Program-made: the position numbers and the translations under genes
Shown: piece by piece, positions 1 to 64,000 of the stretch
Numbering within the stretch: position 1 is the stretch's first letter
Layout: each line of letters starts with the position of its first letter
NCBI GenBank assembly: GCA_937981765.1
Contig: CALJOM010000007.1
Span: 1 to 64,000 of the forward strand
DNA: 64,000 nucleotides
Source: an uncultured Bacteroidales bacterium
GTDB taxonomy: Bacteria > Bacteroidota > Bacteroidia > Bacteroidales > Salinivirgaceae
Direction of reading: 5' to 3'
The notes under the pieces: generated by a model
The model's database searches: none
The model's input: only the letters and a program-made list of their open reading frames with translations
What the model was told of the DNA's origin: nothing

Positions 1-16
1 TTGCGTAAGTGGGTTA

Positions 17-56
17 GAAAAAAAACTCCCAACTTGTGGTATTAAGAAGGGAGTTT
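17..56 (-). terminator. Intrinsic terminator of tRNA-Arg(TCT)
   Basis: On the minus strand AAACTCCC (56-49) pairs perfectly with GGGAGTTT (30-23), and an uninterrupted T-run follows (plus-strand A's from 25 down to 18). It lies 15 bases past the tRNA 3' end, so it most likely ends that transcript. Confidence 0.8.
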
Positions 57-70
57 CTGGAATTGCGATG

Positions 71-144
71 TGATTCCGGCAGGATTCGAACCTGCGACCC
101 ACAGCTTAGAAGGCTGTTGCTCTATCCAGCTGAGCTACGGAACC
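71..144 (-). tRNA. tRNA-Arg, anticodon TCT
   Basis: The minus strand folds as a complete cloverleaf. The acceptor GGTTCCG pairs with CGGAATC, with discriminator A at 71. The anticodon stem ACAGC/GCTGT encloses the loop CTTCTAA, which gives anticodon TCT (reads AGA). The T-arm contains GGTTCGAATCC. CCA is not encoded. A -7 promoter box lies just upstream and a terminator just downstream, so it appears to be a single-gene unit. Confidence 0.96.
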
Positions 145-156
145 TTTTGTCGACCG

Positions 157-164
157 CAAAAATA
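157..164 (-). promoter_or_regulatory. -7 box for tRNA-Arg(TCT)
   Basis: The minus strand reads TATTTTTG, matching the Bacteroidota -7 consensus TAnnTTTG, 13 bases before the tRNA 5' end. I see no clear -33 TTTG at the usual distance. The box directly abuts the T-run of the preceding gene's terminator. Confidence 0.6.
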
Positions 165-199
165 CAAAAAAACGGTAAAACATTACATGCTTTACCGTT
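165..199 (-). terminator. Intrinsic terminator after the thioredoxin-fold pair
   Basis: A perfect 9-bp stem, AACGGTAAA (199-191 on the minus strand) with TTTACCGTT (179-171), has an 11-base loop and is followed by six T's. It lies 19 bases after the stop codon of the minus-strand gene ending at 218. Confidence 0.8.
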
Positions 200-217
200 T
201 TTTAATTTTTTATTGGG

Positions 218-820
218 TTATTTTTTCTTTTTGATGGTGCAGCCAATGGCTTTGGTTTCAGCTACAGGAACTTTTTTACCTGCTATTAAAGCGTTAACGG
301 CATCTTTCACAAAGGGCTGCCTAACCTTATCGGGGTTGTTGCTATTGTCGTCAATGGCACCGATGTATTTTACCCTGAGAGTTCCTTTTTCCCGTGCTAC
401 GACGTAGACATGGGGCGTTCGTGTTGCTCCGTATTTCGGGTAAACTTTTTGTCCTTCATCGAATAAGTAAGGAAACGGGAATTTCTTTTCGGCGGCCCTT
501 TCTTGCATCTTTTCGTAGCTATCCCGAGGTTCTACTTCTGGGTCGTTAGGGTTGATGGCTATAACCGGGTATCCTTTGGGGCGAAATTCGTTGTCAAGAG
601 CTATTATTCTATCTTCATAAGCAATGCTGTAAGGGCAATGGTTACAGGTAAATATAATGATAAACCCTTTAGCATCGGGATAGTTTGCCATGGAAACCAT
701 TTTCCCGTCGACATTTTTCAACGAAAAATCTTCAGCAATGTCGCCAATTTTGTACCCTTGACCAAGAGCGGTGAGGCTACTGAGGCTTAGAATAAGCACC
801 AATAATTTCAATGTTTTCAT
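218..820 (-). CDS. Exported thioredoxin-fold (AhpC/TSA-like) protein
   Basis: This 200-residue protein has an N-terminal signal peptide (about residues 1-20, hydrophobic core LLVLILSLSSLTAL, ending near ALGQG), so it should act in the periplasm. It has a redoxin-like fold with the active-site segment FTCNHCPYS, giving a CxxC pair at Cys59 and Cys62. This CNHCPY form belongs to a group of bacterial redoxin-domain proteins annotated only generally as thioredoxin family. The tail is lysine-rich. It is the second gene of a two-gene unit, starting 2 bases after the stop of the TlpA-like gene. A role in periplasmic thiol redox or peroxide handling is inferred; the substrate is unknown. Confidence 0.85.
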   Translation of the reverse strand: MKTLKLLVLILSLSSLTALGQGYKIGDIAEDFSLKNVDGKMVSMANYPDAKGFIIIFTCNHCPYSIAYEDRIIALDNEFRPKGYPVIAINPNDPEVEPRDSYEKMQERAAEKKFPFPYLFDEGQKVYPKYGATRTPHVYVVAREKGTLRVKYIGAIDDNSNNPDKVRQPFVKDAVNALIAGKKVPVAETKAIGCTIKKKK

Positions 821-822
821 AG

Positions 823-1308
823 TTACCAGGTTTTTAATTTGTTAATGTAGTTTGTTAATTGTTCTTTAGATAGTTGCCCCTCGTGGAATGTGTGTTTACC
901 ATTGGAGATAAACAGTGTAGCTGGTATAGAGCCCGACCAATTTTTATTCACCTTAGGAATCCAAACGTGGGAACGGTCTTGTCGAAGGAGCAAAACTTCA
1001 CAGCTAATGTTGTTTTTATGCACGAAAGGAAGTAAACGGCTGTTTAGTTGGTTTTCAAAATCCAGGCTAACAAGAATCAACCTAAATTTGTTTTTACTGT
1101 ATTTTTGATGTGCTGCAAGGAAGTAAGGTAACTCCTCCACACAAGGACTGCACCACGTAGCCCAGAAATTTATTACGTATAACGTATCGTTTTTCTTAGA
1201 AAGAAGCTTTTCAAAATCTTTGAAATCAACAACTTTGATACTTTTGCCCACAGAGCCTGGTGAAAACAATAGACTGAAAGCCAGAAGAAAAGAAACGAAT
1301 GATACCAT
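823..1308 (-). CDS. TlpA/ResA-like exported thioredoxin
   Basis: This 161-residue protein has a hydrophobic N-terminus (residues 2-16) acting as a signal peptide or anchor, followed by a thioredoxin fold. The redox site is ATWCSPCVEELPYF, with Cys53 and Cys56 as the CxxC pair and the conserved EELP that follows in TlpA/ResA proteins. It probably reduces or isomerises periplasmic disulfides. It is the first gene of the unit with the redoxin-like protein that starts 2 bases downstream. I found no clear TAnnTTTG box in front of it. A longer reading in another frame across 1173-1400 is an out-of-frame shadow. Confidence 0.85.
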   Translation of the reverse strand: MVSFVSFLLAFSLLFSPGSVGKSIKVVDFKDFEKLLSKKNDTLYVINFWATWCSPCVEELPYFLAAHQKYSKNKFRLILVSLDFENQLNSRLLPFVHKNNISCEVLLLRQDRSHVWIPKVNKNWSGSIPATLFISNGKHTFHEGQLSKEQLTNYINKLKTW

Positions 1309-1446
1309 TGCTGTTTTTTTTGAATAAACATCGAGTGCTTCAAATTGTTCAATAAAAAATTATTTACCAGAATGAACTTGCTGTTTTTTAGAAGAAACAA
1401 ATTTTTCTTTTTGTTTGATTGTTGTGAAATGGCTGTTTGAATTGGC

Positions 1447-1454
1447 TAACTTTG
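1447..1454 (+). promoter_or_regulatory. -7 box TAACTTTG upstream of a small ORF
   Basis: TAACTTTG is a full match to TAnnTTTG. A partial -33 element (TTGT, 1422-1425) lies 21 bases upstream. A transcript would begin near 1459 and cover the small ORF at 1475 and the hairpin at 1585-1632. Confidence 0.5.
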
Positions 1455-1474
1455 TAGCGTCTTCCTACCAAGGT

Positions 1475-1576
1475 ATGTGGGGAGAATTAGCTATATCGTT
1501 AGCCGTTGCAGTAACGCTATTTTTAAGACGGTTTATCAAAATTACCAATCATTCGATTGCATCCTTCAAAATGTAG
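1475..1576 (+). CDS. Possible small membrane protein (33 aa)
   Basis: This is an ATG-to-TAG frame of 33 codons. The N-terminal half is hydrophobic (MWGELAISLAVAVTLFL), followed by a basic patch (RRF, K), the pattern of a single-pass small membrane protein. A good -7 box lies 21 bases before the ATG. No family is recognised. It is short enough to occur by chance, and the case rests only on the promoter position and the hydrophobic/basic pattern. Confidence 0.3.
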   Translation: MWGELAISLAVAVTLFLRRFIKITNHSIASFKM

Positions 1577-1584
1577 TAAAAAAG

Positions 1585-1632
1585 AGAGCTGCAACGTTAT
1601 AGGGAGGGACAGGGAACAGGTGTTGCAGCTCT
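1585..1632. other. Strong inverted repeat, terminator-like on the minus strand
   Basis: AGAGCTGCAAC (1585-1595) and GTTGCAGCTCT (1622-1632) form a perfect 11-bp stem around a purine-rich loop of about 26 bases (GGGAGGGACAGGG on the plus strand). On the minus strand the stem is followed by CTTTTTTAC, an intrinsic-terminator pattern, but no minus-strand gene lies directly upstream. On the plus strand there is no T-run. It may end a non-coding minus-strand transcript or be a structured element of the plus-strand transcript. Confidence 0.5.
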
Positions 1633-1765
1633 GTTGAAAAAGTCAGCTAAATTGTTCAAAAGTTGTTGGGCAATTGAAACATACAGCTAAGGAAAATCAC
1701 ACATTGTGCCAAAATTGCATAAGTGTTAATTATCAACGTATTACAATAAATGTACGTAAAATCAT

Positions 1766-1783
1766 GTGTTCATTTACGAACAC
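1766..1783. promoter_or_regulatory. Palindrome upstream of ligA, possible operator
   Basis: GTGTTC ATTTAC GAACAC is a perfect 6-bp inverted repeat with a 6-base spacer. It lies about 20 bases upstream of the ligA -33 element, a usual place for a dimeric regulator site. No regulator is identified. Confidence 0.3.
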
Positions 1784-1803
1784 CTCCCTGTTCGGATTGT
1801 AAC

Positions 1804-1834
1804 TTGGGAAATTGAACCAAATCCCATACTTTTG
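1804..1834 (+). promoter_or_regulatory. ligA promoter
   Basis: TTGG (1804-1807), a 19-base spacer and TACTTTTG (1827-1834) fit the Bacteroidota -33/-7 layout with one mismatch in the -33 element. The start site would be near 1839, leaving a leader of about 22 bases to the ligA ATG. Confidence 0.6.
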
Positions 1835-1854
1835 ATGAAACAATAAAAATGTGA

Positions 1855-3860
<2,006 letters not shown>

Positions 3861-3861
<1 letters not shown>

Positions 3862-4505
3862 TGAATCCAAAGCAAAAAGCAGAATTCTTTGTACAATACT
3901 TTACTCGAACCTTACCGGAACCCAGCACAGAACTAACATATCAAACCCCCTTTCAATTGTTGGTGGCTGTTGTACTGTCGGCACAATGCACCGACAAGCG
4001 TGTTAATACAATTACCAAGAAGCTTTTTACACGGTTTCCCGATGTTTATAAAATGTCGAGCGCAACCATAGAAGAAATTTACGAGGAGATAAAAAGCTGT
4101 TCGTACCCCAATTCTAAAGCTCGCTATATTAGTGAGATTGCCCGGATGGTTGTTTCCAAATTCAACGGAGTAGTCCCACAGACGGTTGATGAACTTCAGT
4201 TGCTGCCGGGGGTTGGACGTAAAACGGCCAACGTTGTTGTTTCAGTCTTATATCAGCAACCAGCAATGCCTGTTGATACTCATGTTTTTCGTGTTGCTGC
4301 AAGAATTGGTTTAACTAATGGTGCCAAGAATCCCCTACAGGCTGAAAAACAATTAGTTCAGATTTTTGATGGAAATATATTGCACAAAGCACATCACTGG
4401 TTAATTCTGCATGGCCGTTATGTTTGCAAGGCGCGAAAACCTAATTGTTCCCAATGTGGATTAACCACCATTTGCGATTATTTCCAGAATCTGGCTGAAA
4501 ACTGA
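3861..4505 (+). CDS. nth: Endonuclease III, DNA glycosylase/AP lyase
   Basis: This 214-residue Nth removes oxidised pyrimidines in base excision repair. The helix-hairpin-helix LLPGVGRKTANVV carries the catalytic Lys, and the catalytic Asp is in PVDTHVFRV. The C-terminal [4Fe-4S] loop has the standard spacing C-x6-C-x2-C-x5-C (CKARKPNCSQCGLTTIC). I choose ATG 3861, which overlaps the ligA stop as TGATG, rather than the TTG three bases earlier. Co-transcription with ligA is likely. Confidence 0.97.
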
Positions 4506-4590
4506 GTATGTGTTTTTTCTTCTTTTGCTAAAAATTATAAATGGGCAGGTGGTTAGTGAAAAACTGCACGTTTTATGAGGCCAATGTTTA

Positions 4591-5193
4591 CTATCCTTCC
4601 GAAAGTTCAACACCGTAGATTTTTTCCAACCGTGATGAAATTCGTTGAAAATCGGATTTGGGAATTTTCAGCTTTAACACACAATCGGTAAGCATCTCCT
4701 GATAAATGATTTCCAGCTCCTCGTCTTTAATAATTCGCATAACTTCCCCCAAATGTTGATAGGAAAAACGTAGAGTTAAGCCAGTGGTTTCTTTTAGGGT
4801 AAAAATTTCAGCGTTTAGTATCGCATTAGCAGCTGCAGTGCGGTAAGCGTTTATTAATCCGGGAACTCCCAATTTAGTTCCACCAAAATAACGTACCACT
4901 ACAATAAGAAGCCCCGTAAGTCCGTAGCTTTGAATTTGTCCCAGTACAGGAGGACCGCTACTATTGGAAGGTTCTCCGTCATCACTGCAGCGAGCAATAG
5001 ATTTTTCCGTCCCGATTTTGAAGGCATAAACATGATGTTCAGCATCGTAATATTTTTTTTTTAGCTGATGCAGATGTTCCTTAACTTCCGACTCCGACGA
5101 TACAGGAAAAGCAAACGCTAAAAATTTGCTGCCTTTTTCTTTGTATACACCTTGCGATGGAGACTTTATGGTTCGAAATTCCCCTTCATTCAT
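4591..5193 (-). CDS. YigZ/IMPACT family protein (UPF0029)
   Basis: This 200-residue protein of the YigZ/IMPACT family has the hallmark N-terminal segment RCSDDGEPSNSSGPPVL followed by VVVRYFGGTKLGVPGLI, then a C-terminal ferredoxin-like domain (about 135-200). Eukaryotic IMPACT affects translation control, while the bacterial role is not settled. A -7 box (TATATTTG, minus strand, 5201-5208) lies so close to the ATG that the leader would be only a few bases. It is convergent with nth and divergent from the SpoIIE sensor gene. Confidence 0.92.
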   Translation of the reverse strand: MNEGEFRTIKSPSQGVYKEKGSKFLAFAFPVSSESEVKEHLHQLKKKYYDAEHHVYAFKIGTEKSIARCSDDGEPSNSSGPPVLGQIQSYGLTGLLIVVVRYFGGTKLGVPGLINAYRTAAANAILNAEIFTLKETTGLTLRFSYQHLGEVMRIIKDEELEIIYQEMLTDCVLKLKIPKSDFQRISSRLEKIYGVELSEG

Positions 5194-5200
5194 AGCATTG

Positions 5201-5208
5201 CAAATATA
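5201..5208 (-). promoter_or_regulatory. -7 box of the YigZ-like gene
   Basis: The minus strand reads TATATTTG, a full TAnnTTTG match whose last G is 7 bases before the A of the ATG. Transcription would begin about 2-3 bases upstream of the start codon, giving a near-leaderless mRNA. Confidence 0.5.
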
Positions 5209-5285
5209 ATAATTGTTTAAAAAATATATTTTTCATCCATATGAAAAAAAAGAAAAACAGATTATGAATTATGCGTACATTTATG

Positions 5286-5293
5286 TATCTTTG
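5286..5293 (+). promoter_or_regulatory. -7 box of the SpoIIE sensor gene
   Basis: TATCTTTG matches TAnnTTTG. A start site near 5298 supports translation from ATG 5309 rather than TTG 5303. A convincing -33 TTTG is not seen. Confidence 0.55.
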
Positions 5294-5308
5294 TGAAAAG
5301 GGTTGGTA

Positions 5309-8300
5309 ATGGGTTCGAAAGTTGTTATAAGTTTTTTATTATGCCCTTTGTTTTTTCGGATAATTTTCGGGGCGCAACTACTGGGAAGCAGTTCCGAAGA
5401 TAGCCGCTTTCGAATATCGCAATTGCCAAAGACTTTAGCAAAAGGGAAAACTTATCCATTGGTAGCAGAAAATGGCAAAGACACTGAAACGAAATTTTTC
5501 TATCCAACTCCCAAACCGTCATTTGTTGTACCATTAACCAACCTTCGTGAAACAGTTGAACCTGGAAAAGGAACAGTTTATTTGCCAAGAGTTTATATTT
5601 ACCCGGAGAATCTAAACTTTGCTGTATTTGGTAACGATACAATTTTTAATCCAGTTGCCATTAAACCCCAAATCCCCGCTGTAAAAACAATAAAACCACA
5701 AAAAAGAGATTATTCGCTGTTCGACATCCGGTTTTTAGACGTGGAACAAGGGTTTCCGTCTTCGTATGTGCTGTGTGCGTTTAAGGATCAAAGCGGAGCT
5801 CTTTGGCTTGGATTGAACGATGAGGGAGTGGTTCGATATAATGGTTCTATTATGCAGCATTTTTCTCCGAAAAGCGGGTTCCCTTTAAAATCGGTGCGTT
5901 CTGTTATTCAAACCAGAAAGGGAGATTATTGGTTTGGTAGTTTTGAGGAAGGTGCCGTTTTTTACAATGGAAATCTGTTTTATCGATATACAAAGAATCA
6001 AGGATTACCCGACAACACCATTTACGATATTTATGAAGATTCCGAAGGAGCAATCTGGCTTGCAACTGGTAATGGCTTATGTTGCATTAAAGAAAACTCA
6101 GTTATTGTTTACGGACAAAACGAGGGATTACGAAATTCATCACTTCGCTCTATTGCATCCGACGCAAATGGCAATCTATGGCTTGGAACGTGGGGTGGAA
6201 AATTCTGTTCCTTCAACGGGAATAGTTTCACCTATTTTTCGCTGCAAAAATTACCTATCTCAGACAACGTTTTGAAAATCAATTTTGATAAAAAAAACAA
6301 TACCCTTTGGTTAGTTTTTCATACAGAGCATTATGCACGAATTAAAAACGATACCCTATATGTTTATAAACTCCCAGTTGGTGAACGAGTTCGATTTAAA
6401 GACATAGCTATTGATGAAAACGGATATCCGTATTTAGCTACTTCCAACAATGGTATTTTTTATGTAAAAGATTCCGTTATTACACACTTTTCTCCAGACA
6501 ACGGTTTAAGCCACCGCGATATTTCTGTAGTGTTTAAAATTGATGGTGGAAGCATTGCTGCCGGAACAAGGGGAGGAGGGCTAAATTTACTTAATCTATA
6601 CTCTTTCCGACATTACACCGAAGAACTCGGATTTAAAAATTCTTTGGTATTTGCAATTACAGAAGACAAATCAGGCAATCTCTGGTTTGGAACCGAAACC
6701 GATGGCCTTATACGCTATAAAAAGCATAAAGTGGAATATTATACCAACAAAGGAGGCTTAACCAGCGATATTATTCTTACATTAACATCAGTCAATAATA
6801 ATAATGAATTATGGCTTGGTGGATGGAAAGCCGGTGTTATGAAAGTTAGTAATGGAATTATAACCCGATTTTTATCGGATGATGGACTAACCGACCTTAA
6901 CGTAGTTTCCACCTTTTTAGATGAGAAGCAAAACCTATGGATAGGTACCTGGGGTGGAGGTGCTTTTTTGTATGATGGTAAATACATAAGCCCCATCAAC
7001 GAAACAATAGGCGTGGATAATCCAAACGTTTTTGATTTTCAGACCGATGTGTTAGGGAATGTTTGGATTGCCACTGAAAACGGAGGATTATTTTGCATTT
7101 ATACCATTGATCGTGATACTAGATTGGTTTATACATATCTGCACACTCATGGATTAGAAACTGAGTTCTTTAATTGTATCGCAAAGGATAGATACAACAA
7201 TCTCTGGTTTGGGGCCCATCATAATGGTGGCCTTTACGTTTTGACCGAAGAAGAACAGAGAAAAAATCCGGAAAACTTAAAATTTGTACGTGTAAATCTT
7301 AATCGTAACGATATAAACCAATCAATTCAAAGTATTGTATTTGATAAGTTTGATAGACTCTGGGCTGGCACCGACCGTGGCTTATTATGTCTTCCTAAAC
7401 TTTATCAAAATCAGCAGCTGAACTTATCGGAAGATATTCCAATTATAGTGTTTGGAACCGAAAATGGACTTCGTGGACTCGATTTTTTCCGAAAAGCTTT
7501 ATACATAGACCAAGAAGGAACCCTTTGGATGGGAACCGGCAAATGTTTGTCGGCAATAGATGTGGAGCATTTAGGAGCATCGCATTCTATTCCACTGCCA
7601 GAAATAAATATGGTTTACATTAAAGGAAACTATGTCGATTTTTCATCGTTGCACTCCATGTCATTGCCAGAAGGCAGCGATTTGGCAAAAATAAAGTTTA
7701 ATGGAGTTCAACCTTTCACCAATTTACCAAAAGAACTGGTAGTCCCTTTTGTTATGAACCATTTAACCTTCTTTTTTTCAGCTACTGAAATCAATTACCA
7801 AGCCAACGTTCAATATCAGGTTCGGTTGGATGGCTTTGAAGATGAGTGGATTAATATCGCCGAAAACAAAATCGACTTTAGAAACCTTCCCGCGGGGCAT
7901 TACACATTCCAGGTAAGAGCAAAAGGAATTTCGGGCGATTGGAGTATACCAGCCCAATTTTCGTTCAGAGTGTTGCCACCGTTTTGGGCAACTTGGTATG
8001 CAATTCTCTTTTATGCATTAGTCTTTGTTGGTGCCGTTCTTGGATTTAACCAATTCCGGTCGAAACAATTAATCAAAAAACAAAAAGAATTGCAATATTT
8101 AGTAAATCATAAAACACACGAACTTTCGCAAAAAAACGAAGAACTCAATCAGCTTTTACACGAAGTTTCGCTCCAACGCGATGAAATTGAACAGCAGCGC
8201 GACATGGTTTTTCAACAAAAAGAGGAGTTAGAAAAAATCCACCATGAATTAACCCAAAGTATCGATTACGCTGTTCGAATTCAACGATCATTGATTTCAG

Positions 8301-8995
8301 GACGAGAAGACCTGACCATTCGATTCCCGGAGAATTTTATACTCTACATGCCTAAGGATAAGGTATCGGGTGACTTTTATTTTTCGGCGTTTATAGATAA
8401 TATCGATATAATTGCTGTTGCCGATTGCACCGGTCATGGTGTTCCAGGAGCCTTCATGAGCCTGTTGGGAATAACACTAGTGAGAGAGATTGTTAAAAAA
8501 GATGGGATTACTGATACAGCAATGATTCTTACGCTTTTGCGACAGGAGATAATAACTGTTTTGCGGCAGGAATTAACACCCGAGTCGCAGAAAGATGGGA
8601 TGGATATTTCCATAGTTGCTATTGATAAAAACGCCAAAACTATTCAATATTCAGGTGCGCATCAATCGATTTATCATGTTCATAGAGCTAATTTGGTTGA
8701 ATATAAGGGCGATTGGACAACTGTTTCGGTACATCCGAAAATGATACCATTCAATTCTAAAATTTTCCCTTATCAACCGGGTGATATACTTTACCTTTTT
8801 ACCGATGGTTTTGCCGATCAATTTGCTCAAAATGGTCATCAAAAAATTAAAAGCACCGGATTTAAAGAAATGTTGATGAAAAGCCTCTATTTGCCGATGG
8901 ACAAACAGGGTGCTCAATTACGTAAATATTTTGAACAATGGAAAGGCGATTATCCTCAGATTGACGATGTTACTGTACTAGGGGTTAAACTCTAG
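5309..8995 (+). CDS. Two-component-type periplasmic sensor fused to a SpoIIE phosphatase
   Basis: This is a giant signalling protein of 1228 residues. After a signal peptide (ending near FGAQ) come about a dozen Reg_prop beta-propeller repeats (motifs such as NLWLGTWGG, NLWFGTETDG, NLWIGTWGG; about 130-760), which would form two propellers in the periplasm. A Y_Y_Y domain follows (about 820-890), then one membrane helix (about 895-915), a cytoplasmic coiled coil (about 920-990) and a SpoIIE/PP2C-type Ser/Thr phosphatase (about 1005-1228). The phosphatase keeps its metal-binding motifs GDFYF, ADCTGHGVPGAF, FTDGFADQF and DDVTV. In most Reg_prop sensors the output is a histidine kinase; here it is a phosphatase. 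The ligand and target are unknown. Confidence 0.92.
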   Translation: MGSKVVISFLLCPLFFRIIFGAQLLGSSSEDSRFRISQLPKTLAKGKTYPLVAENGKDTETKFFYPTPKPSFVVPLTNLRETVEPGKGTVYLPRVYIYPENLNFAVFGNDTIFNPVAIKPQIPAVKTIKPQKRDYSLFDIRFLDVEQGFPSSYVLCAFKDQSGALWLGLNDEGVVRYNGSIMQHFSPKSGFPLKSVRSVIQTRKGDYWFGSFEEGAVFYNGNLFYRYTKNQGLPDNTIYDIYEDSEGAIWLATGNGLCCIKENSVIVYGQNEGLRNSSLRSIASDANGNLWLGTWGGKFCSFNGNSFTYFSLQKLPISDNVLKINFDKKNNTLWLVFHTEHYARIKNDTLYVYKLPVGERVRFKDIAIDENGYPYLATSNNGIFYVKDSVITHFSPDNGLSHRDISVVFKIDGGSIAAGTRGGGLNLLNLYSFRHYTEELGFKNSLVFAITEDKSGNLWFGTETDGLIRYKKHKVEYYTNKGGLTSDIILTLTSVNNNNELWLGGWKAGVMKVSNGIITRFLSDDGLTDLNVVSTFLDEKQNLWIGTWGGGAFLYDGKYISPINETIGVDNPNVFDFQTDVLGNVWIATENGGLFCIYTIDRDTRLVYTYLHTHGLETEFFNCIAKDRYNNLWFGAHHNGGLYVLTEEEQRKNPENLKFVRVNLNRNDINQSIQSIVFDKFDRLWAGTDRGLLCLPKLYQNQQLNLSEDIPIIVFGTENGLRGLDFFRKALYIDQEGTLWMGTGKCLSAIDVEHLGASHSIPLPEINMVYIKGNYVDFSSLHSMSLPEGSDLAKIKFNGVQPFTNLPKELVVPFVMNHLTFFFSATEINYQANVQYQVRLDGFEDEWINIAENKIDFRNLPAGHYTFQVRAKGISGDWSIPAQFSFRVLPPFWATWYAILFYALVFVGAVLGFNQFRSKQLIKKQKELQYLVNHKTHELSQKNEELNQLLHEVSLQRDEIEQQRDMVFQQKEELEKIHHELTQSIDYAVRIQRSLISGREDLTIRFPENFILYMPKDKVSGDFYFSAFIDNIDIIAVADCTGHGVPGAFMSLLGITLVREIVKKDGITDTAMILTLLRQEIITVLRQELTPESQKDGMDISIVAIDKNAKTIQYSGAHQSIYHVHRANLVEYKGDWTTVSVHPKMIPFNSKIFPYQPGDILYLFTDGFADQFAQNGHQKIKSTGFKEMLMKSLYLPMDKQGAQLRKYFEQWKGDYPQIDDVTVLGVKL

Positions 8996-9005
8996 CCTTT
9001 TATCG

Positions 9006-10061
9006 TTATTTTGACTTATAATTAGTTTCTCCTACAAATCCTCCTCCGATTAAAAAATTGTTTTTGTAAAGCGCCACTCCCTGCCCGGGAGCAACTGACC
9101 ATTCGGGCGTTTTTAAACGTAACAAAAATCCCTCTTTATTTGGAACAACAGTTCCAAAAACAGCCTTGCCTCGATATCGAACCCTAATTTCCAGCAAGGT
9201 ATGCTCAAATTCAATCGGGAAATTTAAAACCGCTTTTTCCAAAAGGAAACAATCTTTGAATAGCGATGGGAAATCCGATAGGATTATGGAATGGTTAGTC
9301 GCATCAATTTTGTTCACAAACAACGGTTTATTAGCTTTTATTCCAAGTCCTTTTCGTTGGCCGACAGTGTAGTAGGCTATTCCTTTGTGTCGGCCAAGCC
9401 AAGTTCCGTGCAAATCGTAAAACGCACCCTCAGGAATATTTATGTTTCGTTGCTTTGCTATGTTTTTAATAAAAAGCCGATAATCATGCTGAATAAAACA
9501 TAAGCCGGTACTGGTTTTTTCTTTTTTCAGCCAACCAAGGCCATAGGTTTGAGCTTTGTGAACTATTTCGCTCTTCGGTAGGCTTCCTAATGGAAAGAGG
9601 CATTTGTTTACTTGCTGTGGTGTAAGGTGCCATAGAAAAAAACTTTGGTCTTTATTCGGATCGAACGCTTTTTTAAGAAGCGTATGCCCCGAAAGATGAC
9701 TTTTTACGACATAATGGCCTGTGGCGCAAAAATCACAATCTAATTGTTTTGCCATGGAAAAGAGCCATGGCCATTTGATGGTTTGGTTGCAGCGAAGGCA
9801 TGGGTTGGGAGTTCTTCCTTTTAGGTATTCGTAGAAAAAATAGTCAATTACTTGTTGCGAGAATGTTTCTTTCAAATCAACAGTATGATGTTGTATTCCA
9901 AGCTGCCGTACAACTTTTTCAGCCCTTTCAGCACCGGAGTAGTTGGTGTCGAAAATCATGGTTATGCCTATGGGGGTGTACCCCTGCTCGGCCAGCAAAA
10001 TTGCTGCTACAGAGCTGTCGATTCCGCCGCTCATACCCACCAGAACCTTTGAATTGGCCAT
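9006..10061 (-). CDS. mnmA: tRNA-specific 2-thiouridylase
   Basis: MnmA (351 aa) makes 2-thiouridine at wobble position 34 of Lys, Glu and Gln tRNAs. The PP-loop GMSGGIDSSVAA is at residues 9-20. The two catalytic cysteines lie in NPCLRCN and in TGLCFIQH, and the C-terminal beta-barrel domain includes YYTVGQRKGLGI. It is last in a minus-strand run behind an SDR gene, with a 4-base gap. Some Bacteroidota carry two MnmA-like proteins, and this window does not show whether this is the only one. Confidence 0.96.
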   Translation of the reverse strand: MANSKVLVGMSGGIDSSVAAILLAEQGYTPIGITMIFDTNYSGAERAEKVVRQLGIQHHTVDLKETFSQQVIDYFFYEYLKGRTPNPCLRCNQTIKWPWLFSMAKQLDCDFCATGHYVVKSHLSGHTLLKKAFDPNKDQSFFLWHLTPQQVNKCLFPLGSLPKSEIVHKAQTYGLGWLKKEKTSTGLCFIQHDYRLFIKNIAKQRNINIPEGAFYDLHGTWLGRHKGIAYYTVGQRKGLGIKANKPLFVNKIDATNHSIILSDFPSLFKDCFLLEKAVLNFPIEFEHTLLEIRVRYRGKAVFGTVVPNKEGFLLRLKTPEWSVAPGQGVALYKNNFLIGGGFVGETNYKSK

Positions 10062-10065
10062 AGAG

Positions 10066-10740
10066 TTAGGGTGTGGTTATCGCAACAGGTAAAATTTTTC
10101 CGTTAAAAAAGTTTTGTCCCGTCAATGCAAATTGTGCAATAAATTCGGCCATCTCTTTTGCACTGAGTGGCGCTTTATATTCAGGAAAGGCTTGCTGCAA
10201 CATTTCGGTTTGAACGGCTCCTAGTGCTAAGCAGTTGAAACGAACGGAGGTATTGGCATATTCTGCAGCAAGGCATTCGGTGAGTATTGCCAGGGCTCCT
10301 TTGCTAGCTGAGTAAAACGAAAGCCCGGGAAATTTCTGACTACCTTGAATCCCACCCATTGAGCTAATGTTCACTACATGAGCATTAGGGGCTTGTTTGA
10401 GTTTGGGCAGTAAGGTCTGTATTAATTGTGCCGCGCCTATAAAATTAACCGTAAGTATTTGTTGAATCTCCTCTTGGGCAAAGGCATCAAAGGGTTTGTT
10501 AGTTAGAATACCGGCGTTGTTTATCAGAATGTCTATTGTGTCGGGAAGTTGATTCGATAATATTTCTGGGTTAAAGTTTGTAAGGTCTGTCGGAATAAGT
10601 TTTAAGTTTTGCGTGCTAAATGCTGTTTCTGCCTTTTTAAGCTTTGAAGTAAGGCCAATTACATAGTTTCCGGCTTGAAGGATTTTTACTAATTCGAAAC
10701 CTATGCCTCGGCTGATCCCTGAAATAACAATAGTTTTCAT
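10066..10740 (-). CDS. Short-chain dehydrogenase/reductase (SDR)
   Basis: This 224-residue classical SDR has the NAD(P)-binding GISRGIGFELV near the N-terminus, NNAG at the usual place (INNAGIL), the catalytic Ser in NISSMGG and the catalytic YSASKGA. The substrate cannot be predicted. It sits 4 bases upstream of mnmA and 42 bases downstream of a serine hydrolase gene on the same strand. Confidence 0.9.
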   Translation of the reverse strand: MKTIVISGISRGIGFELVKILQAGNYVIGLTSKLKKAETAFSTQNLKLIPTDLTNFNPEILSNQLPDTIDILINNAGILTNKPFDAFAQEEIQQILTVNFIGAAQLIQTLLPKLKQAPNAHVVNISSMGGIQGSQKFPGLSFYSASKGALAILTECLAAEYANTSVRFNCLALGAVQTEMLQQAFPEYKAPLSAKEMAEFIAQFALTGQNFFNGKILPVAITTP

Positions 10741-10782
10741 TGTAGGAGGAATTATTATTTATTTCGAACGAATCCGAAGTTT

Positions 10783-11937
10783 TTACATTTCGGCTTTGGC
10801 AACAACATCAAGACCAATGGTAAGCCACTCGAAGAGATCGATAGGAACGTCGTTAATCCTTATTTTGTTGCGCTTATGGCCTAGGCGAACAATAACGCAG
10901 TTTTTTTCCGGAATTATAAACACATACTGCCCATTGATTCCTCGCATGTAGTGTACAGTGAGATCGTTGAATACGATTTTCCACCATTGGTAACCGTAGT
11001 AATCGTTAACGTTACCGAATTCATCAATGAGGTGCGAAGCAGGGCTTAACATTTTATCGATATAGGTTTTTGAAAGAATTTGTTCACCACTCCATTCCCC
11101 TTGATTTAGAATTAATTGCCCTAAACGTGCAAAATCGCGGGCAGTGGCATTGATACAACAATAGGCCTTTTCTACGCCATCTTTGTGGTCGAGGCTCCAA
11201 AGGGCGGGAGATTCTGATCCAATCTTTTTCCAGATGTATTTGCCCATAAACTCCGAGAGCTGCATTCCCGAAGCATTTCGTACAATAAGGGCTAGCAGCT
11301 GTGTGTCGCCGCTTTTGTAATCGAATTTTATGTCGGATGGTTCAACCACTTTAAGTTTTTTAACCTGTTTTTCGAGTTGAGTTCCGTAATAGGCTTTTGT
11401 TGTTGTAGACCATGGATTGGCGTAGGCTTCATTCCAGTTGAGCCCACTGGTCATATTGAGTAGGTGTTTTATTGTAAGGTTCTTATTTTCAGAGGTGTTG
11501 AATTCGGGAATGTATTTCCATACCGGATCGTCTTCACTCTGGATCAAGCCTTGGTCGATACAGATGCCAATCATCATGCTAACAACCGATTTGGCCATGC
11601 TAAACGAATTGCTGATAGTGGTATCGGTCCAGTCGGATGCATAGCGTTCGTAGAGTAGTTTACCGTTTTTGATAACTACAAAACTAACAGTTTTGAGCGA
11701 GTCCATATAGTTGGCAAATTTTTCAGGCAATGGATAGGTGTTATACAACGGATGTTTTTCCCAAGGTTGCGGATTGCCAACATCAATCTTGCGATTATGA
11801 AAAATATGATAGTCGAGAATACCTACTTTTTGATAAACTAAAGCTCTCCAGAAATAGGCACAACCCGACAGGGTGACTATTACAAAAGTTACGGCTGCCA
11901 GAGCCAGAAAACGACGAAAATGTTTTTTCATAAACAT
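10783..11937 (-). CDS. Beta-lactamase-family serine hydrolase, lipoprotein
   Basis: This 384-residue protein has an N-terminal signal with lipobox LSGC (near residue 26), so it is probably a lipoprotein. The class C beta-lactamase/esterase fold shows the SxxK nucleophile motif in NSFSMAKSVVSMMIG. The second motif appears as YKSG and a C-terminal block includes MRGINGQYVFI. Such proteins are esterases, peptidases or PBP-like enzymes more often than antibiotic-resistance enzymes. The start may be the ATG at 11937 or at 11931 (MKKHFRR). A -7 box lies about 25 bases upstream. It heads the unit with the SDR gene and mnmA. Confidence 0.88.
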   Translation of the reverse strand: MFMKKHFRRFLALAAVTFVIVTLSGCAYFWRALVYQKVGILDYHIFHNRKIDVGNPQPWEKHPLYNTYPLPEKFANYMDSLKTVSFVVIKNGKLLYERYASDWTDTTISNSFSMAKSVVSMMIGICIDQGLIQSEDDPVWKYIPEFNTSENKNLTIKHLLNMTSGLNWNEAYANPWSTTTKAYYGTQLEKQVKKLKVVEPSDIKFDYKSGDTQLLALIVRNASGMQLSEFMGKYIWKKIGSESPALWSLDHKDGVEKAYCCINATARDFARLGQLILNQGEWSGEQILSKTYIDKMLSPASHLIDEFGNVNDYYGYQWWKIVFNDLTVHYMRGINGQYVFIIPEKNCVIVRLGHKRNKIRINDVPIDLFEWLTIGLDVVAKAEM

Positions 11938-11962
11938 ATGGTTTGATTTGAAAACGCTGTTT

Positions 11963-11970
11963 CAAAAGTA
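11963..11970 (-). promoter_or_regulatory. -7 box of the serine hydrolase-SDR-mnmA unit
   Basis: The minus strand reads TACTTTTG, a full TAnnTTTG match. The transcript would start near 11958, about 20 bases before the ATG. No strict -33 TTTG is visible at 19-21 bases. Confidence 0.5.
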
Positions 11971-12053
11971 CAAAATATTGGGTTGACAATTCCCAACAAA
12001 CAATAAAATTTGGAAATTTGATTCACTCCGCTTCCCAATTAACCATAAACCCA

Positions 12054-13208
12054 TTACCCTTTAACCACGGCTAATGGATGTAATTCAATAATGGGTTCTA
12101 CAAGGTCGGACTGATTTTTCATCACTTCAGAAATATCTTTATAGGAACCGGCTGCTTCTTCTAAATCGCGCTGAGAGCGTATGGAATGAATTATTCCCAG
12201 TTTTTCGAGATATTCAACTTCGGTTTTCAGGTCAAGGGTACGTATGGCTTCGTTGCGGCCGAGTTTACGACCGGCACCATGGCTGCACGACTCGAAACTT
12301 TCCGGGTTACCAAGCCCACGTACAATATACGATGGTGCGCCTTGTGAACCCGGAATAATACCTAATTCGTCTTTCCGGGCACGTGTGGCTCCTTTTCGGT
12401 GAACCCACACATGCTTTCCGAAATGAGTTTCCAGGGCAGCAAAATTGTGGGCTATGTTGATAAATTGTAGTGGTTCGAAGTTGGGGAACTCTTTTTCCAT
12501 GATCCCCAGTATGCGCTCCATCATCAGCTTGCGGTTGGCTAAAGCAAAGGCTACACAGAAGTTCATTTCGTCGATATATTCTCTGCCTTCCTTGCTATCG
12601 GTGTACAAGTGGGCTAAGTACCGGTTGTTTTGGTTGAGAAATTTCTGGTTTTTTTTAATAGCAAGTCGGTTGTAGTAGTCGGCAACTTTTTTTCCAAGAT
12701 TACGACTGCCCGAATGTACCATAATCCAGATATGTCCGTCGTTACCTTTTTGAATTTCGATAAAATGATTTCCGCTGCCAAGAGTTCCCAGTTGATGGAG
12801 GGCATCGTTAAACTCTTGTTGTACAATGGTATGCTGTGGTATGTCCTTGGGCATCAGATTTTTATCCTGTGGCTTTTTGTGCCAGGTGTGTCCTTGAGGT
12901 ATGGTTGAGTTAATTCTTTGAACTATGGTTTTCAATCGCGCAGTATCGATGTGGGTAAGATTAGTTTTTTGAGCACACATTCCGCATCCGATATCTACAC
13001 CTACTGCGTTAGGAATAATTACGTCGATGGTGGCAGCAACACCTCCGATTGGCATTCCGAAGCCTACATGAGCATCGGGCATAAGGGCCACATGTTTGTG
13101 GATAAACGGTAGGTTGGCAAGGTTTTTCGCTTGCCGGAGTGTTTCAGTATCGGAATCGGATACCCACAGTTTTATAGGGAAACGTTCGGTGTTGATTTCT
13201 GAAATCAT
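12054..13208 (-). CDS. rtcB: RtcB-family RNA ligase
   Basis: This 384-residue RtcB-family protein joins 2',3'-cyclic-phosphate or 3'-phosphate RNA ends to 5'-OH ends with GTP and Mn2+. Metal- and GTP-binding segments are recognisable: VGVDIGCGMCA, GTLGSGNHFIEIQ and MVHSGSRNLGKKVAD. The guanylylated His lies in ESCSHGAGRKLGR, and the protein ends in VVKG as in E. coli RtcB. The residue after GAGRxx is Gly where E. coli has Ser. It is slightly shorter than E. coli RtcB. It follows the pabC-like gene with a 3-base gap. Archease is not in the window. Confidence 0.93.
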   Translation of the reverse strand: MISEINTERFPIKLWVSDSDTETLRQAKNLANLPFIHKHVALMPDAHVGFGMPIGGVAATIDVIIPNAVGVDIGCGMCAQKTNLTHIDTARLKTIVQRINSTIPQGHTWHKKPQDKNLMPKDIPQHTIVQQEFNDALHQLGTLGSGNHFIEIQKGNDGHIWIMVHSGSRNLGKKVADYYNRLAIKKNQKFLNQNNRYLAHLYTDSKEGREYIDEMNFCVAFALANRKLMMERILGIMEKEFPNFEPLQFINIAHNFAALETHFGKHVWVHRKGATRARKDELGIIPGSQGAPSYIVRGLGNPESFESCSHGAGRKLGRNEAIRTLDLKTEVEYLEKLGIIHSIRSQRDLEEAAGSYKDISEVMKNQSDLVEPIIELHPLAVVKG

Positions 13209-13211
13209 AAG

Positions 13212-14081
13212 TTATTCATTTAGTTTAATATAGCTATTCAGCTGTTCTACTAATTGTTGCGAAAAACGGTGATAATAGCCATTATCTTCAAAGGCCACAA
13301 CCCATCGTATGCCGTGTATGGCGTTGGTTAAAAAAAATTCTTTGGCTTCGTTTAAAATTGCAGGTTCTAAACTTTTGTTCGTCACGACTTCAATGCCTAT
13401 TTTACGACAAACATTAATAACTGTTTCGCGCATAATTCCGGGCAAGCAGCCGTCGGTTATAGGAGGAGTGTACAGTGTGTTTTCGTGCAAAATAAAAAGA
13501 TTTGAAGAAGTTGTTTCCACCATATTCCCTTGTTGATTTATCAGCACGCAATCGTCGAATTTCTGATTTTTTGCCCATTGGGCTGCATAAACAAACCGCA
13601 GCGCAGAGGTAGCTTTAATTCGGGTCAAAGGTGAGGGCACCACGGGTATTTCATTGAACAGGCCTAGAATTAATCCTCGTTCATTAAGCACAAATTTTCT
13701 TGAATCTAAGGGTGTGGCTATGATGATAAATTCAACATCGTTCGATTCGGGTGAATAGAACCCACCGGCTTTGCGAAAAACCGTGAGCCTTAAACGCGCA
13801 GCTTTAAGATATTTGTTACGATGAAGCAGGCGGCTGATTGCATTTTGGATTGCCTCGTCGAAAGGAAACGATAATTCATTCATTCCTAAGGCTCTCATTC
13901 CTTCACGTAATCGATAAAGGTGATGGCTAAGTAATGGCACATAAGCCCCGCTAGAACGCATGCTTTCGAACAAGCCGTCGCCATACTGGAAACTTCGGTT
14001 CAACGGATCAATCAGCGAACCAAAAGGCACTATGTCGCCGTTGTAGCATAGAAATTGAGGCTTGTGCTGTCCAGGTTCCAT
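13212..14081 (-). CDS. Class IV aminotransferase, probable aminodeoxychorismate lyase
   Basis: This 289-residue PLP enzyme is of fold type IV. It has the N-terminal RSFQYGDGLFESMR, the likely PLP Lys in TRIKATSALRFVYAAQWAK, and the VETTSSNLFI and DGCLPGIMRETVI segments. These fit 4-amino-4-deoxychorismate lyase (PabC, folate synthesis), but branched-chain or D-amino acid aminotransferases share them. A folate role would fit folP elsewhere in the window. It lies upstream of rtcB in the same direction. Confidence 0.85.
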   Translation of the reverse strand: MEPGQHKPQFLCYNGDIVPFGSLIDPLNRSFQYGDGLFESMRSSGAYVPLLSHHLYRLREGMRALGMNELSFPFDEAIQNAISRLLHRNKYLKAARLRLTVFRKAGGFYSPESNDVEFIIIATPLDSRKFVLNERGLILGLFNEIPVVPSPLTRIKATSALRFVYAAQWAKNQKFDDCVLINQQGNMVETTSSNLFILHENTLYTPPITDGCLPGIMRETVINVCRKIGIEVVTNKSLEPAILNEAKEFFLTNAIHGIRWVVAFEDNGYYHRFSQQLVEQLNSYIKLNE

Positions 14082-14259
14082 AATTTGGAGTAAAGTTTAT
14101 GCTAAGATACTTGTTTTTGCTCAAATTTTTAGGGGAGCTGCCAACTTGAAAGTTCATGCAATAGTTGTTTATATTACATTCAAGGTTCGTGGCTACATGA
14201 AAAATATGATCGGTTTAAAACAAAGGAAAGCCGAAAACGTTTAATTACGTCTAAATTTG

Positions 14260-14267
14260 TAACTTTG
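14260..14267 (+). promoter_or_regulatory. -7 box upstream of nrnA
   Basis: TAACTTTG matches TAnnTTTG. The start site would be about 14272, leaving roughly 28 bases to the GTG start. No exact -33 TTTG is seen. The rest of the 218-base gap between pabC-like and nrnA holds nothing I can support as a gene. Confidence 0.5.
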
Positions 14268-14299
14268 GCGAATGTTAAAACCATATAAACAACTATTTT

Positions 14300-15304
14300 G
14301 TGAACGTTGATAATTCATTTTCGACTCTTGAAAAATTATTGGCCATTAGTCGCAAGGCTGTCATATTTACCCACATAAATCCGGATGGTGATGCTATTGG
14401 TAGTGGACTAGCTTTGGTTGCTTTGTTTAAACACAGAAACATTCAATCGTGGCTGATAGTTCCCAATTCTGTTTCGGAAAATCTTCGCTGGTTACCAAAC
14501 TTCGATTGTGTTATTGAGGGAGCTGCGCCCGAAAAAGTGGAAGCACTTTTAAAAGAGTCCGATGTAATGTTTTTTGTAGATTTTAACCAGATTTCAAGAA
14601 TCGAAGCCTATCGGTCGCTGGTTGAAAATTCCGGAATTCCCAGAGTTCTTATCGATCATCATCTGAATCCACAGATTGAAGCTAACGTGGTTTTTTCGAA
14701 ATCTGAGGTGTCTTCAACCAGTGAATTAATTCATCACGTATTTAGCCTGGTTCCGAATTCTGTCTTTGACGCAGATTATGCAGCTTGTGTGTATACCGGA
14801 ATTGTTACCGACACAGGGTCGTTTAGTTACAACTCATCGTGGCCGAAAACTTTCGAAATCGTTGCGCAACTTCTACGTCTTGGAATCGATAAGGATGAAA
14901 TAACGGCTAAAATTTTCAAAAACTATTCGGCCAATCGGCTTCGTTTGTTAGGCCACGTGTTGAGCCAATGTATGGAAATAGATGCGGAACATCATTCGGC
15001 GTTTATCTATCTGACGTTGGAAGATCAACATAGGTTTGATTATCAGGAGGGAGATTCCGAAAATTTTGTCAATTATCCCTTATTGATCAAAGGAATACGT
15101 TTTTGTGCCTTTTTGCAGGAAAAAAGCAATGAAATTAAAGTGTCGTTGCGTTCCGAAGGCGATTTTGCCGTAAATCACATTGCTAGAATTTATTTTAATG
15201 GGGGAGGACACAAAAATGCTTCGGGCGGAAGAACCCACACTTCCCTTTCGGAAACCATTGATTTATTACGACAAGTTATTAAAAACCATGCTCATGAAAT
15301 ATAG
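14300..15304 (+). CDS. nrnA: DHH-family nanoRNase/pAp phosphatase
   Basis: This 334-residue DHH/DHHA1 phosphoesterase is of the NrnA/RecJ-like group, which degrades very short RNA oligonucleotides and 3'-phosphoadenosine 5'-phosphate. The motifs run in order: THINPDGDAIGSGLA, FFVDFNQ, LIDHHLNP and YTGIVTDTGSF, then the DHHA1 substrate-binding GGGHKNASGG near the C-terminus. Translation starts at a GTG. Its 3' end overlaps the start of the first FKBP lipoprotein gene, which suggests coupling of the two. Confidence 0.94.
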   Translation: MNVDNSFSTLEKLLAISRKAVIFTHINPDGDAIGSGLALVALFKHRNIQSWLIVPNSVSENLRWLPNFDCVIEGAAPEKVEALLKESDVMFFVDFNQISRIEAYRSLVENSGIPRVLIDHHLNPQIEANVVFSKSEVSSTSELIHHVFSLVPNSVFDADYAACVYTGIVTDTGSFSYNSSWPKTFEIVAQLLRLGIDKDEITAKIFKNYSANRLRLLGHVLSQCMEIDAEHHSAFIYLTLEDQHRFDYQEGDSENFVNYPLLIKGIRFCAFLQEKSNEIKVSLRSEGDFAVNHIARIYFNGGGHKNASGGRTHTSLSETIDLLRQVIKNHAHEI

Positions 15305-15821
15305 CGCATTTTTGGTTGTTGTGTTCCTGTTGGTGGGCTGTTCATCTGAGCCTCAAAAGCCTGTTATGGATCGTAAAGAATTAAGAGAGTTTTTAGTTGA
15401 GGCCAACAAAGCTCAAGTGGGATACGATACAGCCCGTTTGGTTAGTTTTATACGCATTAATCGTTGGGAGATGGAGCAAACCCGTTCCGGATTATGGTAT
15501 CAGATAATTAATAAGGGAGATGGTCCACTCATTAAAGAGGGCGATGTGGTAACTCTCGATTTTACGGTTCATCTTCTGGATGGACGACTATGCTATTCCA
15601 CCTACCAGGATGGCCCGAAAATATTTAAGGTTAGTCGCGGAGGTGTTGAATCGGGACTTGAGGAAGCTATGCTTTTTTTTCACGGCGGCGACAGTGTACG
15701 CATAATTATGCCCCAATTCAGGGCTCACCACTTGTTGGGCGATGGCTTGAAAATTCCTCCTTTGGCAACAATTATTTATCACATGCGCATTGTGGAGGTG
15801 GTTTCCAAGAAGAAAAATTAA
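15294..15821 (+). CDS. FKBP-type peptidyl-prolyl isomerase lipoprotein (GldI-like)
   Basis: From ATG 15294 this is a 175-residue lipoprotein (signal YSAFLVVVFLLVGC, lipobox LVGC) with an FKBP domain over residues 80-170. I place the start here, or at ATG 15288, because the signal peptide begins here; an earlier in-frame ATG at 15180 lies deep inside nrnA. It resembles the FKBP lipoproteins called GldI in gliding Bacteroidota. The usual active-site FDSS reads LCYST here, so catalysis may be weak. It overlaps the nrnA stop and precedes a second FKBP gene by 75 bases. Confidence 0.85.
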   Translation: MKYSAFLVVVFLLVGCSSEPQKPVMDRKELREFLVEANKAQVGYDTARLVSFIRINRWEMEQTRSGLWYQIINKGDGPLIKEGDVVTLDFTVHLLDGRLCYSTYQDGPKIFKVSRGGVESGLEEAMLFFHGGDSVRIIMPQFRAHHLLGDGLKIPPLATIIYHMRIVEVVSKKKN

Positions 15822-15896
15822 CTTTTTGTGGCAGGTGATATGCAATCCGAAAAAATATGCCTATTTTCGTGAAAATTTCCTTAAAGCGATAGATGA

Positions 15897-16817
15897 ATGA
15901 ATCCCGGGGAGGTGAACCTTACGTTGCTTCGAAGAACCTTGGTGATATCTGGGTTATTAGTGTTTAGTCTTTTGGTCACCAGCTGCAAAAAAAGCCCGTT
16001 CCCCGGTTATGAGCTTATCGATGGCGGTGTTTATTACAAATTGCTTGTTTTTGGCGAAGATCGCCGCACCGCAAAACCCGGCGATTATGTGAATGTTGAC
16101 ATAGCCTATTACACATTAAACGACAGCCTTTTCTTTTACGGTCGCAGAACTCTCCAACTTACCGAACCTGAATTCCCCGGTTCCATTGACTATTGTTTCA
16201 TGGCAATGGCAGAGTTCGACAGCGCATCGTTCATCATCAGCGCTCAAGGTTTGTTTGAAAAAACATTAAATACCGAACTACCTCCCTTTCTACAGCCGGG
16301 CGATTTTATGAAGGTTAACATAAAAATGCATCTTATCCGAACTGAAGAGCAATATATCCGCGAGAAGGAGGAGTTCTTAGCCTGGATCCGCGATTTCGGT
16401 GAATACGAACAAACGGTTTTACGAAATTTCATTGAACATAAGGAAATTAAAGCCAAACCAACACCCAGTGGGATGTATTTTCTCCCAATAAAAAAGGGGA
16501 ATAGCACCAAAAAAGTTAATCGTGGCGATATAGTTACGGTGCATTATGAAGGACGATTCTTGAATGGCAAGTTTTTCGATTCAACCATAAAGCGAAACCA
16601 ACCCTTTGATTTTGTTTACGGAACGGAGTGGCAAGTAATTAAGGGGCTTGAAGAAGCAATAAGCTATATGACCGAAGGCGAAAAGGCTATTGTGATTATG
16701 CCCTCCGAGCTTGCATGGGGAAGGCAGGGAAGCAGCACCGGTATAATTCCCCCCTTCACCTCAGTGATTTATGAGGTAGAGTTGCTGAAAATCGAATCCC
16801 GTGCGGGGAGGAGATAA
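15897..16817 (+). CDS. Tandem-FKBP peptidyl-prolyl isomerase lipoprotein
   Basis: This 306-residue lipoprotein (hydrophobic stretch TLVISGLLVFSLLV, lipobox VTSC near residue 30) would act in the periplasm as a folding helper. The C-terminal half (about 195-300) is a canonical FKBP domain: VTVHYEGRFLNGKFFDST, then VIKGLEEAISYMTEGEKA and IPPFTSVIYEVELL. The N-terminal half (about 35-155) looks like a second, degenerate FKBP domain (PGDYVNVDIAYYTLNDS through LQPGDFMKVNIKMHLI) without the active-site signature. It is convergent with nspC, with an 11-base gap. Confidence 0.88.
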   Translation: MNPGEVNLTLLRRTLVISGLLVFSLLVTSCKKSPFPGYELIDGGVYYKLLVFGEDRRTAKPGDYVNVDIAYYTLNDSLFFYGRRTLQLTEPEFPGSIDYCFMAMAEFDSASFIISAQGLFEKTLNTELPPFLQPGDFMKVNIKMHLIRTEEQYIREKEEFLAWIRDFGEYEQTVLRNFIEHKEIKAKPTPSGMYFLPIKKGNSTKKVNRGDIVTVHYEGRFLNGKFFDSTIKRNQPFDFVYGTEWQVIKGLEEAISYMTEGEKAIVIMPSELAWGRQGSSTGIIPPFTSVIYEVELLKIESRAGRR

Positions 16818-16827
16818 CCTCAAGGAA

Positions 16828-17970
16828 TTAATCCATCCGATTTTTGTAGTCTTCGTAGGTGAAATTTTTTAAGATTTCAAACGAACCATCCGATCGTTTG
16901 ATAGCAATGGAAGGATGATCTACCCCGTTGAACATGGTGGTTTTAACTATGGTATAATGAATCATGTCTTCAAATACAACGGTATCGCCAACTTTGAGCT
17001 CTTTCTCAAAATCGTATTCCTCCATGAAATCGCCAGCAAGGCAACTACATCCGCCTAACCGATAGCAATGGTTGGGATTGCTGTTTTTGTCCGGATTTTT
17101 AGCCCCGGTGATTCTTGGTCGATAAGGCATTTCTAGCGTGTCGGGCATGTGTGCTGTGAATGAAACATCGAGCATGGCTGTTTTAACGTTCCGGCTCTGC
17201 ACAATATCGTGAACCGTAGCTACTAAATCACCCGTTTCCCACGCAAAAGCACTGCCCGGTTCCAAAATTACATGCAGGCCGTATTTGTTCCGAAAACGTT
17301 GAATCAAACTTATCAGATGTTCAACGTCGTAACCTTTGCGTGTCATGAGATGCCCTCCACCAAAGTTTACCCAACGAATTTGTGAAAGGTATTTCCCAAA
17401 AAGTTTTTCAAACGATTCCAGAGTCTTTCCTAAGGCATAGGAGGTAGATTCACAATGTACATGGAAATGAAGCCCTTCTATGCCTTCGGGAAGCCTATCC
17501 GGTAGAAACTCGTGCAGAATACCTAGTCTCGATTTGGGAGAGCTTGGATTATACAATTCGGTTTCAACATCGCTATGTTCCGGGTTAACTCTTAATCCAC
17601 ATGAGATGGGGCGGGGAAAATTATCAATGGTGGGATAAAATTTTTCAAACTGAAAAAGAGAATTAAAAACAATATGGCTTGAATAACTCAACAATTCCGA
17701 CATCTGCTCTGCCTTGTAAACTGGTGCAAACACATGGGCCATGGTGCCCATTTCCTCAAAACACAGGCGAGCTTCGTTGAGCGAACTAGCAGTAGCTCCA
17801 TTAATATATTCCTTCACTATGGGAAATGTTTTCCAAAGGGCAAAACCTTTAAATGCCAAAATAATTTCAGCGCCCGATTTTTGACTAACGTAACGTATAA
17901 TTTCAAGATTACGCCGAAGAAGAGTCTCGTCGACAACGTAACACGGTGAAGGCAAGTATTTATAGTCCAT
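16828..17970 (-). CDS. nspC: Carboxynorspermidine/carboxyspermidine decarboxylase
   Basis: NspC (380 aa from ATG 17970) is a PLP-dependent, fold-III decarboxylase that makes norspermidine or spermidine from the carboxy-precursor in the alternative polyamine pathway. Visible features are the PLP Lys in ILAFKGFALW, the substrate segment LGGCSCLAGD, HVHCES and FGGGHLMTRKGYD. Reading from 18072 would add 34 residues, but the TATCTTTG promoter box at 17991-17998 lies inside that extension, so ATG 17970 is the better start. The partner gene, carboxynorspermidine synthase, is at 37488-38681. It faces the FKBP gene and diverges from an SDR gene. Confidence 0.95.
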   Translation of the reverse strand: MDYKYLPSPCYVVDETLLRRNLEIIRYVSQKSGAEIILAFKGFALWKTFPIVKEYINGATASSLNEARLCFEEMGTMAHVFAPVYKAEQMSELLSYSSHIVFNSLFQFEKFYPTIDNFPRPISCGLRVNPEHSDVETELYNPSSPKSRLGILHEFLPDRLPEGIEGLHFHVHCESTSYALGKTLESFEKLFGKYLSQIRWVNFGGGHLMTRKGYDVEHLISLIQRFRNKYGLHVILEPGSAFAWETGDLVATVHDIVQSRNVKTAMLDVSFTAHMPDTLEMPYRPRITGAKNPDKNSNPNHCYRLGGCSCLAGDFMEEYDFEKELKVGDTVVFEDMIHYTIVKTTMFNGVDHPSIAIKRSDGSFEILKNFTYEDYKNRMD

Positions 17971-17990
17971 ACATTCCGAGGTTTGAGCGG

Positions 17991-17998
17991 CAAAGATA
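17991..17998 (-). promoter_or_regulatory. -7 box of nspC
   Basis: The minus strand reads TATCTTTG, a full TAnnTTTG match. The start site would be near 17986, giving a leader of about 16 bases before ATG 17970. It fixes the translation start of nspC. Confidence 0.6.
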
Positions 17999-18048
17999 TT
18001 TAAAATGTTTGGTATTGCTTGCATAAACAGCCTCAAATGGTACCCATT

Positions 18049-18080
18049 TTTGCCTGTTATGGCTAAATACACTATTTTTG
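18049..18080 (+). promoter_or_regulatory. Promoter of the SDR gene at 18111
   Basis: TTTG (18049-18052), a 20-base spacer and TATTTTTG (18073-18080) form a perfect Bacteroidota promoter. The start site near 18085 rules out the TTG start at 18078 and supports ATG 18111. Confidence 0.7.
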
Positions 18081-18110
18081 GAGGAGATTTTCACCCTCAA
18101 TTTTTCAACA

Positions 18111-18875
18111 ATGAAATCAATAGCGTTAATTACCGGAGCAACATCAGGAATCGGCAAGGCGTCGGCCCATGCCTTAGCCAGGTTAAAATATTGTTTAATC
18201 ATTACCGGCAGAAGAGCCGAGCGATTAACTGAGTTAAAAAGTAACATTGAATCGAATTACGGTGCGGAAGTTTTTTGTTTGCCGTTCGATATTCGGAGCA
18301 TGGACGAAACTCAAAAATCATGGGATTCCTTGCCGCAAGAGTGGAAAAAAGTCGACATCCTTGTTAACAACGCAGGTTTGGCAGCCGGTCTCGACCACAT
18401 TCAAACGGGCGATCGTAACGATTGGAACCAGATGATCGATACCAACATAAAGGGAATTCTAAACATTAGTAGTTTGGTAATACCCGGAATGGTTGAGCGA
18501 AAACATGGCCACATCATTAACATAAGTTCCATTGCGGGCAAGCAAACTTACGAAAAAGGTGCGGTTTATTGTGCCACAAAGCATGCCGTAGAAGCCCTAA
18601 CCCAAGGTATGCGAATCGATTTGTTGCCTTACAACATCAAAGTAACTTCCATTAGCCCCGGAATGGTTGAAACAGAGTTTTCTCTCGTCCGCTTTAAAGG
18701 CGACGAAGAAAAGGCTAAAGCGGTTTACAATGGGATTCAACCCCTTAAAGCGGAAGATATTGCCGAAATCCTAGTTTTTGTTGTTACCAGGTCTCCTCAC
18801 GTTTGCATCAACGATATTCTTGTTATGCCCACAGCTCAAGCCAGTGCATTTTACACCCACCGTGAAACACGTTGA
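18111..18875 (+). CDS. SDR family oxidoreductase (YdfG-like)
   Basis: This 254-residue classical SDR has NAD(P)-binding TGATSGIGKASA, the conserved LVNNAGLAAG, Ser in NISSIAGKQ and the catalytic YCATKHAVEALT. The C-terminal pattern SPGMVETEFSLVRFKGD is characteristic of the YdfG group (3-hydroxy acid/serine dehydrogenases acting with NADP). That assignment is by motif only. The next gene begins 8 bases after its stop codon, so they may be co-transcribed. Confidence 0.92.
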   Translation: MKSIALITGATSGIGKASAHALARLKYCLIITGRRAERLTELKSNIESNYGAEVFCLPFDIRSMDETQKSWDSLPQEWKKVDILVNNAGLAAGLDHIQTGDRNDWNQMIDTNIKGILNISSLVIPGMVERKHGHIINISSIAGKQTYEKGAVYCATKHAVEALTQGMRIDLLPYNIKVTSISPGMVETEFSLVRFKGDEEKAKAVYNGIQPLKAEDIAEILVFVVTRSPHVCINDILVMPTAQASAFYTHRETR

Positions 18876-18883
18876 TTTTACGA

Positions 18884-20500
18884 ATGAACTTTAGGTCGGT
18901 ATTCATAGTAGCTTTAATTGTTCTGGTTAGCGGTTGTACAAAACCAATCGATAATTCTAAAATTTTTCGTTATAACGAATCGAAAGGAATTCCAACCCTA
19001 GATCCAGCTCATGCCCGAAACCAAACAATAATATGGCCGGCTTCCAATATTTTCAACGGTTTGGTACAACTCGATTCTTCCTTACGGATAAAGCCATGCA
19101 TTGCAAAGCGTTGGAATTATGACTCCGGTGGCAGGCGTTTTACTTTTTGGCTTCGAAACGATGTTTATTTCCATCGTCACAGCGCCTTTGGCCCAGATAG
19201 AACCCGAATGGTTACTGCTCACGATTTTGTTTACAGTTTTAATCGCATTCTCGATCCTCAAACCGGTAGTTCAGGAGCGTGGGTATTTAACTATGTTGAT
19301 AAAAATTTCGGTCAAAACGGCTTTAAGGCTCTAAACGACTCTGTTCTGCAAATTGTATTAAAAGAACCTTTCGAGCCATTTCTAGGAATACTCTCTATGG
19401 TTTATTGCTCGGTTGTTCCTAAAGAAGTGGTAGAAGAAAACGGGAAACAATTTGGCTATAATCCGATCGGAACCGGCCCTTTTTACCTTGCACGTTGGGA
19501 ATTAAACAATTGTTTGATATTGAAAAAAAATCTCGATTATTTCGAAGTCGATTCACTCGGTGTACGGTTGCCTTACCTCGAAGGAGTGTACATTTCCTTT
19601 ATTGCCGATAAACAATCGGAATTCATGGAGTTTTTACTAGGCAAAATCGACTTTTTGTCGGGAATACACGCTACTTATAAAGATGAACTTCTGACTCGCG
19701 ACGGTAAACTTCGGCAGAAATATCAACAGCGCTTTGTATTGAAAACTACCCCTTATTTGAATACGGAATATTTGGGTTTTACTATGGACACAACCCACGC
19801 TGGCTATTTGCCCCTATCTATAAGACAAGCCGTAAACTACTGTTTCGATAGGAAGCAAATGGTGGCTTTTCTTCGTAATAATCTTGCGGTTCCGGCTTAT
19901 CGCTCCATAATTTCGCCATCGCTCAGAAAAAATTCTGCCAACGATTCACCCGGATACTATCCTAACAAAGCCCAAGCTATTGAATTAGTACAATCTGTTC
20001 AAAACCAAGGATATAAAATTCCTATAAATATCACCCTCTTAACTACACCCGATTACCTTGATATTGCCGAATTTATTCAGCACGAGGCCCGCCAGGTTGG
20101 AATTAACCTGAATATTGAAACCGCAACCGGCGCAGCATTTCGTCAGAAAGTTGCCAATGGCGAACCGGCTTTTTTCCGGGCTTCGTGGATTGCCGATTAT
20201 CCCCATGCTGAAAATTTTCTATTGCTCTTCGCTTCAAAGAATAAAACCCCACTAGGTCCAAACTATACCAAGTATGAGAACAACATCTTTGATCTGCTTT
20301 ACAATAAAATTGCCAGCGGAGAGTCAACTGAGTCCGATTTATCCAAAGCCGAACAAATTATTTTTGAAAGTTCTCCCGTAGTTCCCCTGTTTTACGATGT
20401 AGTGGTGCGGTTTGTAAATTCATCGGTGCAAAATTTCCCGCTAAATTCCATGAATAACCTTGAGCTAAAATACGTTCGCAAAAGCATAGTTGCTCCATAG
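18884..20500 (+). CDS. Peptide ABC transporter substrate-binding lipoprotein
   Basis: This 538-residue solute-binding protein of family 5 (OppA/DppA) begins with a lipoprotein signal (lipobox LVSGC) and shows the family segment GIPTLDPAHARNQTIIWPASNIFNGLV. Later segments are FTFWLRNDVYFH, YNPIGTGPFYL and the C-terminal WIADYPHAENFLLLF. It would bind peptides or similar ligands outside the inner membrane. No permease or ATPase gene adjoins it; the only oligopeptide permease in the window is 42 kb away (62877). ATG 18884 is chosen over a TTG at 18872 that overlaps the SDR stop. Confidence 0.92.
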   Translation: MNFRSVFIVALIVLVSGCTKPIDNSKIFRYNESKGIPTLDPAHARNQTIIWPASNIFNGLVQLDSSLRIKPCIAKRWNYDSGGRRFTFWLRNDVYFHRHSAFGPDRTRMVTAHDFVYSFNRILDPQTGSSGAWVFNYVDKNFGQNGFKALNDSVLQIVLKEPFEPFLGILSMVYCSVVPKEVVEENGKQFGYNPIGTGPFYLARWELNNCLILKKNLDYFEVDSLGVRLPYLEGVYISFIADKQSEFMEFLLGKIDFLSGIHATYKDELLTRDGKLRQKYQQRFVLKTTPYLNTEYLGFTMDTTHAGYLPLSIRQAVNYCFDRKQMVAFLRNNLAVPAYRSIISPSLRKNSANDSPGYYPNKAQAIELVQSVQNQGYKIPINITLLTTPDYLDIAEFIQHEARQVGINLNIETATGAAFRQKVANGEPAFFRASWIADYPHAENFLLLFASKNKTPLGPNYTKYENNIFDLLYNKIASGESTESDLSKAEQIIFESSPVVPLFYDVVVRFVNSSVQNFPLNSMNNLELKYVRKSIVAP

Positions 20501-20545
20501 TTGCATATTTTTTGCATCTTTACAAAAATTTAAACCCTATCTATT

Positions 20546-20986
20546 ATGATTCAGCGAATACAAACAATTTATCTGGCACTTTCACTATTTTTTGCACTTT
20601 TGCTCTACTTTCAGCCAATAGCTTCGATTGTCAGTCCTCAGACATTCGAGCAACTTATGATTTATGGGCTTCAATCAAACCCCAAAATATGGCTTTATAT
20701 TTTGTATGCCCCGATGATTGTTTTGCCTTTAATGCAGATTTTTCAATATAAAAATCTTAAAAAACAGCTATTTAACGGCAAATTATTGCTTGGAAGTTGG
20801 ATAGTTTGGTTGATAGTTTTTGCATTGCTTTTGAAATTTTATTTATTGAATGGGTTACCAGAAATTTCAATTCAATGGCATTTTGCAGCCATATTCCCTG
20901 TTGTGTCGATTGTGTTAGTTTTGCTGGCAAATCGGGCTATCCGAAAAGATTATGCTCTACTAAGTTCCATAAATCGTATCCGATAA
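20546..20986 (+). CDS. DUF4293 family integral membrane protein
   Basis: This 146-residue membrane protein begins MIQRIQTIYLAL, the typical start of the Bacteroidota DUF4293 family. Four hydrophobic segments are visible (about 8-28, 47-65, 80-100, 112-128), followed by a short basic cytoplasmic tail. No function is known for the family. It is transcribed with the lipoprotein and TPR genes that follow at close spacing. Confidence 0.85.
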   Translation: MIQRIQTIYLALSLFFALLLYFQPIASIVSPQTFEQLMIYGLQSNPKIWLYILYAPMIVLPLMQIFQYKNLKKQLFNGKLLLGSWIVWLIVFALLLKFYLLNGLPEISIQWHFAAIFPVVSIVLVLLANRAIRKDYALLSSINRIR

Positions 20987-21007
20987 CCATTTTAATTAGT
21001 TCTTTAT

Positions 21008-21571
21008 ATGCTACGGAAATATTTATTGTTGATATTTAGTGTTTTTACCCTGCTTTCGTGCCAACCCAAGGTAAAAAAAGACGCATTTCATGTTATTGAT
21101 AGTCAGTTGAATTCAATTAATTCCATAATTCAACGTTATAGGAAACTCCCTGTGGATAGTTTACAACTCGTATTGGAAACTAAATTATACCCTAAGGCCA
21201 ATAAAATTCGTAATAATATTTTGGTGTTTGAAAACCTTAGTGAAAGCGATCAGCAGATATTGTATTCTTATGTAGAATACGTAAATAATCTTGAAGATAT
21301 ATTGAAGTTAGCCAATAAGACCCTCGATGGTATAGGTATGGCCCGAGTACAGTTTATGGCGCTAAAAAAAGACATCCAAAACGATAAAATTCCTATGGAT
21401 AGTATCATGCAGTATGTTGAGTTCGAAGTTGAAAATTTCTCTATTATACAAATCGATGTGCAGAAAGTGTTGATGTTGGAAACCATACCCCAAAATGCCC
21501 GAATCCTAGAAAAACAAACCGATTCGATAGTTGAATCAGTACTTTCAAAAATTAGCCCATCAACAAAATGA
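21008..21571 (+). CDS. Hypothetical lipoprotein with helical body
   Basis: This 187-residue protein starts with a lipoprotein signal (YLLLIFSVFTLLSC, lipobox LLSC near residue 18). The rest is charged and predominantly helical in character, with no recognised catalytic motif. It resembles the uncharacterised Bacteroidota proteins sometimes labelled viral A-type inclusion-like because of coiled-coil content. Its stop overlaps the next start (ATGA), so it is probably translated together with the TPR protein at 21568. Confidence 0.75.
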   Translation: MLRKYLLLIFSVFTLLSCQPKVKKDAFHVIDSQLNSINSIIQRYRKLPVDSLQLVLETKLYPKANKIRNNILVFENLSESDQQILYSYVEYVNNLEDILKLANKTLDGIGMARVQFMALKKDIQNDKIPMDSIMQYVEFEVENFSIIQIDVQKVLMLETIPQNARILEKQTDSIVESVLSKISPSTK

Positions 21572-23382
21572 AAAAGTTTTTTTACATAGCTCTTTTTCTA
21601 ATTGGTCTGGGTTCGGTTGCCCAGATTACGTTAGCTCAGCAAGAACTTACCCTGGCCTTGCAATATATGCGAAACCGGGAGTGGGAAAAAGCAGAAATTG
21701 TGTTGCAGGAGTTATTACAAAAACGAGAAGACAGGGTATTCGTTCAATACTATTTGCAGGTTTTGGCAGAGCAACGAAAAGCCAAGGAAATTGATAAAGT
21801 GGCTTCAAAATACCGTAGGCTAATAAAAACACAACCCGATTTGCTTGTCGACATCGGTAATGCCTACCGAACCTGTGGCGAACTCAAAAAGGCTGAAAAG
21901 ATTTATCAGGAATCTATTAACGAAGCTCTTAGCGATAGAAACAAAACTACAACCATTGCTAACCGATTCATATCCCTGCGAGAGTTCGATAAAGCGGAAA
22001 AAATTTATCTAGAGGCACAGAAAAAAAATCTTGGATATTCCTTCGACCAAGAACTGGCTTACCTTTATTACTTGATGCGTAATCACGAAAAGATGATTGA
22101 TATTTATCTGAACTTGTTGGTTCAGAGCGACGCCTTTCTTCAAATGGTACAAAATAGATTGAATAACGCCATATACACCGACACAGATAAATCGTTGCTG
22201 GATTTACTTGAGAACAGATTGTTGGTAAAAATTCAGGAATATCCTAACCGCGAAGTTTTTTCGGAACTTTTACTCTGGAACTACCTTCAAAGCAACAATT
22301 TTGCAAAAGCCTATATTCAAGCAAGAGCACTCGATTTGCGAAAAAAACAGGTGGGAGAGAGGCTATTACCCCTAGCCACCAGCGCTCTTGAAGCTAACGA
22401 TTACCAAACTTCTTTAAAAGCATTAGACGACATTATCGCCACAGGAGAACAAAATCCATTTTATTTTGAAGCCTACGTTAGAAAGATGGATGTGCTACAC
22501 CAACGGATTAAAAACCGGATTGATTTTTCACCTGAAAGCACCGCCCAAACCCTCGATTTTTTTCAGCAAGCCATTAATCGGTTTGGAATTTCAGTTGCTA
22601 CTTTCGATATGGTTTTAAAATACACCGAACTGCTTACTCACATTGCCGGTAAAACCAACGAAGCCATGAGTCTTCTCGACCGTTTGGACGCACTTCGCGG
22701 TCTAAATTCACAGCAAAAAACTCAAATAGAAATGCAACGGGCCGATATATATTTAACAAGCGATAAATTGTGGGATGCAGCACTTATTTACGCTAAGATT
22801 GAGCGCCAGCAAAAAGATACTCCTTTAGGTTCGGAAGCCAAATTTCGGAAAGCGAAAATAGCCTTCTATCAACACGAATTTGAGTGGGCAAAATCTCAAA
22901 TCGACATTCTTAAAGCCTCTACTTCAAAATTAATCGCCAACGATGCTATTGAGCTGTCTATTCACCTATACGAGGCCTGGTCGGAAATTGATTCTACCCA
23001 AAAAGAGCTCAAAACCTTTGCCACAGCTATGCTTAGATTTGACCAGCAACGGTTCGACGAATGCCTGAATTATTTAGACACCCTTACCCGGGCTGCTAAT
23101 TCTTATTTAGTTGTGGAGGCAGTTAATCTAAAGGCTAAAATTCTTATCGATAGGGCAAAATATGCCGATGCCGTAGAATTGTTAACTTCGACCATATCAA
23201 AATATTCCTACGAAACCAATATTGACAGGTCTATTTACCTGGCTGGAAGCCTAATGCTAGAAAAACTGGCTAAAACTCGTGAGGGAATAGATTTATTAAC
23301 CCGTTTGTTGAAAAACCACCCGTCGAGTATCTATGTTATTGAAGCTCGACAGAAAATTCAACAATATCGGAATTTACCATAA
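21568..23382 (+). CDS. Exported TPR-repeat protein
   Basis: This 604-residue protein has a signal peptide (FFYIALFLIGLGSVAQITLA, cleaved before QQE) followed by TPR-type helical repeats along nearly the full length. Examples are REWEKAEIVLQELL, GELKKAEKIYQESI, REFDKAEKIYLEAQ and AKYADAVELLTST. It probably serves as a periplasmic scaffold for an envelope complex; no partner is evident. The ATG overlaps the stop of the upstream lipoprotein gene (ATGA), a sign of coupled expression. Confidence 0.85.
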   Translation: MKKFFYIALFLIGLGSVAQITLAQQELTLALQYMRNREWEKAEIVLQELLQKREDRVFVQYYLQVLAEQRKAKEIDKVASKYRRLIKTQPDLLVDIGNAYRTCGELKKAEKIYQESINEALSDRNKTTTIANRFISLREFDKAEKIYLEAQKKNLGYSFDQELAYLYYLMRNHEKMIDIYLNLLVQSDAFLQMVQNRLNNAIYTDTDKSLLDLLENRLLVKIQEYPNREVFSELLLWNYLQSNNFAKAYIQARALDLRKKQVGERLLPLATSALEANDYQTSLKALDDIIATGEQNPFYFEAYVRKMDVLHQRIKNRIDFSPESTAQTLDFFQQAINRFGISVATFDMVLKYTELLTHIAGKTNEAMSLLDRLDALRGLNSQQKTQIEMQRADIYLTSDKLWDAALIYAKIERQQKDTPLGSEAKFRKAKIAFYQHEFEWAKSQIDILKASTSKLIANDAIELSIHLYEAWSEIDSTQKELKTFATAMLRFDQQRFDECLNYLDTLTRAANSYLVVEAVNLKAKILIDRAKYADAVELLTSTISKYSYETNIDRSIYLAGSLMLEKLAKTREGIDLLTRLLKNHPSSIYVIEARQKIQQYRNLP

Positions 23383-23402
23383 ATTTTAACAATCATTCAA
23401 CT

Positions 23403-23897
23403 ATGAAATACATAACACTTTTTAGACACGGAAAAGCTGTTGAGCAAAGCCCAGATATAGTTGATTTTGAAAGACCGTTGCAACCCAGAGGGGTAGAGGA
23501 TGTGAAACTGATGTGTCAAAAGCTGTCGGAAAACAGCATAATACCCGAAATTATTATCCACAGTACAGCAATGCGCACTACGCAGACGGCGCAAATAATA
23601 CAAAGCTGTTTTGGTAAACACATACCGTTGCTTCCCGAAGCATGGATTTACGACGATTACACCTCCTCTGAATTTCTTGCATTTATTTACTCTGTTCCCG
23701 ACGAGATTTTGTCGCTTTTCTTCGTAGGGCATAATCCAAACATTTCCGATGTTGCAGCCCGTTTATGTGTGCTTTTTCATGCAAGTTTGCCAACTTCCGG
23801 AAACGTTACCTTGGCTTTTGATGTAGATAGTTGGGCTAAAATCCAGCCGGGACGTGCTAAAATAATTGCTTTTTACTATCCAAAACTATATCGATAA
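23403..23897 (+). CDS. SixA-like histidine phosphatase
   Basis: This 164-residue protein of the histidine phosphatase superfamily has the catalytic RHG near the N-terminus (LFRHGKAVEQ), Arg in STAMRTTQTAQ and the second catalytic His in FVGHNPNISD. It has the compact size of SixA, which removes phosphate from histidine phosphotransfer domains; that target is not proven for Bacteroidota homologues. It lies 20 bases after the TPR gene and 9 bases before xseA. Confidence 0.9.
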   Translation: MKYITLFRHGKAVEQSPDIVDFERPLQPRGVEDVKLMCQKLSENSIIPEIIIHSTAMRTTQTAQIIQSCFGKHIPLLPEAWIYDDYTSSEFLAFIYSVPDEILSLFFVGHNPNISDVAARLCVLFHASLPTSGNVTLAFDVDSWAKIQPGRAKIIAFYYPKLYR

Positions 23898-23906
23898 CAT
23901 TTCACC

Positions 23907-25277
23907 GTGCAACCAATTTCGCTCAGTGAGTTAAACGCTAAAATAAAGGAAAGTTTAGCCGAGACGTTTCCGCTTAGCTTGCCTATTGCGGCCGAAATTT
24001 CCGAATTAAATTACAACCGAAACGGACACTGCTATCTCGAATTGATTGAACAGCAGGAGCAGCGTATTATTTCAAAAGCACGAGCCATAATTTATGCCAA
24101 TCGTTACCCGTTATTGCAATCCTATTTTAAGTCGGTTACCGGGGGCGAGTTTCAGGTTGGTATGAAAATACTGTTTATGGCAAAAGTAACCTATCATGCC
24201 ATTTATGGAGTAAATCTTGAGATTATCGACATTGATCCGGCCTACACCCTAGGAGATTTCGAACAACAGCGAAGGTTAATAATTCAACGTTTATATAACG
24301 AGGGGGTGGTTGATATGAACAAAAATCTGCCATTGCCTCCTTTTATAAAAAAAATTGCGGTAGTTTCTTCCCCAACGGCTGCCGGTTACGACGATTTTAT
24401 GAAGCATTTAAACAACAATCCCTACGGCTTTTCTTTTGACGTGGATTTATACGAAGCCTTTATGCAAGGCAATCAGGCTGTGGACTCTATTTACGACGCT
24501 GTTGCGCGTATTTTTCACTCGGCTGTGGATTACGATGTTGTTGTGTTGCTTCGCGGGGGCGGTTCCAAAGCGGAATTAGCTATTTTCGACACCTACGAAT
24601 TGGCTTACCTTATTACGCAAATTCCAATTCCTGTAATTACCGGAATTGGACACGAGCGCGATTTTTCTGTATGCGATATGATGGCCAATCAATCCATGAA
24701 AACACCAACAGCAGTTGCCGACTTTATAATAAATCGGAATTTAGAGACGTTTTCGTATTTGGTAGAATTGCAAAAGAAACTTTATGATATTGTTGAGCGG
24801 GTTTTACAACAAGAAAAAATCAGAATCCTTGCCTTCGAATCTCAGGTAAGAAGGTCGGTAAGCCAATTGGGAACTACCTATAGGGATGCCTTAAACCGTA
24901 TTGAAAAACGAATTTTGAAAATTGCTGTCAAACGGATTCACAATCACTACGATTTTATTAACGGTCTTCATTCCCGGCTTTATCGCAGCTTTCGAATACC
25001 GTTAATAACAGGGCGGAATAATCTTGAAAATATCTGGCAAAGACTCAAATCGCTATCGCAAGCGAAACTAGCTTCCCACACAATGAAAATCTCATTATGT
25101 GAACAAAAATTAGCTTTACTAAATCCTCAAGAGATTTTGAACCAAGGTTATGCCATTCTCTCCAAGGAGAGTAGGCGAGTTACTTCCATTCAGGAACTTA
25201 GTCGCGGCGATAAGGTTAAAATTTACCTTAGCCAAGGAAATTGTACTGCCGAAATAACCGACAGCACAAGTAATTAA
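23907..25277 (+). CDS. xseA: Exodeoxyribonuclease VII large subunit
   Basis: XseA (456 aa) is the catalytic subunit of exonuclease VII, which degrades single-stranded DNA to oligonucleotides. It has an N-terminal OB-fold (LSELNAKIKESLAETFPL, then AEISELNYNRNGHCYLEL). The catalytic core has KKIAVVSSPTAAGYDDF, VVVLLRGGGSKAEL and ITGIGHERDFSVCDMMA, and a long coiled-coil C-terminal region follows. The start is a GTG. The small-subunit gene xseB, often next to xseA, is not found here; instead the downstream gap holds a decayed TPR gene on the other strand. Confidence 0.96.
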   Translation: MQPISLSELNAKIKESLAETFPLSLPIAAEISELNYNRNGHCYLELIEQQEQRIISKARAIIYANRYPLLQSYFKSVTGGEFQVGMKILFMAKVTYHAIYGVNLEIIDIDPAYTLGDFEQQRRLIIQRLYNEGVVDMNKNLPLPPFIKKIAVVSSPTAAGYDDFMKHLNNNPYGFSFDVDLYEAFMQGNQAVDSIYDAVARIFHSAVDYDVVVLLRGGGSKAELAIFDTYELAYLITQIPIPVITGIGHERDFSVCDMMANQSMKTPTAVADFIINRNLETFSYLVELQKKLYDIVERVLQQEKIRILAFESQVRRSVSQLGTTYRDALNRIEKRILKIAVKRIHNHYDFINGLHSRLYRSFRIPLITGRNNLENIWQRLKSLSQAKLASHTMKISLCEQKLALLNPQEILNQGYAILSKESRRVTSIQELSRGDKVKIYLSQGNCTAEITDSTSN

Positions 25278-25518
25278 CAGCGCCTTTGTTTTTAAGACAT
25301 TCAACATAGTTATCCCACCCGCTCGAATCTACCGTCGCTAAGGCACGGTTGGCTAATGTCATGGCAACATTTAGGCCTTTCGACCAATAGTATTTCGTGG
25401 AATCTATGAGTTGTGAGAGCGTAGTTTCCGTTTGTGCTCTGGATGAATAATGGAAAACAACACGCAGAAAGATTAGGTTGTTTTCATAGGAATACCACCT
25501 TAGCAAGACCATTTTCAT
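25267..25518 (-). pseudogene. Truncated TPR-protein gene fragment
   Basis: In the minus frame, after a hydrophobic export-like stretch (NLIFLRVVFHYSSRAQT), come sequences like the N-terminal part of Bacteroidota TPR sensor proteins (LSQLIDSTKYYWSKGLNVA, ANRALATVDSSGW, then CLKNKGAVNYL). The likeness stops near 25267 at the xseA 3' end. An ATG at 25487 followed by KTT would lead into the same signal peptide if one base were removed, so a frameshift plus a C-terminal deletion is probable. I treat it as a remnant rather than a working 96-residue protein. Confidence 0.55.
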
Positions 25519-25586
25519 AGTCTATTTTTTGCCAATATATGAAATTTACGCGCAATATTGCCAAAATGTAAAAAACAACGTTTTAT

Positions 25587-27371
25587 TTACATTCTGTCAG
25601 GAACTTCAATTCCTAATAGCCACGCTGCATTCTTAATTGTTTGGGCAATGGTTTTTATCAGCAACAATCGTGAATTTCGACACTCGGTATCGGATTCTTT
25701 TAAAATCTGATATTCGTGATAATATTGATTGAATTCTTTGGCTAATTCGTAAAGATAATTTGCAATGATGGCCGGACTGTGTTGTGTGGCTGCATCATTT
25801 AGCATCAGGGGAAACGACTCTATGAGTTGAATTAGCCGAATTTCTTTTTCATTGAAAACATAACCGCTTAACCTTGGTTCTGCATCTAGCGTTTGTACTT
25901 TACGCAGTATGGATTGAATTCTAGCGTGAGCGTATTGGATAAAAGGTCCGGTGTTGCCGTTGAAGTCAATAGATTCTTCGGGGTTGAACAACATGTTCTT
26001 TTTAGGATCTACCCGAAGAATGAAGTATTTGAGAGCACCAAGTGCTATTGTTCGATAAATTTCATCCATGGTTTTGGAATCGAGTCCTTCAAGTTTCCCC
26101 GATTCTTGCGACATAGTATAAGCAGTTTCTTCCATTTGATCGAGCAAATCATCGGCATCAACAACGGTTCCCTCACGGGATTTCATTTTCCCCGAGGGCA
26201 ATTCTACCATTCCGTATGAGAGATGGTATATATTATCTGCCCAGGAATATCCAAGCCTTTTCAGTATTAGTTTAAGTGCCTGAAAATGGTAGTTTTGTTC
26301 GTTTCCTACAACATAAATATGCTCGTCGATATTGAATTCAGTAAAACGTTGCACTGCAGTTCCCAAATCCTGAGTCATATAAACTGAGGTGCCGTCTTTC
26401 CGAAGAAGAAGTTTACGATCTAGGTTATCTGCTGTTAAATCAATCCACACAGAACCATCCGGATCTTTCTCTAGAATTCCTTTCGAAAGCCCTTCCATTA
26501 CAATTTCGCGACCTAACAGGTAGGTTTGGGATTCATAGTAGATTTTGTCGAATTCAATTCCCAGCCTTTGATAGGTTGTGTCGAAACCTTCATAAACCCA
26601 TCTATTCATTGTTTCCCAGAGTTGCATAATGTGGGGATCTTTATTTTCCCAACGACGGAGCATTTCTCTGGCTTCTTCCAAAATTGGGGCTTTTTCTTTG
26701 GCTTCTTCTTCACTCATGCCATATTTTATGAGTTCTTTCACTTGCTTTTTGTATTCCAGGTCGAAGCGTACGTAGTAATTCCCTACCAATTTATCGCCTT
26801 TGATTCCGGAAGTTTCGGGAGTTTCTCCATTGCCAAATTTTTCCCAGGCCAGCATCGACTTGCAAATGTGAATTCCGCGGTCGTTAACAAGGTTTACTTT
26901 GGTAACCTTATGCCCGGCAGCTGCTAAAATTCTTGAAATACCGAATCCTAAAAGATTGTTTCGGATATGGCCTAAATGGAGAGGTTTATTGGTATTGGGA
27001 GAAGAGAATTCTATCATTATATGTTTGCCCGAACTTTCGGGTTGAGCAAATCCGAATCTGGGTGTTTCAGATATCTTTAACAATTGTTGCCGCCAGAAAT
27101 CGGATGTCAGAGTAATATTGAGAAATCCTTTGATAACGTTGTATTTTTCGACAATCGACTTTTGTTCAATCAATTTTTCGCCTATTTGACGAGCAGTCTC
27201 TTCCGGAGATTGTTTGGAAAGTTTCAGTAAAGGGAATACTACTAGGGTAAAGTTTCCTTCAAATTCTTTTCGTGTGGGTTGTATTTGGATAAGTTTCTCA
27301 TCGAGATTACCGTAGAGACTTACAAGGCATTCTTTTAGTGTTGAAAATATTATTTCGCTGGCAGAATACAT
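25587..27371 (-). CDS. argS: Arginyl-tRNA synthetase
   Basis: ArgS (594 aa) is a class I synthetase. The N-terminal Add-1 domain (about 1-110) is followed by the HIGH signature as HLGHIRNNLLG, preceded by SSPNTNKPL. The KMSKS-like loop reads GKMKSREGTVVD. The C-terminal DALR anticodon-binding domain ends in the usual hydrophobic-Arg-Met (PDRM). A -7 box at 27401-27408 within the marC 3' end could give argS its own promoter. An AT-rich hairpin overlapping the stop codon (25565-25593) is a weak terminator candidate. Confidence 0.97.
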   Translation of the reverse strand: MYSASEIIFSTLKECLVSLYGNLDEKLIQIQPTRKEFEGNFTLVVFPLLKLSKQSPEETARQIGEKLIEQKSIVEKYNVIKGFLNITLTSDFWRQQLLKISETPRFGFAQPESSGKHIMIEFSSPNTNKPLHLGHIRNNLLGFGISRILAAAGHKVTKVNLVNDRGIHICKSMLAWEKFGNGETPETSGIKGDKLVGNYYVRFDLEYKKQVKELIKYGMSEEEAKEKAPILEEAREMLRRWENKDPHIMQLWETMNRWVYEGFDTTYQRLGIEFDKIYYESQTYLLGREIVMEGLSKGILEKDPDGSVWIDLTADNLDRKLLLRKDGTSVYMTQDLGTAVQRFTEFNIDEHIYVVGNEQNYHFQALKLILKRLGYSWADNIYHLSYGMVELPSGKMKSREGTVVDADDLLDQMEETAYTMSQESGKLEGLDSKTMDEIYRTIALGALKYFILRVDPKKNMLFNPEESIDFNGNTGPFIQYAHARIQSILRKVQTLDAEPRLSGYVFNEKEIRLIQLIESFPLMLNDAATQHSPAIIANYLYELAKEFNQYYHEYQILKESDTECRNSRLLLIKTIAQTIKNAAWLLGIEVPDRM

Positions 27372-27392
27372 TTCCCGGTTTGTATAAAATGG

Positions 27393-28001
27393 TTAATGGG
27401 CAAAAATATTTGGAAATAGAATTGCTAGGGATGTGGCTATATTCGACATGAAAAGGCGTATCGAAATGGCCAACAATATTATGCCGAATGTTTTTCGCAG
27501 CAACATAACTCCGGTTGGCCCAAAGAGTCTTTCAATTCGTTGCGTTAGCTTTAGGACCAAATAAACAATACCTATATTTATTAGTACAGCAATGGCAATA
27601 TTAATGTCTTGATATTCAGCTTTTAACGAGAGTAGGGTGGTTATTGAACCGGCTCCGGCTACCAAGGGGAAAGCTATTGGTACAATGGATGCACCTTGTA
27701 CATTTTGCGATTTAAAAATCTCTATACCAAGAACCATTTCCATAGCAAGAACAAAAAGCACAAAACTACCGGCAATGGCAAACGAGGCTATATCAACCCC
27801 AAAAATGTTTAACAATTTTTCTCCCAGAATTAAAAAAGCAAATAAAATTCCGAGCGATATTATGGATACCTTTTCAGCTTCAATTACATGCCCTTTGGCT
27901 TTCATATCGAGGATTATGGGGATAGCTCCAATAATGTCGATTACCGCGAATAACACCATAAAGGTTGATACAATTTCCACTAAACTCAGAGAATACCACA
28001 T
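27393..28001 (-). CDS. MarC family integral membrane protein
   Basis: This 202-residue MarC/UPF0056 protein has six hydrophobic segments and the family pattern FAVIDIIGAIPIILDM near the N-terminus. The middle segment FPLVAGAGSITTLLSL is also typical of MarC. The family's transport role is unproven. I start it at ATG 28001 because the promoter box TAACTTTG (28030-28037, minus strand) puts the transcript start downstream of the alternative GTG at 28028. It lies just upstream of argS on the same strand. Confidence 0.9.
   Translation of the reverse strand: MWYSLSLVEIVSTFMVLFAVIDIIGAIPIILDMKAKGHVIEAEKVSIISLGILFAFLILGEKLLNIFGVDIASFAIAGSFVLFVLAMEMVLGIEIFKSQNVQGASIVPIAFPLVAGAGSITTLLSLKAEYQDINIAIAVLINIGIVYLVLKLTQRIERLFGPTGVMLLRKTFGIILLAISIRLFMSNIATSLAILFPNIFAH
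27401..27408 (-). promoter_or_regulatory. Possible argS -7 box inside the marC 3' end
   Basis: The minus strand reads TATTTTTG, matching TAnnTTTG, about 30 bases before the argS ATG. It lies in coding sequence, so it could be chance. No -33 TTTG is evident. Confidence 0.35.
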
Positions 28002-28029
28002 AGCTTTTAAAGTTAAAGTTTTGAACACG

Positions 28030-28037
28030 CAAAGTTA
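28030..28037 (-). promoter_or_regulatory. -7 box of marC
   Basis: The minus strand reads TAACTTTG, a full consensus match. The start site near 28025 gives a leader of about 24 bases before ATG 28001. Confidence 0.55.
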
Positions 28038-28181
28038 GCATAAAAATCGGACCTTCTTTGCGAATAATGGCGTATATATTTGAAAAGCGAACCAAAAACT
28101 CACATGAAAAACTAAAGTTAAAGCATTTGAAACATTGATTTGCAATGAATTTGGGATGATAGATATTTTTTCGTACAAAAA

Positions 28182-28213
28182 TTTGTAAACCGCAACTTTT
28201 CTTTTTAACTTTG
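28182..28213 (+). promoter_or_regulatory. Promoter of tRNA-Pro
   Basis: TTTG (28182-28185), a 20-base spacer and TAACTTTG (28206-28213) form a perfect Bacteroidota promoter. The expected start site near 28219 is about 7 bases before the tRNA. Confidence 0.8.
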
Positions 28214-28225
28214 CAATCGCAAAAT

Positions 28226-28300
28226 CGGGATGTAGCTCAGCCAGGTTAGAGTACGCGTCTGGGGGGCGCGGGGTCGCTAGTTCGAATCTAGTCATCCCGA
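28226..28300 (+). tRNA. tRNA-Pro, anticodon GGG
   Basis: The acceptor CGGGATG pairs with CATCCCG, with discriminator A at 28300. The anticodon stem CGCGT/GCGCG (with one G-T pair) encloses the loop CTGGGGG, which gives anticodon GGG (reads CCC). The T-loop TTCGAAT is canonical. CCA is not encoded. It has its own promoter and terminator. Confidence 0.95.
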
Positions 28301-28310
28301 CAAATTGCAG

Positions 28311-28347
28311 AGCCTCACACCTTAAAATTGATGTGAGGCTTTTTTTG
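28311..28347 (+). terminator. Intrinsic terminator after tRNA-Pro
   Basis: AGCCTCACA (28311-28319) and TGTGAGGCT (28332-28340) form a perfect 9-bp stem, followed at once by seven more T's. It lies 10 bases past the tRNA and ends 14 bases before the queA ATG. Confidence 0.9.
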
Positions 28348-28360
28348 TAAACGCTTTTTT

Positions 28361-29575
28361 ATGAAAATTCCTGAAATCGATATTCAAGGTTTTGACTATT
28401 TGCTACCCGAGGAACGAATTGCAAAATATCCATTGCCTCAGAGGGATAAGTCTAAAATTTTGATCTACAATCAGGGAAACATTTCTCACGACATTTTTTA
28501 CCAAATTGACCAATATTTACCCGAGAAATCACTTCTCATTATGAACAATACTCGGGTGATTCCTGCACGGTTGTTTTTTAAAAAAGATACCGGAGCCACA
28601 ATAGAAATATTTTGCCTCGAGCCGGTTGATCCGGCCGATTACACCCTTGCTATGCAGGTTAAAGAAACCTGCCGCTGGAAATGTCTGGTCGGAAATTTAA
28701 AAAAGTGGAAGAACGGGGAAATAGCAATGGATGTTGTTTTTTCTCAACAATCAAAATTGACAATCAAAGCCAGGCAAATTGCTAGGATCGACGATGCATT
28801 TATTGTTGAATTTCATTGGAATCACGACATCAGCTTTGGAGAAGTTCTTTTTCAAGCTGGAAAAATACCTTTACCACCCTATTTAAATCGTGAAACGGAG
28901 GAGAGTGATAAAATCACCTATCAAACTGTTTATGGAAAGGTAAATGGTTCAGTGGCAGCGCCAACAGCGGGATTACATTTTTCCGATAATGTTTTATCCA
29001 CCCTCAAGCAGAAAAATACTGTTATCGAAGAAATAACCCTGCACGTTGGCGCAGGAACGTTTAAACCCTTAAAAAGCAATTCAATTGCTGAACATTCCAT
29101 GCACAGCGAAAATTTTTCAGTTTCGCTGAAAACGTTGGAATTAATGAAAGAGTATTATGGTCAAATTACAGCCGTAGGGACCACTACCGTTCGTACTCTT
29201 GAAAGCCTTTACTACATTGCCCATAAAATTGTGAACCAAAATATTTATTATCCGCATCATTTTCAAGTCGACCAATGGGAACCTTACATAGGGTCTTATA
29301 ATCTTTCTGCGCTGGAAGCACTGGAAATCATTTCCAACTATTTGAAAAATACCAGCCAAAATTCCATTAAAGCTTCAACCTCTTTAATCATAGTTCCGGG
29401 ATTTGAAATTCGGTATATCAACCGGCTTATTACCAATTTTCATCAGCCAAGAAGCACCCTTCTTCTTTTAGTAGCCGCATTTACCGGCGACGATTGGAAG
29501 ATGATTTATGACTACGCTCTGCAAAACGATTTTCGGTTCCTTAGTTACGGAGATTGTTGCCTTATTTATCGGTAA
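28361..29575 (+). CDS. queA: S-adenosylmethionine:tRNA ribosyltransferase-isomerase (long form)
   Basis: QueA moves the ribosyl part of S-adenosylmethionine onto 7-aminomethyl-7-deazaguanine in tRNA, making epoxyqueuosine. Family blocks are present: LPEERIAKYPLPQRDKSKIL, NNTRVIPARLFF, GSVAAPTAGLHFS, LHVGAGTFKPL and NFHQPRSTLLLLVAAFTG. At 404 residues it is longer than the E. coli enzyme (about 356), as in a longer Bacteroidota form. With queE at 50353 it supports queuosine synthesis. It starts 14 bases after the tRNA-Pro terminator, so its promoter is unclear. Confidence 0.9.
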   Translation: MKIPEIDIQGFDYLLPEERIAKYPLPQRDKSKILIYNQGNISHDIFYQIDQYLPEKSLLIMNNTRVIPARLFFKKDTGATIEIFCLEPVDPADYTLAMQVKETCRWKCLVGNLKKWKNGEIAMDVVFSQQSKLTIKARQIARIDDAFIVEFHWNHDISFGEVLFQAGKIPLPPYLNRETEESDKITYQTVYGKVNGSVAAPTAGLHFSDNVLSTLKQKNTVIEEITLHVGAGTFKPLKSNSIAEHSMHSENFSVSLKTLELMKEYYGQITAVGTTTVRTLESLYYIAHKIVNQNIYYPHHFQVDQWEPYIGSYNLSALEALEIISNYLKNTSQNSIKASTSLIIVPGFEIRYINRLITNFHQPRSTLLLLVAAFTGDDWKMIYDYALQNDFRFLSYGDCCLIYR

Positions 29576-29692
29576 TTAAAAAAAAACCAACCTATTTACT
29601 TTTTTTTTATCTTTATTGCGGCAACTAGAACCGGCACATACACCTTCAACTTACTATCCGAGCTTAATATACTAAGTCGTTTTAAATGAATA

Positions 29693-29723
29693 TTTGGGCA
29701 GGTTTTGTTAATTTTAATCTTTA
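29693..29723 (+). promoter_or_regulatory. Probable promoter of the T9SS cargo gene
   Basis: TTTG (29693-29696), an 18-base spacer and TAATCTTTA (29715-29723) approximate the Bacteroidota layout. The -7 element is imperfect. The 7 bases that follow lead directly to the ATG at 29730, so the leader would be very short. Confidence 0.35.
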
Positions 29724-29729
29724 TGCAAT

Positions 29730-32700
29730 ATGAAAAAACTACTCCTCACCATTGGTATTGCTGCATTTCTTTTTAATGCAAACGGGCAGCAGGTTATTGT
29801 TGTTGATAACACCGGTAGTGGTACTTATCAAACAATAACCGAAGCATTCAATTATCTCAATTCGCTTTCCCCCATTCCGGCGGGAGGGGTGATTGTAAAC
29901 ATTACTGCAGGACAGACTTTTAACGAAACACCTCCTGCGTTAACCGTAGTTGGAACAAGTAGTGCTCCAATTGTTATACAGCGTTTTGGAAACGGACCAA
30001 ATCCGGTAATTCAAGCACAAAACCCGGATAATAACATTTATGTTCTATATCTCAACGGAGCCAAATACGTAACCATTGATGGAATTGATATTGAAGACCC
30101 TGTTGTTTCGGATAATCAATTTTATCAGGTGGGTATTTATTTGAACAATGCTGAAAATAATGTTATCAGAAATTGCAACGTAGCCAATTTTTCGCGCTAC
30201 GGAATTTTTATGACAGGAACCTCCAAAAACAACAACATCGTTGCCAACAAAATCTACTACGACACAGCCTTCCGAACCCCGCAATTAACCATCTATGGTA
30301 TCTATGTCAACTACAATGCTGCCGCCGATTCGGTGGTTATCGACAGAAATCATATCTATAATCTCCATCGTGCATCCATTGTAGGTATTCGTGTGGAAAG
30401 AGTCAGAGGGTTTGTAACCAACAATATGGTTATGATTGCCGATACCGCTAAGGATGTGCAGGGAGTTCGTCTAGGGGGAGGCACAGAAAATCGGACCATC
30501 AGAGCATATCATAACACAGTGCTCCTCTCAGGTGGAGCTACAGGAGAGAGTTATCCTCTTTATTTCACCGGTGCCGATGGGACCTTCATTGTTAAAAACA
30601 ATATTTTTATCAATCAGCGCAACGATCAAACCTACACGCATTCCAATGTTTTTATTGGCTTTAGAACAGCCACAGCACCAACGTTTGATTTGACCAATAA
30701 TATTTATTACAACGCCAAAAACAATGGATTCATGGGTAAAATTCAAACCGTTACCTACGAATCTTTAGATGCATGGCAAACAACTGCTGGGTTGGACCAA
30801 AGGAGTAAAGTGTTAAACGTTTCGTTTTCGAATCTGGCTAACTATACCTTACATTTAAGTTCTACTCATGCAGGTTCGCCTAGTTTTGTGGGAGATATTC
30901 TAGGCATACCCCACGATTTTGATGGAGAAACGCGTTCTGAAATTCCATACATTGGCGCCGACGAGTTAGCCTATGCCCCATTTATATTTTATAACGTAGC
31001 AATATCGCCCGACACTTTGAATTTTGGAGAGGTAGCTTTGGGGTTTTCGTCTACTTTGGAAGCAACTTTAATAAATAATCAAACAACCATTGTTGGTTTC
31101 GATTCCATAGTAGCTCCTCGGGGTTGGCTCTTAAGTGTAGATGGCGAACCATTTGCTCAAAAAATCTATAGTATTTTCATAGCAGGGAATATCACCAAAA
31201 CTATGGAGGTAAAGTTTCAACCAACCAATTTAGGCACCCATCAAGGAAAAATCATAGCTTACATTGGTTTTCAGCAATTGGAGATTGTTTTAACTGCAAT
31301 GGCAATATCTGCTGATTTGGCAATTAGCCATACAGAAATTAACGTTGGAAGCACCCCCATTTATGTTCCAATCGAATATTCATCCTTTAAGGTTTACAAT
31401 ATTTCCGATATTGTTCAAAATGTGAATATATCCGTTACTGGCAATTACTCTCTACGCTTTGCTAATGGAACAGATTGGTTTACATCCTACAACAACTTGC
31501 TTATTCAACCAGGCGACAGCTTGGTGTTTGTAATCAAATTCGACCCACAAAGTTATAATTTTCATAATGAAGTGATTACTGTAACCAATTTGGATTATAC
31601 TTTTCAATGTACATTGGTTGGTAGAGCACTGGGCGTGAAATTTCACAACATCTCCCAGAACAACTTCATAAAAACCTATAACGGAAGCAATGCCTGGGGC
31701 GATTTTGATGGCGATGGACTTCAAGACCTTGTTATTACAGGTTATACCACAGCAGCCTATAAAGGCTACATGAGGGTTTACAAAAACCTTGGCGGCGGCA
31801 ATTTTCAGCAACTTAATCAACAGTTCACCGGAGTTGGCAATAGTGCTGTAGTTTGGGTTGACATAGATAACGATGGCGATTTAGACATTGTTGCCATGGG
31901 ACAAGACTCTTTAAACCTATTCAAAACCTTTATTATCGAAAATCAAAACGGAGTTTTCATTGAACGTCTATCACAATTCATACCTGGCCTATCGGGAGGA
32001 AGTATAGATGTAGCCGATTTTAACGGCGACGGATATTTCGATTTGCTTATTACCGGTGAGCAATATATCCCCAATTCTGAGAACGTGTCGCGTACCGGAA
32101 TATACCTAAACAATAAAAACAAAGATTTTGTTTTATATCCTACAAATCTTCCATTGGTTACTTCTGGGCATGCTGCAGCAGCCGATTTCAACAACGATGG
32201 GCTTATAGATGTAGCCATCACCGGACGTGTAAGCTCTTTCAATTTTGAAACAAAGGTTTATATGAATCAGGGAACCAATCAGTTTGCCGAAATTGCTCTT
32301 CCCGGGGCACAGGGATTACGCTATTCTAAAGTCCGTTGGGGCGATTACGATAACGATGGTTATCTCGATTTGCTTATTACAGGTTCGTTCGACAATCAAC
32401 AAAATTCACTAACCTATGTTTTCCGTAACACCGGTGAAGACTCGTTTGAATTAGTTCATCAGATGCCCGGAGTGCGTTTAGGAGATATTCAATGGGGTGA
32501 TTTTAACAATGATGGTTATTTAGATATAGTGATGAATGGAATTTATAACGACGCAATCTGGTTAGGCCGAATATATATCTATAAACCCGACACCAAAAAT
32601 TATTTATTAGTTGATACCATTGTCGATATGAGGGCTACCAACATTTCGCTATGCGATTTTAATGCCGATGGTAAGTTAGACTTTTTTGTTACTGGCCGTT

Positions 32701-33341
32701 ATGCTTATCAAGATTACAGAGCGTTGCTTTATGAAAATCAATGGCACGTAACAAACAATCCACCTCAAGCTCCAGCATCGCTTTCTGTAATTCCTGCGGG
32801 GAGTTTTCTGGTTCTTGATTGGGATGAAGCCTCCGACGATAAATCTAGCGTTACCTACAATCTCAGAATTGGGACTCAGCCAGGTCTCGGAGATATTTAC
32901 AATGCCTATAATTCATCCAACAGCGTTATGAGTTCGCCGGCTTTAGGAAACATGGGCACTAAAACTTTAATAATGTTGCCATGGAATCATACGGGAACTT
33001 TCTATGCCTCAGTACAAGCTATCGATGCTTCGTTCCGTGCTTCGGAATGGTCTACTTCAGAACAGTTCACCTACATCAACGAGAATGTTTTTCGTACCAT
33101 TTCAATTCACCCCAACCCGGCCAGAGAGCGAATTTTGATAACAGGAACTTTCGTAACGGAGGGAATTATCCATCTTGAAATTTACACTCTTGCCGGTAGA
33201 AAGATTTACGCTGAAACTATTGAGCAGGGCTTGGATAATTTACACCATTACCTAAACATACAACAACTGCAGCAAGGTGTGTATATGGTACGCTTAACCG
33301 GTAGTGAAAAAAATTACACCACATTGCTTACTGTCTATTAA
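29730..33341 (+). CDS. Secreted beta-helix/FG-GAP protein with T9SS sorting domain
   Basis: This large secreted protein (1203 aa) has a signal peptide (LLLTIGIAAFLFNANGQQ) and a right-handed parallel beta-helix (about 85-330). The segment ending IPYIGADEL (about 385-412) and ASH-like beta-sandwiches (about 415-620, SPDTLNFGEVALGF) follow. Next are FG-GAP/VCBS repeats with Ca-binding-like motifs (about 655-1010; DFDGDGLQDLVITG, DFNGDGYFDLLITG, DYDNDGYLDLLITG) and a fibronectin-III-like segment. The C-terminus (about 1123-1203: ISIHPNPARERILI to GVYMVRL) is a type A sorting domain, so it should be exported by the type IX system and fixed to the surface. Its ligand is unknown. Confidence 0.9.
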   Translation: MKKLLLTIGIAAFLFNANGQQVIVVDNTGSGTYQTITEAFNYLNSLSPIPAGGVIVNITAGQTFNETPPALTVVGTSSAPIVIQRFGNGPNPVIQAQNPDNNIYVLYLNGAKYVTIDGIDIEDPVVSDNQFYQVGIYLNNAENNVIRNCNVANFSRYGIFMTGTSKNNNIVANKIYYDTAFRTPQLTIYGIYVNYNAAADSVVIDRNHIYNLHRASIVGIRVERVRGFVTNNMVMIADTAKDVQGVRLGGGTENRTIRAYHNTVLLSGGATGESYPLYFTGADGTFIVKNNIFINQRNDQTYTHSNVFIGFRTATAPTFDLTNNIYYNAKNNGFMGKIQTVTYESLDAWQTTAGLDQRSKVLNVSFSNLANYTLHLSSTHAGSPSFVGDILGIPHDFDGETRSEIPYIGADELAYAPFIFYNVAISPDTLNFGEVALGFSSTLEATLINNQTTIVGFDSIVAPRGWLLSVDGEPFAQKIYSIFIAGNITKTMEVKFQPTNLGTHQGKIIAYIGFQQLEIVLTAMAISADLAISHTEINVGSTPIYVPIEYSSFKVYNISDIVQNVNISVTGNYSLRFANGTDWFTSYNNLLIQPGDSLVFVIKFDPQSYNFHNEVITVTNLDYTFQCTLVGRALGVKFHNISQNNFIKTYNGSNAWGDFDGDGLQDLVITGYTTAAYKGYMRVYKNLGGGNFQQLNQQFTGVGNSAVVWVDIDNDGDLDIVAMGQDSLNLFKTFIIENQNGVFIERLSQFIPGLSGGSIDVADFNGDGYFDLLITGEQYIPNSENVSRTGIYLNNKNKDFVLYPTNLPLVTSGHAAAADFNNDGLIDVAITGRVSSFNFETKVYMNQGTNQFAEIALPGAQGLRYSKVRWGDYDNDGYLDLLITGSFDNQQNSLTYVFRNTGEDSFELVHQMPGVRLGDIQWGDFNNDGYLDIVMNGIYNDAIWLGRIYIYKPDTKNYLLVDTIVDMRATNISLCDFNADGKLDFFVTGRYAYQDYRALLYENQWHVTNNPPQAPASLSVIPAGSFLVLDWDEASDDKSSVTYNLRIGTQPGLGDIYNAYNSSNSVMSSPALGNMGTKTLIMLPWNHTGTFYASVQAIDASFRASEWSTSEQFTYINENVFRTISIHPNPARERILITGTFVTEGIIHLEIYTLAGRKIYAETIEQGLDNLHHYLNIQQLQQGVYMVRLTGSEKNYTTLLTVY

Positions 33342-33368
33342 AACTGAGAGACCAAAAAAATTGACAAT

Positions 33369-33407
33369 AAATGAGGAAAAGTTTCAACTTTTCCTCATTT
33401 TGTTTTT
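33369..33407 (+). terminator. Intrinsic terminator after the T9SS cargo gene
   Basis: ATGAGGAAAAG (33371-33381) and CTTTTCCTCAT (33388-33398) pair perfectly around TTTCAA, extended by two A-T pairs, and are followed by a T-rich run (TTTTGTTTTTG). It lies about 30 bases after the stop codon. Confidence 0.85.
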
Positions 33408-33461
33408 GCCAATAAACTTTTGAACAATTTTTGATAGCAATCCCGCAAGATAGAAAAAATT

Positions 33462-34754
33462 ATGACCGATAAACGATTTGCCATTTATACCCTTGGGTGT
33501 AAACTCAATTTTTCTGAATCGTCGACTATTGCACGTCAGTTTCAACAGGCCGGATACCAGCAGGTCGATTTCAATCAACAGTCCGATGTATATATCATAA
33601 ATACATGCAGTGTTACCCAATTGGCCGAAAAAAAATGCCGCAATATCATTCATAAAGCCATTAAAGCAAATAATAACGCTTTAGTGGTTGTTGTCGGATG
33701 CTATGCCCAGCTAAGTCCCGAAACTATTGCTACCATAGACGGGGTTGACTTGGTTATCAACAATCGCGATAAAGCTAAGATTGTTGAATTGGTTTCGAAA
33801 AACATCCAAGGAATCACCAGCTGTTCTTATAAAGAAATGAACGAATTTTCCTCTGCCTGGTCGCTTGATGACCGCACACGTTCGTTTCTTAAGGTACAAG
33901 ATGGTTGCGATTACTTTTGTAGTTATTGCACAATACCTAAAGCAAGGGGAAGAAGCCGCAGCGACACTATCGAAAATGTGATAAAAAATGCTCAGAACAT
34001 TGTAAATCAGGGAGTAAAAGAAATAATACTTACCGGCGTAAATATAGGAGATTTTGGCCGACAAACGGGAGAATCGTTCTACGACCTACTTGTAGCTTTA
34101 CATCGTGTTAATGGATTAAAGAGGTTACGTTTATCGTCGGTTGAACCCAATTTGCTAGACGATAGAATTATCGAACTCGTAAAATATAGTTCGCTGTTGA
34201 TGCCTCACTTTCACATACCATTGCAGTGTGGAACCAATCGTTTACTCAGTGCAATGAATCGCAAATATACTGTTGAAGATTTTTCGGCCAAAATCCATAC
34301 TATACGAAACCTCATTCCCGACGCATTTATTGCCATAGACCTTATAGTAGGAGTGCCTGAAGAGACAGAAAAAGATTTTGACCAAACCATTAAATTAATA
34401 GAGTCGCTCGATTTGTCGGAAATTCACATATTTACCTATAGCCAGCGGCCTCAAACCAAAGCCTATTCCATGAAGCAGGTTCCCATGCACGTGCGACGAG
34501 TTCGGAGTCAGATACTTCATGATAAAGCTCGCGAAATTCATATCCGTTTTTGTGAACGTTTTATAGGACAAACACGGCAAGTGCTGTTTGAGAAAAGTGT
34601 TCGTAACCAGCAACGGGAAGGTTTCACCGATAACTACCTTAGAGTAGCCGTTTCGAATCATGAAGATCAGAATAACATGATTCTTCCGGTTGAACTCAAA
34701 AAATTCAATCCAGTTAAATTAACCTTCTCAGGAGAATTGAAACAATACCCTTGA
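33462..34754 (+). CDS. mtaB: tRNA t6A37 methylthiotransferase
   Basis: MtaB (430 aa) is a radical-SAM methylthiotransferase that converts t6A37 to ms2t6A37 in tRNA. The N-terminal UPF0004 domain begins with FAIYTLGCKLNFSES, and its three cysteines bind the auxiliary cluster (Cys in LGCK, INTCSV and VVGCYAQ). The radical-SAM motif CDYFCSYC (CxxxCxxC) follows at about 150, and a TRAM-like C-terminal domain is present. The TLGCKLN form points to MtaB rather than MiaB. Confidence 0.95.
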   Translation: MTDKRFAIYTLGCKLNFSESSTIARQFQQAGYQQVDFNQQSDVYIINTCSVTQLAEKKCRNIIHKAIKANNNALVVVVGCYAQLSPETIATIDGVDLVINNRDKAKIVELVSKNIQGITSCSYKEMNEFSSAWSLDDRTRSFLKVQDGCDYFCSYCTIPKARGRSRSDTIENVIKNAQNIVNQGVKEIILTGVNIGDFGRQTGESFYDLLVALHRVNGLKRLRLSSVEPNLLDDRIIELVKYSSLLMPHFHIPLQCGTNRLLSAMNRKYTVEDFSAKIHTIRNLIPDAFIAIDLIVGVPEETEKDFDQTIKLIESLDLSEIHIFTYSQRPQTKAYSMKQVPMHVRRVRSQILHDKAREIHIRFCERFIGQTRQVLFEKSVRNQQREGFTDNYLRVAVSNHEDQNNMILPVELKKFNPVKLTFSGELKQYP

Positions 34755-34765
34755 TAAAAATTCCT

Positions 34766-34773
34766 TACTTTTG
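34766..34773 (+). promoter_or_regulatory. -7 box of the inositol-monophosphatase gene
   Basis: TACTTTTG matches TAnnTTTG. The expected start site near 34778 gives a leader of about 26 bases to ATG 34804. The -33 position is not a clear TTTG. Confidence 0.5.
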
Positions 34774-34803
34774 CATGAACTTTAATTCAAAACCACATTT
34801 TTT

Positions 34804-35607
34804 ATGAACTATTTTCATCTTGCAAAACAAGTGGCGGCTATCACAAGTAAAGTCTCCAATAACATACGCAACGAATTGTCAAAAATCAGCCAAAGCGATA
34901 TCGAAATAAAGTCTCACAACAGCTTTGTAACCTATGTTGATAAACAAACCGAAAATTTTCTGGTTGATAAATTAAGCAAACTCCTACCCGAGGCGGGTTT
35001 CATTGCCGAAGAAAGTGAAGAAAAATCCAAAAACAGAGAATTACTTTGGATAATAGATCCTCTTGATGGCACCACAAATTTCATTCATCGTCTCTATCCG
35101 GTAGCTATCAGCATAGCCTTGATGCATAATAATCGGTTGGTATTAGGCGTTGTACATGAAGTTGGTTTCGATGAGTTGTTTATGGCTTCGGTCGACAATA
35201 AAGCGTATTTAAACAATCGCCAGATAATGGTTTCGGAAATTTCGTCAATAAACGACGCACTCCTTGCCACAGGATTTCCGTATTATGATTACGAACGGAT
35301 TGACCAGTATATGGCTCTTATACGCGAATTTATGCACGTGAGTCACGGCTTAAGACGTCTTGGAAGTGCTGCTACCGATTTGGCCTACGTTGCCTGCGGC
35401 CGGTTTGAGGGATTTTTCGAATACAGCCTCAATCCTTGGGATGTAGCAGCCGGTGCAGTAATCATTCAACAAGCAGGAGGAAAAGTTTCCGATTTTACTG
35501 GTGGCGATAATTTTCTTTTTGGGGAAGAAATTGTTGCAGCTAACAGCCGTATCTTTACTGAACTTTTGAGCTACGTGAAACGTTTTATGTATGGATCTCA
35601 GAATTAA
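34804..35607 (+). CDS. Inositol monophosphatase family protein
   Basis: This 267-residue IMPase/SuhB-family phosphatase carries the Mg2+-binding motifs: Glu in AEESEE, the signature WIIDPLDGTTNFIH, and the C-terminal WDVAAGAVIIQQAGGKVSD. It would hydrolyse sugar- or inositol-1-phosphates, though the physiological substrate cannot be told from sequence. It is of standard length, transcribed alone by its own promoter box, and 80 bases before the GWxTD gene. Confidence 0.93.
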   Translation: MNYFHLAKQVAAITSKVSNNIRNELSKISQSDIEIKSHNSFVTYVDKQTENFLVDKLSKLLPEAGFIAEESEEKSKNRELLWIIDPLDGTTNFIHRLYPVAISIALMHNNRLVLGVVHEVGFDELFMASVDNKAYLNNRQIMVSEISSINDALLATGFPYYDYERIDQYMALIREFMHVSHGLRRLGSAATDLAYVACGRFEGFFEYSLNPWDVAAGAVIIQQAGGKVSDFTGGDNFLFGEEIVAANSRIFTELLSYVKRFMYGSQN

Positions 35608-35622
35608 TTCCATTTTATATTA

Positions 35623-35630
35623 TATATTTG
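35623..35630 (+). promoter_or_regulatory. -7 box of the GWxTD gene
   Basis: TATATTTG matches TAnnTTTG within an AT-rich stretch. The start site would be near 35635, leaving a leader of about 50 bases. Confidence 0.45.
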
Positions 35631-35687
35631 TGTTTTCCCTGTCATAACTTGTTCTGAGAGATACAACATAACCACATACAGCCGATT

Positions 35688-37139
35688 ATGAAAAAATTGT
35701 TTTCACTGCTATTCACTGTAATAATTTTTAGTAATACACTTTTTGCCATCCGGGCATACTTTCATTCATCGCAATTCTATGCTCCATCCGTTGGGAGCTA
35801 TTTAGAAACCTATCTTGCCATAGTTCCGAATTCGTTGATATACCGTCCAAATCAGAACACTAAGCTACAAGGTTCTGTAGACGTAATCATGCTCTTTTAC
35901 ACAGGCGAAACTATCGTCGAATATCGAAAATATACGCTAAAAACTCCCGAAATCGATCCCGATCAAAAATCCAATCCCCCGGGTTTTATCGATTTACAGC
36001 GAATACCTTTAAATCCGGGAACCTACAATTTCGAGTTACGATTAAAAGACAACTATTCTGCCGATACTTCTGAAGTTATTTATAAAGACATAATCAATAT
36101 TTCCTTAAAGTCGGAAGAGTTTTCCATGAGCGGAATTGAACCCGTTGAGCGAATTGTTCCGAGCACGGAAGCTACCATGTATACCAAAAGCGGATACGAT
36201 ATTTTCCCTTACGTAAGTAACTTTTATCCTGAAAACATCAACGTACTCACCATATATGCTGAAATATACAACATTGACAAGGAAATTGGCGTAGATACCG
36301 ACTTTTTAGTACGTTATTATATTTCGTCGGTGCCAAGTCGGCGGGTTTATGAGTTTACAGCATCGTTTGAACGAAGAAAAGCCGCTCCGGTAATTGTTCT
36401 TATCAAATCGGTTGATATATCAAAACTCCCCTCCGGAAACTACAATCTTGAAATTGAAGTAAGAACACGTGGCAATGAATTGCTGTTATCGCGTCAGTTC
36501 TTTTTTCAACGAAGCAGCAAAGTTAAAGAACAAGTTCCCACCGATTTTACTAAAGTTGAAATTAACAACTCATGGGTTCAAAAATATAATTCTGTTCATG
36601 AGCTAGCAGCACACATTAAAAGTCTTTATCCCATTGCAGATTTACGGGAACGGCAATTTATCGAAAAAGATTTCTCAGCCAAGGATATAACGTTGATGCA
36701 ACAGTTTTTTCTGAATTTCTGGGAAACACGTAATTCTGTAAATCCTGAGTCGGAATGGGAAATTTATCGCAAACAGGTGGAGTTGGTGAATCGACTCTAT
36801 GGAAATCAGATAAAACAAGGTTACATGACCGATAGGGGGAGGGTTTATTTGCAATACGGCCCTCCGAATCAAGTCATCCAGCGAAAAAATTTATCCTATT
36901 TTCAACCCTACGAAATATGGCACTATTACCGTATTAATGAAAAAATTAACCGACGTTTTGTATTTTCCTTGCTCAATTTTGGTTCCAACGACTACGACCT
37001 CGTGCACAGCGATATGCCTGGAGAAATTACAACTCAGGGTTGGATAGAAATGATAAAAGGACGGGCGTATCTGGGAACAGAAGAAGAAAACAACTATCGC
37101 ATGGAATTTGAGCAGATACGGCGAGATTATCAAGATTAA
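35688..37139 (+). CDS. GWxTD domain-containing exported protein
   Basis: This 483-residue protein has a signal peptide (LFSLLFTVIIFSNTLFA) and a C-terminal GWxTD domain. The name-giving segment is YMTDRGRVYLQYGPPNQV near residue 385, followed by YEIWHYY. The first 270 residues appear as beta-sandwich domains. GWxTD proteins occur in Bacteroidota and related phyla and have no established function. Downstream is tRNA-Arg(ACG). Confidence 0.88.
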   Translation: MKKLFSLLFTVIIFSNTLFAIRAYFHSSQFYAPSVGSYLETYLAIVPNSLIYRPNQNTKLQGSVDVIMLFYTGETIVEYRKYTLKTPEIDPDQKSNPPGFIDLQRIPLNPGTYNFELRLKDNYSADTSEVIYKDIINISLKSEEFSMSGIEPVERIVPSTEATMYTKSGYDIFPYVSNFYPENINVLTIYAEIYNIDKEIGVDTDFLVRYYISSVPSRRVYEFTASFERRKAAPVIVLIKSVDISKLPSGNYNLEIEVRTRGNELLLSRQFFFQRSSKVKEQVPTDFTKVEINNSWVQKYNSVHELAAHIKSLYPIADLRERQFIEKDFSAKDITLMQQFFLNFWETRNSVNPESEWEIYRKQVELVNRLYGNQIKQGYMTDRGRVYLQYGPPNQVIQRKNLSYFQPYEIWHYYRINEKINRRFVFSLLNFGSNDYDLVHSDMPGEITTQGWIEMIKGRAYLGTEEENNYRMEFEQIRRDYQD

Positions 37140-37203
37140 CAATTTGGCTGTAAACGGTTCGGATAAAAATATTCAGATTCCCAAAATAAAAAACGGCGAA
37201 AAA

Positions 37204-37235
37204 TTTGGTAAATAAAATCAATAGCACTATCTTTG
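37204..37235 (+). promoter_or_regulatory. Promoter of tRNA-Arg(ACG)
   Basis: TTTG (37204-37207), a 20-base spacer and TATCTTTG (37228-37235) are a perfect match to the Bacteroidota promoter. The start would be about 7 bases before the tRNA. Confidence 0.8.
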
Positions 37236-37247
37236 CACTCGCAATTT

Positions 37248-37321
37248 GGCCTCGTAGCTTAATTGAATAGAGCATCTGACTACGGATCAGAAGGTTGGGG
37301 GTTTGAGTCCCTCCGAGGTCA
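37248..37321 (+). tRNA. tRNA-Arg, anticodon ACG
   Basis: The acceptor GGCCTCG pairs with CGAGGTC (one G-T), with discriminator A at 37321. The anticodon stem TCTGA/TCAGA encloses the loop CTACGGA, which gives anticodon ACG, normally edited to ICG by TadA to read CGU/CGC/CGA. CCA is not encoded. The promoter and terminator are both immediately adjacent. Confidence 0.95.
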
Positions 37322-37331
37322 CAAAAATAAG

Positions 37332-37358
37332 CCGCCTGCAAACTTTGTAGGCGGTTTT
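37332..37358 (+). terminator. Intrinsic terminator after tRNA-Arg(ACG)
   Basis: CCGCCTGC (37332-37339) pairs with GTAGGCGG (37347-37354, one G-T) around a 7-base loop, then TTTT. It lies 10 bases past the tRNA 3' end. Confidence 0.8.
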
Positions 37359-37436
37359 CGTTTCTATAAAAGGCAATATGCATGTTAATTTTATCTTAAG
37401 TTAACCCACATTGGGACAAGAATTGTCATTTTTATT

Positions 37437-37444
37437 TAATTTTG
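37437..37444 (+). promoter_or_regulatory. -7 box of the carboxynorspermidine synthase gene
   Basis: TAATTTTG matches TAnnTTTG. TTGG at 37411-37414 is a possible -33 element with a slightly long spacer (22 bases). The leader would be about 40 bases. Confidence 0.5.
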
Positions 37445-37487
37445 TGGTGATTAAAAGAATGTATAATCGAATCTAAAAACGAAGAAA

Positions 37488-38681
37488 ATGTCGAAAGTGT
37501 TAATTATCGGTGCCGGTGGAGTAGGGAGTGTTGTAACACAAAAGTGTGCACAAGTTCCCGAAGTATTTAGCGATATTATGTTGGCAAGCCGGACAAAATC
37601 CAAATGCGATGCAATTGCCCAAAGAATTGGCCAGAACAGAATTAAAACGGCTCAGGTTGATGCCGATAATGTTCAGGAACTTATGGCGCTGATTAAGTCG
37701 TTTCAACCCGACATGGTGATTAACGTTGCTTTACCTTATCAGGATTTAACTATTATGGAAGCCTGTCTTGAGACAGGGGTTCACTATCTGGATACGGCCA
37801 ATTATGAACCTCGTGATGAAGCAAAGTTTGAATATAAGTGGCAATGGGCTTATCACGACCGCTTTAAAGAAAAAGGGTTAACCGCCATTCTCGGTTGTGG
37901 TTTTGATCCCGGTGTAACCAGTGTTTACACTGCCTATGCCGCTAAACACCATTTCGACGAAATTCACTATCTCGACATCGTGGATTGCAATGCTGGCGAT
38001 CATGGTAAACCGTTTGCTACCAATTTTAATCCCGAAATCAATATTCGTGAAGTTACGCAAAATGGTCGCTATTGGGAAAATGGCAAATGGTTAGAAACCA
38101 AGCCCCATGAGATCAAAAAAGCATTGACTTATCCGAATATTGGCCCACGGAATTCGTACGTGATTTATCACGAAGAACTGGAATCGTTGGTAAAAAACTT
38201 CCCAACGTTGAAGCGTGCCCGATTCTGGATGACTTTTGGAGATGAGTATTTGACGCATCTTCGCGTAATTCAAAACATTGGTATGGCCAGTATAAAACCG
38301 GTTATGTACAAAGGGGTGGAGATTATTCCACTGGAGTTTCTTAAACATGTGTTGCCAAATCCTGGAGACCTTGGAGAAAACTATACAGGAGAAACCTCTA
38401 TTGGTTGCAGAATACGTGGCATTAAAGATGGTAAGGAGCTGACGTATTACATTTGGAACAATTGCAAACACCAGGACGCCTACAAAGAAACTGGGACGCA
38501 GGCTGTTAGTTATACAACGGGTGTTCCTGCCATGCTTGGAGCCATGATGCTCCTACAGGGATACTGGAAAAAGCCCGGTGTTTTCAACGTAGAAGAGTTT
38601 GATCCGGATCCGTTTATGGAACGTATAGGAAACTACGGCCTGCCATGGGAAGAGGCCTTTAATGTTGATCTTGAAGTGTAA
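37488..38681 (+). CDS. Carboxynorspermidine synthase (saccharopine dehydrogenase family)
   Basis: This 397-residue NAD(P)-dependent enzyme has the Rossmann motif VLIIGAGGVGSVVTQKCAQ at the N-terminus and the family segments MVINVALPYQDLTIMEAC and LGCGFDPGVTSVYTAYAAKH. It belongs to the carboxynorspermidine/carboxyspermidine dehydrogenase branch, which condenses aspartate semialdehyde with a diamine. The product is then decarboxylated by NspC, whose gene is at 16828-17970. The two genes together give a complete alternative route to spermidine-type polyamines. It is convergent with alaS across a shared terminator. Confidence 0.93.
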   Translation: MSKVLIIGAGGVGSVVTQKCAQVPEVFSDIMLASRTKSKCDAIAQRIGQNRIKTAQVDADNVQELMALIKSFQPDMVINVALPYQDLTIMEACLETGVHYLDTANYEPRDEAKFEYKWQWAYHDRFKEKGLTAILGCGFDPGVTSVYTAYAAKHHFDEIHYLDIVDCNAGDHGKPFATNFNPEINIREVTQNGRYWENGKWLETKPHEIKKALTYPNIGPRNSYVIYHEELESLVKNFPTLKRARFWMTFGDEYLTHLRVIQNIGMASIKPVMYKGVEIIPLEFLKHVLPNPGDLGENYTGETSIGCRIRGIKDGKELTYYIWNNCKHQDAYKETGTQAVSYTTGVPAMLGAMMLLQGYWKKPGVFNVEEFDPDPFMERIGNYGLPWEEAFNVDLEV

Positions 38682-38711
38682 AAATCCTTACTTCTATATT
38701 AAAACAAAAAT

Positions 38712-38735
38712 GCCGGCTATACGCCGGCCTAATTT
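38712..38735. terminator. Bidirectional terminator between convergent genes
   Basis: GCCGGC (38712-38717), TATAC, then GCCGGC (38723-38728) form a GC-only 6-bp hairpin. It is followed by CTAATTTTT on the plus strand and by ATTTTTG on the minus strand. It sits between the stop of the carboxynorspermidine synthase gene and the stop of alaS, so it may serve both. Confidence 0.7.
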
Positions 38736-41351
38736 TTATAATATCTTAGTCAAAGCAGATTCAATGGCTTTTTTTAGTCCCTGAGGTTTTTTCCCTCCAG
38801 CTGTTGCAAAGAACGGTTGCCCACCTCCACCGCCATCGATTTCGCGGGAAATTTCTCGAACAATATTGCCGGCATGAAGGTCTTTTACTTTTACAAGATT
38901 ATCGTCGATTATAAGTGCTAGAGAGGCCTTTCCATCAATTTCTGCGCCTAAAACACAGTAAAGGTCAGATATTTCGTTTTTTAATTGGAAGCAAATATCT
39001 TTTAGCACATTAGCCGACGACACTTCAACAACCTCTGCCAAAACGTTTATTCCATTGCGCTTTTGTATCTTCTGTAATAGTTGCTGTTTAATGCCTTGGG
39101 TGCGTTGGCGTTCGGTTTCTTCGAGTTGTTTTTGCAGGTTATGAGTAGTTTCCAACATTCCTTCAATTGCCTTCACTACATCCTTTGGCCCTTTAAGCAA
39201 TTGTTTAATTGCTTCTAAATCTTCCATTTGGCTGCGTACATAATCAATGGCCTTTTGTGCGGTAATGGCTTCAATACGTCGAATGCCGGCAGCAATTGCA
39301 CTCTCTGACACAATGATAAAAAATCCGATATCACCGGTTGCATGAACATGTGTTCCTCCACAAAGTTCTTTGGAATCACCAAATTGAATTACCCGAACCT
39401 TTTCTTCGTACTTCTCTCCAAATAGCGCTATGGCCCCCATTTCTGTGGCTTTTTCAAGAGGGATATTACGATGTTCGGTAAGGGTTATATTTTGTCGTAT
39501 CAACTGGTTTACCATGTCTTCAATGCGATAGATCTCCTCATTACTAACTTTCTGGTAATGTGAAAAGTCGAAGCGCAGACGTTCGGGCGACACCAAAGAA
39601 CCCTTTTGTTCAACATGTGTACCGAGGATAGTACGAAGCGCATAATGTAGGAGATGGGTCGCTGAGTGGTTGTTTTCGGTTGCATGTCGCTTCTGTTCGT
39701 CGACCTTTGCCACAAATGGCTGGTCGATGTTTTGGGGTAAACGGTCAATGGTGTGAACAATAAGACGGTTTTCCCGCACTGTGTTGAGAACACGAATTGT
39801 TTCGGTATCGCTGATCAGAGAACCCGTGTCACCAACCTGACCTCCGCTTTCGGCATAAAACGGGGTTTGATCAAGAGTTATCTGTATAACATCTTTGCCT
39901 TTTACCGTTGCTTTTCTGAAGGCTGTAATATGGCATTCGCATTCTGTGGTTTCATAACCTACGAAGATAGTTTCGGACTTACTAAGTTCTACCCAGTCGT
40001 TGGTTACTATCATAGAGGCTTTACGTGAGCGCTCTTTTTGCTCCGACATGGCTTCCTCAAACCCCTTACTGTCGAGTTGAAGATTGTGCTCTTTAAGTAT
40101 GAGCTCGGTTAAATCGATGGGGAAGCCGTATGTGTCGTAAAGTTCAAAAGCAACTTTGCCGTTGAAAACGGTTTGACCGTTGGCCACCATGGTTTCAATG
40201 TGAGATTCAATCATTCGTATGCCTGAGGCAAGTGTGCGAAGGAAGGTTAATTCTTCTTCACGTATTACCTTCTCAATAATTTCACGCTGATGTTTCAATT
40301 CCGGATAAGCTTCTCCCATTTCTGTTGCTAACGTTCCAACTAATCTAGATAGAAACGGTTCGTTTTGATTAAGGTAAGTGAAAGCATATCGAATGGCTCG
40401 TCGCAGAATACGACGAATTACGTATCCTGCCTTATTGTTGCTTGGAAGTTGGCTGTCGGCAATGGCAAACGATACCGCCCGCAGGTGGTCGGCAACCACT
40501 CGGAAGGCTACATCCTTTTTTGGATCAGACCCGTAGGAAATGCCCGTAATTTCTTCGATTTTTCGTATGATGGGGGTGAAAACATCGGTATCGTAGTTCG
40601 ATTGCTTTCCCTGAAGCACCATACAAAGACGTTCAAAACCCATCCCGGTATCAACATGTTTTGCGGGTAATGGATCTAGAGTGCCATCGTCGCGGCGATT
40701 GAACTCCATAAACACCAGGTTCCAAATTTCGATAACCAGGTGGTGTCCGGTGTTTACGAGATTACGACCGGGAATTTTATTCCGTTCCTCTTCAGATCTG
40801 AGATCAATATGAATTTCGGTACAAGGTCCGCAAGGTCCGGTAGCTCCCATTTCCCAGAAGTTATCTTTTTTACTGCCGAACAAAATTCTTTCTTTAGGCA
40901 CATGGGTTTCCCATAGCTTGGCACTTTCTGTGTCAGGGGCCAGGTTTTCTTCGGCATCGCCTTCAAAAACAGTAATATAAAGCCTGTTTTTGTCGATTTT
41001 ATATACATCGGTTAATAGTTCCCATGCCCAATCGATGGCTTCTTTCTTAAAATAATCGCCAAACGACCAGTTTCCCAACATTTCAAACATGGTATGATGG
41101 TAGGTGTCGTGTCCTACTTCTTCAAGATCGTTGTGTTTGCCGGATACCCGAAGGCATTTTTGAGAATTGGCTATCCTAGGGTATTTAATTTCCGATTGTC
41201 CCAGGAAAAGGTCTTTAAATTGGTTCATTCCGGCATTGGTAAACATTAGGGTAGGATCGTTTTTCACTACCATGGGAGCCGAATCTACAATTTTATGTTG
41301 TTTCGAGGCGAAAAAATCTTTAAATGTTTGCCGAATCTGGTTTGCATTCAT
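38736..41351 (-). CDS. alaS: Alanyl-tRNA synthetase
   Basis: AlaS (871 aa from ATG 41351; an in-frame ATG 12 bases earlier is also possible) has a class II catalytic domain. It contains TFKDFFASKQHKIVDSAPMV, the LMFTNAGMNQFKDLFLG segment and GPCGPCTEIH. The editing domain has the zinc-binding HxxxH (NHSATHLLH) and CGGTHVHATGDIG. The C-Ala domain ends with DGGGGGQPFFATAGGKKP. All key residues appear present. It has its own promoter box, divergent from the M23 peptidase gene. Confidence 0.98.
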   Translation of the reverse strand: MNANQIRQTFKDFFASKQHKIVDSAPMVVKNDPTLMFTNAGMNQFKDLFLGQSEIKYPRIANSQKCLRVSGKHNDLEEVGHDTYHHTMFEMLGNWSFGDYFKKEAIDWAWELLTDVYKIDKNRLYITVFEGDAEENLAPDTESAKLWETHVPKERILFGSKKDNFWEMGATGPCGPCTEIHIDLRSEEERNKIPGRNLVNTGHHLVIEIWNLVFMEFNRRDDGTLDPLPAKHVDTGMGFERLCMVLQGKQSNYDTDVFTPIIRKIEEITGISYGSDPKKDVAFRVVADHLRAVSFAIADSQLPSNNKAGYVIRRILRRAIRYAFTYLNQNEPFLSRLVGTLATEMGEAYPELKHQREIIEKVIREEELTFLRTLASGIRMIESHIETMVANGQTVFNGKVAFELYDTYGFPIDLTELILKEHNLQLDSKGFEEAMSEQKERSRKASMIVTNDWVELSKSETIFVGYETTECECHITAFRKATVKGKDVIQITLDQTPFYAESGGQVGDTGSLISDTETIRVLNTVRENRLIVHTIDRLPQNIDQPFVAKVDEQKRHATENNHSATHLLHYALRTILGTHVEQKGSLVSPERLRFDFSHYQKVSNEEIYRIEDMVNQLIRQNITLTEHRNIPLEKATEMGAIALFGEKYEEKVRVIQFGDSKELCGGTHVHATGDIGFFIIVSESAIAAGIRRIEAITAQKAIDYVRSQMEDLEAIKQLLKGPKDVVKAIEGMLETTHNLQKQLEETERQRTQGIKQQLLQKIQKRNGINVLAEVVEVSSANVLKDICFQLKNEISDLYCVLGAEIDGKASLALIIDDNLVKVKDLHAGNIVREISREIDGGGGGQPFFATAGGKKPQGLKKAIESALTKIL

Positions 41352-41403
41352 AAATTGGCACATAATTTTAGCGGAACTTTTGTTAAATTTTTTTAAACGA
41401 TTG

Positions 41404-41411
41404 CAAAAGTA
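41404..41411 (-). promoter_or_regulatory. -7 box of alaS
   Basis: The minus strand reads TACTTTTG, a full TAnnTTTG match, with a leader of about 45 bases. It is only 12 bases from the oppositely directed -7 box of the M23 gene, so the two promoters overlap. Confidence 0.55.
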
Positions 41412-41423
41412 ATTCTTTTCTGC

Positions 41424-41431
41424 TAATTTTG
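41424..41431 (+). promoter_or_regulatory. -7 box of the M23 peptidase gene
   Basis: TAATTTTG matches TAnnTTTG. The start site would be near 41436, about 13 bases before ATG 41449. The -33 region lies within the alaS promoter. Confidence 0.5.
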
Positions 41432-41448
41432 TATCCTAAGCTGACAGT

Positions 41449-42420
41449 ATGTCAAAAACAAAGTATCGTTTTAATCCGGAGACGCTACGTTACGAGAGTG
41501 TCAACGTATCGTTGAAAGACTTTTTGAAACAACAAATTCCAAAAGTATTGGGAATTATGGTTGTTTCGTTTGCTTTGTTTTTGTGGTTGTCAGATTTGAT
41601 TGAAACACCCAACGAACGGTCTCTTCGCCTAGAAAACGAACAATTAAAATTGCAATACAAAATGCTAAACCTTCGATTGGGTGAAATGTCAAAGGCTCTC
41701 GATGAAATTAAAAAACGCGACAATCAAATATATCGGATGATATTTGAGGCTGAGCCAGTGCCCGAAGAAATGTACAAAGGAGGTTATGGGGGGATTAATC
41801 GCTACAGTAATCTCGAGGGATTGAGCAATGCTCAACTTGTTATAGAAACAAGTGAAAAGCTTGACGAGTTGCTTAATAACTATTACATTCTTTCAAAATC
41901 GCTCGATGAGATTGTTGACTTGGCTACCTATAAAAAAGAGTTTCTCGAATCAGTGCCTTCTATATCACCCCTATCCGACAGAAATTTAACCCGATTTGCC
42001 AGCGGGTTTGGTTATCGATTGCATCCTATTTATAAAACCCGAAGGATGCACACAGGTATTGATTTAACTGCTCCTGTAGGAACGCCTGTTTATGCTACGG
42101 GAAAAGGAACGGTTGTTTATGCCGGTAGCTCTTTGGAAGGTTACGGTTTGGTGGTTATCATCGATCATGGATTTGATTACTCAAGCATTTACGCTCATTT
42201 GGATGAAATTAAGGTAAAAAAGAATCAACAGGTAAAACGTGGTGATATAATTGGAACAGTGGGTTCAACCGGTCGTTCGGTAGCTCCGCATTTGCACTAC
42301 GAGGTACGGTATATGGACAAGCCGGTAAATCCAGTAAACTACTATTTTAACGACGTAACCCCGGAAGAATACGAACGTATCATTGAAATATCTTCTCGCC
42401 CTACTCAAAGTCTTGACTAA
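41449..42420 (+). CDS. M23 family metallopeptidase, membrane-anchored
   Basis: This 323-residue protein has a short cytoplasmic N-terminus and one membrane helix (about 35-47, VLGIMVVSFALFLWL). A periplasmic coiled coil follows (about 55-95), then a LytM/M23 domain (about 185-300). The zinc-ligand motifs are present: HTGIDLTAPVGTPV (HxxxD) and HLHYEVRY (HxH). It should cut peptidoglycan cross-links or regulate amidases. The MerR regulator gene follows after 14 bases, probably in one transcript. Confidence 0.93.
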   Translation: MSKTKYRFNPETLRYESVNVSLKDFLKQQIPKVLGIMVVSFALFLWLSDLIETPNERSLRLENEQLKLQYKMLNLRLGEMSKALDEIKKRDNQIYRMIFEAEPVPEEMYKGGYGGINRYSNLEGLSNAQLVIETSEKLDELLNNYYILSKSLDEIVDLATYKKEFLESVPSISPLSDRNLTRFASGFGYRLHPIYKTRRMHTGIDLTAPVGTPVYATGKGTVVYAGSSLEGYGLVVIIDHGFDYSSIYAHLDEIKVKKNQQVKRGDIIGTVGSTGRSVAPHLHYEVRYMDKPVNPVNYYFNDVTPEEYERIIEISSRPTQSLD

Positions 42421-42434
42421 CCAACATACTCATT

Positions 42435-42782
42435 ATGCCTTATAAGGAACCAAAAATTGAAAAACTCTTTTATACCATTGGCGAAGTTGCCGAAATGTTT
42501 GGTGTTAATACCTCCAAAATCAGGTATTATGAAAATACCTTCGATATTTTAAAGCCAAAAAAAAACAAAAAAGGGAATCGACTTTTTACCAAGGAAGACA
42601 TTGAAAATCTGAAACTTATATTCCATTGGATTAACAACGAAGGGTTAACGATAAAAGGTGTTCAGGCCCGGATTAAGGAGGGGAAAAGTAAGTCTGTTAC
42701 AACAACTCTCTCCAAGGTTGAGGTTATAGAAAAATTGGAAGCAATTCGCGAAAAGCTTCTACAAATCAGAGACGAGCTCTAA
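42435..42782 (+). CDS. MerR family transcriptional regulator
   Basis: This 115-residue MerR-type protein has the winged-helix signature YTIGEVAEMFGVNTSKIRYYE at residues 12-32, followed by FDILKPKKNKKGNRLF and a short helical dimerisation tail. There is no C-terminal effector domain and no conserved cysteines for metal sensing. Proteins like this commonly sit next to M23 peptidase genes in Bacteroidota, though the regulon is unknown. Its stop codon overlaps that of the convergent Omp85-like gene by two bases (CTAA). Confidence 0.92.
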   Translation: MPYKEPKIEKLFYTIGEVAEMFGVNTSKIRYYENTFDILKPKKNKKGNRLFTKEDIENLKLIFHWINNEGLTIKGVQARIKEGKSKSVTTTLSKVEVIEKLEAIREKLLQIRDEL

Positions 42783-44137
42783 AAAGCATAGTTAAGCCCG
42801 ATATAAATTCCCGATGTTCCGTCCTGCTTACGGAAAGCGATGCCATAATCAAGGGCAATAATAAAGTTTTCGTTCATAACTATCCGAAGGCCACTTCCAA
42901 GTCCCATGTGAAGCTGATCTCGATTGTTATTTTTGAAAAAATCGGAATACACATATCCTTCGCTTTCAAGGTTCTGACGCACTTGGTCTTTATCGAAAGG
43001 GATAAAGCGAGTTACTACCCCTGCATCGGCAAAAAGATTCAGTCCAAAATAGAAGTTTTGTTTAAAAAGCCTGACATTGCCGGTTTTGGCTCTAAGTTCA
43101 ACGTTCGATAAAAACATATCGTTACCCACAACTCGGTTTCGAAGCACACCGCGAATTGATTTTGCGCCTCCCAAACCTTCGTTGTTCGCCCCTCTGAGAA
43201 AGGTGGTTGTAAGATAGGGTTGTAAGTAGAACGGAGCTTCGCCAAAGGTGTTTTGATACATTACCCGATAGGCAAAGGCTAAATGTTTTTTAATTAACGT
43301 AAAATATTGCCGGTGAATAATGGCTGTTTTCAGATGAGTTTCGGCGGATTGTCCTTTTAGTTTGGGATACAGCGTAATCACAACTTCGGTAAAAACGCCT
43401 TTGAACGGGTTCGGCTCGTTGTCTCGGGTGTCGTAAACTAGTCCGCCTTTAAGGAATGGGTGAATTCCGCCATCCTTCTGTTCTGCTGGTATAACATTCC
43501 AAGTCACATATAAATCGTACAGTGAGGCAGTATCGGGCAAGGGCGATTGATTTTTTCGCCCATGGTTAAGGCGGTCTAAATCGAGTGGGCCAATTCTGTA
43601 ATCGTAAACACCTGTTCCGGTAATCCATCGGAAGTACTGGTAAAAGTTACGTTGAAGGTCGAATGTAAAGCGGAATATTTTACGATCGTGGGCATAAAAT
43701 AGTCGGGATCGATAGGAAACTGAATTTTCATCAATCCAATCAGGATTATACACTGACTGAACGCCATTAAAACCATAAAAACTCATGGCTTGTTCCGTTA
43801 AATAGCTTAAGTCGGTGGTGATACGGTATCCTGGAATCAGATATTTGGAGTCGTAAAAAAAACGGTTTATTCCCGAACCTTTGGTAAAACGGCTAATTTC
43901 AAAGTAAAGGGAATGAAGATACTCCGGATAAGTACTTCCATCGCCAAAATAGTAGAAGTTTGTTAAGCCTCCATACTGAAATCCAAGATCGGAGTCGTAG
44001 GTTATGGTTGGTAAAGCTCCGAGAGTCCATCCCTTTATGACCACTTGAGATGAGTCTTGTGCGTGAATATTTATATAAAATATTGAAAAGCAAAGAATTA
44101 AAACTATTCGAGCCTTAAAATCCGAAATCAATTCCAT
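42779..44137 (-). CDS. Omp85/BamA-like outer membrane beta-barrel protein
   Basis: This 452-residue protein has a signal peptide (IVLILCFSIFYINIHA, then QDSS) and a body of alternating beta-strands. It ends in a C-terminal aromatic strand (IYIGLNYAF), the usual outer-membrane insertion signal. The surface-antigen-like segments (GGAKSIRGVLRNRVVGNDMFLSN, VELRAKTGNVRLF) fit the BamA/D15 barrel, but POTRA domains are absent, so it is not BamA itself. It may be a small Omp85-type porin or translocator. It shares its upstream region with hutI. Confidence 0.82.
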   Translation of the reverse strand: MELISDFKARIVLILCFSIFYINIHAQDSSQVVIKGWTLGALPTITYDSDLGFQYGGLTNFYYFGDGSTYPEYLHSLYFEISRFTKGSGINRFFYDSKYLIPGYRITTDLSYLTEQAMSFYGFNGVQSVYNPDWIDENSVSYRSRLFYAHDRKIFRFTFDLQRNFYQYFRWITGTGVYDYRIGPLDLDRLNHGRKNQSPLPDTASLYDLYVTWNVIPAEQKDGGIHPFLKGGLVYDTRDNEPNPFKGVFTEVVITLYPKLKGQSAETHLKTAIIHRQYFTLIKKHLAFAYRVMYQNTFGEAPFYLQPYLTTTFLRGANNEGLGGAKSIRGVLRNRVVGNDMFLSNVELRAKTGNVRLFKQNFYFGLNLFADAGVVTRFIPFDKDQVRQNLESEGYVYSDFFKNNNRDQLHMGLGSGLRIVMNENFIIALDYGIAFRKQDGTSGIYIGLNYAF

Positions 44138-44148
44138 AGGGTAGAAGG

Positions 44149-44178
44149 TTTGAATATTGTTTTAAATTCGTAGCTTTG
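44149..44178 (+). promoter_or_regulatory. Promoter of hutI
   Basis: TTTG (44149-44152), an 18-base spacer and TAGCTTTG (44171-44178) match the Bacteroidota promoter. The transcript would start near 44183, which excludes the upstream in-frame start at 44176 and supports ATG 44260, with a leader of about 77 bases. Confidence 0.65.
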
Positions 44179-44259
44179 CGGTGCGAAAGCAAAGCTTTTT
44201 CCAATTTCAAAAGTAAACTAAAATCTGAAAAAAAGCCTTACCATAACAAAAAAAATGCC

Positions 44260-45504
44260 ATGAAACTTCTGATAAAAAATATCAAAAAACTTGTTCAGGT
44301 GGAGGAAACACCTCGCACTTGGGTAGCCGGTGCAGATATGGATAAGTTGCCTGTGATCGACGATGCTTATTTATTGATTGACCAAGGGAAAATTTTGGAT
44401 TTTGGCCCCATGGTGAATTGTCCAAACGTCGATGCAGGGGTGATTGATGCTACGGATCGTTTTGTTTTCCCATCCTTTTGCGATAGCCACACACACCTAG
44501 TTTATTCAGGAAGTCGGGAGATTGAATACGTTGACAAAATCCGTGGCTTATCCTACGAAGAGATCGCCAAAAGGGGCGGGGGAATATTAAATTCGGCCAA
44601 AAGAATTGCAAAGGTTACTGAGGAACAACTCTACGAAGAATCGTTGCCCAGAATTCAGGAAATTATTGCGTTTGGTACCGGGGCAGTTGAAATTAAATCT
44701 GGCTATGGGATGGATCCGGAGAATGAACTTAAAATGCTTCGTGTAATTAAACGTTTGAAAGAAACCACACCTTTGATAATAAAATCAACGTTTCTTGGGG
44801 CACACACTATTCCAATGGAATATAGGGGACGACAAGAGGTGTTTGTTGATTTGGTTATAAACACTATGTTACCTCAGGTTGCAGCAGAAGATTTGGCCGA
44901 TTATGTTGATGTATTTTGCGATAAAGGTTTCTTTACGGTTGAAGATACCGATAGAATTTTGTGCGCCGCTATGAAATATGGGTTGCGGGCTAAACTTCAT
45001 GCCAACGAACTCGATTATTCCGGCGGTGTTCAGGTAGGAGTTAAATACAATGCACTATCTGTAGACCATCTTGAATACGTTGGAAAAAAGGAAATTGAGG
45101 CTTTAAAAAATTCTGAAACCATGCCTACGGTATTACCAGGTGCTGCTTTTTTCCTAAATATGGTGTGCTCACCGGTTCGAGAAATGATTAATGCAGGATT
45201 ACCGGTAGCATTGGCATCGGATTTTAATCCAGGGTCGTCGCCCTCAGGAAATATGAAATTTATTCTCTCGTTAGGTTGTATTAATTACAAAATGACTCCT
45301 AGCGAAGTAATCAACGCTACGACCATTAACTCGGCTTACGCCATGGGGGTTGAAGATATCGCAGGTTCAATAGCACGGGGGAAAATAGCTAATGTGTTTA
45401 TAACCAAAAAGATACCTACAATAGAGTATTTCCCTTATGCTTATACCAGCCATCTGATAGAAAAAGTTATTCTTAACGGAAAAGTTGTTGAAACATCGTT
45501 GTAA
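44260..45504 (+). CDS. hutI: Imidazolonepropionase
   Basis: HutI (414 aa) opens the imidazolone ring in histidine degradation to give N-formimino-L-glutamate. Amidohydrolase-fold metal ligands are visible: DSHTHLVYSG (HxH), the later His in FLGAHTIP and KLHANEL, and Asp in ASDFNPGSSP. The C-terminal MGVEDIAGSIARGKIAN is typical of HutI. The next gene, 23 bases downstream, is the fused formiminotransferase-cyclodeaminase, which uses its product. HutH and HutU are not in the window. Confidence 0.96.
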   Translation: MKLLIKNIKKLVQVEETPRTWVAGADMDKLPVIDDAYLLIDQGKILDFGPMVNCPNVDAGVIDATDRFVFPSFCDSHTHLVYSGSREIEYVDKIRGLSYEEIAKRGGGILNSAKRIAKVTEEQLYEESLPRIQEIIAFGTGAVEIKSGYGMDPENELKMLRVIKRLKETTPLIIKSTFLGAHTIPMEYRGRQEVFVDLVINTMLPQVAAEDLADYVDVFCDKGFFTVEDTDRILCAAMKYGLRAKLHANELDYSGGVQVGVKYNALSVDHLEYVGKKEIEALKNSETMPTVLPGAAFFLNMVCSPVREMINAGLPVALASDFNPGSSPSGNMKFILSLGCINYKMTPSEVINATTINSAYAMGVEDIAGSIARGKIANVFITKKIPTIEYFPYAYTSHLIEKVILNGKVVETSL

Positions 45505-45527
45505 AACCATACAAATCAAAAAACGTT

Positions 45528-47228
45528 ATGATCAAAAAATTAATCGAATGCGTTCCAAACTTTAGTGAAGGAAACGATTTAAATATTATTAAGCAGATAA
45601 CCGACGAAATAGAATCGGTAGTAGGAGTGCGCCTAATTGATGTCGATCCCGGTAAAGCCACTAACCGCACAGTTGTCACTTTTGTAGGAACACCCGAGGA
45701 GGTTTGCGAAGCTGCCTTTAGAGCTGTTAAAAAGGCTCAGGAATTAATCGATATGAGAAAACACAAAGGTGAACATCCACGCTTTGGTGCAACCGATGTT
45801 TGTCCACTTGTACCTGTATCTAACATTACCATGGAGGAGGTTGTCGAGTACGCTCATAAATTAGCAGAACGTATCGGCCGGGAGCTCAACATTCCTGTTT
45901 ATTGCTACGAGTTTGCAGCCAAAGAACCAAAACGGAAAAATCTAGCCAATTGCCGGGCAGGAGAGTATGAAGCCTTACCTCAGCGAATTGGAAGTGAAGA
46001 ATGGAAACCAGACTACGGACCTGCACAATGGACTGAAAGCATAGCTAAAAGTGGTGCAACCGCTGTTGGAGCACGCAATTTTTTGATTGCCTATAATGTA
46101 AATCTTAACACAACCTCAGTTCGCAGAGCCAATTCCATTGCATTCGACGTTCGTGAACGTGGGCGAGTTAAGCGCGAAGGCGATCCTATAAACGGTAAAA
46201 TTATCAAAGACGAAAACGGCAATCCTGTTTATGAACCGGGTTTACTGAAGGCTGTAAAAGCCATTGGCTGGTATATTGAAGAGTATGGTATTGCTCAGAT
46301 TTCGATGAATTTGACCGACATTACCGTAACCCCGCTCCATATAGCGTTCGATACAGTATGCGAAAGGGCTCATGCTCGTGGGTTACGGGTTACAGGCTCT
46401 GAGTTGGTGGGTGTTGTGCCTCTACAAGCCATGCTCGATGCCGGAAAATATTTTCTTAAAAAGCAAAATCGTTCGATCGGTATTCCCGACAGTGAGATAA
46501 TAAAAATTGCCATTAAATCGTTGGGTTTAGACGAATTATACCCGTTCGATCCAAAGAAAAAAATCATTGAATATATTCTTGAAGAAGAAAACCCAAAAGC
46601 CCTTGTTAAGAAGAATCTTGTCGACTTTGCTAACGAAACAGCCAGCGAATCGCCTGCTCCAGGTGGAGGTTCAATTTCTGCATACATGGGAGCTTTGGGT
46701 GCCGCATTAGCAACCATGGTAGCCAACCTTTCGTCGCACAAACGTGGTTGGGACGATCGTTGGGAAGAGTTCAGCAACTGGGCTGAAAAGGGTAAGGAAA
46801 TTCAGGAAAAACTAATCCGGTTAGTTGATGAAGATACCAATGCATTCAATCGAATAATGAGTGCTTTCGATCTTCCAAAAAATACCGAAGAAGAAAAAGT
46901 TGCCCGAAAATTAGCTGTTCAGGAAGCGACAAAATTTGCCACCGAGGTTCCTTTTAAAACAATGGAACTATGCTTCGAAGCTATAAAGGTTGCTAAAACT
47001 ATGGCAGAAATTGGGAATCCAAATTCGGTTACCGACGCCGGCGTTGGAGCTTTAGCTGCCCGTTCCGGTGCCTATGGGGCTTTTCTGAACGTTAAAATCA
47101 ATGCTGCTGGATTAGACGATAAACCATTTGCTACCTCTATTATTGCAAAAGGAGAGGAAATACTCCGACAAATTGAAACGCTTGAAAAGGAGGTGCTTGA
47201 AATAGTGAATTCAAAAATTACAGCTTAA
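45528..47228 (+). CDS. ftcD: Bifunctional glutamate formimidoyltransferase/cyclodeaminase
   Basis: This 566-residue fusion begins with a formiminotransferase (residues 1-330; KLIECVPNFSEGND, HKGEHPRFGATDVCPLVP, ELVGVVPLQAML). It continues with a formimidoyltetrahydrofolate cyclodeaminase domain (about 360-560; ASESPAPGGGSISAYMGALGAA). It moves the formimino group from formiminoglutamate to tetrahydrofolate and then releases ammonia, the last step of histidine breakdown linked to folate one-carbon units. The gene follows hutI closely. A strong intrinsic terminator starts 6 bases past its stop codon. Confidence 0.96.
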   Translation: MIKKLIECVPNFSEGNDLNIIKQITDEIESVVGVRLIDVDPGKATNRTVVTFVGTPEEVCEAAFRAVKKAQELIDMRKHKGEHPRFGATDVCPLVPVSNITMEEVVEYAHKLAERIGRELNIPVYCYEFAAKEPKRKNLANCRAGEYEALPQRIGSEEWKPDYGPAQWTESIAKSGATAVGARNFLIAYNVNLNTTSVRRANSIAFDVRERGRVKREGDPINGKIIKDENGNPVYEPGLLKAVKAIGWYIEEYGIAQISMNLTDITVTPLHIAFDTVCERAHARGLRVTGSELVGVVPLQAMLDAGKYFLKKQNRSIGIPDSEIIKIAIKSLGLDELYPFDPKKKIIEYILEEENPKALVKKNLVDFANETASESPAPGGGSISAYMGALGAALATMVANLSSHKRGWDDRWEEFSNWAEKGKEIQEKLIRLVDEDTNAFNRIMSAFDLPKNTEEEKVARKLAVQEATKFATEVPFKTMELCFEAIKVAKTMAEIGNPNSVTDAGVGALAARSGAYGAFLNVKINAAGLDDKPFATSIIAKGEEILRQIETLEKEVLEIVNSKITA

Positions 47229-47233
47229 TTTTT

Positions 47234-47275
47234 ATGGATACAACCACGTTGAAGGGTGGTTGTATCCATTTTTTT
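47234..47275 (+). terminator. Intrinsic terminator after hutI-ftcD
   Basis: ATGGATACAACCA (47234-47246) and TGGTTGTATCCAT (47257-47269) form a perfect 13-bp stem with a 10-base loop and a T-run (47269-47275). An ATG in its left arm makes a false in-frame start for the methyltransferase, whose true ATG is only 4 bases after the T-run. Confidence 0.88.
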
Positions 47276-47278
47276 ATC

Positions 47279-48064
47279 ATGTCAGAAATATTCTTTTCGG
47301 CTACACGTTTTATCCATTATCAATGGAAGGCTAAACACCGCAAAGGGCATGGTATACACAGCCCTTTGATTTACAAGTTTGTTTCTGAGGTTTTATGCAA
47401 AAGAGATATCTCCGAGATAGAAGTAGAAAATCGCAAGCTTTACCAAACCTTGTGTAAAGATAATCGAACAATATCTTTGCAAACCTTTGGGGCATTACAA
47501 ACTGATGTGGTGAAAATCGTTTCAATATCTCAAATTGCCCGTAAATCTACAACACGGGAAAAGTACCGGTTCCTTTTGGGGCGAATAGCTCATTATTACA
47601 AATTTCCGATAACAATAGAACTGGGCAGTTCATTAGGAATAACAAGCCATATTCTTTCAAAAAAATCTTTTGGTACAGTTGTCTCAGTTGAGGGATGCGA
47701 ACCTTTAGCGCAACTGGCACGTATAAATTTAGAGTCGTTAGGATGCAACAATTGCACAGTCATAAATCAGCCTTTTGAACAGTTTTTGTCTCAAATTAGG
47801 GAAATTACCCATCCAATCTTTGTTTATCTCGATGGTAATCATACGTATAAAGCCACGGTAGATTATTTTCATTTTTTCGAAAAAAATCTTAAGCCCGGGA
47901 GTATTGTGGCTATAGGGGATATTTATTGGTCGAAAGAAATGTCGGAAGCCTGGAGAGACATTTGCCAAAACCATCAATCGCGCTACACAGTAGATATTTT
48001 CGGATTAGGAATTGTATTTTTTCACACCAAGGCAATAGGGCAACACTATGTAATTCGTTTCTGA
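47279..48064 (+). CDS. Class I SAM-dependent methyltransferase
   Basis: This 261-residue protein has a class I methyltransferase core. Motif I is ITIELGSSLGITSHILS, then VVSVEGCEPLAQLARIN (acidic loop after strand 2) and IFVYLDGNHTYKATVDYF. The layout resembles catechol O-methyltransferase-like proteins. The N-terminal segment ATRFIHYQWKAKHRKGHGIHSPLIYKF is typical of an uncharacterised Bacteroidota group. The substrate is unknown. An in-frame ATG at 47234 is rejected because it lies in the hairpin stem of the terminator. Confidence 0.85.
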   Translation: MSEIFFSATRFIHYQWKAKHRKGHGIHSPLIYKFVSEVLCKRDISEIEVENRKLYQTLCKDNRTISLQTFGALQTDVVKIVSISQIARKSTTREKYRFLLGRIAHYYKFPITIELGSSLGITSHILSKKSFGTVVSVEGCEPLAQLARINLESLGCNNCTVINQPFEQFLSQIREITHPIFVYLDGNHTYKATVDYFHFFEKNLKPGSIVAIGDIYWSKEMSEAWRDICQNHQSRYTVDIFGLGIVFFHTKAIGQHYVIRF

Positions 48065-48092
48065 AGGTGGCTTTTAGAATTTTCACTTTCCC

Positions 48093-49334
48093 TTAAACCT
48101 CAAGCCCGAAAACTGTAACATCGTCCAATTGCGGATTCGATCCCTTCCAGTCGAAATATGTGCTTAGGATTAGACGTTTTTGCTTATAAATGTTTTCAAA
48201 GCATATACTTTCCAGCATATTTTTGAAACGAGCGTAACCAAACCGTAATAATTCATCGCCACCTAACTGGTCAATAATTCCATCAGTAAAAAGGTAAATA
48301 CGGTCGTTGGGCAATAGTTTAATGGTTTCGGTAATAAATTCAGTATTTGAGAATACAGAGCCGAGAGAGTTTTTTACTGGTGGAAGTTCCATAATTTTTT
48401 TATCGCGTGCTATAAACGCGGGAAGATTAGCACCGGCATATCTTAGGGTAAGAGTTTCGAAATTGATACAAATCAAGGCGATGTCCATACTATGATGACC
48501 TTGAAACCGTTCATCGCTGGATGAAAATGCCTGTTTTATCTTTTTATTGAGTGTGGATAAAATTTTCCCTGGGTTAGGGTCTTGCATGGAATTGACAATC
48601 TCGTTCAGATAAGTAATTCCAAGAATTGAAATTAGTCCTGCCGGTACCCCATGTCCTGTACAATCGGCTATTGCCAGGCAGTATTCATTGTAGCGTTGAG
48701 CAAACCAATAGAAGTCGCCGCTGACTTTCTGGTAGGGTTGGAAAATTAAAAAACAACTTTCGAACTTCAGTTTCAGTAATTTTTCGGAAGGAAGGAGATT
48801 TCTTTGAATAATTCCGGCATATTCAATTGATTCTCTAATGCTTTCGTTTTGCTCAAGAATTTTTTGATTCTGTTGGTTAATTTTGTTATTTTTTTCAATC
48901 AAAGCGTACTCCAGCCGTTCTTTCGATTTTAAACGCTTTACAAGAGTTTTTAGTAAATTGTTAGAGAAAGGCAAACTTTGTTGAAGCAAATTATTGAAGA
49001 TGTCGGAAGGGATAATTAAAAGTTCTGTATCAGCAATAGCTTGTGCATGAGTGTTGTGTTGGCGTTTTTCAATGAGTGAATATTCGCCGAAATATCTTCC
49101 CGGGCCGAGTTCCAGTGCTTTATGGGCATGAATCTGAAGGCGCACAACACCACTGAGAATTAAATAAAACGCGTTCGAATAGTCGTTAGGTTCAAATATC
49201 ACATCGCCGGCTTTGTACTTTATCAACCACGACGATTTTACCACCTGCTCTAGCTGATATCCCTGTGTACCTTTAAAAATGGGGAACAGAGCAAGTTTTT
49301 TCAAAAACTCTTCACGATTTTCATTGCTACTCAT
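48093..49334 (-). CDS. Cyclic-nucleotide-binding-domain SpoIIE phosphatase
   Basis: This 413-residue cytosolic protein (from ATG 49334) has an N-terminal cNMP-binding/CRP-like domain (about 10-125; FPIFKGTQGYQL, AGDVIFEPND, GRYFGEYSLIEKR). A coiled coil follows (about 130-170), then a SpoIIE/PP2C-type phosphatase (about 190-413). The metal ligands look intact: VSGDFYWF, IADCTGHGVPAGLIS, YLFTDGIIDQ and LDDVTVFGLEV. It probably removes phosphate from a STAS-type or other phospho-Ser/Thr partner in response to a nucleotide or membrane signal. An earlier in-frame start (49415) would place the -7 box inside the gene, so I reject it. The PorE-like and STAS/PAS genes lie about 1.7 and 3.7 kb beyond the EamA gene. 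Confidence 0.9.
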   Translation of the reverse strand: MSSNENREEFLKKLALFPIFKGTQGYQLEQVVKSSWLIKYKAGDVIFEPNDYSNAFYLILSGVVRLQIHAHKALELGPGRYFGEYSLIEKRQHNTHAQAIADTELLIIPSDIFNNLLQQSLPFSNNLLKTLVKRLKSKERLEYALIEKNNKINQQNQKILEQNESIRESIEYAGIIQRNLLPSEKLLKLKFESCFLIFQPYQKVSGDFYWFAQRYNEYCLAIADCTGHGVPAGLISILGITYLNEIVNSMQDPNPGKILSTLNKKIKQAFSSSDERFQGHHSMDIALICINFETLTLRYAGANLPAFIARDKKIMELPPVKNSLGSVFSNTEFITETIKLLPNDRIYLFTDGIIDQLGGDELLRFGYARFKNMLESICFENIYKQKRLILSTYFDWKGSNPQLDDVTVFGLEV

Positions 49335-49338
49335 ATTG

Positions 49339-49346
49339 CAAAGGTA
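49339..49346 (-). promoter_or_regulatory. -7 box of the cNMP/SpoIIE gene
   Basis: The minus strand reads TACCTTTG, a full match, with its last G 5 bases before the ATG. The predicted transcript would be leaderless or nearly so. It is 3 bases from the oppositely directed -7 box at 49350-49357. Confidence 0.5.
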
Positions 49347-49349
49347 GGA

Positions 49350-49357
49350 TATTTTTG
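49350..49357 (+). promoter_or_regulatory. -7 box of the EamA transporter gene
   Basis: TATTTTTG matches TAnnTTTG. The start site near 49362 lies downstream of the first in-frame start (49355), supporting ATG 49415. The box overlaps the promoter of the divergent SpoIIE gene. Confidence 0.5.
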
Positions 49358-49414
49358 GATATGAATAGTTCAGGAATTTTTCTGATATTCGCAGACGGAA
49401 AATATCCGTTGCCA

Positions 49415-50344
49415 ATGATTTTTATACAACAACACCTAGGAGAATCCGCAGCATTATTAACAGCTCTTTTGTGGGCGTTTACTGCTATTTTTTTTGAGTT
49501 AGCCGGGAAACAAATCGGCTCTCTGCAGGTAAATCTCTTCCGTTTAATCTTTGCCTTGGTTTTGCTTACCATTTTCAACCACTTTTACCGTGGAATGGCT
49601 TGGCCAAACGATGCGTCCACGCATCAATGGATTTGGCTTATTATTTCGGGATTGGTTGGATTTGTTTTTGGAGATTTATTGCTTTTCAAGGCATATGTAC
49701 TTGTTGGCTCTAGAATATCGATGCTGATTATGGCTTTGGCACCCTTTTTCTCGGCAATTTCAGGTCGGATAATGCTAAACGAAGTATTATCGGTTAAATC
49801 GTTGCTGGGAATGTTCGTAACTTTTTTCGGGATAATTCTTGTTGTTTTGGGGCGTAAAAAAAACGCAGAAAATACCGGAAACGACAGCAAGTTTTTCTCT
49901 TTTGCTCTGAAACATAATCCTCAGGGATTATTGTTTGCCTTAGGAGGTGCTTTTGGCCAGGGCTTTGGATTGGTTTTAAGCAAATATGGAATGCAAGGCT
50001 TCGACCCGTTTGCAAGTACACAAATTCGTATTATTGCCGGGGTAAGTGGTTTTTCGTTAGTATTTCTTTCTACACGCCGATGGCAATATCTAAAAGAAGC
50101 AGTAAAGAAACCAAAAGCTATATACTATACACTTGCGGGTTCGGTATTTGGTCCATTTTTAGGAGTAAGCCTATCGCTTCTGGCTGTTAAATACACAAGC
50201 GCCGGCATTGCTGCTACGTTAATGTCTATAGTCCCTGTAATAATTATTGTTCCGGCCGCACTAATCTTTAAAGAAAAAATAGCAATCAAGGAGGTTGTTG
50301 GATCTCTGATTTCAACAGGCGGAGTAGCCCTATTCTTTTTATAG
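49415..50344 (+). CDS. EamA/DMT-superfamily transporter
   Basis: This 309-residue inner-membrane protein has two EamA repeats with about ten hydrophobic helices. The first begins ALLTALLWAFTAIFFELAGKQIG and includes LIISGLVGFVFGDLLLFKAY, and the second includes GLLFALGGAFGQGFGLVLSK. The last helices read LAVKYTSAGIAATLMSIVPV. Members export or import metabolites such as amino acids or cofactors; the substrate here is not predictable. It precedes queE by 8 bases, so the two may share a transcript. Confidence 0.9.
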   Translation: MIFIQQHLGESAALLTALLWAFTAIFFELAGKQIGSLQVNLFRLIFALVLLTIFNHFYRGMAWPNDASTHQWIWLIISGLVGFVFGDLLLFKAYVLVGSRISMLIMALAPFFSAISGRIMLNEVLSVKSLLGMFVTFFGIILVVLGRKKNAENTGNDSKFFSFALKHNPQGLLFALGGAFGQGFGLVLSKYGMQGFDPFASTQIRIIAGVSGFSLVFLSTRRWQYLKEAVKKPKAIYYTLAGSVFGPFLGVSLSLLAVKYTSAGIAATLMSIVPVIIIVPAALIFKEKIAIKEVVGSLISTGGVALFFL

Positions 50345-50352
50345 CAATTACC

Positions 50353-50979
50353 ATGAAAGACCAAAGTTTACTTGCGGATGGTGATGTCCTGCCACTGGTT
50401 GAGGAATTTTATAGTATTCAAGGCGAAGGATATCATGCAGGGAAAGCAGCCTATTTTATTCGCATTGGTGGATGTGATATTGCCTGCCATTTCTGCGACA
50501 CAAAAATATCCTGGGATTCTACCATTCATCCATTGGTGAGTGTTCAAGAAATAATAAACCGGGTCTTGGCAACCCCTGCCCGAAGTGTGGTGGTAACCGG
50601 TGGAGAACCTGCCCTCTATAATCTTTCAAAACTTACCTCTGCAATAGCCTATCATAAAGTAGAAGCTTTCCTTGAAACCAGTGGAGCATATCCAGTTTCG
50701 GGTTTTTGGAAATGGATTTGCGTTTCTCCTAAACCATGGAAACCTCCAATTCGTGAAAACCTTTTCAGAGCTGATGAATTGAAAGTTATAATCGAAACAG
50801 AATCCGACCTTCATTTTGCTGAGGAAATGGCTCAATATACAGCTCCGGAATGTAAACTTTTTTTACAGCCTGAATTTTCAAAATTTCGGCATTGTGTGCC
50901 TTTGATTGTGGAATATATAAAAAACAATCCCAAGTGGAACGTATCAGTGCAGATTCACAAGTTTTTAGATATTCCATAA
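50353..50979 (+). CDS. queE: 7-carboxy-7-deazaguanine synthase
   Basis: QueE (208 aa) is a radical-SAM enzyme making 7-carboxy-7-deazaguanine from carboxytetrahydropterin, the precursor of queuosine. It has the SIQGEGYHAGKAAYFIRIGGC opening and the cluster motif CDIACHFCDTKISWD, then VVVTGGEPALYNL and a C-terminal VQIHKFLDIP. The three Cys of CxxxCxxC are Cys46-Cys50-Cys53 or very close by count. With queA at 28361 it supports de novo queuosine synthesis; queC, queD and queF are not in the window. Confidence 0.95.
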   Translation: MKDQSLLADGDVLPLVEEFYSIQGEGYHAGKAAYFIRIGGCDIACHFCDTKISWDSTIHPLVSVQEIINRVLATPARSVVVTGGEPALYNLSKLTSAIAYHKVEAFLETSGAYPVSGFWKWICVSPKPWKPPIRENLFRADELKVIIETESDLHFAEEMAQYTAPECKLFLQPEFSKFRHCVPLIVEYIKNNPKWNVSVQIHKFLDIP

Positions 50980-51022
50980 TTTGGCACAATATTTTACGTT
51001 ACTGTGAAAAAAAGATATTTTG

Positions 51023-51030
51023 TATTTTTG
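51023..51030 (+). promoter_or_regulatory. -7 box of the PorE-like gene
   Basis: TATTTTTG matches TAnnTTTG. Transcription would begin near 51035, giving a short leader to ATG 51050 (or GTG 51044). Confidence 0.5.
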
Positions 51031-51049
51031 ATTTAAACCCCTAGTGATA

Positions 51050-52975
51050 ATGAAATTAGTTATTAGACTTTTAACACTGCTCTTTTTTATCATCCTAGCA
51101 GTTTCCAGAACCGAATCCCAAGATTCCAAACCACGTAACATACGATCCCAGAAAGCCTTCGAGCAAGGGAAAAATTATTACGACATGCGAATTTTTGGAA
51201 TGGCCATTGAAAGTCTAAAGGAAGCTCTTTCTTATGACCCCAATTATGTTGACGCTTATCTTTTACTTGCTCAGAGTTATTACGAAGTTGATAGTGTAGA
51301 GCAACAACTTTGGGCAATCAATAAGGTATTGCAGCTAAACCCGGAAATTTTTCCGCCAATTTATATTGCACGGGCAGAAGCCTATCACTTACTTGGCCAA
51401 TACGAGAATGCTTACCGTGACATAGAGTATTTTAAAAAACGGTACTTAGACCTTTATAATAAAAATGAGAAATATATCGATAGAGTTGAAAGCAAAGTGG
51501 GGTTCAGTTTAAATGCCGTTAAAAATCCGTTAGATGTTCAAATTCGGCCATTACCACCGCAGATTAATACCTTTCGTGATGAGTATTGGCCATCGTTTAC
51601 CGTAGATAACAGTTGGTTTTTATTCACCCGCCAGACACGAATTAATAAAGATCGATTTCGTGAAGATTTGTGGATTTGCCAGGTAAACGGAGGAATATTC
51701 GGCACACCTCAACCCCTCGACGATATAAACTCTAACGACAACGAAGGGGCCTCTTTTATGAGTCCGGATGGCCGATATATACTCTTTACCGGCTGTAATC
51801 GTCCGGATGGTTTGGGAAGTTGCGATATCTATTTAACCGTTAACAAGGATGGGAAATGGGCAACACCAAAGCGCCTAGGGCCTACAGTCAACAGTAAACA
51901 TTGGGAATCGAGGCCTGTTATTAGCGCTGATGGTAAAACCCTATATTTTGCCAGTAACCGACCGGGAGGATACGGTCGCATAGATTTATATAAAAGTTCT
52001 TTGCTAGGATACGACTCAGACGGGTTCCCTATTTGGGGACCAGCCGAAAATCTTGGTCCTGAGATCAATACAGAGGGTAACGAAATGGCACCTTTCATTC
52101 ATCCCGACAATATCACCCTTTACTTTAGCTCAAATTATCATCCTGGACTGGGTAGATACGATATTTTCAAAAGCGTGTTTAAAAACGGAAAATGGTCGAA
52201 ACCGGTAAACTTAGAATATCCTATTAATACAGAAAAAGATGAAATTGGTATTTTTGTTCAGTCTGACGGAAAAACTGCCTACATCTCAAAAAAGACCGGA
52301 AATCCTATACGTTGGGATATTTTCTATTTTGAGCTGCCGGCTCCGCTTCAGGCTAAAAAGGTAACTTACGCCAAAGGCCAGGTAGAAGATAAAGTAACCC
52401 ATGCTCCAATATCAGCAACCATAGAAATGTTTGATGTTGATAAACCGGAGGACTTTATTGTAGTAAACTCCAACAATTACGGCGAATTTTTGGTTTCTAT
52501 GGTATCGGGGAAACGCTATGGAATGAACGTCGATCGAGAAGGCTATTTATTTTATTCAAACCATTTCGAAATTGATACCTTAAATCCGGAATCTTATAAT
52601 TTGCTAATTCAGCTAGAGCCCATTAAAGAAGGGGCTGTTTTAGTTTTGAACAATGTGTTTTTCGATTTTGACAGCTATAATCTTACGGCAGAATCTAAAA
52701 AAGAACTAGCAAAGCTTGTAACTTTTTTAAAACAAAATCCATCCGTAAAAATCGAAATCGGTGGTCACACTGATAATATGGGCGAGACAAGCTATAATAA
52801 AAATTTATCTGAAAATCGAGCAAAGTCTGTTTATAACTACCTTATACAAAACGGTATTGACCGCTATAGGCTAACTTTTAAAGGATACGGAGCCTCCCAA
52901 CCTGTAGCCGATAATAATTCTGAAGATGGAAGAGCACTAAATCGACGAACGGAAATTAAAATTTTATCGAAATAG
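51050..52975 (+). CDS. PorE-like OmpA-family protein (TPR, PD40, OmpA)
   Basis: This 641-residue envelope protein has a signal peptide (LVIRLLTLLFFIILAV), a TPR segment (about 30-140), a PD40/WD40-like propeller (about 170-430; GASFMSPDGRYILFTG, SRPVISADGKTLYFASNR), a carboxypeptidase-regulatory-like domain (about 445-525) and an OmpA C-terminal peptidoglycan-binding domain (about 530-641; VFFDFDSYNLT, GHTDNMG, NLSENRAKSVYNYL). This order matches PorE of the type IX secretion system, but many Bacteroidota paralogues share it and no lipobox Cys is visible. The window does contain a T9SS cargo gene. Confidence 0.85.
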   Translation: MKLVIRLLTLLFFIILAVSRTESQDSKPRNIRSQKAFEQGKNYYDMRIFGMAIESLKEALSYDPNYVDAYLLLAQSYYEVDSVEQQLWAINKVLQLNPEIFPPIYIARAEAYHLLGQYENAYRDIEYFKKRYLDLYNKNEKYIDRVESKVGFSLNAVKNPLDVQIRPLPPQINTFRDEYWPSFTVDNSWFLFTRQTRINKDRFREDLWICQVNGGIFGTPQPLDDINSNDNEGASFMSPDGRYILFTGCNRPDGLGSCDIYLTVNKDGKWATPKRLGPTVNSKHWESRPVISADGKTLYFASNRPGGYGRIDLYKSSLLGYDSDGFPIWGPAENLGPEINTEGNEMAPFIHPDNITLYFSSNYHPGLGRYDIFKSVFKNGKWSKPVNLEYPINTEKDEIGIFVQSDGKTAYISKKTGNPIRWDIFYFELPAPLQAKKVTYAKGQVEDKVTHAPISATIEMFDVDKPEDFIVVNSNNYGEFLVSMVSGKRYGMNVDREGYLFYSNHFEIDTLNPESYNLLIQLEPIKEGAVLVLNNVFFDFDSYNLTAESKKELAKLVTFLKQNPSVKIEIGGHTDNMGETSYNKNLSENRAKSVYNYLIQNGIDRYRLTFKGYGASQPVADNNSEDGRALNRRTEIKILSK

Positions 52976-53069
52976 TGTTGAATATCCTATTCGGTTAAAA
53001 ATTGGGTTTTTACTTTTTTTTGTCAAAAATTGGCAATATATTCGAGGAAACTAGACAGATAAATGTTTT

Positions 53070-54539
53070 ATGTCTTTTTCACACGAAAATCCCACCAACC
53101 ATACTAATCCTCTACAATTACTATTGCCTCCTAAGATATCCGGCAAGAGAGGGGAAGTTTTTATTAAGTTTCATTCACCAGAAATCATCATAGTTGATTG
53201 TGAGGGAGAACTAACCGATTGTGTTATTGATAAGCTTAACAGTTATTTAAACGACTACCATTATCAATCTTTAGTAAGAAATTATGGACACAACACATTT
53301 ATAATTTTAGATATCAGTCTATTAGCTCCAGTTAACCCCAAACTTCTTGAAAAAATATCCTTTTTACTGGTAATAATCAAGTCGCCAAAAAGTAAAGCCA
53401 AAATTAGGGTTACCAAAACATACGTTCAAATCACTCACTCCTTCGACGAAGCACTTCTATATGTTTTGACATTTAAGCAACAACGGCAGTTCGTATCCAA
53501 AAACGATTATTACACAAATTTTATTCAACGTTGGTTAAAGGAACCTGGGCGTAACTACATCTCCAACTATCGTGTTTTAAGCGATCCTTCCTGGCAAATT
53601 TTTGGAGAAAATCTAAAAATGTATGCCACGATCGACGTTATTGAGGGCAATATTTTGAAACTTTCCCTAAGCGGATTTATTGACAATTTTGCTATTGAAC
53701 GGCTTGTTCACTTAATTAAGAAAGTTCTGCACGATATAGGGATTAATCAAAATCATCACTCCATAGTGTTGATTATTGATTCTAAGAATGTTGTGGGATT
53801 TTCATTGAGGATCTATAATTTTATGTGGGCCATGATTAAACGCGAAATTAATACCGCTTGCGTTTATCTTGTTGCCTCAGGGATTGTAAAAACGTATCAC
53901 TATCTGTTTAAATACTCACAGAATGAAGTTTATCGGAACTGGGAATTAATTACCGATATTGATGCTGCAATTGATAAATCGATTGTAAATCAATTATCAA
54001 TTGATAAAGATTTGCTGGGAGAAAGCGAAACTAATTCGTTCAACCAGGAAAAGAAAAAACAACCTCTTTTTCTTGAAATGTATGAATCTTTAAAGCCACT
54101 AACCATGTCAGGAGATGAACCTCCCACATTGGAATTAATTCAAAATCCTTCAACATTGGGAGATTATATAAAAAATTTGGTAATAAATCTATGGCTTAAT
54201 AATAAGCTAGTTGAGCCTGTTGAGTTCGAAATGCCTCCTGTTTCCCTGAGTTTATTAAACACACTTAATCAAGCAGTTTTATTTTGTCAAGATTCTCGTA
54301 TAGTTTCTGCCAATCGATATTCGGAAACGGTTTGGGGGTACGACCCATTTTTATTACATAATCAACCGTTGGCGGTATTAGTCGAATTAAGTTCAGTTTC
54401 AGACATCATTAAAATGTTATCAAATCAAACAATCGATAATCTAATTACGTATCATTATTATGGTTATTCGTTGCCTATGACTTGTACGAAAATAGAAGCA
54501 GGGAATGGGATGTATTTTTTATCTTTTGTAAACAAATAA
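53070..54539 (+). CDS. Unrecognised protein, STAS-like segments and PAS-like tail
   Basis: No family is recognised with certainty for this 489-residue cytosolic protein, which has no signal peptide or membrane helix. Two regions resemble STAS folds: about 35-130 (IIIVDCEGELTDCVIDKL, then FIILDISLLAPV) and about 185-300 (LKLSLSGFIDNFAIERL, then IVLIIDSKNVVGFSLRIYNF, then ACVYLVAS). The C-terminal 90 residues resemble a PAS domain (LLNTLNQAVLFCQDSRIVSA, then YSETVWGYDPFLLHNQPLAVLV). There is no kinase, DNA-binding or other output domain. Its neighbours include a SpoIIE phosphatase and a hybrid kinase, so an anti-sigma-antagonist-like role is possible but inferred. Confidence 0.6.
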   Translation: MSFSHENPTNHTNPLQLLLPPKISGKRGEVFIKFHSPEIIIVDCEGELTDCVIDKLNSYLNDYHYQSLVRNYGHNTFIILDISLLAPVNPKLLEKISFLLVIIKSPKSKAKIRVTKTYVQITHSFDEALLYVLTFKQQRQFVSKNDYYTNFIQRWLKEPGRNYISNYRVLSDPSWQIFGENLKMYATIDVIEGNILKLSLSGFIDNFAIERLVHLIKKVLHDIGINQNHHSIVLIIDSKNVVGFSLRIYNFMWAMIKREINTACVYLVASGIVKTYHYLFKYSQNEVYRNWELITDIDAAIDKSIVNQLSIDKDLLGESETNSFNQEKKKQPLFLEMYESLKPLTMSGDEPPTLELIQNPSTLGDYIKNLVINLWLNNKLVEPVEFEMPPVSLSLLNTLNQAVLFCQDSRIVSANRYSETVWGYDPFLLHNQPLAVLVELSSVSDIIKMLSNQTIDNLITYHYYGYSLPMTCTKIEAGNGMYFLSFVNK

Positions 54540-54612
54540 CCCTTTATAATTTTTCCTGACTAGGTTAACATTCTGAAATTTAAGAAAATAAAACCCAATG
54601 TTTTAATAAAAA

Positions 54613-55173
54613 ATGGTAGTAAAAAACAAGCTCGATGTAACAATTACCTTTCCAAACAAAATATGTAAAGTAATAGTTATTGTTTTACTTTTCTATGGCT
54701 GGAATTCTGCTTTTGTTGTTAATGCTCAAAGTTACGATTCCCTAATGAAAGTCGGGTTCGATTTGCAAGTAATAGGGAAATACGACGAGGCCGTAAAATT
54801 ATACGATCAAATGCTGCAAACATGGATTAACGATCCAAACATTCTATATCAGAAGGCTCTTTGTTTAATGCGAATGTCATATCCGGACCAAGCAGTTGAT
54901 TTGTTTCATAGAATTACTGTTCTGAGGCCTTCTTTTGTTGGAGGTTTTTATGGATTAGCGACGGCTTATGTTGCCCTGGAGAGATGGCTAGAAGCTTATG
55001 ATTTTATTGAAAAAACAATAGCTTTAGAAGATAATAATTCGGAATACTATCTATTGCGTGGTAGAATATTGGTTGGACTAAATCGCACCAAAGAGGCATG
55101 CAAAGATTTTAAAAGAGCCAAAAAAATGGGTAGTTACGATGCCCCATTTTTGATAAAAACCTATTGCAAATAG
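54613..55173 (+). CDS. Exported TPR protein
   Basis: This 186-residue protein has an N-terminal hydrophobic segment (about 18-38, VIVIVLLFYGWNSAFVVNA, cleaved before QSYD). Three to four TPR units follow (GKYDEAVKLYDQMLQ, SYPDQAVDLFHRIT, ERWLEAYDFIEKTI, NRTKEACKDFKRAKK). It is probably a periplasmic adaptor, with no enzymatic signature. It follows the STAS/PAS-like gene by 73 bases, and its TAG stop directly abuts the stop of the convergent hybrid kinase gene. Confidence 0.82.
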   Translation: MVVKNKLDVTITFPNKICKVIVIVLLFYGWNSAFVVNAQSYDSLMKVGFDLQVIGKYDEAVKLYDQMLQTWINDPNILYQKALCLMRMSYPDQAVDLFHRITVLRPSFVGGFYGLATAYVALERWLEAYDFIEKTIALEDNNSEYYLLRGRILVGLNRTKEACKDFKRAKKMGSYDAPFLIKTYCK

Positions 55174-56823
55174 TTATCTTATGTGCCGCATAATTGATGC
55201 GAGCAGTTCTCTGGAACGTATGGGTTTTGTTAAAAAATCGTTTACTCCCAGCCGGAAACATTCCTCCTTTTCATTATTCATGGCAAACGCCGTTTGGGCA
55301 ATGATCGGGGTCTCTCTGTCCGATGAGCGTATTATTCGAATAGCATCATAACCATTCATTACAGGCATCTGCAAATCCATAAGAATAATATCTGGTTTCT
55401 GATTTCTATGAATTTCAACTGCTTCAGCTCCGTTTTTTGCCCAGATAACTTTTGCTTTAGTTGGTGTTAGTAACTCGTTTATAAGAAGATAATTAACCTC
55501 TACATCTTCCACAACAAGTATTGTTTTATCCTCTAATGAGTCGGTTTGGGTTTCAGCAATAGGTTCCTCGAAAAAGGTTTTGCTTATTTTGGTAGCGGGA
55601 ATTTTTACGTAAAAAGTAGTTCCTTTTCCGGTCTCACTTTCAAAACTCAATGATCCGCCAAGTAGCTCAATGATATTTTTGGCCAAAGCTAACCCAAGTC
55701 CGGTGCTGCCGCTTTGACGAGTGTAGTTATTCGTAGCTGTAAAAAAGTCAAATAAGGTTTGCTTTTGTTCTGGCGGAATACCCGGACCTGTATCTTTCAC
55801 ATAAATAATGAGTTCTTTGAGATTTGATAACTTATAACCAAGACTGATAGTACCTGATTCCGTAAATTTGAATGAGTTTTCCAGAAGATTTGATATCACT
55901 TGTTTTAAACGAAAAGCATCGGTATGGATAGATATGTCAGTGTCGGAACTTCTATCAACCACAAAACGAACACTTTCGCTTTTTTTAAGACTTTGGGCAT
56001 AAAAAACCAGTTCGTTAAAAACAGATTGCCAGTTAATCCAGTCTAAAACGTAGTTAAGTTCTCCGGCCTGAACTTTACTGGCATCAATAATATTATCGAA
56101 AATCCTAACCAACGATCTGGCACTTTGAGTAATCAACCCTATGAATTCTTCACGCTGGTCGGTTGTTAAATCGGGGTCGGCTAAAAGATCGCTAAACCCC
56201 ACAATTGAATTAACCGGAGTGCGTATTTCCTGTGACATATTGCTTAAAAAGGCAGATTTAACTCTTACCGCTGCTTCAGCTTTTTTGAGCGCTTCGGCCA
56301 GACTGGTGTATTCAATATGTCGCTTTTGAACTTGTGCGAGGTATTGTGTTAAGGTAGTAAAAAATTCGGTATCAAACTCTCTAAGGCTGAATGTGGGTTC
56401 GAAAATAATTAAAAGCAACCCGGTAAAATCTAAATTATTGATTTTCAGCGTAAAAAAGTTCAAATTATTCAATTCCCATTGATGGCGATCGGCTAAAACA
56501 CGATCCTGAGCATAAACTTCCTTTCCGTTGAAAAATGTTTTTTGATGAACTAGAAGTTTAAATCCTTTGTTGAGACGTAGATTTATTAATTCCGGAAAAT
56601 AGGACAACATTGCTTTTGTTTGACAACAGATTGCTTTTCGACGGAAAGCTTCGGCACTATTATCGTATTCGTATAAACTTAGTGAAATTATTCCAGGATA
56701 ATTTGCATGTAGAAAGGATAAAAATTGGTCGATTTTTTTTTCAATTTGCGATAAGTCAGCAAACAAAAAAATGGTTTCCTTTAAAATGTGATAGTGTTGG
56801 GCAAGTGTAGTACTATTATTCAT
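55174..56823 (-). CDS. Hybrid histidine kinase with H-box His replaced by Gln
   Basis: From ATG 56823 the 549-residue protein has a GAF-like N-terminal sensor region (about 10-170), a short coiled coil and a HisKA-like segment. An HATPase domain follows (N-box VISNLLENSFKFTE, G1 YVKDTGPGIPP, G2 GSTGLGLALAKN), then a receiver domain (ILVVEDVEVNYLL, phospho-accepting Asp about 483 in ILMDLQMPVMNGYD, Lys about 533). In the H-box FLSNMSQEIRTPVNSIVGF the canonical His is Gln (codon CAG, about residue 198), so normal autophosphorylation is not expected. The rest looks intact, so the gene seems functional rather than decayed. A TTG start at 56859 is inside the promoter box and is rejected. Confidence 0.9.
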   Translation of the reverse strand: MNNSTTLAQHYHILKETIFLFADLSQIEKKIDQFLSFLHANYPGIISLSLYEYDNSAEAFRRKAICCQTKAMLSYFPELINLRLNKGFKLLVHQKTFFNGKEVYAQDRVLADRHQWELNNLNFFTLKINNLDFTGLLLIIFEPTFSLREFDTEFFTTLTQYLAQVQKRHIEYTSLAEALKKAEAAVRVKSAFLSNMSQEIRTPVNSIVGFSDLLADPDLTTDQREEFIGLITQSARSLVRIFDNIIDASKVQAGELNYVLDWINWQSVFNELVFYAQSLKKSESVRFVVDRSSDTDISIHTDAFRLKQVISNLLENSFKFTESGTISLGYKLSNLKELIIYVKDTGPGIPPEQKQTLFDFFTATNNYTRQSGSTGLGLALAKNIIELLGGSLSFESETGKGTTFYVKIPATKISKTFFEEPIAETQTDSLEDKTILVVEDVEVNYLLINELLTPTKAKVIWAKNGAEAVEIHRNQKPDIILMDLQMPVMNGYDAIRIIRSSDRETPIIAQTAFAMNNEKEECFRLGVNDFLTKPIRSRELLASIMRHIR

Positions 56824-56856
56824 GTTCAATAGGTTGGCGTCTTTAGGTGTATTGTA

Positions 56857-56864
56857 CAAATGTA
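56857..56864 (-). promoter_or_regulatory. -7 box of the hybrid kinase gene
   Basis: The minus strand reads TACATTTG, matching TAnnTTTG. The start site near 56852 gives a leader of about 29 bases to ATG 56823. Confidence 0.5.
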
Positions 56865-56921
56865 GTTATTTTTTTCTTTTCCGAAAAAATGTTTTTGAAA
56901 CACCTTCGTTATTTCATTGAG

Positions 56922-56953
56922 TTTGCTTATCCAATGGTTTTTTCGTACAATTG
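56922..56953 (+). promoter_or_regulatory. Probable promoter of the thiol-disulfide protein gene
   Basis: TTTG (56922-56925), a 20-base spacer and TACAATTG (56946-56953) differ from the consensus by one base in the -7 box. The start site near 56958 favours ATG 56987. Confidence 0.45.
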
Positions 56954-56986
56954 CATCGCATTTCGAAATTCTTTAAAGGTAAACTT

Positions 56987-58396
56987 ATGAGAAGGTTTTT
57001 ACTTATAATTTTTAGCGTAATAATCTCAGCAGTGGGCTTAAATGCACAATACGAAATTAGTGTAAAAATTAAAGGACTTAGTAATGCCCGAATATTTTTG
57101 GCCTATTATTATGGTGATAAAAATTACGTTGTAGATACACTTTTTCTGGATCAAAACGGGCAAGGGGTTTTCAAAAAAAACAAATCCCTAAAAGAGGGGT
57201 TATATCTAATAGTTTTACCATCGAGAAATTATCTGGATATAGTGATTGATTCCAATCAACGTTTTTCCCTGGAATTCGAAAACTCCAGCGATATTCGCGA
57301 AATGGTTTCAAAACTTAAGGTAAAAGGATCACCGGCCAACCAGGTTTTTAAAGACTATCAAACTTTTATGTTTTCTCGCACAAAAGAGATTTTGGATTTA
57401 AGAATTACTGTTAACAACAAGGATAAACCTGAAGCAGAACGACTAAAAGCCCAACAAAAGATTGATAATTTAAACAATGAAATTGAAAAAAAACAGAAAG
57501 AAATTGTGCAAAAATATCCTGAAAGTCTTTTGGCTAAAATAGTGCGAGTGTTTCAGGATATTGACGTCCCCGCCATAGGAACCGAGGTTAACGATATCAA
57601 CGTCGATTCTGTTTTTCAATACAATTATTATAAAGACCACTATTTTGATAATGTAGATTTTTCAGATGAACGTCTTGTTAGAACTCCGGTGTACCATGCG
57701 CGCCTTTCACAATTTTACGATCGGATTGTAATTCCAACTGCCGATAGCATAATAAGAGCTACAGAGCTAATTTTAGCACAGATTAATGAACCGAATGAAC
57801 TCTATCAATACACACTACAATTTGTTTTTAACAAGTACAGTCAAAGTAAATTTATGGGGCACGACAAAATAATGGTTCATCTGGCCGATAACTACTATTT
57901 AGCTGGCAAAACACCTTGGATCACTGATGATTTTAAGAAAAAGCTTGCCGAGCGTGTAGATCGTGTTCGCCCCAATTTGATTGGGAATATGGCCCCATCG
58001 CTCGACAAGGCACAAACTGCCGATGGTGCATTTTACCCACTACATTCACTTAACAGTCGATTGACACTCTTGCTTTTTTGGGATCCGGACTGCGGACATT
58101 GTAAAAAGGAGATTCCTCAAATAATGGAGATTTTTCATAAATATCATCAAAAGGGATTTAATGTATACGCATTTTATACACAAAATAACCGGGAAGATTG
58201 GATTAAGACAATTGACAATCTTCATATGGAGGTGTGGGTTAACGTTTACGATCCCTTCTATTTTACCAATTTTCGGAATCTCTACGATGTGTATTCAACC
58301 CCAACAGTATATTTGCTAGACAAGGACTTTCGCATTGTTGCCAAAAGGTTCGACATTAGTTCACTTGAAGCTATTATTCAGGAATATCTTAAATAG
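56987..58396 (+). CDS. Exported TlpA-like thiol-disulfide protein (DUF4369/DUF5106 type)
   Basis: This 469-residue protein has a signal peptide (FLLIIFSVIISAVGLNA before QYE) and a DUF4369-like beta domain (about 20-110). A helical middle region (about 115-330) fits DUF5106, and a thioredoxin domain follows (about 335-469) with redox site FWDPDCGHCKKEIPQI (CxxC as CGHC). It resembles Bacteroidota periplasmic disulfide reductases of unknown substrate. The start at 56987 replaces an earlier one at 56951, which is in the promoter. The plsY gene begins at its stop codon. Confidence 0.88.
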   Translation: MRRFLLIIFSVIISAVGLNAQYEISVKIKGLSNARIFLAYYYGDKNYVVDTLFLDQNGQGVFKKNKSLKEGLYLIVLPSRNYLDIVIDSNQRFSLEFENSSDIREMVSKLKVKGSPANQVFKDYQTFMFSRTKEILDLRITVNNKDKPEAERLKAQQKIDNLNNEIEKKQKEIVQKYPESLLAKIVRVFQDIDVPAIGTEVNDINVDSVFQYNYYKDHYFDNVDFSDERLVRTPVYHARLSQFYDRIVIPTADSIIRATELILAQINEPNELYQYTLQFVFNKYSQSKFMGHDKIMVHLADNYYLAGKTPWITDDFKKKLAERVDRVRPNLIGNMAPSLDKAQTADGAFYPLHSLNSRLTLLLFWDPDCGHCKKEIPQIMEIFHKYHQKGFNVYAFYTQNNREDWIKTIDNLHMEVWVNVYDPFYFTNFRNLYDVYSTPTVYLLDKDFRIVAKRFDISSLEAIIQEYLK

Positions 58397-58404
58397 TGTT
58401 TGAT

Positions 58405-59034
58405 ATGATCATATATTTAGCTATAGCATTTGTAACAGCCTATCTTTTAGGTAGCATACCAACAGCTGTTTGGATTGGGAAAATATTTTATGGAATTGAT
58501 GTTCGCGAGCATGGAAGCGGAAATGCTGGGGCCACCAATACATTCCGTGTTCTTGGGAAACGCTCCGGAATAATTGTACTAACAATTGATGTATTGAAAG
58601 GATTTGCGGCAGTTTCTATGGCAGCCATAATTGCTGTGGAAGGAGGTTACAACGATTTGTCGTGGATACGAATCATTGCTGGGTTGCTGGCAGTTATTGG
58701 GCATATATTCCCAATTTTTGCCCAATTTAAGGGCGGAAAGGGGGTTGCAACAATTTTGGGAGCTGTATTTGGAATAAATCCCATAGCTTCTGTTGTTGCT
58801 TCTGTGACCTTTTTAATAATTCTATTAATTGCGAAATATGTAAGCGTGGGATCGATGTTGGCAAGCACAACATTCCCAATAATCGTGTTTTTTGTACAAG
58901 CGGATCAAACTCTGTGGATGAAGATCTTTTCGGTTTTTGTTCCCGTAGCAATGGTTTTAACGCATCAGTCAAACATTAAACGCTTGAAAGAAGGCAAGGA
59001 GAATAAAACCTATCTTTTTAAAACAAAAAAATAA
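58405..59034 (+). CDS. plsY: Glycerol-3-phosphate acyltransferase
   Basis: PlsY (209 aa) transfers acyl groups from acyl-phosphate to glycerol-3-phosphate, the first step of phospholipid synthesis. It is an integral membrane protein with the signatures LLGSIPTAVWIGKIF, REHGSGNAGATNTFRVLG (phosphate binding) and FKGGKGVATILGA. A GTG start at 58396 overlapping the upstream stop is possible, giving three more residues. It is convergent with cdaA. Confidence 0.96.
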   Translation: MIIYLAIAFVTAYLLGSIPTAVWIGKIFYGIDVREHGSGNAGATNTFRVLGKRSGIIVLTIDVLKGFAAVSMAAIIAVEGGYNDLSWIRIIAGLLAVIGHIFPIFAQFKGGKGVATILGAVFGINPIASVVASVTFLIILLIAKYVSVGSMLASTTFPIIVFFVQADQTLWMKIFSVFVPVAMVLTHQSNIKRLKEGKENKTYLFKTKK

Positions 59035-59083
59035 TTAAAATTTCCATTAGCCAGAGGTGGGAAGAGGGGTTTTTGTCTGCCAA

Positions 59084-59929
59084 CTAAAAATTGTGGTTCT
59101 TAGGAGAACTGCTAATCGTTTCAGCAAATACGGAACTCTCATCTTCAAAAAAGATTCCTAGATACTCGTACAGCAATTTCTTGACTGTGTAAGTGTTGAT
59201 ATCGATAAACTGTTCTCCGGGTTTGAATACACTGATTTTCCCAGTTTCTTCAGAAATAACAATAACTAAAACATTGGCCACTTCTGTCACCCCAATAGCA
59301 GCCCGATGACGCATGCCCATACTAGCGGGGAGGGATGAATCTTTTGAAAGCGGAAGAATACAACGAGCCGCCAGTATTCTATTCCCCCGAATAATAACAG
59401 CACCATCGTGAAGCGGGCTGTTTTTAAAGAAAATGTTTTCTATCAATCTGGATGAAATTTCGGCATTAAGAATATCTCCCGATTGAATGATTGATTTAAT
59501 AAACTTGTGCTCAGTAATAACAAGTAGAGCTCCTGTTTTGTTTGCCGACATGTTAGCACAGGCATAGGCTATTTCATCAATTTTTTGTTGTTCTAAAGGT
59601 GAGGTGCCTTTACCTAACAACGAATCAAAACTGAATTTTTTATCGATAAATTCACGGTTCCCTAGTATTAATAAAAATTGGCGTATCTCGGGTTGAAAAA
59701 TTATTATTACTGCCAGCACTCCAACCCCCATAAATTGCCCAATGATATTATTCAACAAATCCATTTTAAGGGCAATAACAATTTGCCAGAATAGGTACAG
59801 AAGAAAAATCCCTACAAAAATGTTGATTGCCAGAGTTCCTTTAATCAGTTGGTACACTTCGTAGAAAATAAAGGCTACGATGAATATGTCAAGAAAATCA
59901 TAAAAATCGAATGAAATAAAAAGCAACAT
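59084..59929 (-). CDS. cdaA: Diadenylate cyclase
   Basis: CdaA (281 aa) makes c-di-AMP from two ATP. Three N-terminal hydrophobic segments (about 5-80) anchor it, followed by a DisA-type cyclase domain with the catalytic DGA in SPLHDGAVIIRGNRI and RHR in MGMRHRAAIGV. Gly, Asp and Arg residues of the active site are present. It lies 2 bases downstream of folP on the same strand, as is common in Bacteroidota, so both are expressed together. Confidence 0.96.
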   Translation of the reverse strand: MLLFISFDFYDFLDIFIVAFIFYEVYQLIKGTLAINIFVGIFLLYLFWQIVIALKMDLLNNIIGQFMGVGVLAVIIIFQPEIRQFLLILGNREFIDKKFSFDSLLGKGTSPLEQQKIDEIAYACANMSANKTGALLVITEHKFIKSIIQSGDILNAEISSRLIENIFFKNSPLHDGAVIIRGNRILAARCILPLSKDSSLPASMGMRHRAAIGVTEVANVLVIVISEETGKISVFKPGEQFIDINTYTVKKLLYEYLGIFFEDESSVFAETISSSPKNHNF

Positions 59930-59931
59930 AT

Positions 59932-60768
59932 CTAAATGCTTAATAATGTTTTACAAACTACATTAACTACTTGTACTGTTTCTTTGACATCATGTACGCG
60001 AAGTATGGAGGCTCCTTTAAGAATTGCAAGTGTGTTTAGTGCAATAGTCCCTGGAAGGCTTTCTTCAGGGGTAATATTTAAAAGTTTATAAATCAGTGAT
60101 TTTCTTGATATTCCAACTAGGATCGGCAATTTTATTGATAAAAGCATATCCAAATTGTTCAAAATTTCGTAGTTCTGATCAAGAGTTTTTGAAAAACCAA
60201 TGCCAGGATCAATAATTACATCTGCTATTCCGTGTTCAATACATCGTTTGTTAAGCTCCCCAAAATAGCTTGCCAGTTCAAGCATCAGATTTTTATAATT
60301 CGAGTGATTTTGCATGTTTTCAGGTGTTCCTCGCATATGCATTCCTATATAAACGGTTTGATTTTCACCAACAACAGAAAGCATTCGGGGGTCAAGGTTT
60401 CCGCCAGAAATATCGTTTACTATATCTACACCGTATTCTGATATGGCTCTTTGGGCAATTTCGGAACGAAATGTATCGACAGAAATGATTGCGTTTGGAT
60501 GCTTACCGGAAATGTATTTGAGTGCTGGTTTGATTCTTTCCCACTCCTCCTTTGATTCAATTATTAAAGCCCCCGGGCGTGACGACATTCCTCCAATATC
60601 AATAATATCAACCCCATCTTCAATCATTTGATCAACCCTATTTGCTAGGGTTTCGCTATTAATGCGGCTTTTATCATAAAAAGAGTCAGGCGTAAGGTTT
60701 AAAATACCCATCACCAAGGGGCGGCTCCATTCACGAATTTCACCTTTTATTCTGAGTGTTAACTTCAT
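59932..60768 (-). CDS. folP: Dihydropteroate synthase
   Basis: FolP (278 aa) condenses p-aminobenzoate with dihydropterin pyrophosphate in folate synthesis and is the sulfonamide target. Motifs are VMGILNLTPDSFYD, GVDIIDIGGMSSRPG (loop 2; usually GGESTRPG), ISVDTFRSEIA, VNDISGG and DPGIGFSKTLDQNYEIL. The C-terminal VHDVKETVQ is typical. It precedes cdaA in a two-gene unit with a consensus -7 box at 60853-60860. Confidence 0.96.
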   Translation of the reverse strand: MKLTLRIKGEIREWSRPLVMGILNLTPDSFYDKSRINSETLANRVDQMIEDGVDIIDIGGMSSRPGALIIESKEEWERIKPALKYISGKHPNAIISVDTFRSEIAQRAISEYGVDIVNDISGGNLDPRMLSVVGENQTVYIGMHMRGTPENMQNHSNYKNLMLELASYFGELNKRCIEHGIADVIIDPGIGFSKTLDQNYEILNNLDMLLSIKLPILVGISRKSLIYKLLNITPEESLPGTIALNTLAILKGASILRVHDVKETVQVVNVVCKTLLSI

Positions 60769-60852
60769 TGAAAACCAAGGCTAGGTTCAACGTTAATTCT
60801 TTTTTTGCAGATTTCGGATTATCCTTTTCCGCTTTTTTACGATATTTGTTTG

Positions 60853-60860
60853 CAAAAGTA
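60853..60860 (-). promoter_or_regulatory. -7 box of folP-cdaA
   Basis: The minus strand reads TACTTTTG, matching TAnnTTTG. The leader would be about 80 bases. No exact -33 TTTG is visible. Confidence 0.5.
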
Positions 60861-60922
60861 CTAAACAAATAATAATTATTAATCAACATTTCCGTTAGTC
60901 ACGAATATTTAAAAGCGTAATT

Positions 60923-61612
60923 ATGCCATTGATTGTTATTGAGGGGCTCGACGGTTCGGGGAAGTCAACCCAAGTGAAAAAGATATGTAATTATTTGCGC
61001 GACACTTCGATTTCCTATGAATTTTTGCATTTCCCCAGACTCGAAGATCCTTTTTTCGGAATTCTTATCAGTAGATTTTTACGTGGAGAATTTGGTTCGC
61101 TTCATAGTGTGGATCCTTATCTCGTGGCGATGCTTTATGCAGCCGATAGGTGGCATGCTTCACACCATATTAACCAATGGTTGAGCGAAGGTAAAGTTGT
61201 GTTGCTGGACAGATATGTTTATTCCAATGTTGCTTATCAAGTTTCCAAGGTAACCGATGAAACTGAAAAGGAAAAATTGAGAAAATGGATTATTGCCCTT
61301 GAATACGAGGTATTTAAGATTCCGAGACCTGATATAAATATTTGGCTTGAAGCGCCTATATCTTTTGTGGCCACGAATCTTTCGAATCATAGAGAAGGAG
61401 AGGACAGAAGTTATCTACAAAACACAAAAGACATTCATGAGGCTGATCTGGAATTTCAGAAAAGGGTGCATGCTGAATATTTTCATTGTATACAAAATTT
61501 TTTGGATGTGGTTCGCATTTCGTGCTACGACAAATCTGAAAAAATGCTTTCGGAATCCGAAATTTTTAGTCGTATCCTTGAGAAAATATCACCCTTTTTA
61601 GTCAACCATTAA
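60923..61612 (+). CDS. tmk: Thymidylate kinase
   Basis: Tmk (229 aa) phosphorylates dTMP to dTDP. It has the P-loop IEGLDGSGKSTQ at residues 6-17, the DRYVYSNVAYQV segment (DR(Y/H) motif) and a lid region. It is slightly longer than E. coli Tmk (213 aa). The N-terminus MPLIVIEGLDGSGKST fits the ATG at 60923. It diverges from folP. Confidence 0.93.
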   Translation: MPLIVIEGLDGSGKSTQVKKICNYLRDTSISYEFLHFPRLEDPFFGILISRFLRGEFGSLHSVDPYLVAMLYAADRWHASHHINQWLSEGKVVLLDRYVYSNVAYQVSKVTDETEKEKLRKWIIALEYEVFKIPRPDINIWLEAPISFVATNLSNHREGEDRSYLQNTKDIHEADLEFQKRVHAEYFHCIQNFLDVVRISCYDKSEKMLSESEIFSRILEKISPFLVNH

Positions 61613-61631
61613 AACCTTAAATGAAACTACC

Positions 61632-62867
61632 ATGAAAACGCTTCGCAATTTTTCACGACTTTTTATCGGACTAATGTTTGTTTTTTCGGGCTTTGTTAAG
61701 GCAGTCGACCCAATGGGATCAATGTTTAAGTTTGAAGATTATTTTACAGCCTTCGGTATTGAATGGCTTTCTCCGTTAGCACTATTTTTTTCGATTCTTC
61801 TCTCAACTTCCGAATTTGTTATTGGTTTTGCGTTGTTAACTAATTCTTTCACTCGATTTTTTTCATGGATTGCATTTGCTTTTATGCTCTTTTTTACCTT
61901 TTTGACCTTCATATTGGCGCTTCAAAATCCAGTGACGGACTGTGGTTGTTTTGGCGACGCTATTATTCTCACAAACTGGCAAACATTTTATAAGAATTTA
62001 ATTTTCATGCTTCCAACGTTAATTTTGTTTTTATCGAGGAATAAATTCCATGGGCGTTGGAAAGCATCAGGCGCAATGTTTCAGGTTCTCCTTGCAATTT
62101 TGTTTTCTGTTGGGATCTCTTTGAAATCCCTTTTAAACGAACCGTTAATTGATTTTCGACCCTACAGAATTGGTCAAAACATTACCATTAATTTTAAGCC
62201 ATTTTTAGTTGGTGCGCCTTCGGCTGTGTTTGAAACACTTGTGGTATATGAAAAAGATGGTGTTCGGAAGAGCTTCGATTTAAATAACTTGCCCGATACC
62301 ACATGGAAATGGGTTGAAACACAGAACCGTCAGATATCGGCAGGATATGTTCCCAAAATTCATAATTTTCACTTGCTCGATCTTGATGGAAATTCAGCTA
62401 CCGAAAAAATTCTAAATTCCGATCAGCCTGTACTGATGGCTTGTGTTTGGGATTTATCGGCATTGAGCACCGAGTCGAAAACAAAATTAAACCAAATCGG
62501 ATTCAGAGCTTTTGAAAATAATATTCAATTTGTTTTGGTTACTTCAGCCACGCCAAAGGAAATTGAAAAATTTAAATACGAATATCTGCCAACCTATCAA
62601 TTGCTCACAGCTGATCCAATTACGTTAAAAACCATTCTTCGCGATAATGGAGGATTGGTGTTGATGTACAAAGGGACAATTCTTAAAAAATGGAACCATA
62701 AAAAATTTGACGAACCGCTCAATATGACGGAATACAAACTTTACATGAGTGCTGTGAATACTGGAAGCCCTGATCCATTGAATCAGACATTTTGGTACTT
62801 GTTGTTTATCGCCTCGGTTGCATTATTTTTCGATTGGTTAGCAATCTGGAAGAAAAACAGGAGTTAA
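61632..62867 (+). CDS. DoxX/MauE-like membrane protein (BT_3928 type)
   Basis: In this 411-residue protein the N-terminal part (about 1-155) has four membrane helices of the DoxX/MauE kind (FSRLFIGLMFVFSGFVKAVDP at the start, and the cysteine pair in VTDCGCFGDAI). A soluble region follows (about 170-375) with a weak thioredoxin-like look (LMACVWDLSALS, FVLVTSATPKEIEKF) but no CxxC, and a last helix lies near 388-405. It is a known Bacteroidota family of unknown function, possibly in redox or quinol-linked envelope processes. It starts 19 bases after the tmk stop. Confidence 0.85.
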   Translation: MKTLRNFSRLFIGLMFVFSGFVKAVDPMGSMFKFEDYFTAFGIEWLSPLALFFSILLSTSEFVIGFALLTNSFTRFFSWIAFAFMLFFTFLTFILALQNPVTDCGCFGDAIILTNWQTFYKNLIFMLPTLILFLSRNKFHGRWKASGAMFQVLLAILFSVGISLKSLLNEPLIDFRPYRIGQNITINFKPFLVGAPSAVFETLVVYEKDGVRKSFDLNNLPDTTWKWVETQNRQISAGYVPKIHNFHLLDLDGNSATEKILNSDQPVLMACVWDLSALSTESKTKLNQIGFRAFENNIQFVLVTSATPKEIEKFKYEYLPTYQLLTADPITLKTILRDNGGLVLMYKGTILKKWNHKKFDEPLNMTEYKLYMSAVNTGSPDPLNQTFWYLLFIASVALFFDWLAIWKKNRS

Positions 62868-62876
62868 TTTTTTCTA

Positions 62877-63932
62877 ATGTATCGATTGTTTCGTCATATT
62901 TTGTATTTGTTGTTGGTTCTCTGGGGGATAATATCGTTGTTGTTTTTCCTTTTTAATGTATTACCCGGAGATCCAGTGCGAATGCTAACCGGACAGCGGG
63001 TTGATCCGGAAACCTTGCAAAACATCCGTAAAGATCTTGGACTTGATAAACCGATATGGCAGCAGTATTTGCTTTATTTAAACGATCTTTCAATCATTTC
63101 TCTAGATAATAAAAAACCAGAAGCACGTTACTCAGGTATTGAAATCATATCATTAGGAAAAACCCGCCTAGTAATCAAAAGTCCCTATTTAAGAGAGTCG
63201 TTTCAGACTCGAAGGCCGGTAACGAATATGATTATGGAAGTCCTTCCGGCTTCGTTGTTTTTAGCAATATTTGCCATTGGTATAGCTGTAGTGATTGGAA
63301 TTCCGTTAGGTATTTTAATGGCCTTGCGGCAAAATTCTTTCATAGACAAATTTGTTTTAAGCATTACCTCGTTAGGCATGGCTCTTCCATCGTATTTTGC
63401 AGCTATTTTAATCGGTTGGCTATTTGCCTTTGTATTAAAAGACCTTACCGGACTAAGTCTGACAGGGAGCCTCTATGAATATGATCTGGACAAAAAATAT
63501 CTGGCTTTGCAAAACATTATATTACCAGGAATTACTTTAGGAATACGTCCATTAAGTGTTGTGGTTCAACTAACACGGAATTCGTTGCTTCAGGAAATGG
63601 GCAAAAACTACTTTAGAACAGCAAGAGCCAAAGGACTATGTATTAGGGAGGCAATTCGAAAACATGCCTTACGTAACTCGTTAAACCCGGTTATAACAGC
63701 CCTTAGTGGATGGTTTGCTTCAATGCTTGCAGGGATGGTTTTTGTGGAATATATCTTTTCGTGGAAAGGCATAGGTTTTATGCTGGTTGATGGATTAAAT
63801 CAGTACGATTTTCCAGTGGTGATGGGGTGTATTTTGATTATTTCGATTATTTTTATTTCCATGAATTATCTTACCGACTTTTTGTATGTCTTGCTGGATC
63901 CAAGAATCAGACTTTCAGTAAATAATAAATAA
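62877..63932 (+). CDS. Oligopeptide ABC transporter permease (DppB/OppB type)
   Basis: This 351-residue inner-membrane permease of family BPD_transp_1 has the N-terminal FFLFNVLPGDPVRMLTGQ and EVLPASLFLAIFAIGIAVVIGIPLG. The cytoplasmic coupling loop is RTARAKGLCIREAIRKHALRN, with the final motif FVEYIFSWKGIGFMLVDG. It normally works with a second permease and two ATPases. None is present here, and the next gene is tpiA, so it is an orphan within the window. The peptide-binding lipoprotein at 18884 could be its partner, but this is only inference. Confidence 0.93.
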   Translation: MYRLFRHILYLLLVLWGIISLLFFLFNVLPGDPVRMLTGQRVDPETLQNIRKDLGLDKPIWQQYLLYLNDLSIISLDNKKPEARYSGIEIISLGKTRLVIKSPYLRESFQTRRPVTNMIMEVLPASLFLAIFAIGIAVVIGIPLGILMALRQNSFIDKFVLSITSLGMALPSYFAAILIGWLFAFVLKDLTGLSLTGSLYEYDLDKKYLALQNIILPGITLGIRPLSVVVQLTRNSLLQEMGKNYFRTARAKGLCIREAIRKHALRNSLNPVITALSGWFASMLAGMVFVEYIFSWKGIGFMLVDGLNQYDFPVVMGCILIISIIFISMNYLTDFLYVLLDPRIRLSVNNK

Positions 63933-63943
63933 CACGTTTTGCC

Positions 63944-64000
63944 ATGAGAAAAAAAATTGTTGCCGGAAACTGGAAAATGAACAAAAATTTTCAGGAAGGA
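63944..64000 (+). CDS. tpiA: Triosephosphate isomerase (5' end only)
   Basis: The first 19 codons read MRKKIVAGNWKMNKNFQEG, the classic N-terminus of TpiA with the conserved GNWKMN carrying the active-site Asn and Lys. The gene continues beyond the window. It starts 11 bases after the permease stop codon. Confidence 0.93.
   Translation, partial: MRKKIVAGNWKMNKNFQEG

Follow-up and report, generated by a model that had tools for sequence, protein, structure and literature searches.

When a hybrid histidine kinase carries glutamine in place of its phospho-acceptor histidine, is the gene misread, on its way out, or kept for something other than autophosphorylation? The question is raised by a 549-residue protein of an uncultured member of the Bacteroidales (family Salinivirgaceae), whose gene lies within the 64,000-nucleotide stretch of DNA analysed here (the window) in a source genome of 2.3 Mb and 18 contigs. 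The answer that we favour, with rather better than even confidence, is that selection has kept the protein as a hybrid pseudo-histidine kinase, acting most likely on the pathway of another kinase. To our knowledge, few pseudo-histidine kinases have been characterised.

Domain structure and active-site residues

The kinase frame (55174-56823, minus strand) runs without interruption from an ATG at 56823 to its stop and translates into 549 amino acids, just as the original prediction of an intact frame had it. Pfam places HisKA at residues 189-254, HATPase_c at 302-411 and Response_reg at 435-544, all far over cut-off. The features of the gene are as follows.

55174-56823, minus strand: hybrid pseudo-histidine kinase, GAF-HisKA-HATPase_c-REC, 549 aa (open reading frame, translation, Pfam, orthologues and synteny)
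56314-56823, minus strand: N-terminal sensor with a GAF fold, residues 1-170 (model, structural match and weak HMM matches in orthologues)
56062-56259, minus strand: HisKA (DHp) domain, residues 189-254 (Pfam, and 69-77% identity to sister-genus orthologues)
56230-56232, minus strand: Gln198 (CAG) at the phospho-acceptor His site (codon read; His in 44/44 homologues)
56218-56229, minus strand: Glu199 to Thr202, the rest of the HExxT kinase/phosphatase motif, intact (residue inventory)
55591-55920, minus strand: HATPase_c (CA) domain, residues 302-411, in which all four ATP-site boxes (N, G1, F, G2) are retained (Pfam and residue inventory)
55867-55878, minus strand: N-box Asn316 to Lys319, with Lys319 intact (homologue alignment)
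55192-55521, minus strand: REC domain, residues 435-544, with the Asp483 codon at 55375-55377 (Pfam and residue inventory)

The N-terminal 170 residues match no family in a Pfam search and diverge fast (~30% identity). A structural model of this region (pLDDT 87.5) has as its top structural match the GAF domain 3trc (Z 15.0, rmsd 3.3, 155 residues aligned), and weak GAF HMM matches are found in two of the six orthologues.

The H-box reads FLSNMSQEIRTPVNSIVGF, and the codon for residue 198, read at 56232-56230, is CAG; the Gln first noticed at the acceptor position is thus present in the sequence and, as set out below, in orthologues too. E199 and T202 of the HExxT motif are present, so that the motif reads QExxT. 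Our residue inventory also agrees with the earlier listing of the ATPase N, G1 and G2 boxes and of the receiver Asp and Lys: the ATP site has N316 and K319, D344, G346 and G348 of G1, F358 and F361, and G375 and G377 of G2, and the C-terminal REC has a complete active site comprising the acidic pair (E439/D440), the Asp (D483), the Thr (T511) and the Lys (K533). The protein thus has the domains and the N, G1, F and G2 boxes of a HisKA autokinase but lacks the acceptor His of the H-box, and the DHp region holds no other His in any of the three Gln orthologues described below. Judged by layout it is a hybrid sensor protein; judged by residue 198 it is a pseudo-histidine kinase.

The glutamine is shared by congeners and derived

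One clear orthologue was found in each of two congeners (L022, 49% identical, and L023, 45%), both with Gln encoded by CAA. Three genomes of the sister genus each contain one orthologue (L051-L053; 41-46% identical), in which the residue is His, encoded by CAC or CAT. Gene order across the family is marked by two neighbours of the kinase gene.

54613-55173, plus strand: convergent gene for a TPR-repeat protein, a neighbour in 5/6 family genomes and absent from G001 (synteny marker only)
56951-58396, plus strand: divergent gene for a DUF4369/thioredoxin-like protein, a neighbour in 6/6 family genomes (synteny marker)

The gene order shared across the six genomes identifies the six proteins as orthologues. 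When wider orthologues beyond the genus were sought in a 149-genome sample of the order (E up to 1e-90), the matches were long multi-domain proteins, apart from a single short open frame close to the end of a contig. Elsewhere in the neighbourhood, the window encodes a 489-aa protein (53070-54539, plus strand) with no Pfam or NCBIfam match; it shares 30% identity with its positional counterpart in G002 and, by eye, shows STAS-like repeats and, at its C-terminus, a PAS-like segment.

In the tree, the three Gln proteins group together (support 99) and adjoin the three His orthologues at a fork with support 88, and one His-to-Gln change of state suffices. Since both the sister-genus orthologues and all 44 of the further His-type homologues (paralogues) in the tree set have the acceptor His, the Gln is derived, by one change before the split of the genus. 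Homologue alignment had been put forward as the check on the original prediction, and its outcome, Gln in all three species of the genus that were compared and His in the sister genus, supports its main reading. An essential catalytic residue has accordingly been replaced, by a single change, and the replacement is fixed in orthologues from 3/3 species, which is what marks out a pseudo-histidine kinase; the orthologue evidence comprises six genomes in all, three of them with Gln.

The Gln codons of the three species are CAG, CAA and CAA, and at the residues that these orthologues have in common, about 57-60% of codons differ synonymously. Read from these alignments, Gln198 has been kept through extensive divergence in the genus and is beyond chance.

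Conservation of the remaining protein

Among the Gln orthologues, identity is 70-83% in the DHp domain, 51-64% in the CA domain and 57-68% in the REC, compared with 65-87%, 43-69% and 27-74%, respectively, in sets of His-type orthologues from the same genus. That DHp identity in the Gln set matches that of the His-type sets means that no relaxation is visible in the domain that has lost its acceptor, a pattern that would fit a retained function without kinase activity. E199, T202, N316, K319, D344, the G-boxes and REC residues D440, D483, T511 and K533 are invariant in the three Gln orthologues. Residue 198 aside, the near-invariant sites altered in all three are mild (G373S, I380L and F340I/V); D244N and E252Q/D are also found in all three but are common to His orthologues.

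These observations fit the earlier view that the protein is no ordinary autokinase, the Gln being fixed in the genus, no second DHp His being present and the rest of the protein being conserved like His-bearing kinases. ATP binding and the uptake of phosphate from another kinase, which that view also envisaged, are putative. Close His homologues with no other divergence had been named as the finding that would speak against that view. The sister-genus orthologues are of another kind: the DHp domain is the best kept (69-77% identical to that of the Gln proteins), CA identity is 35-44% and the N-box is altered.

An altered N-box in the His-bearing orthologues

The equivalent of Lys319 is Glu in 3/3 of the sister-genus His orthologues (L051, L052 and L053), a position at which 43/44 homologues have Lys and the other has Arg. 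In the same three proteins, the equivalent of Phe320 is His, His and Asn, and that of Asn312 is Ile, Gln and Lys. In HK853 and PhoQ structures, the N-box Lys and the aromatic residue touch the ATP phosphates, and autokinase activity may thus be weakened in the sister-genus orthologues. Both halves of the orthologue group look like impaired autokinases, each in its own way, and full autokinase chemistry seems, from these substitutions, to be dispensable in both lineages.

A bolder reading, which we hold tentatively and consider possible rather than probable, is that autokinase chemistry was dropped twice by complementary routes whilst selection kept the receiver-docking surface of the DHp domain and the REC, the product being a protein given over to phosphatase or phosphate-sink activity, in which the Gln side chain might itself orient the attacking water. 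If true, the orthologue group would be a natural separation-of-function series leading from hybrid kinase to phosphatase or phosphate sink.

How often is the acceptor replaced?

To count H-boxes, 295 genomes of the order were scanned at the DNA level with a degenerate motif encoding S-H-E-x-R-T-P. This His motif occurs 2577 times; the Gln version has 23 matches, comprising nine real kinases and 14 chance matches outside kinases, so that Gln makes up about 0.35% of such motifs in the order. In a scan of the phylum for the Gln version, 16 of the 19 matches were likewise by chance and outside kinases. Asn or Tyr occupies the acceptor position in at least five kinases of the 295 genomes (L141, L144, L147, L157 and L158), a lower bound with three of the listed places left out. 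The idea that Gln is a uniquely favoured replacement is unsupported, given nine Gln kinases against at least five with Asn or Tyr.

When a tree was built with this residue masked, at least five changes were required to account for the Gln kinases, long branches leaving some placements unsure. Translations show a degenerate ATP domain in L088, L096, L116, L129 and L130/L131 and an intact one in the group of the window protein and in L117/L118/L119; the Gln kinases with an intact ATP domain are the more informative kind. L117, L118 and L119 (H-box at about locus position 1500) are TPR-HisKA-HATPase_c-REC proteins with a Gln acceptor and intact ATP boxes which, at about 43% identity, are common to two families of the order and represent another conserved lineage of Gln pseudokinases, independent of the first. 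L116, L129, L141, L157 and L158 have a kinase-like DHp domain with Gln or Asn as acceptor, L116 and L129 combining a degenerate ATP domain with an N-terminal REC; the five are possibly one pseudo-histidine kinase family spread over the order. In a further kinase-like protein, L050 of G001, the residue that aligns with the acceptor is Asn (AAT), and the surrounding stretch reads FLSNVTNEMVNPFASILGLS.

What might the protein do?

With no acceptor His, the usual autophosphorylation is impossible, and the residues argue strongly that autokinase activity is absent. That the protein would function in trans can be said with moderate confidence, but a choice among phosphate sink, phosphatase and heterodimer control could be made only weakly from its sequence. 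The intact REC favours an action of the RetS type, and the intact CA domain favours nucleotide-dependent conformational control. In the mechanism that we propose, the GAF sensor would drive a DHp-CA module which, having Gln as its acceptor residue, would be unable to phosphorylate itself but would still dimerise and dock receivers via the highly conserved DHp surface, its conformation set by ATP binding. A partner pathway would then be affected through the protein's own phosphorylatable REC, acting as phosphate sink or relay, and/or through the QExxT motif that remains, acting as a transmitter phosphatase. No stand-alone HPt partner was found: the three HPt matches in the genome sit in long ORFs (692, 1315 and 788 aa).

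Amide side chains orient water in CheZ and NarX-type phosphatases, and Gln198 might stand in for His in the same way during phosphatase catalysis. Two engineered proteins bear on the mechanism. In MA4377, H497Q was made to prevent autophosphorylation, and the fused REC still took phosphate in trans (PMC11784639). In HK853, H260A diminished phosphatase activity, His being able to contribute to phosphatase catalysis (PMC5727384); QExxT may thus be a weak phosphatase, which counts against our preferred reading.

Alternatively, the protein may be an allosteric pseudokinase in the manner of DivL, its DHp-CA platform sensing a phosphorylated response regulator and switching a partner kinase; neither phosphatase nor sink chemistry would be involved, and the REC would be a secondary contact. 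The top structural match of the modelled DHp-CA module is indeed DivL (4q20; Z 25.2, rmsd 3.1, 224 residues aligned), and no region of the protein is better kept than the DHp surface. However, there are solved structures nearer by sequence than DivL, the structural rank may mirror domain arrangement alone, and the full REC active site, in a domain that DivL lacks, suggests that phosphorylation matters here. We regard this alternative as unlikely, albeit the strongest of those considered.

Less likely again is a trans-kinase role, in which the Gln subunit would pair with a different kinase and use its own intact ATP domain to phosphorylate that partner's His. In its favour, 3/3 Gln orthologues retain the ATP-site residues, better than do the His orthologues of the sister genus, and kinases can form heterodimers, as ChrS does with HrrS (PMC9491836). 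Mixed DHp dimers are usually specific, however, and no candidate partner with a matching DHp was found; moreover, the sister-genus orthologues have retained the opposite half.

Very improbable is a protein that is still an autokinase, with autophosphorylation shifted to Ser197, a Tyr or an acid. Its CA and REC domains are intact, as this would require, but there are no DHp His residues at all in the three proteins and Ser197 is ordinary in His kinases. We know of no HisKA kinase with a relocated acceptor.

We give slightly less credence still to neutral loss of the His in a decaying gene, to which the single base between CAG and CAC and the ~30% identity of the N-terminal sensor might point: frames are intact in three species at 45-49% identity, the Gln is fixed despite synonymous change, and the DHp, CA and REC domains are conserved like those of His-bearing kinases. 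The early loss of function first entertained for this gene is contradicted by these intact Gln orthologues in three assemblies, and their CAA codons in the congeners rule out recent decay and sequencing error alike. An error of sequencing or assembly at the Gln198 codon, which the original prediction had also allowed for and which a single base's distance from a His codon might favour, has virtually no chance of being right when three independent assemblies, 45-49% identical, carry Gln, two of them via the other codon.

On the reading that we prefer, nature has supplied in three species what the laboratory makes as a kinase-dead His-to-Gln mutant, all the other catalytic residues being intact. 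Comparison of the Gln orthologues with their His-bearing sister orthologues would probe what role is left to a hybrid kinase once autokinase activity is gone. There is also a warning here for domain annotation: every HMM scores far over its cut-off, so that proteins of this sort are called active kinases.

Comparison with known systems

Pseudo-histidine kinases are an already known kind of protein. A literature search turned up no hybrid kinase that naturally carries Gln at this site, although one may still have been published. The same residue has been lost in other Bacteroidota kinases with Gln, Asn or Tyr in the H-box (L117/L118/L119, L116/L129, L130/L131, L141, L144, L147 and L157/L158), but these differ from the window protein in being independent Gln lineages, many with a degenerate CA domain, and in L117-L119 the Gln extends across families.

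RetS of Pseudomonas aeruginosa is a hybrid unable to autophosphorylate that drains phosphate from GacS, dephosphorylates the GacS REC via the Thr of its HExxT motif and inhibits the autophosphorylation of its partner (PMC5992135). The window protein resembles it as a REC-bearing hybrid, predicted to lack autophosphorylation, in which the H-box context, the HExxT Thr and the REC Asp are kept. RetS, however, has the His, its ATPase domain is degenerate, and it carries a pair of RECs and a membrane sensor; the window protein combines an intact ATPase domain with Gln for His, a single REC and a GAF sensor, and is thus distinct from RetS.

DivL of Caulobacter crescentus has a conserved Tyr at the site with N, G1, F and G2 boxes otherwise intact and senses a phosphorylated regulator (PMC4211667). 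Shared with the window protein are a non-His acceptor conserved across species, the retained boxes and the closest DHp-CA fold. DivL, however, is defined by PAS sensors, the absence of a REC and Tyr or Ala at the site, and acts on CckA and DivK in alphaproteobacteria, whereas the window protein has a GAF domain, a REC and Gln. By sequence other kinases are nearer, and we claim no special kinship with DivL.

In its HisKA-HATPase_c-REC layout and its sequence, the protein is like hybrids of the BarA, TorS, ArcB and LuxQ type; these, however, possess the acceptor His, frequently together with an HPt domain, and the window protein scores below the NCBIfam equivalog cut-offs.
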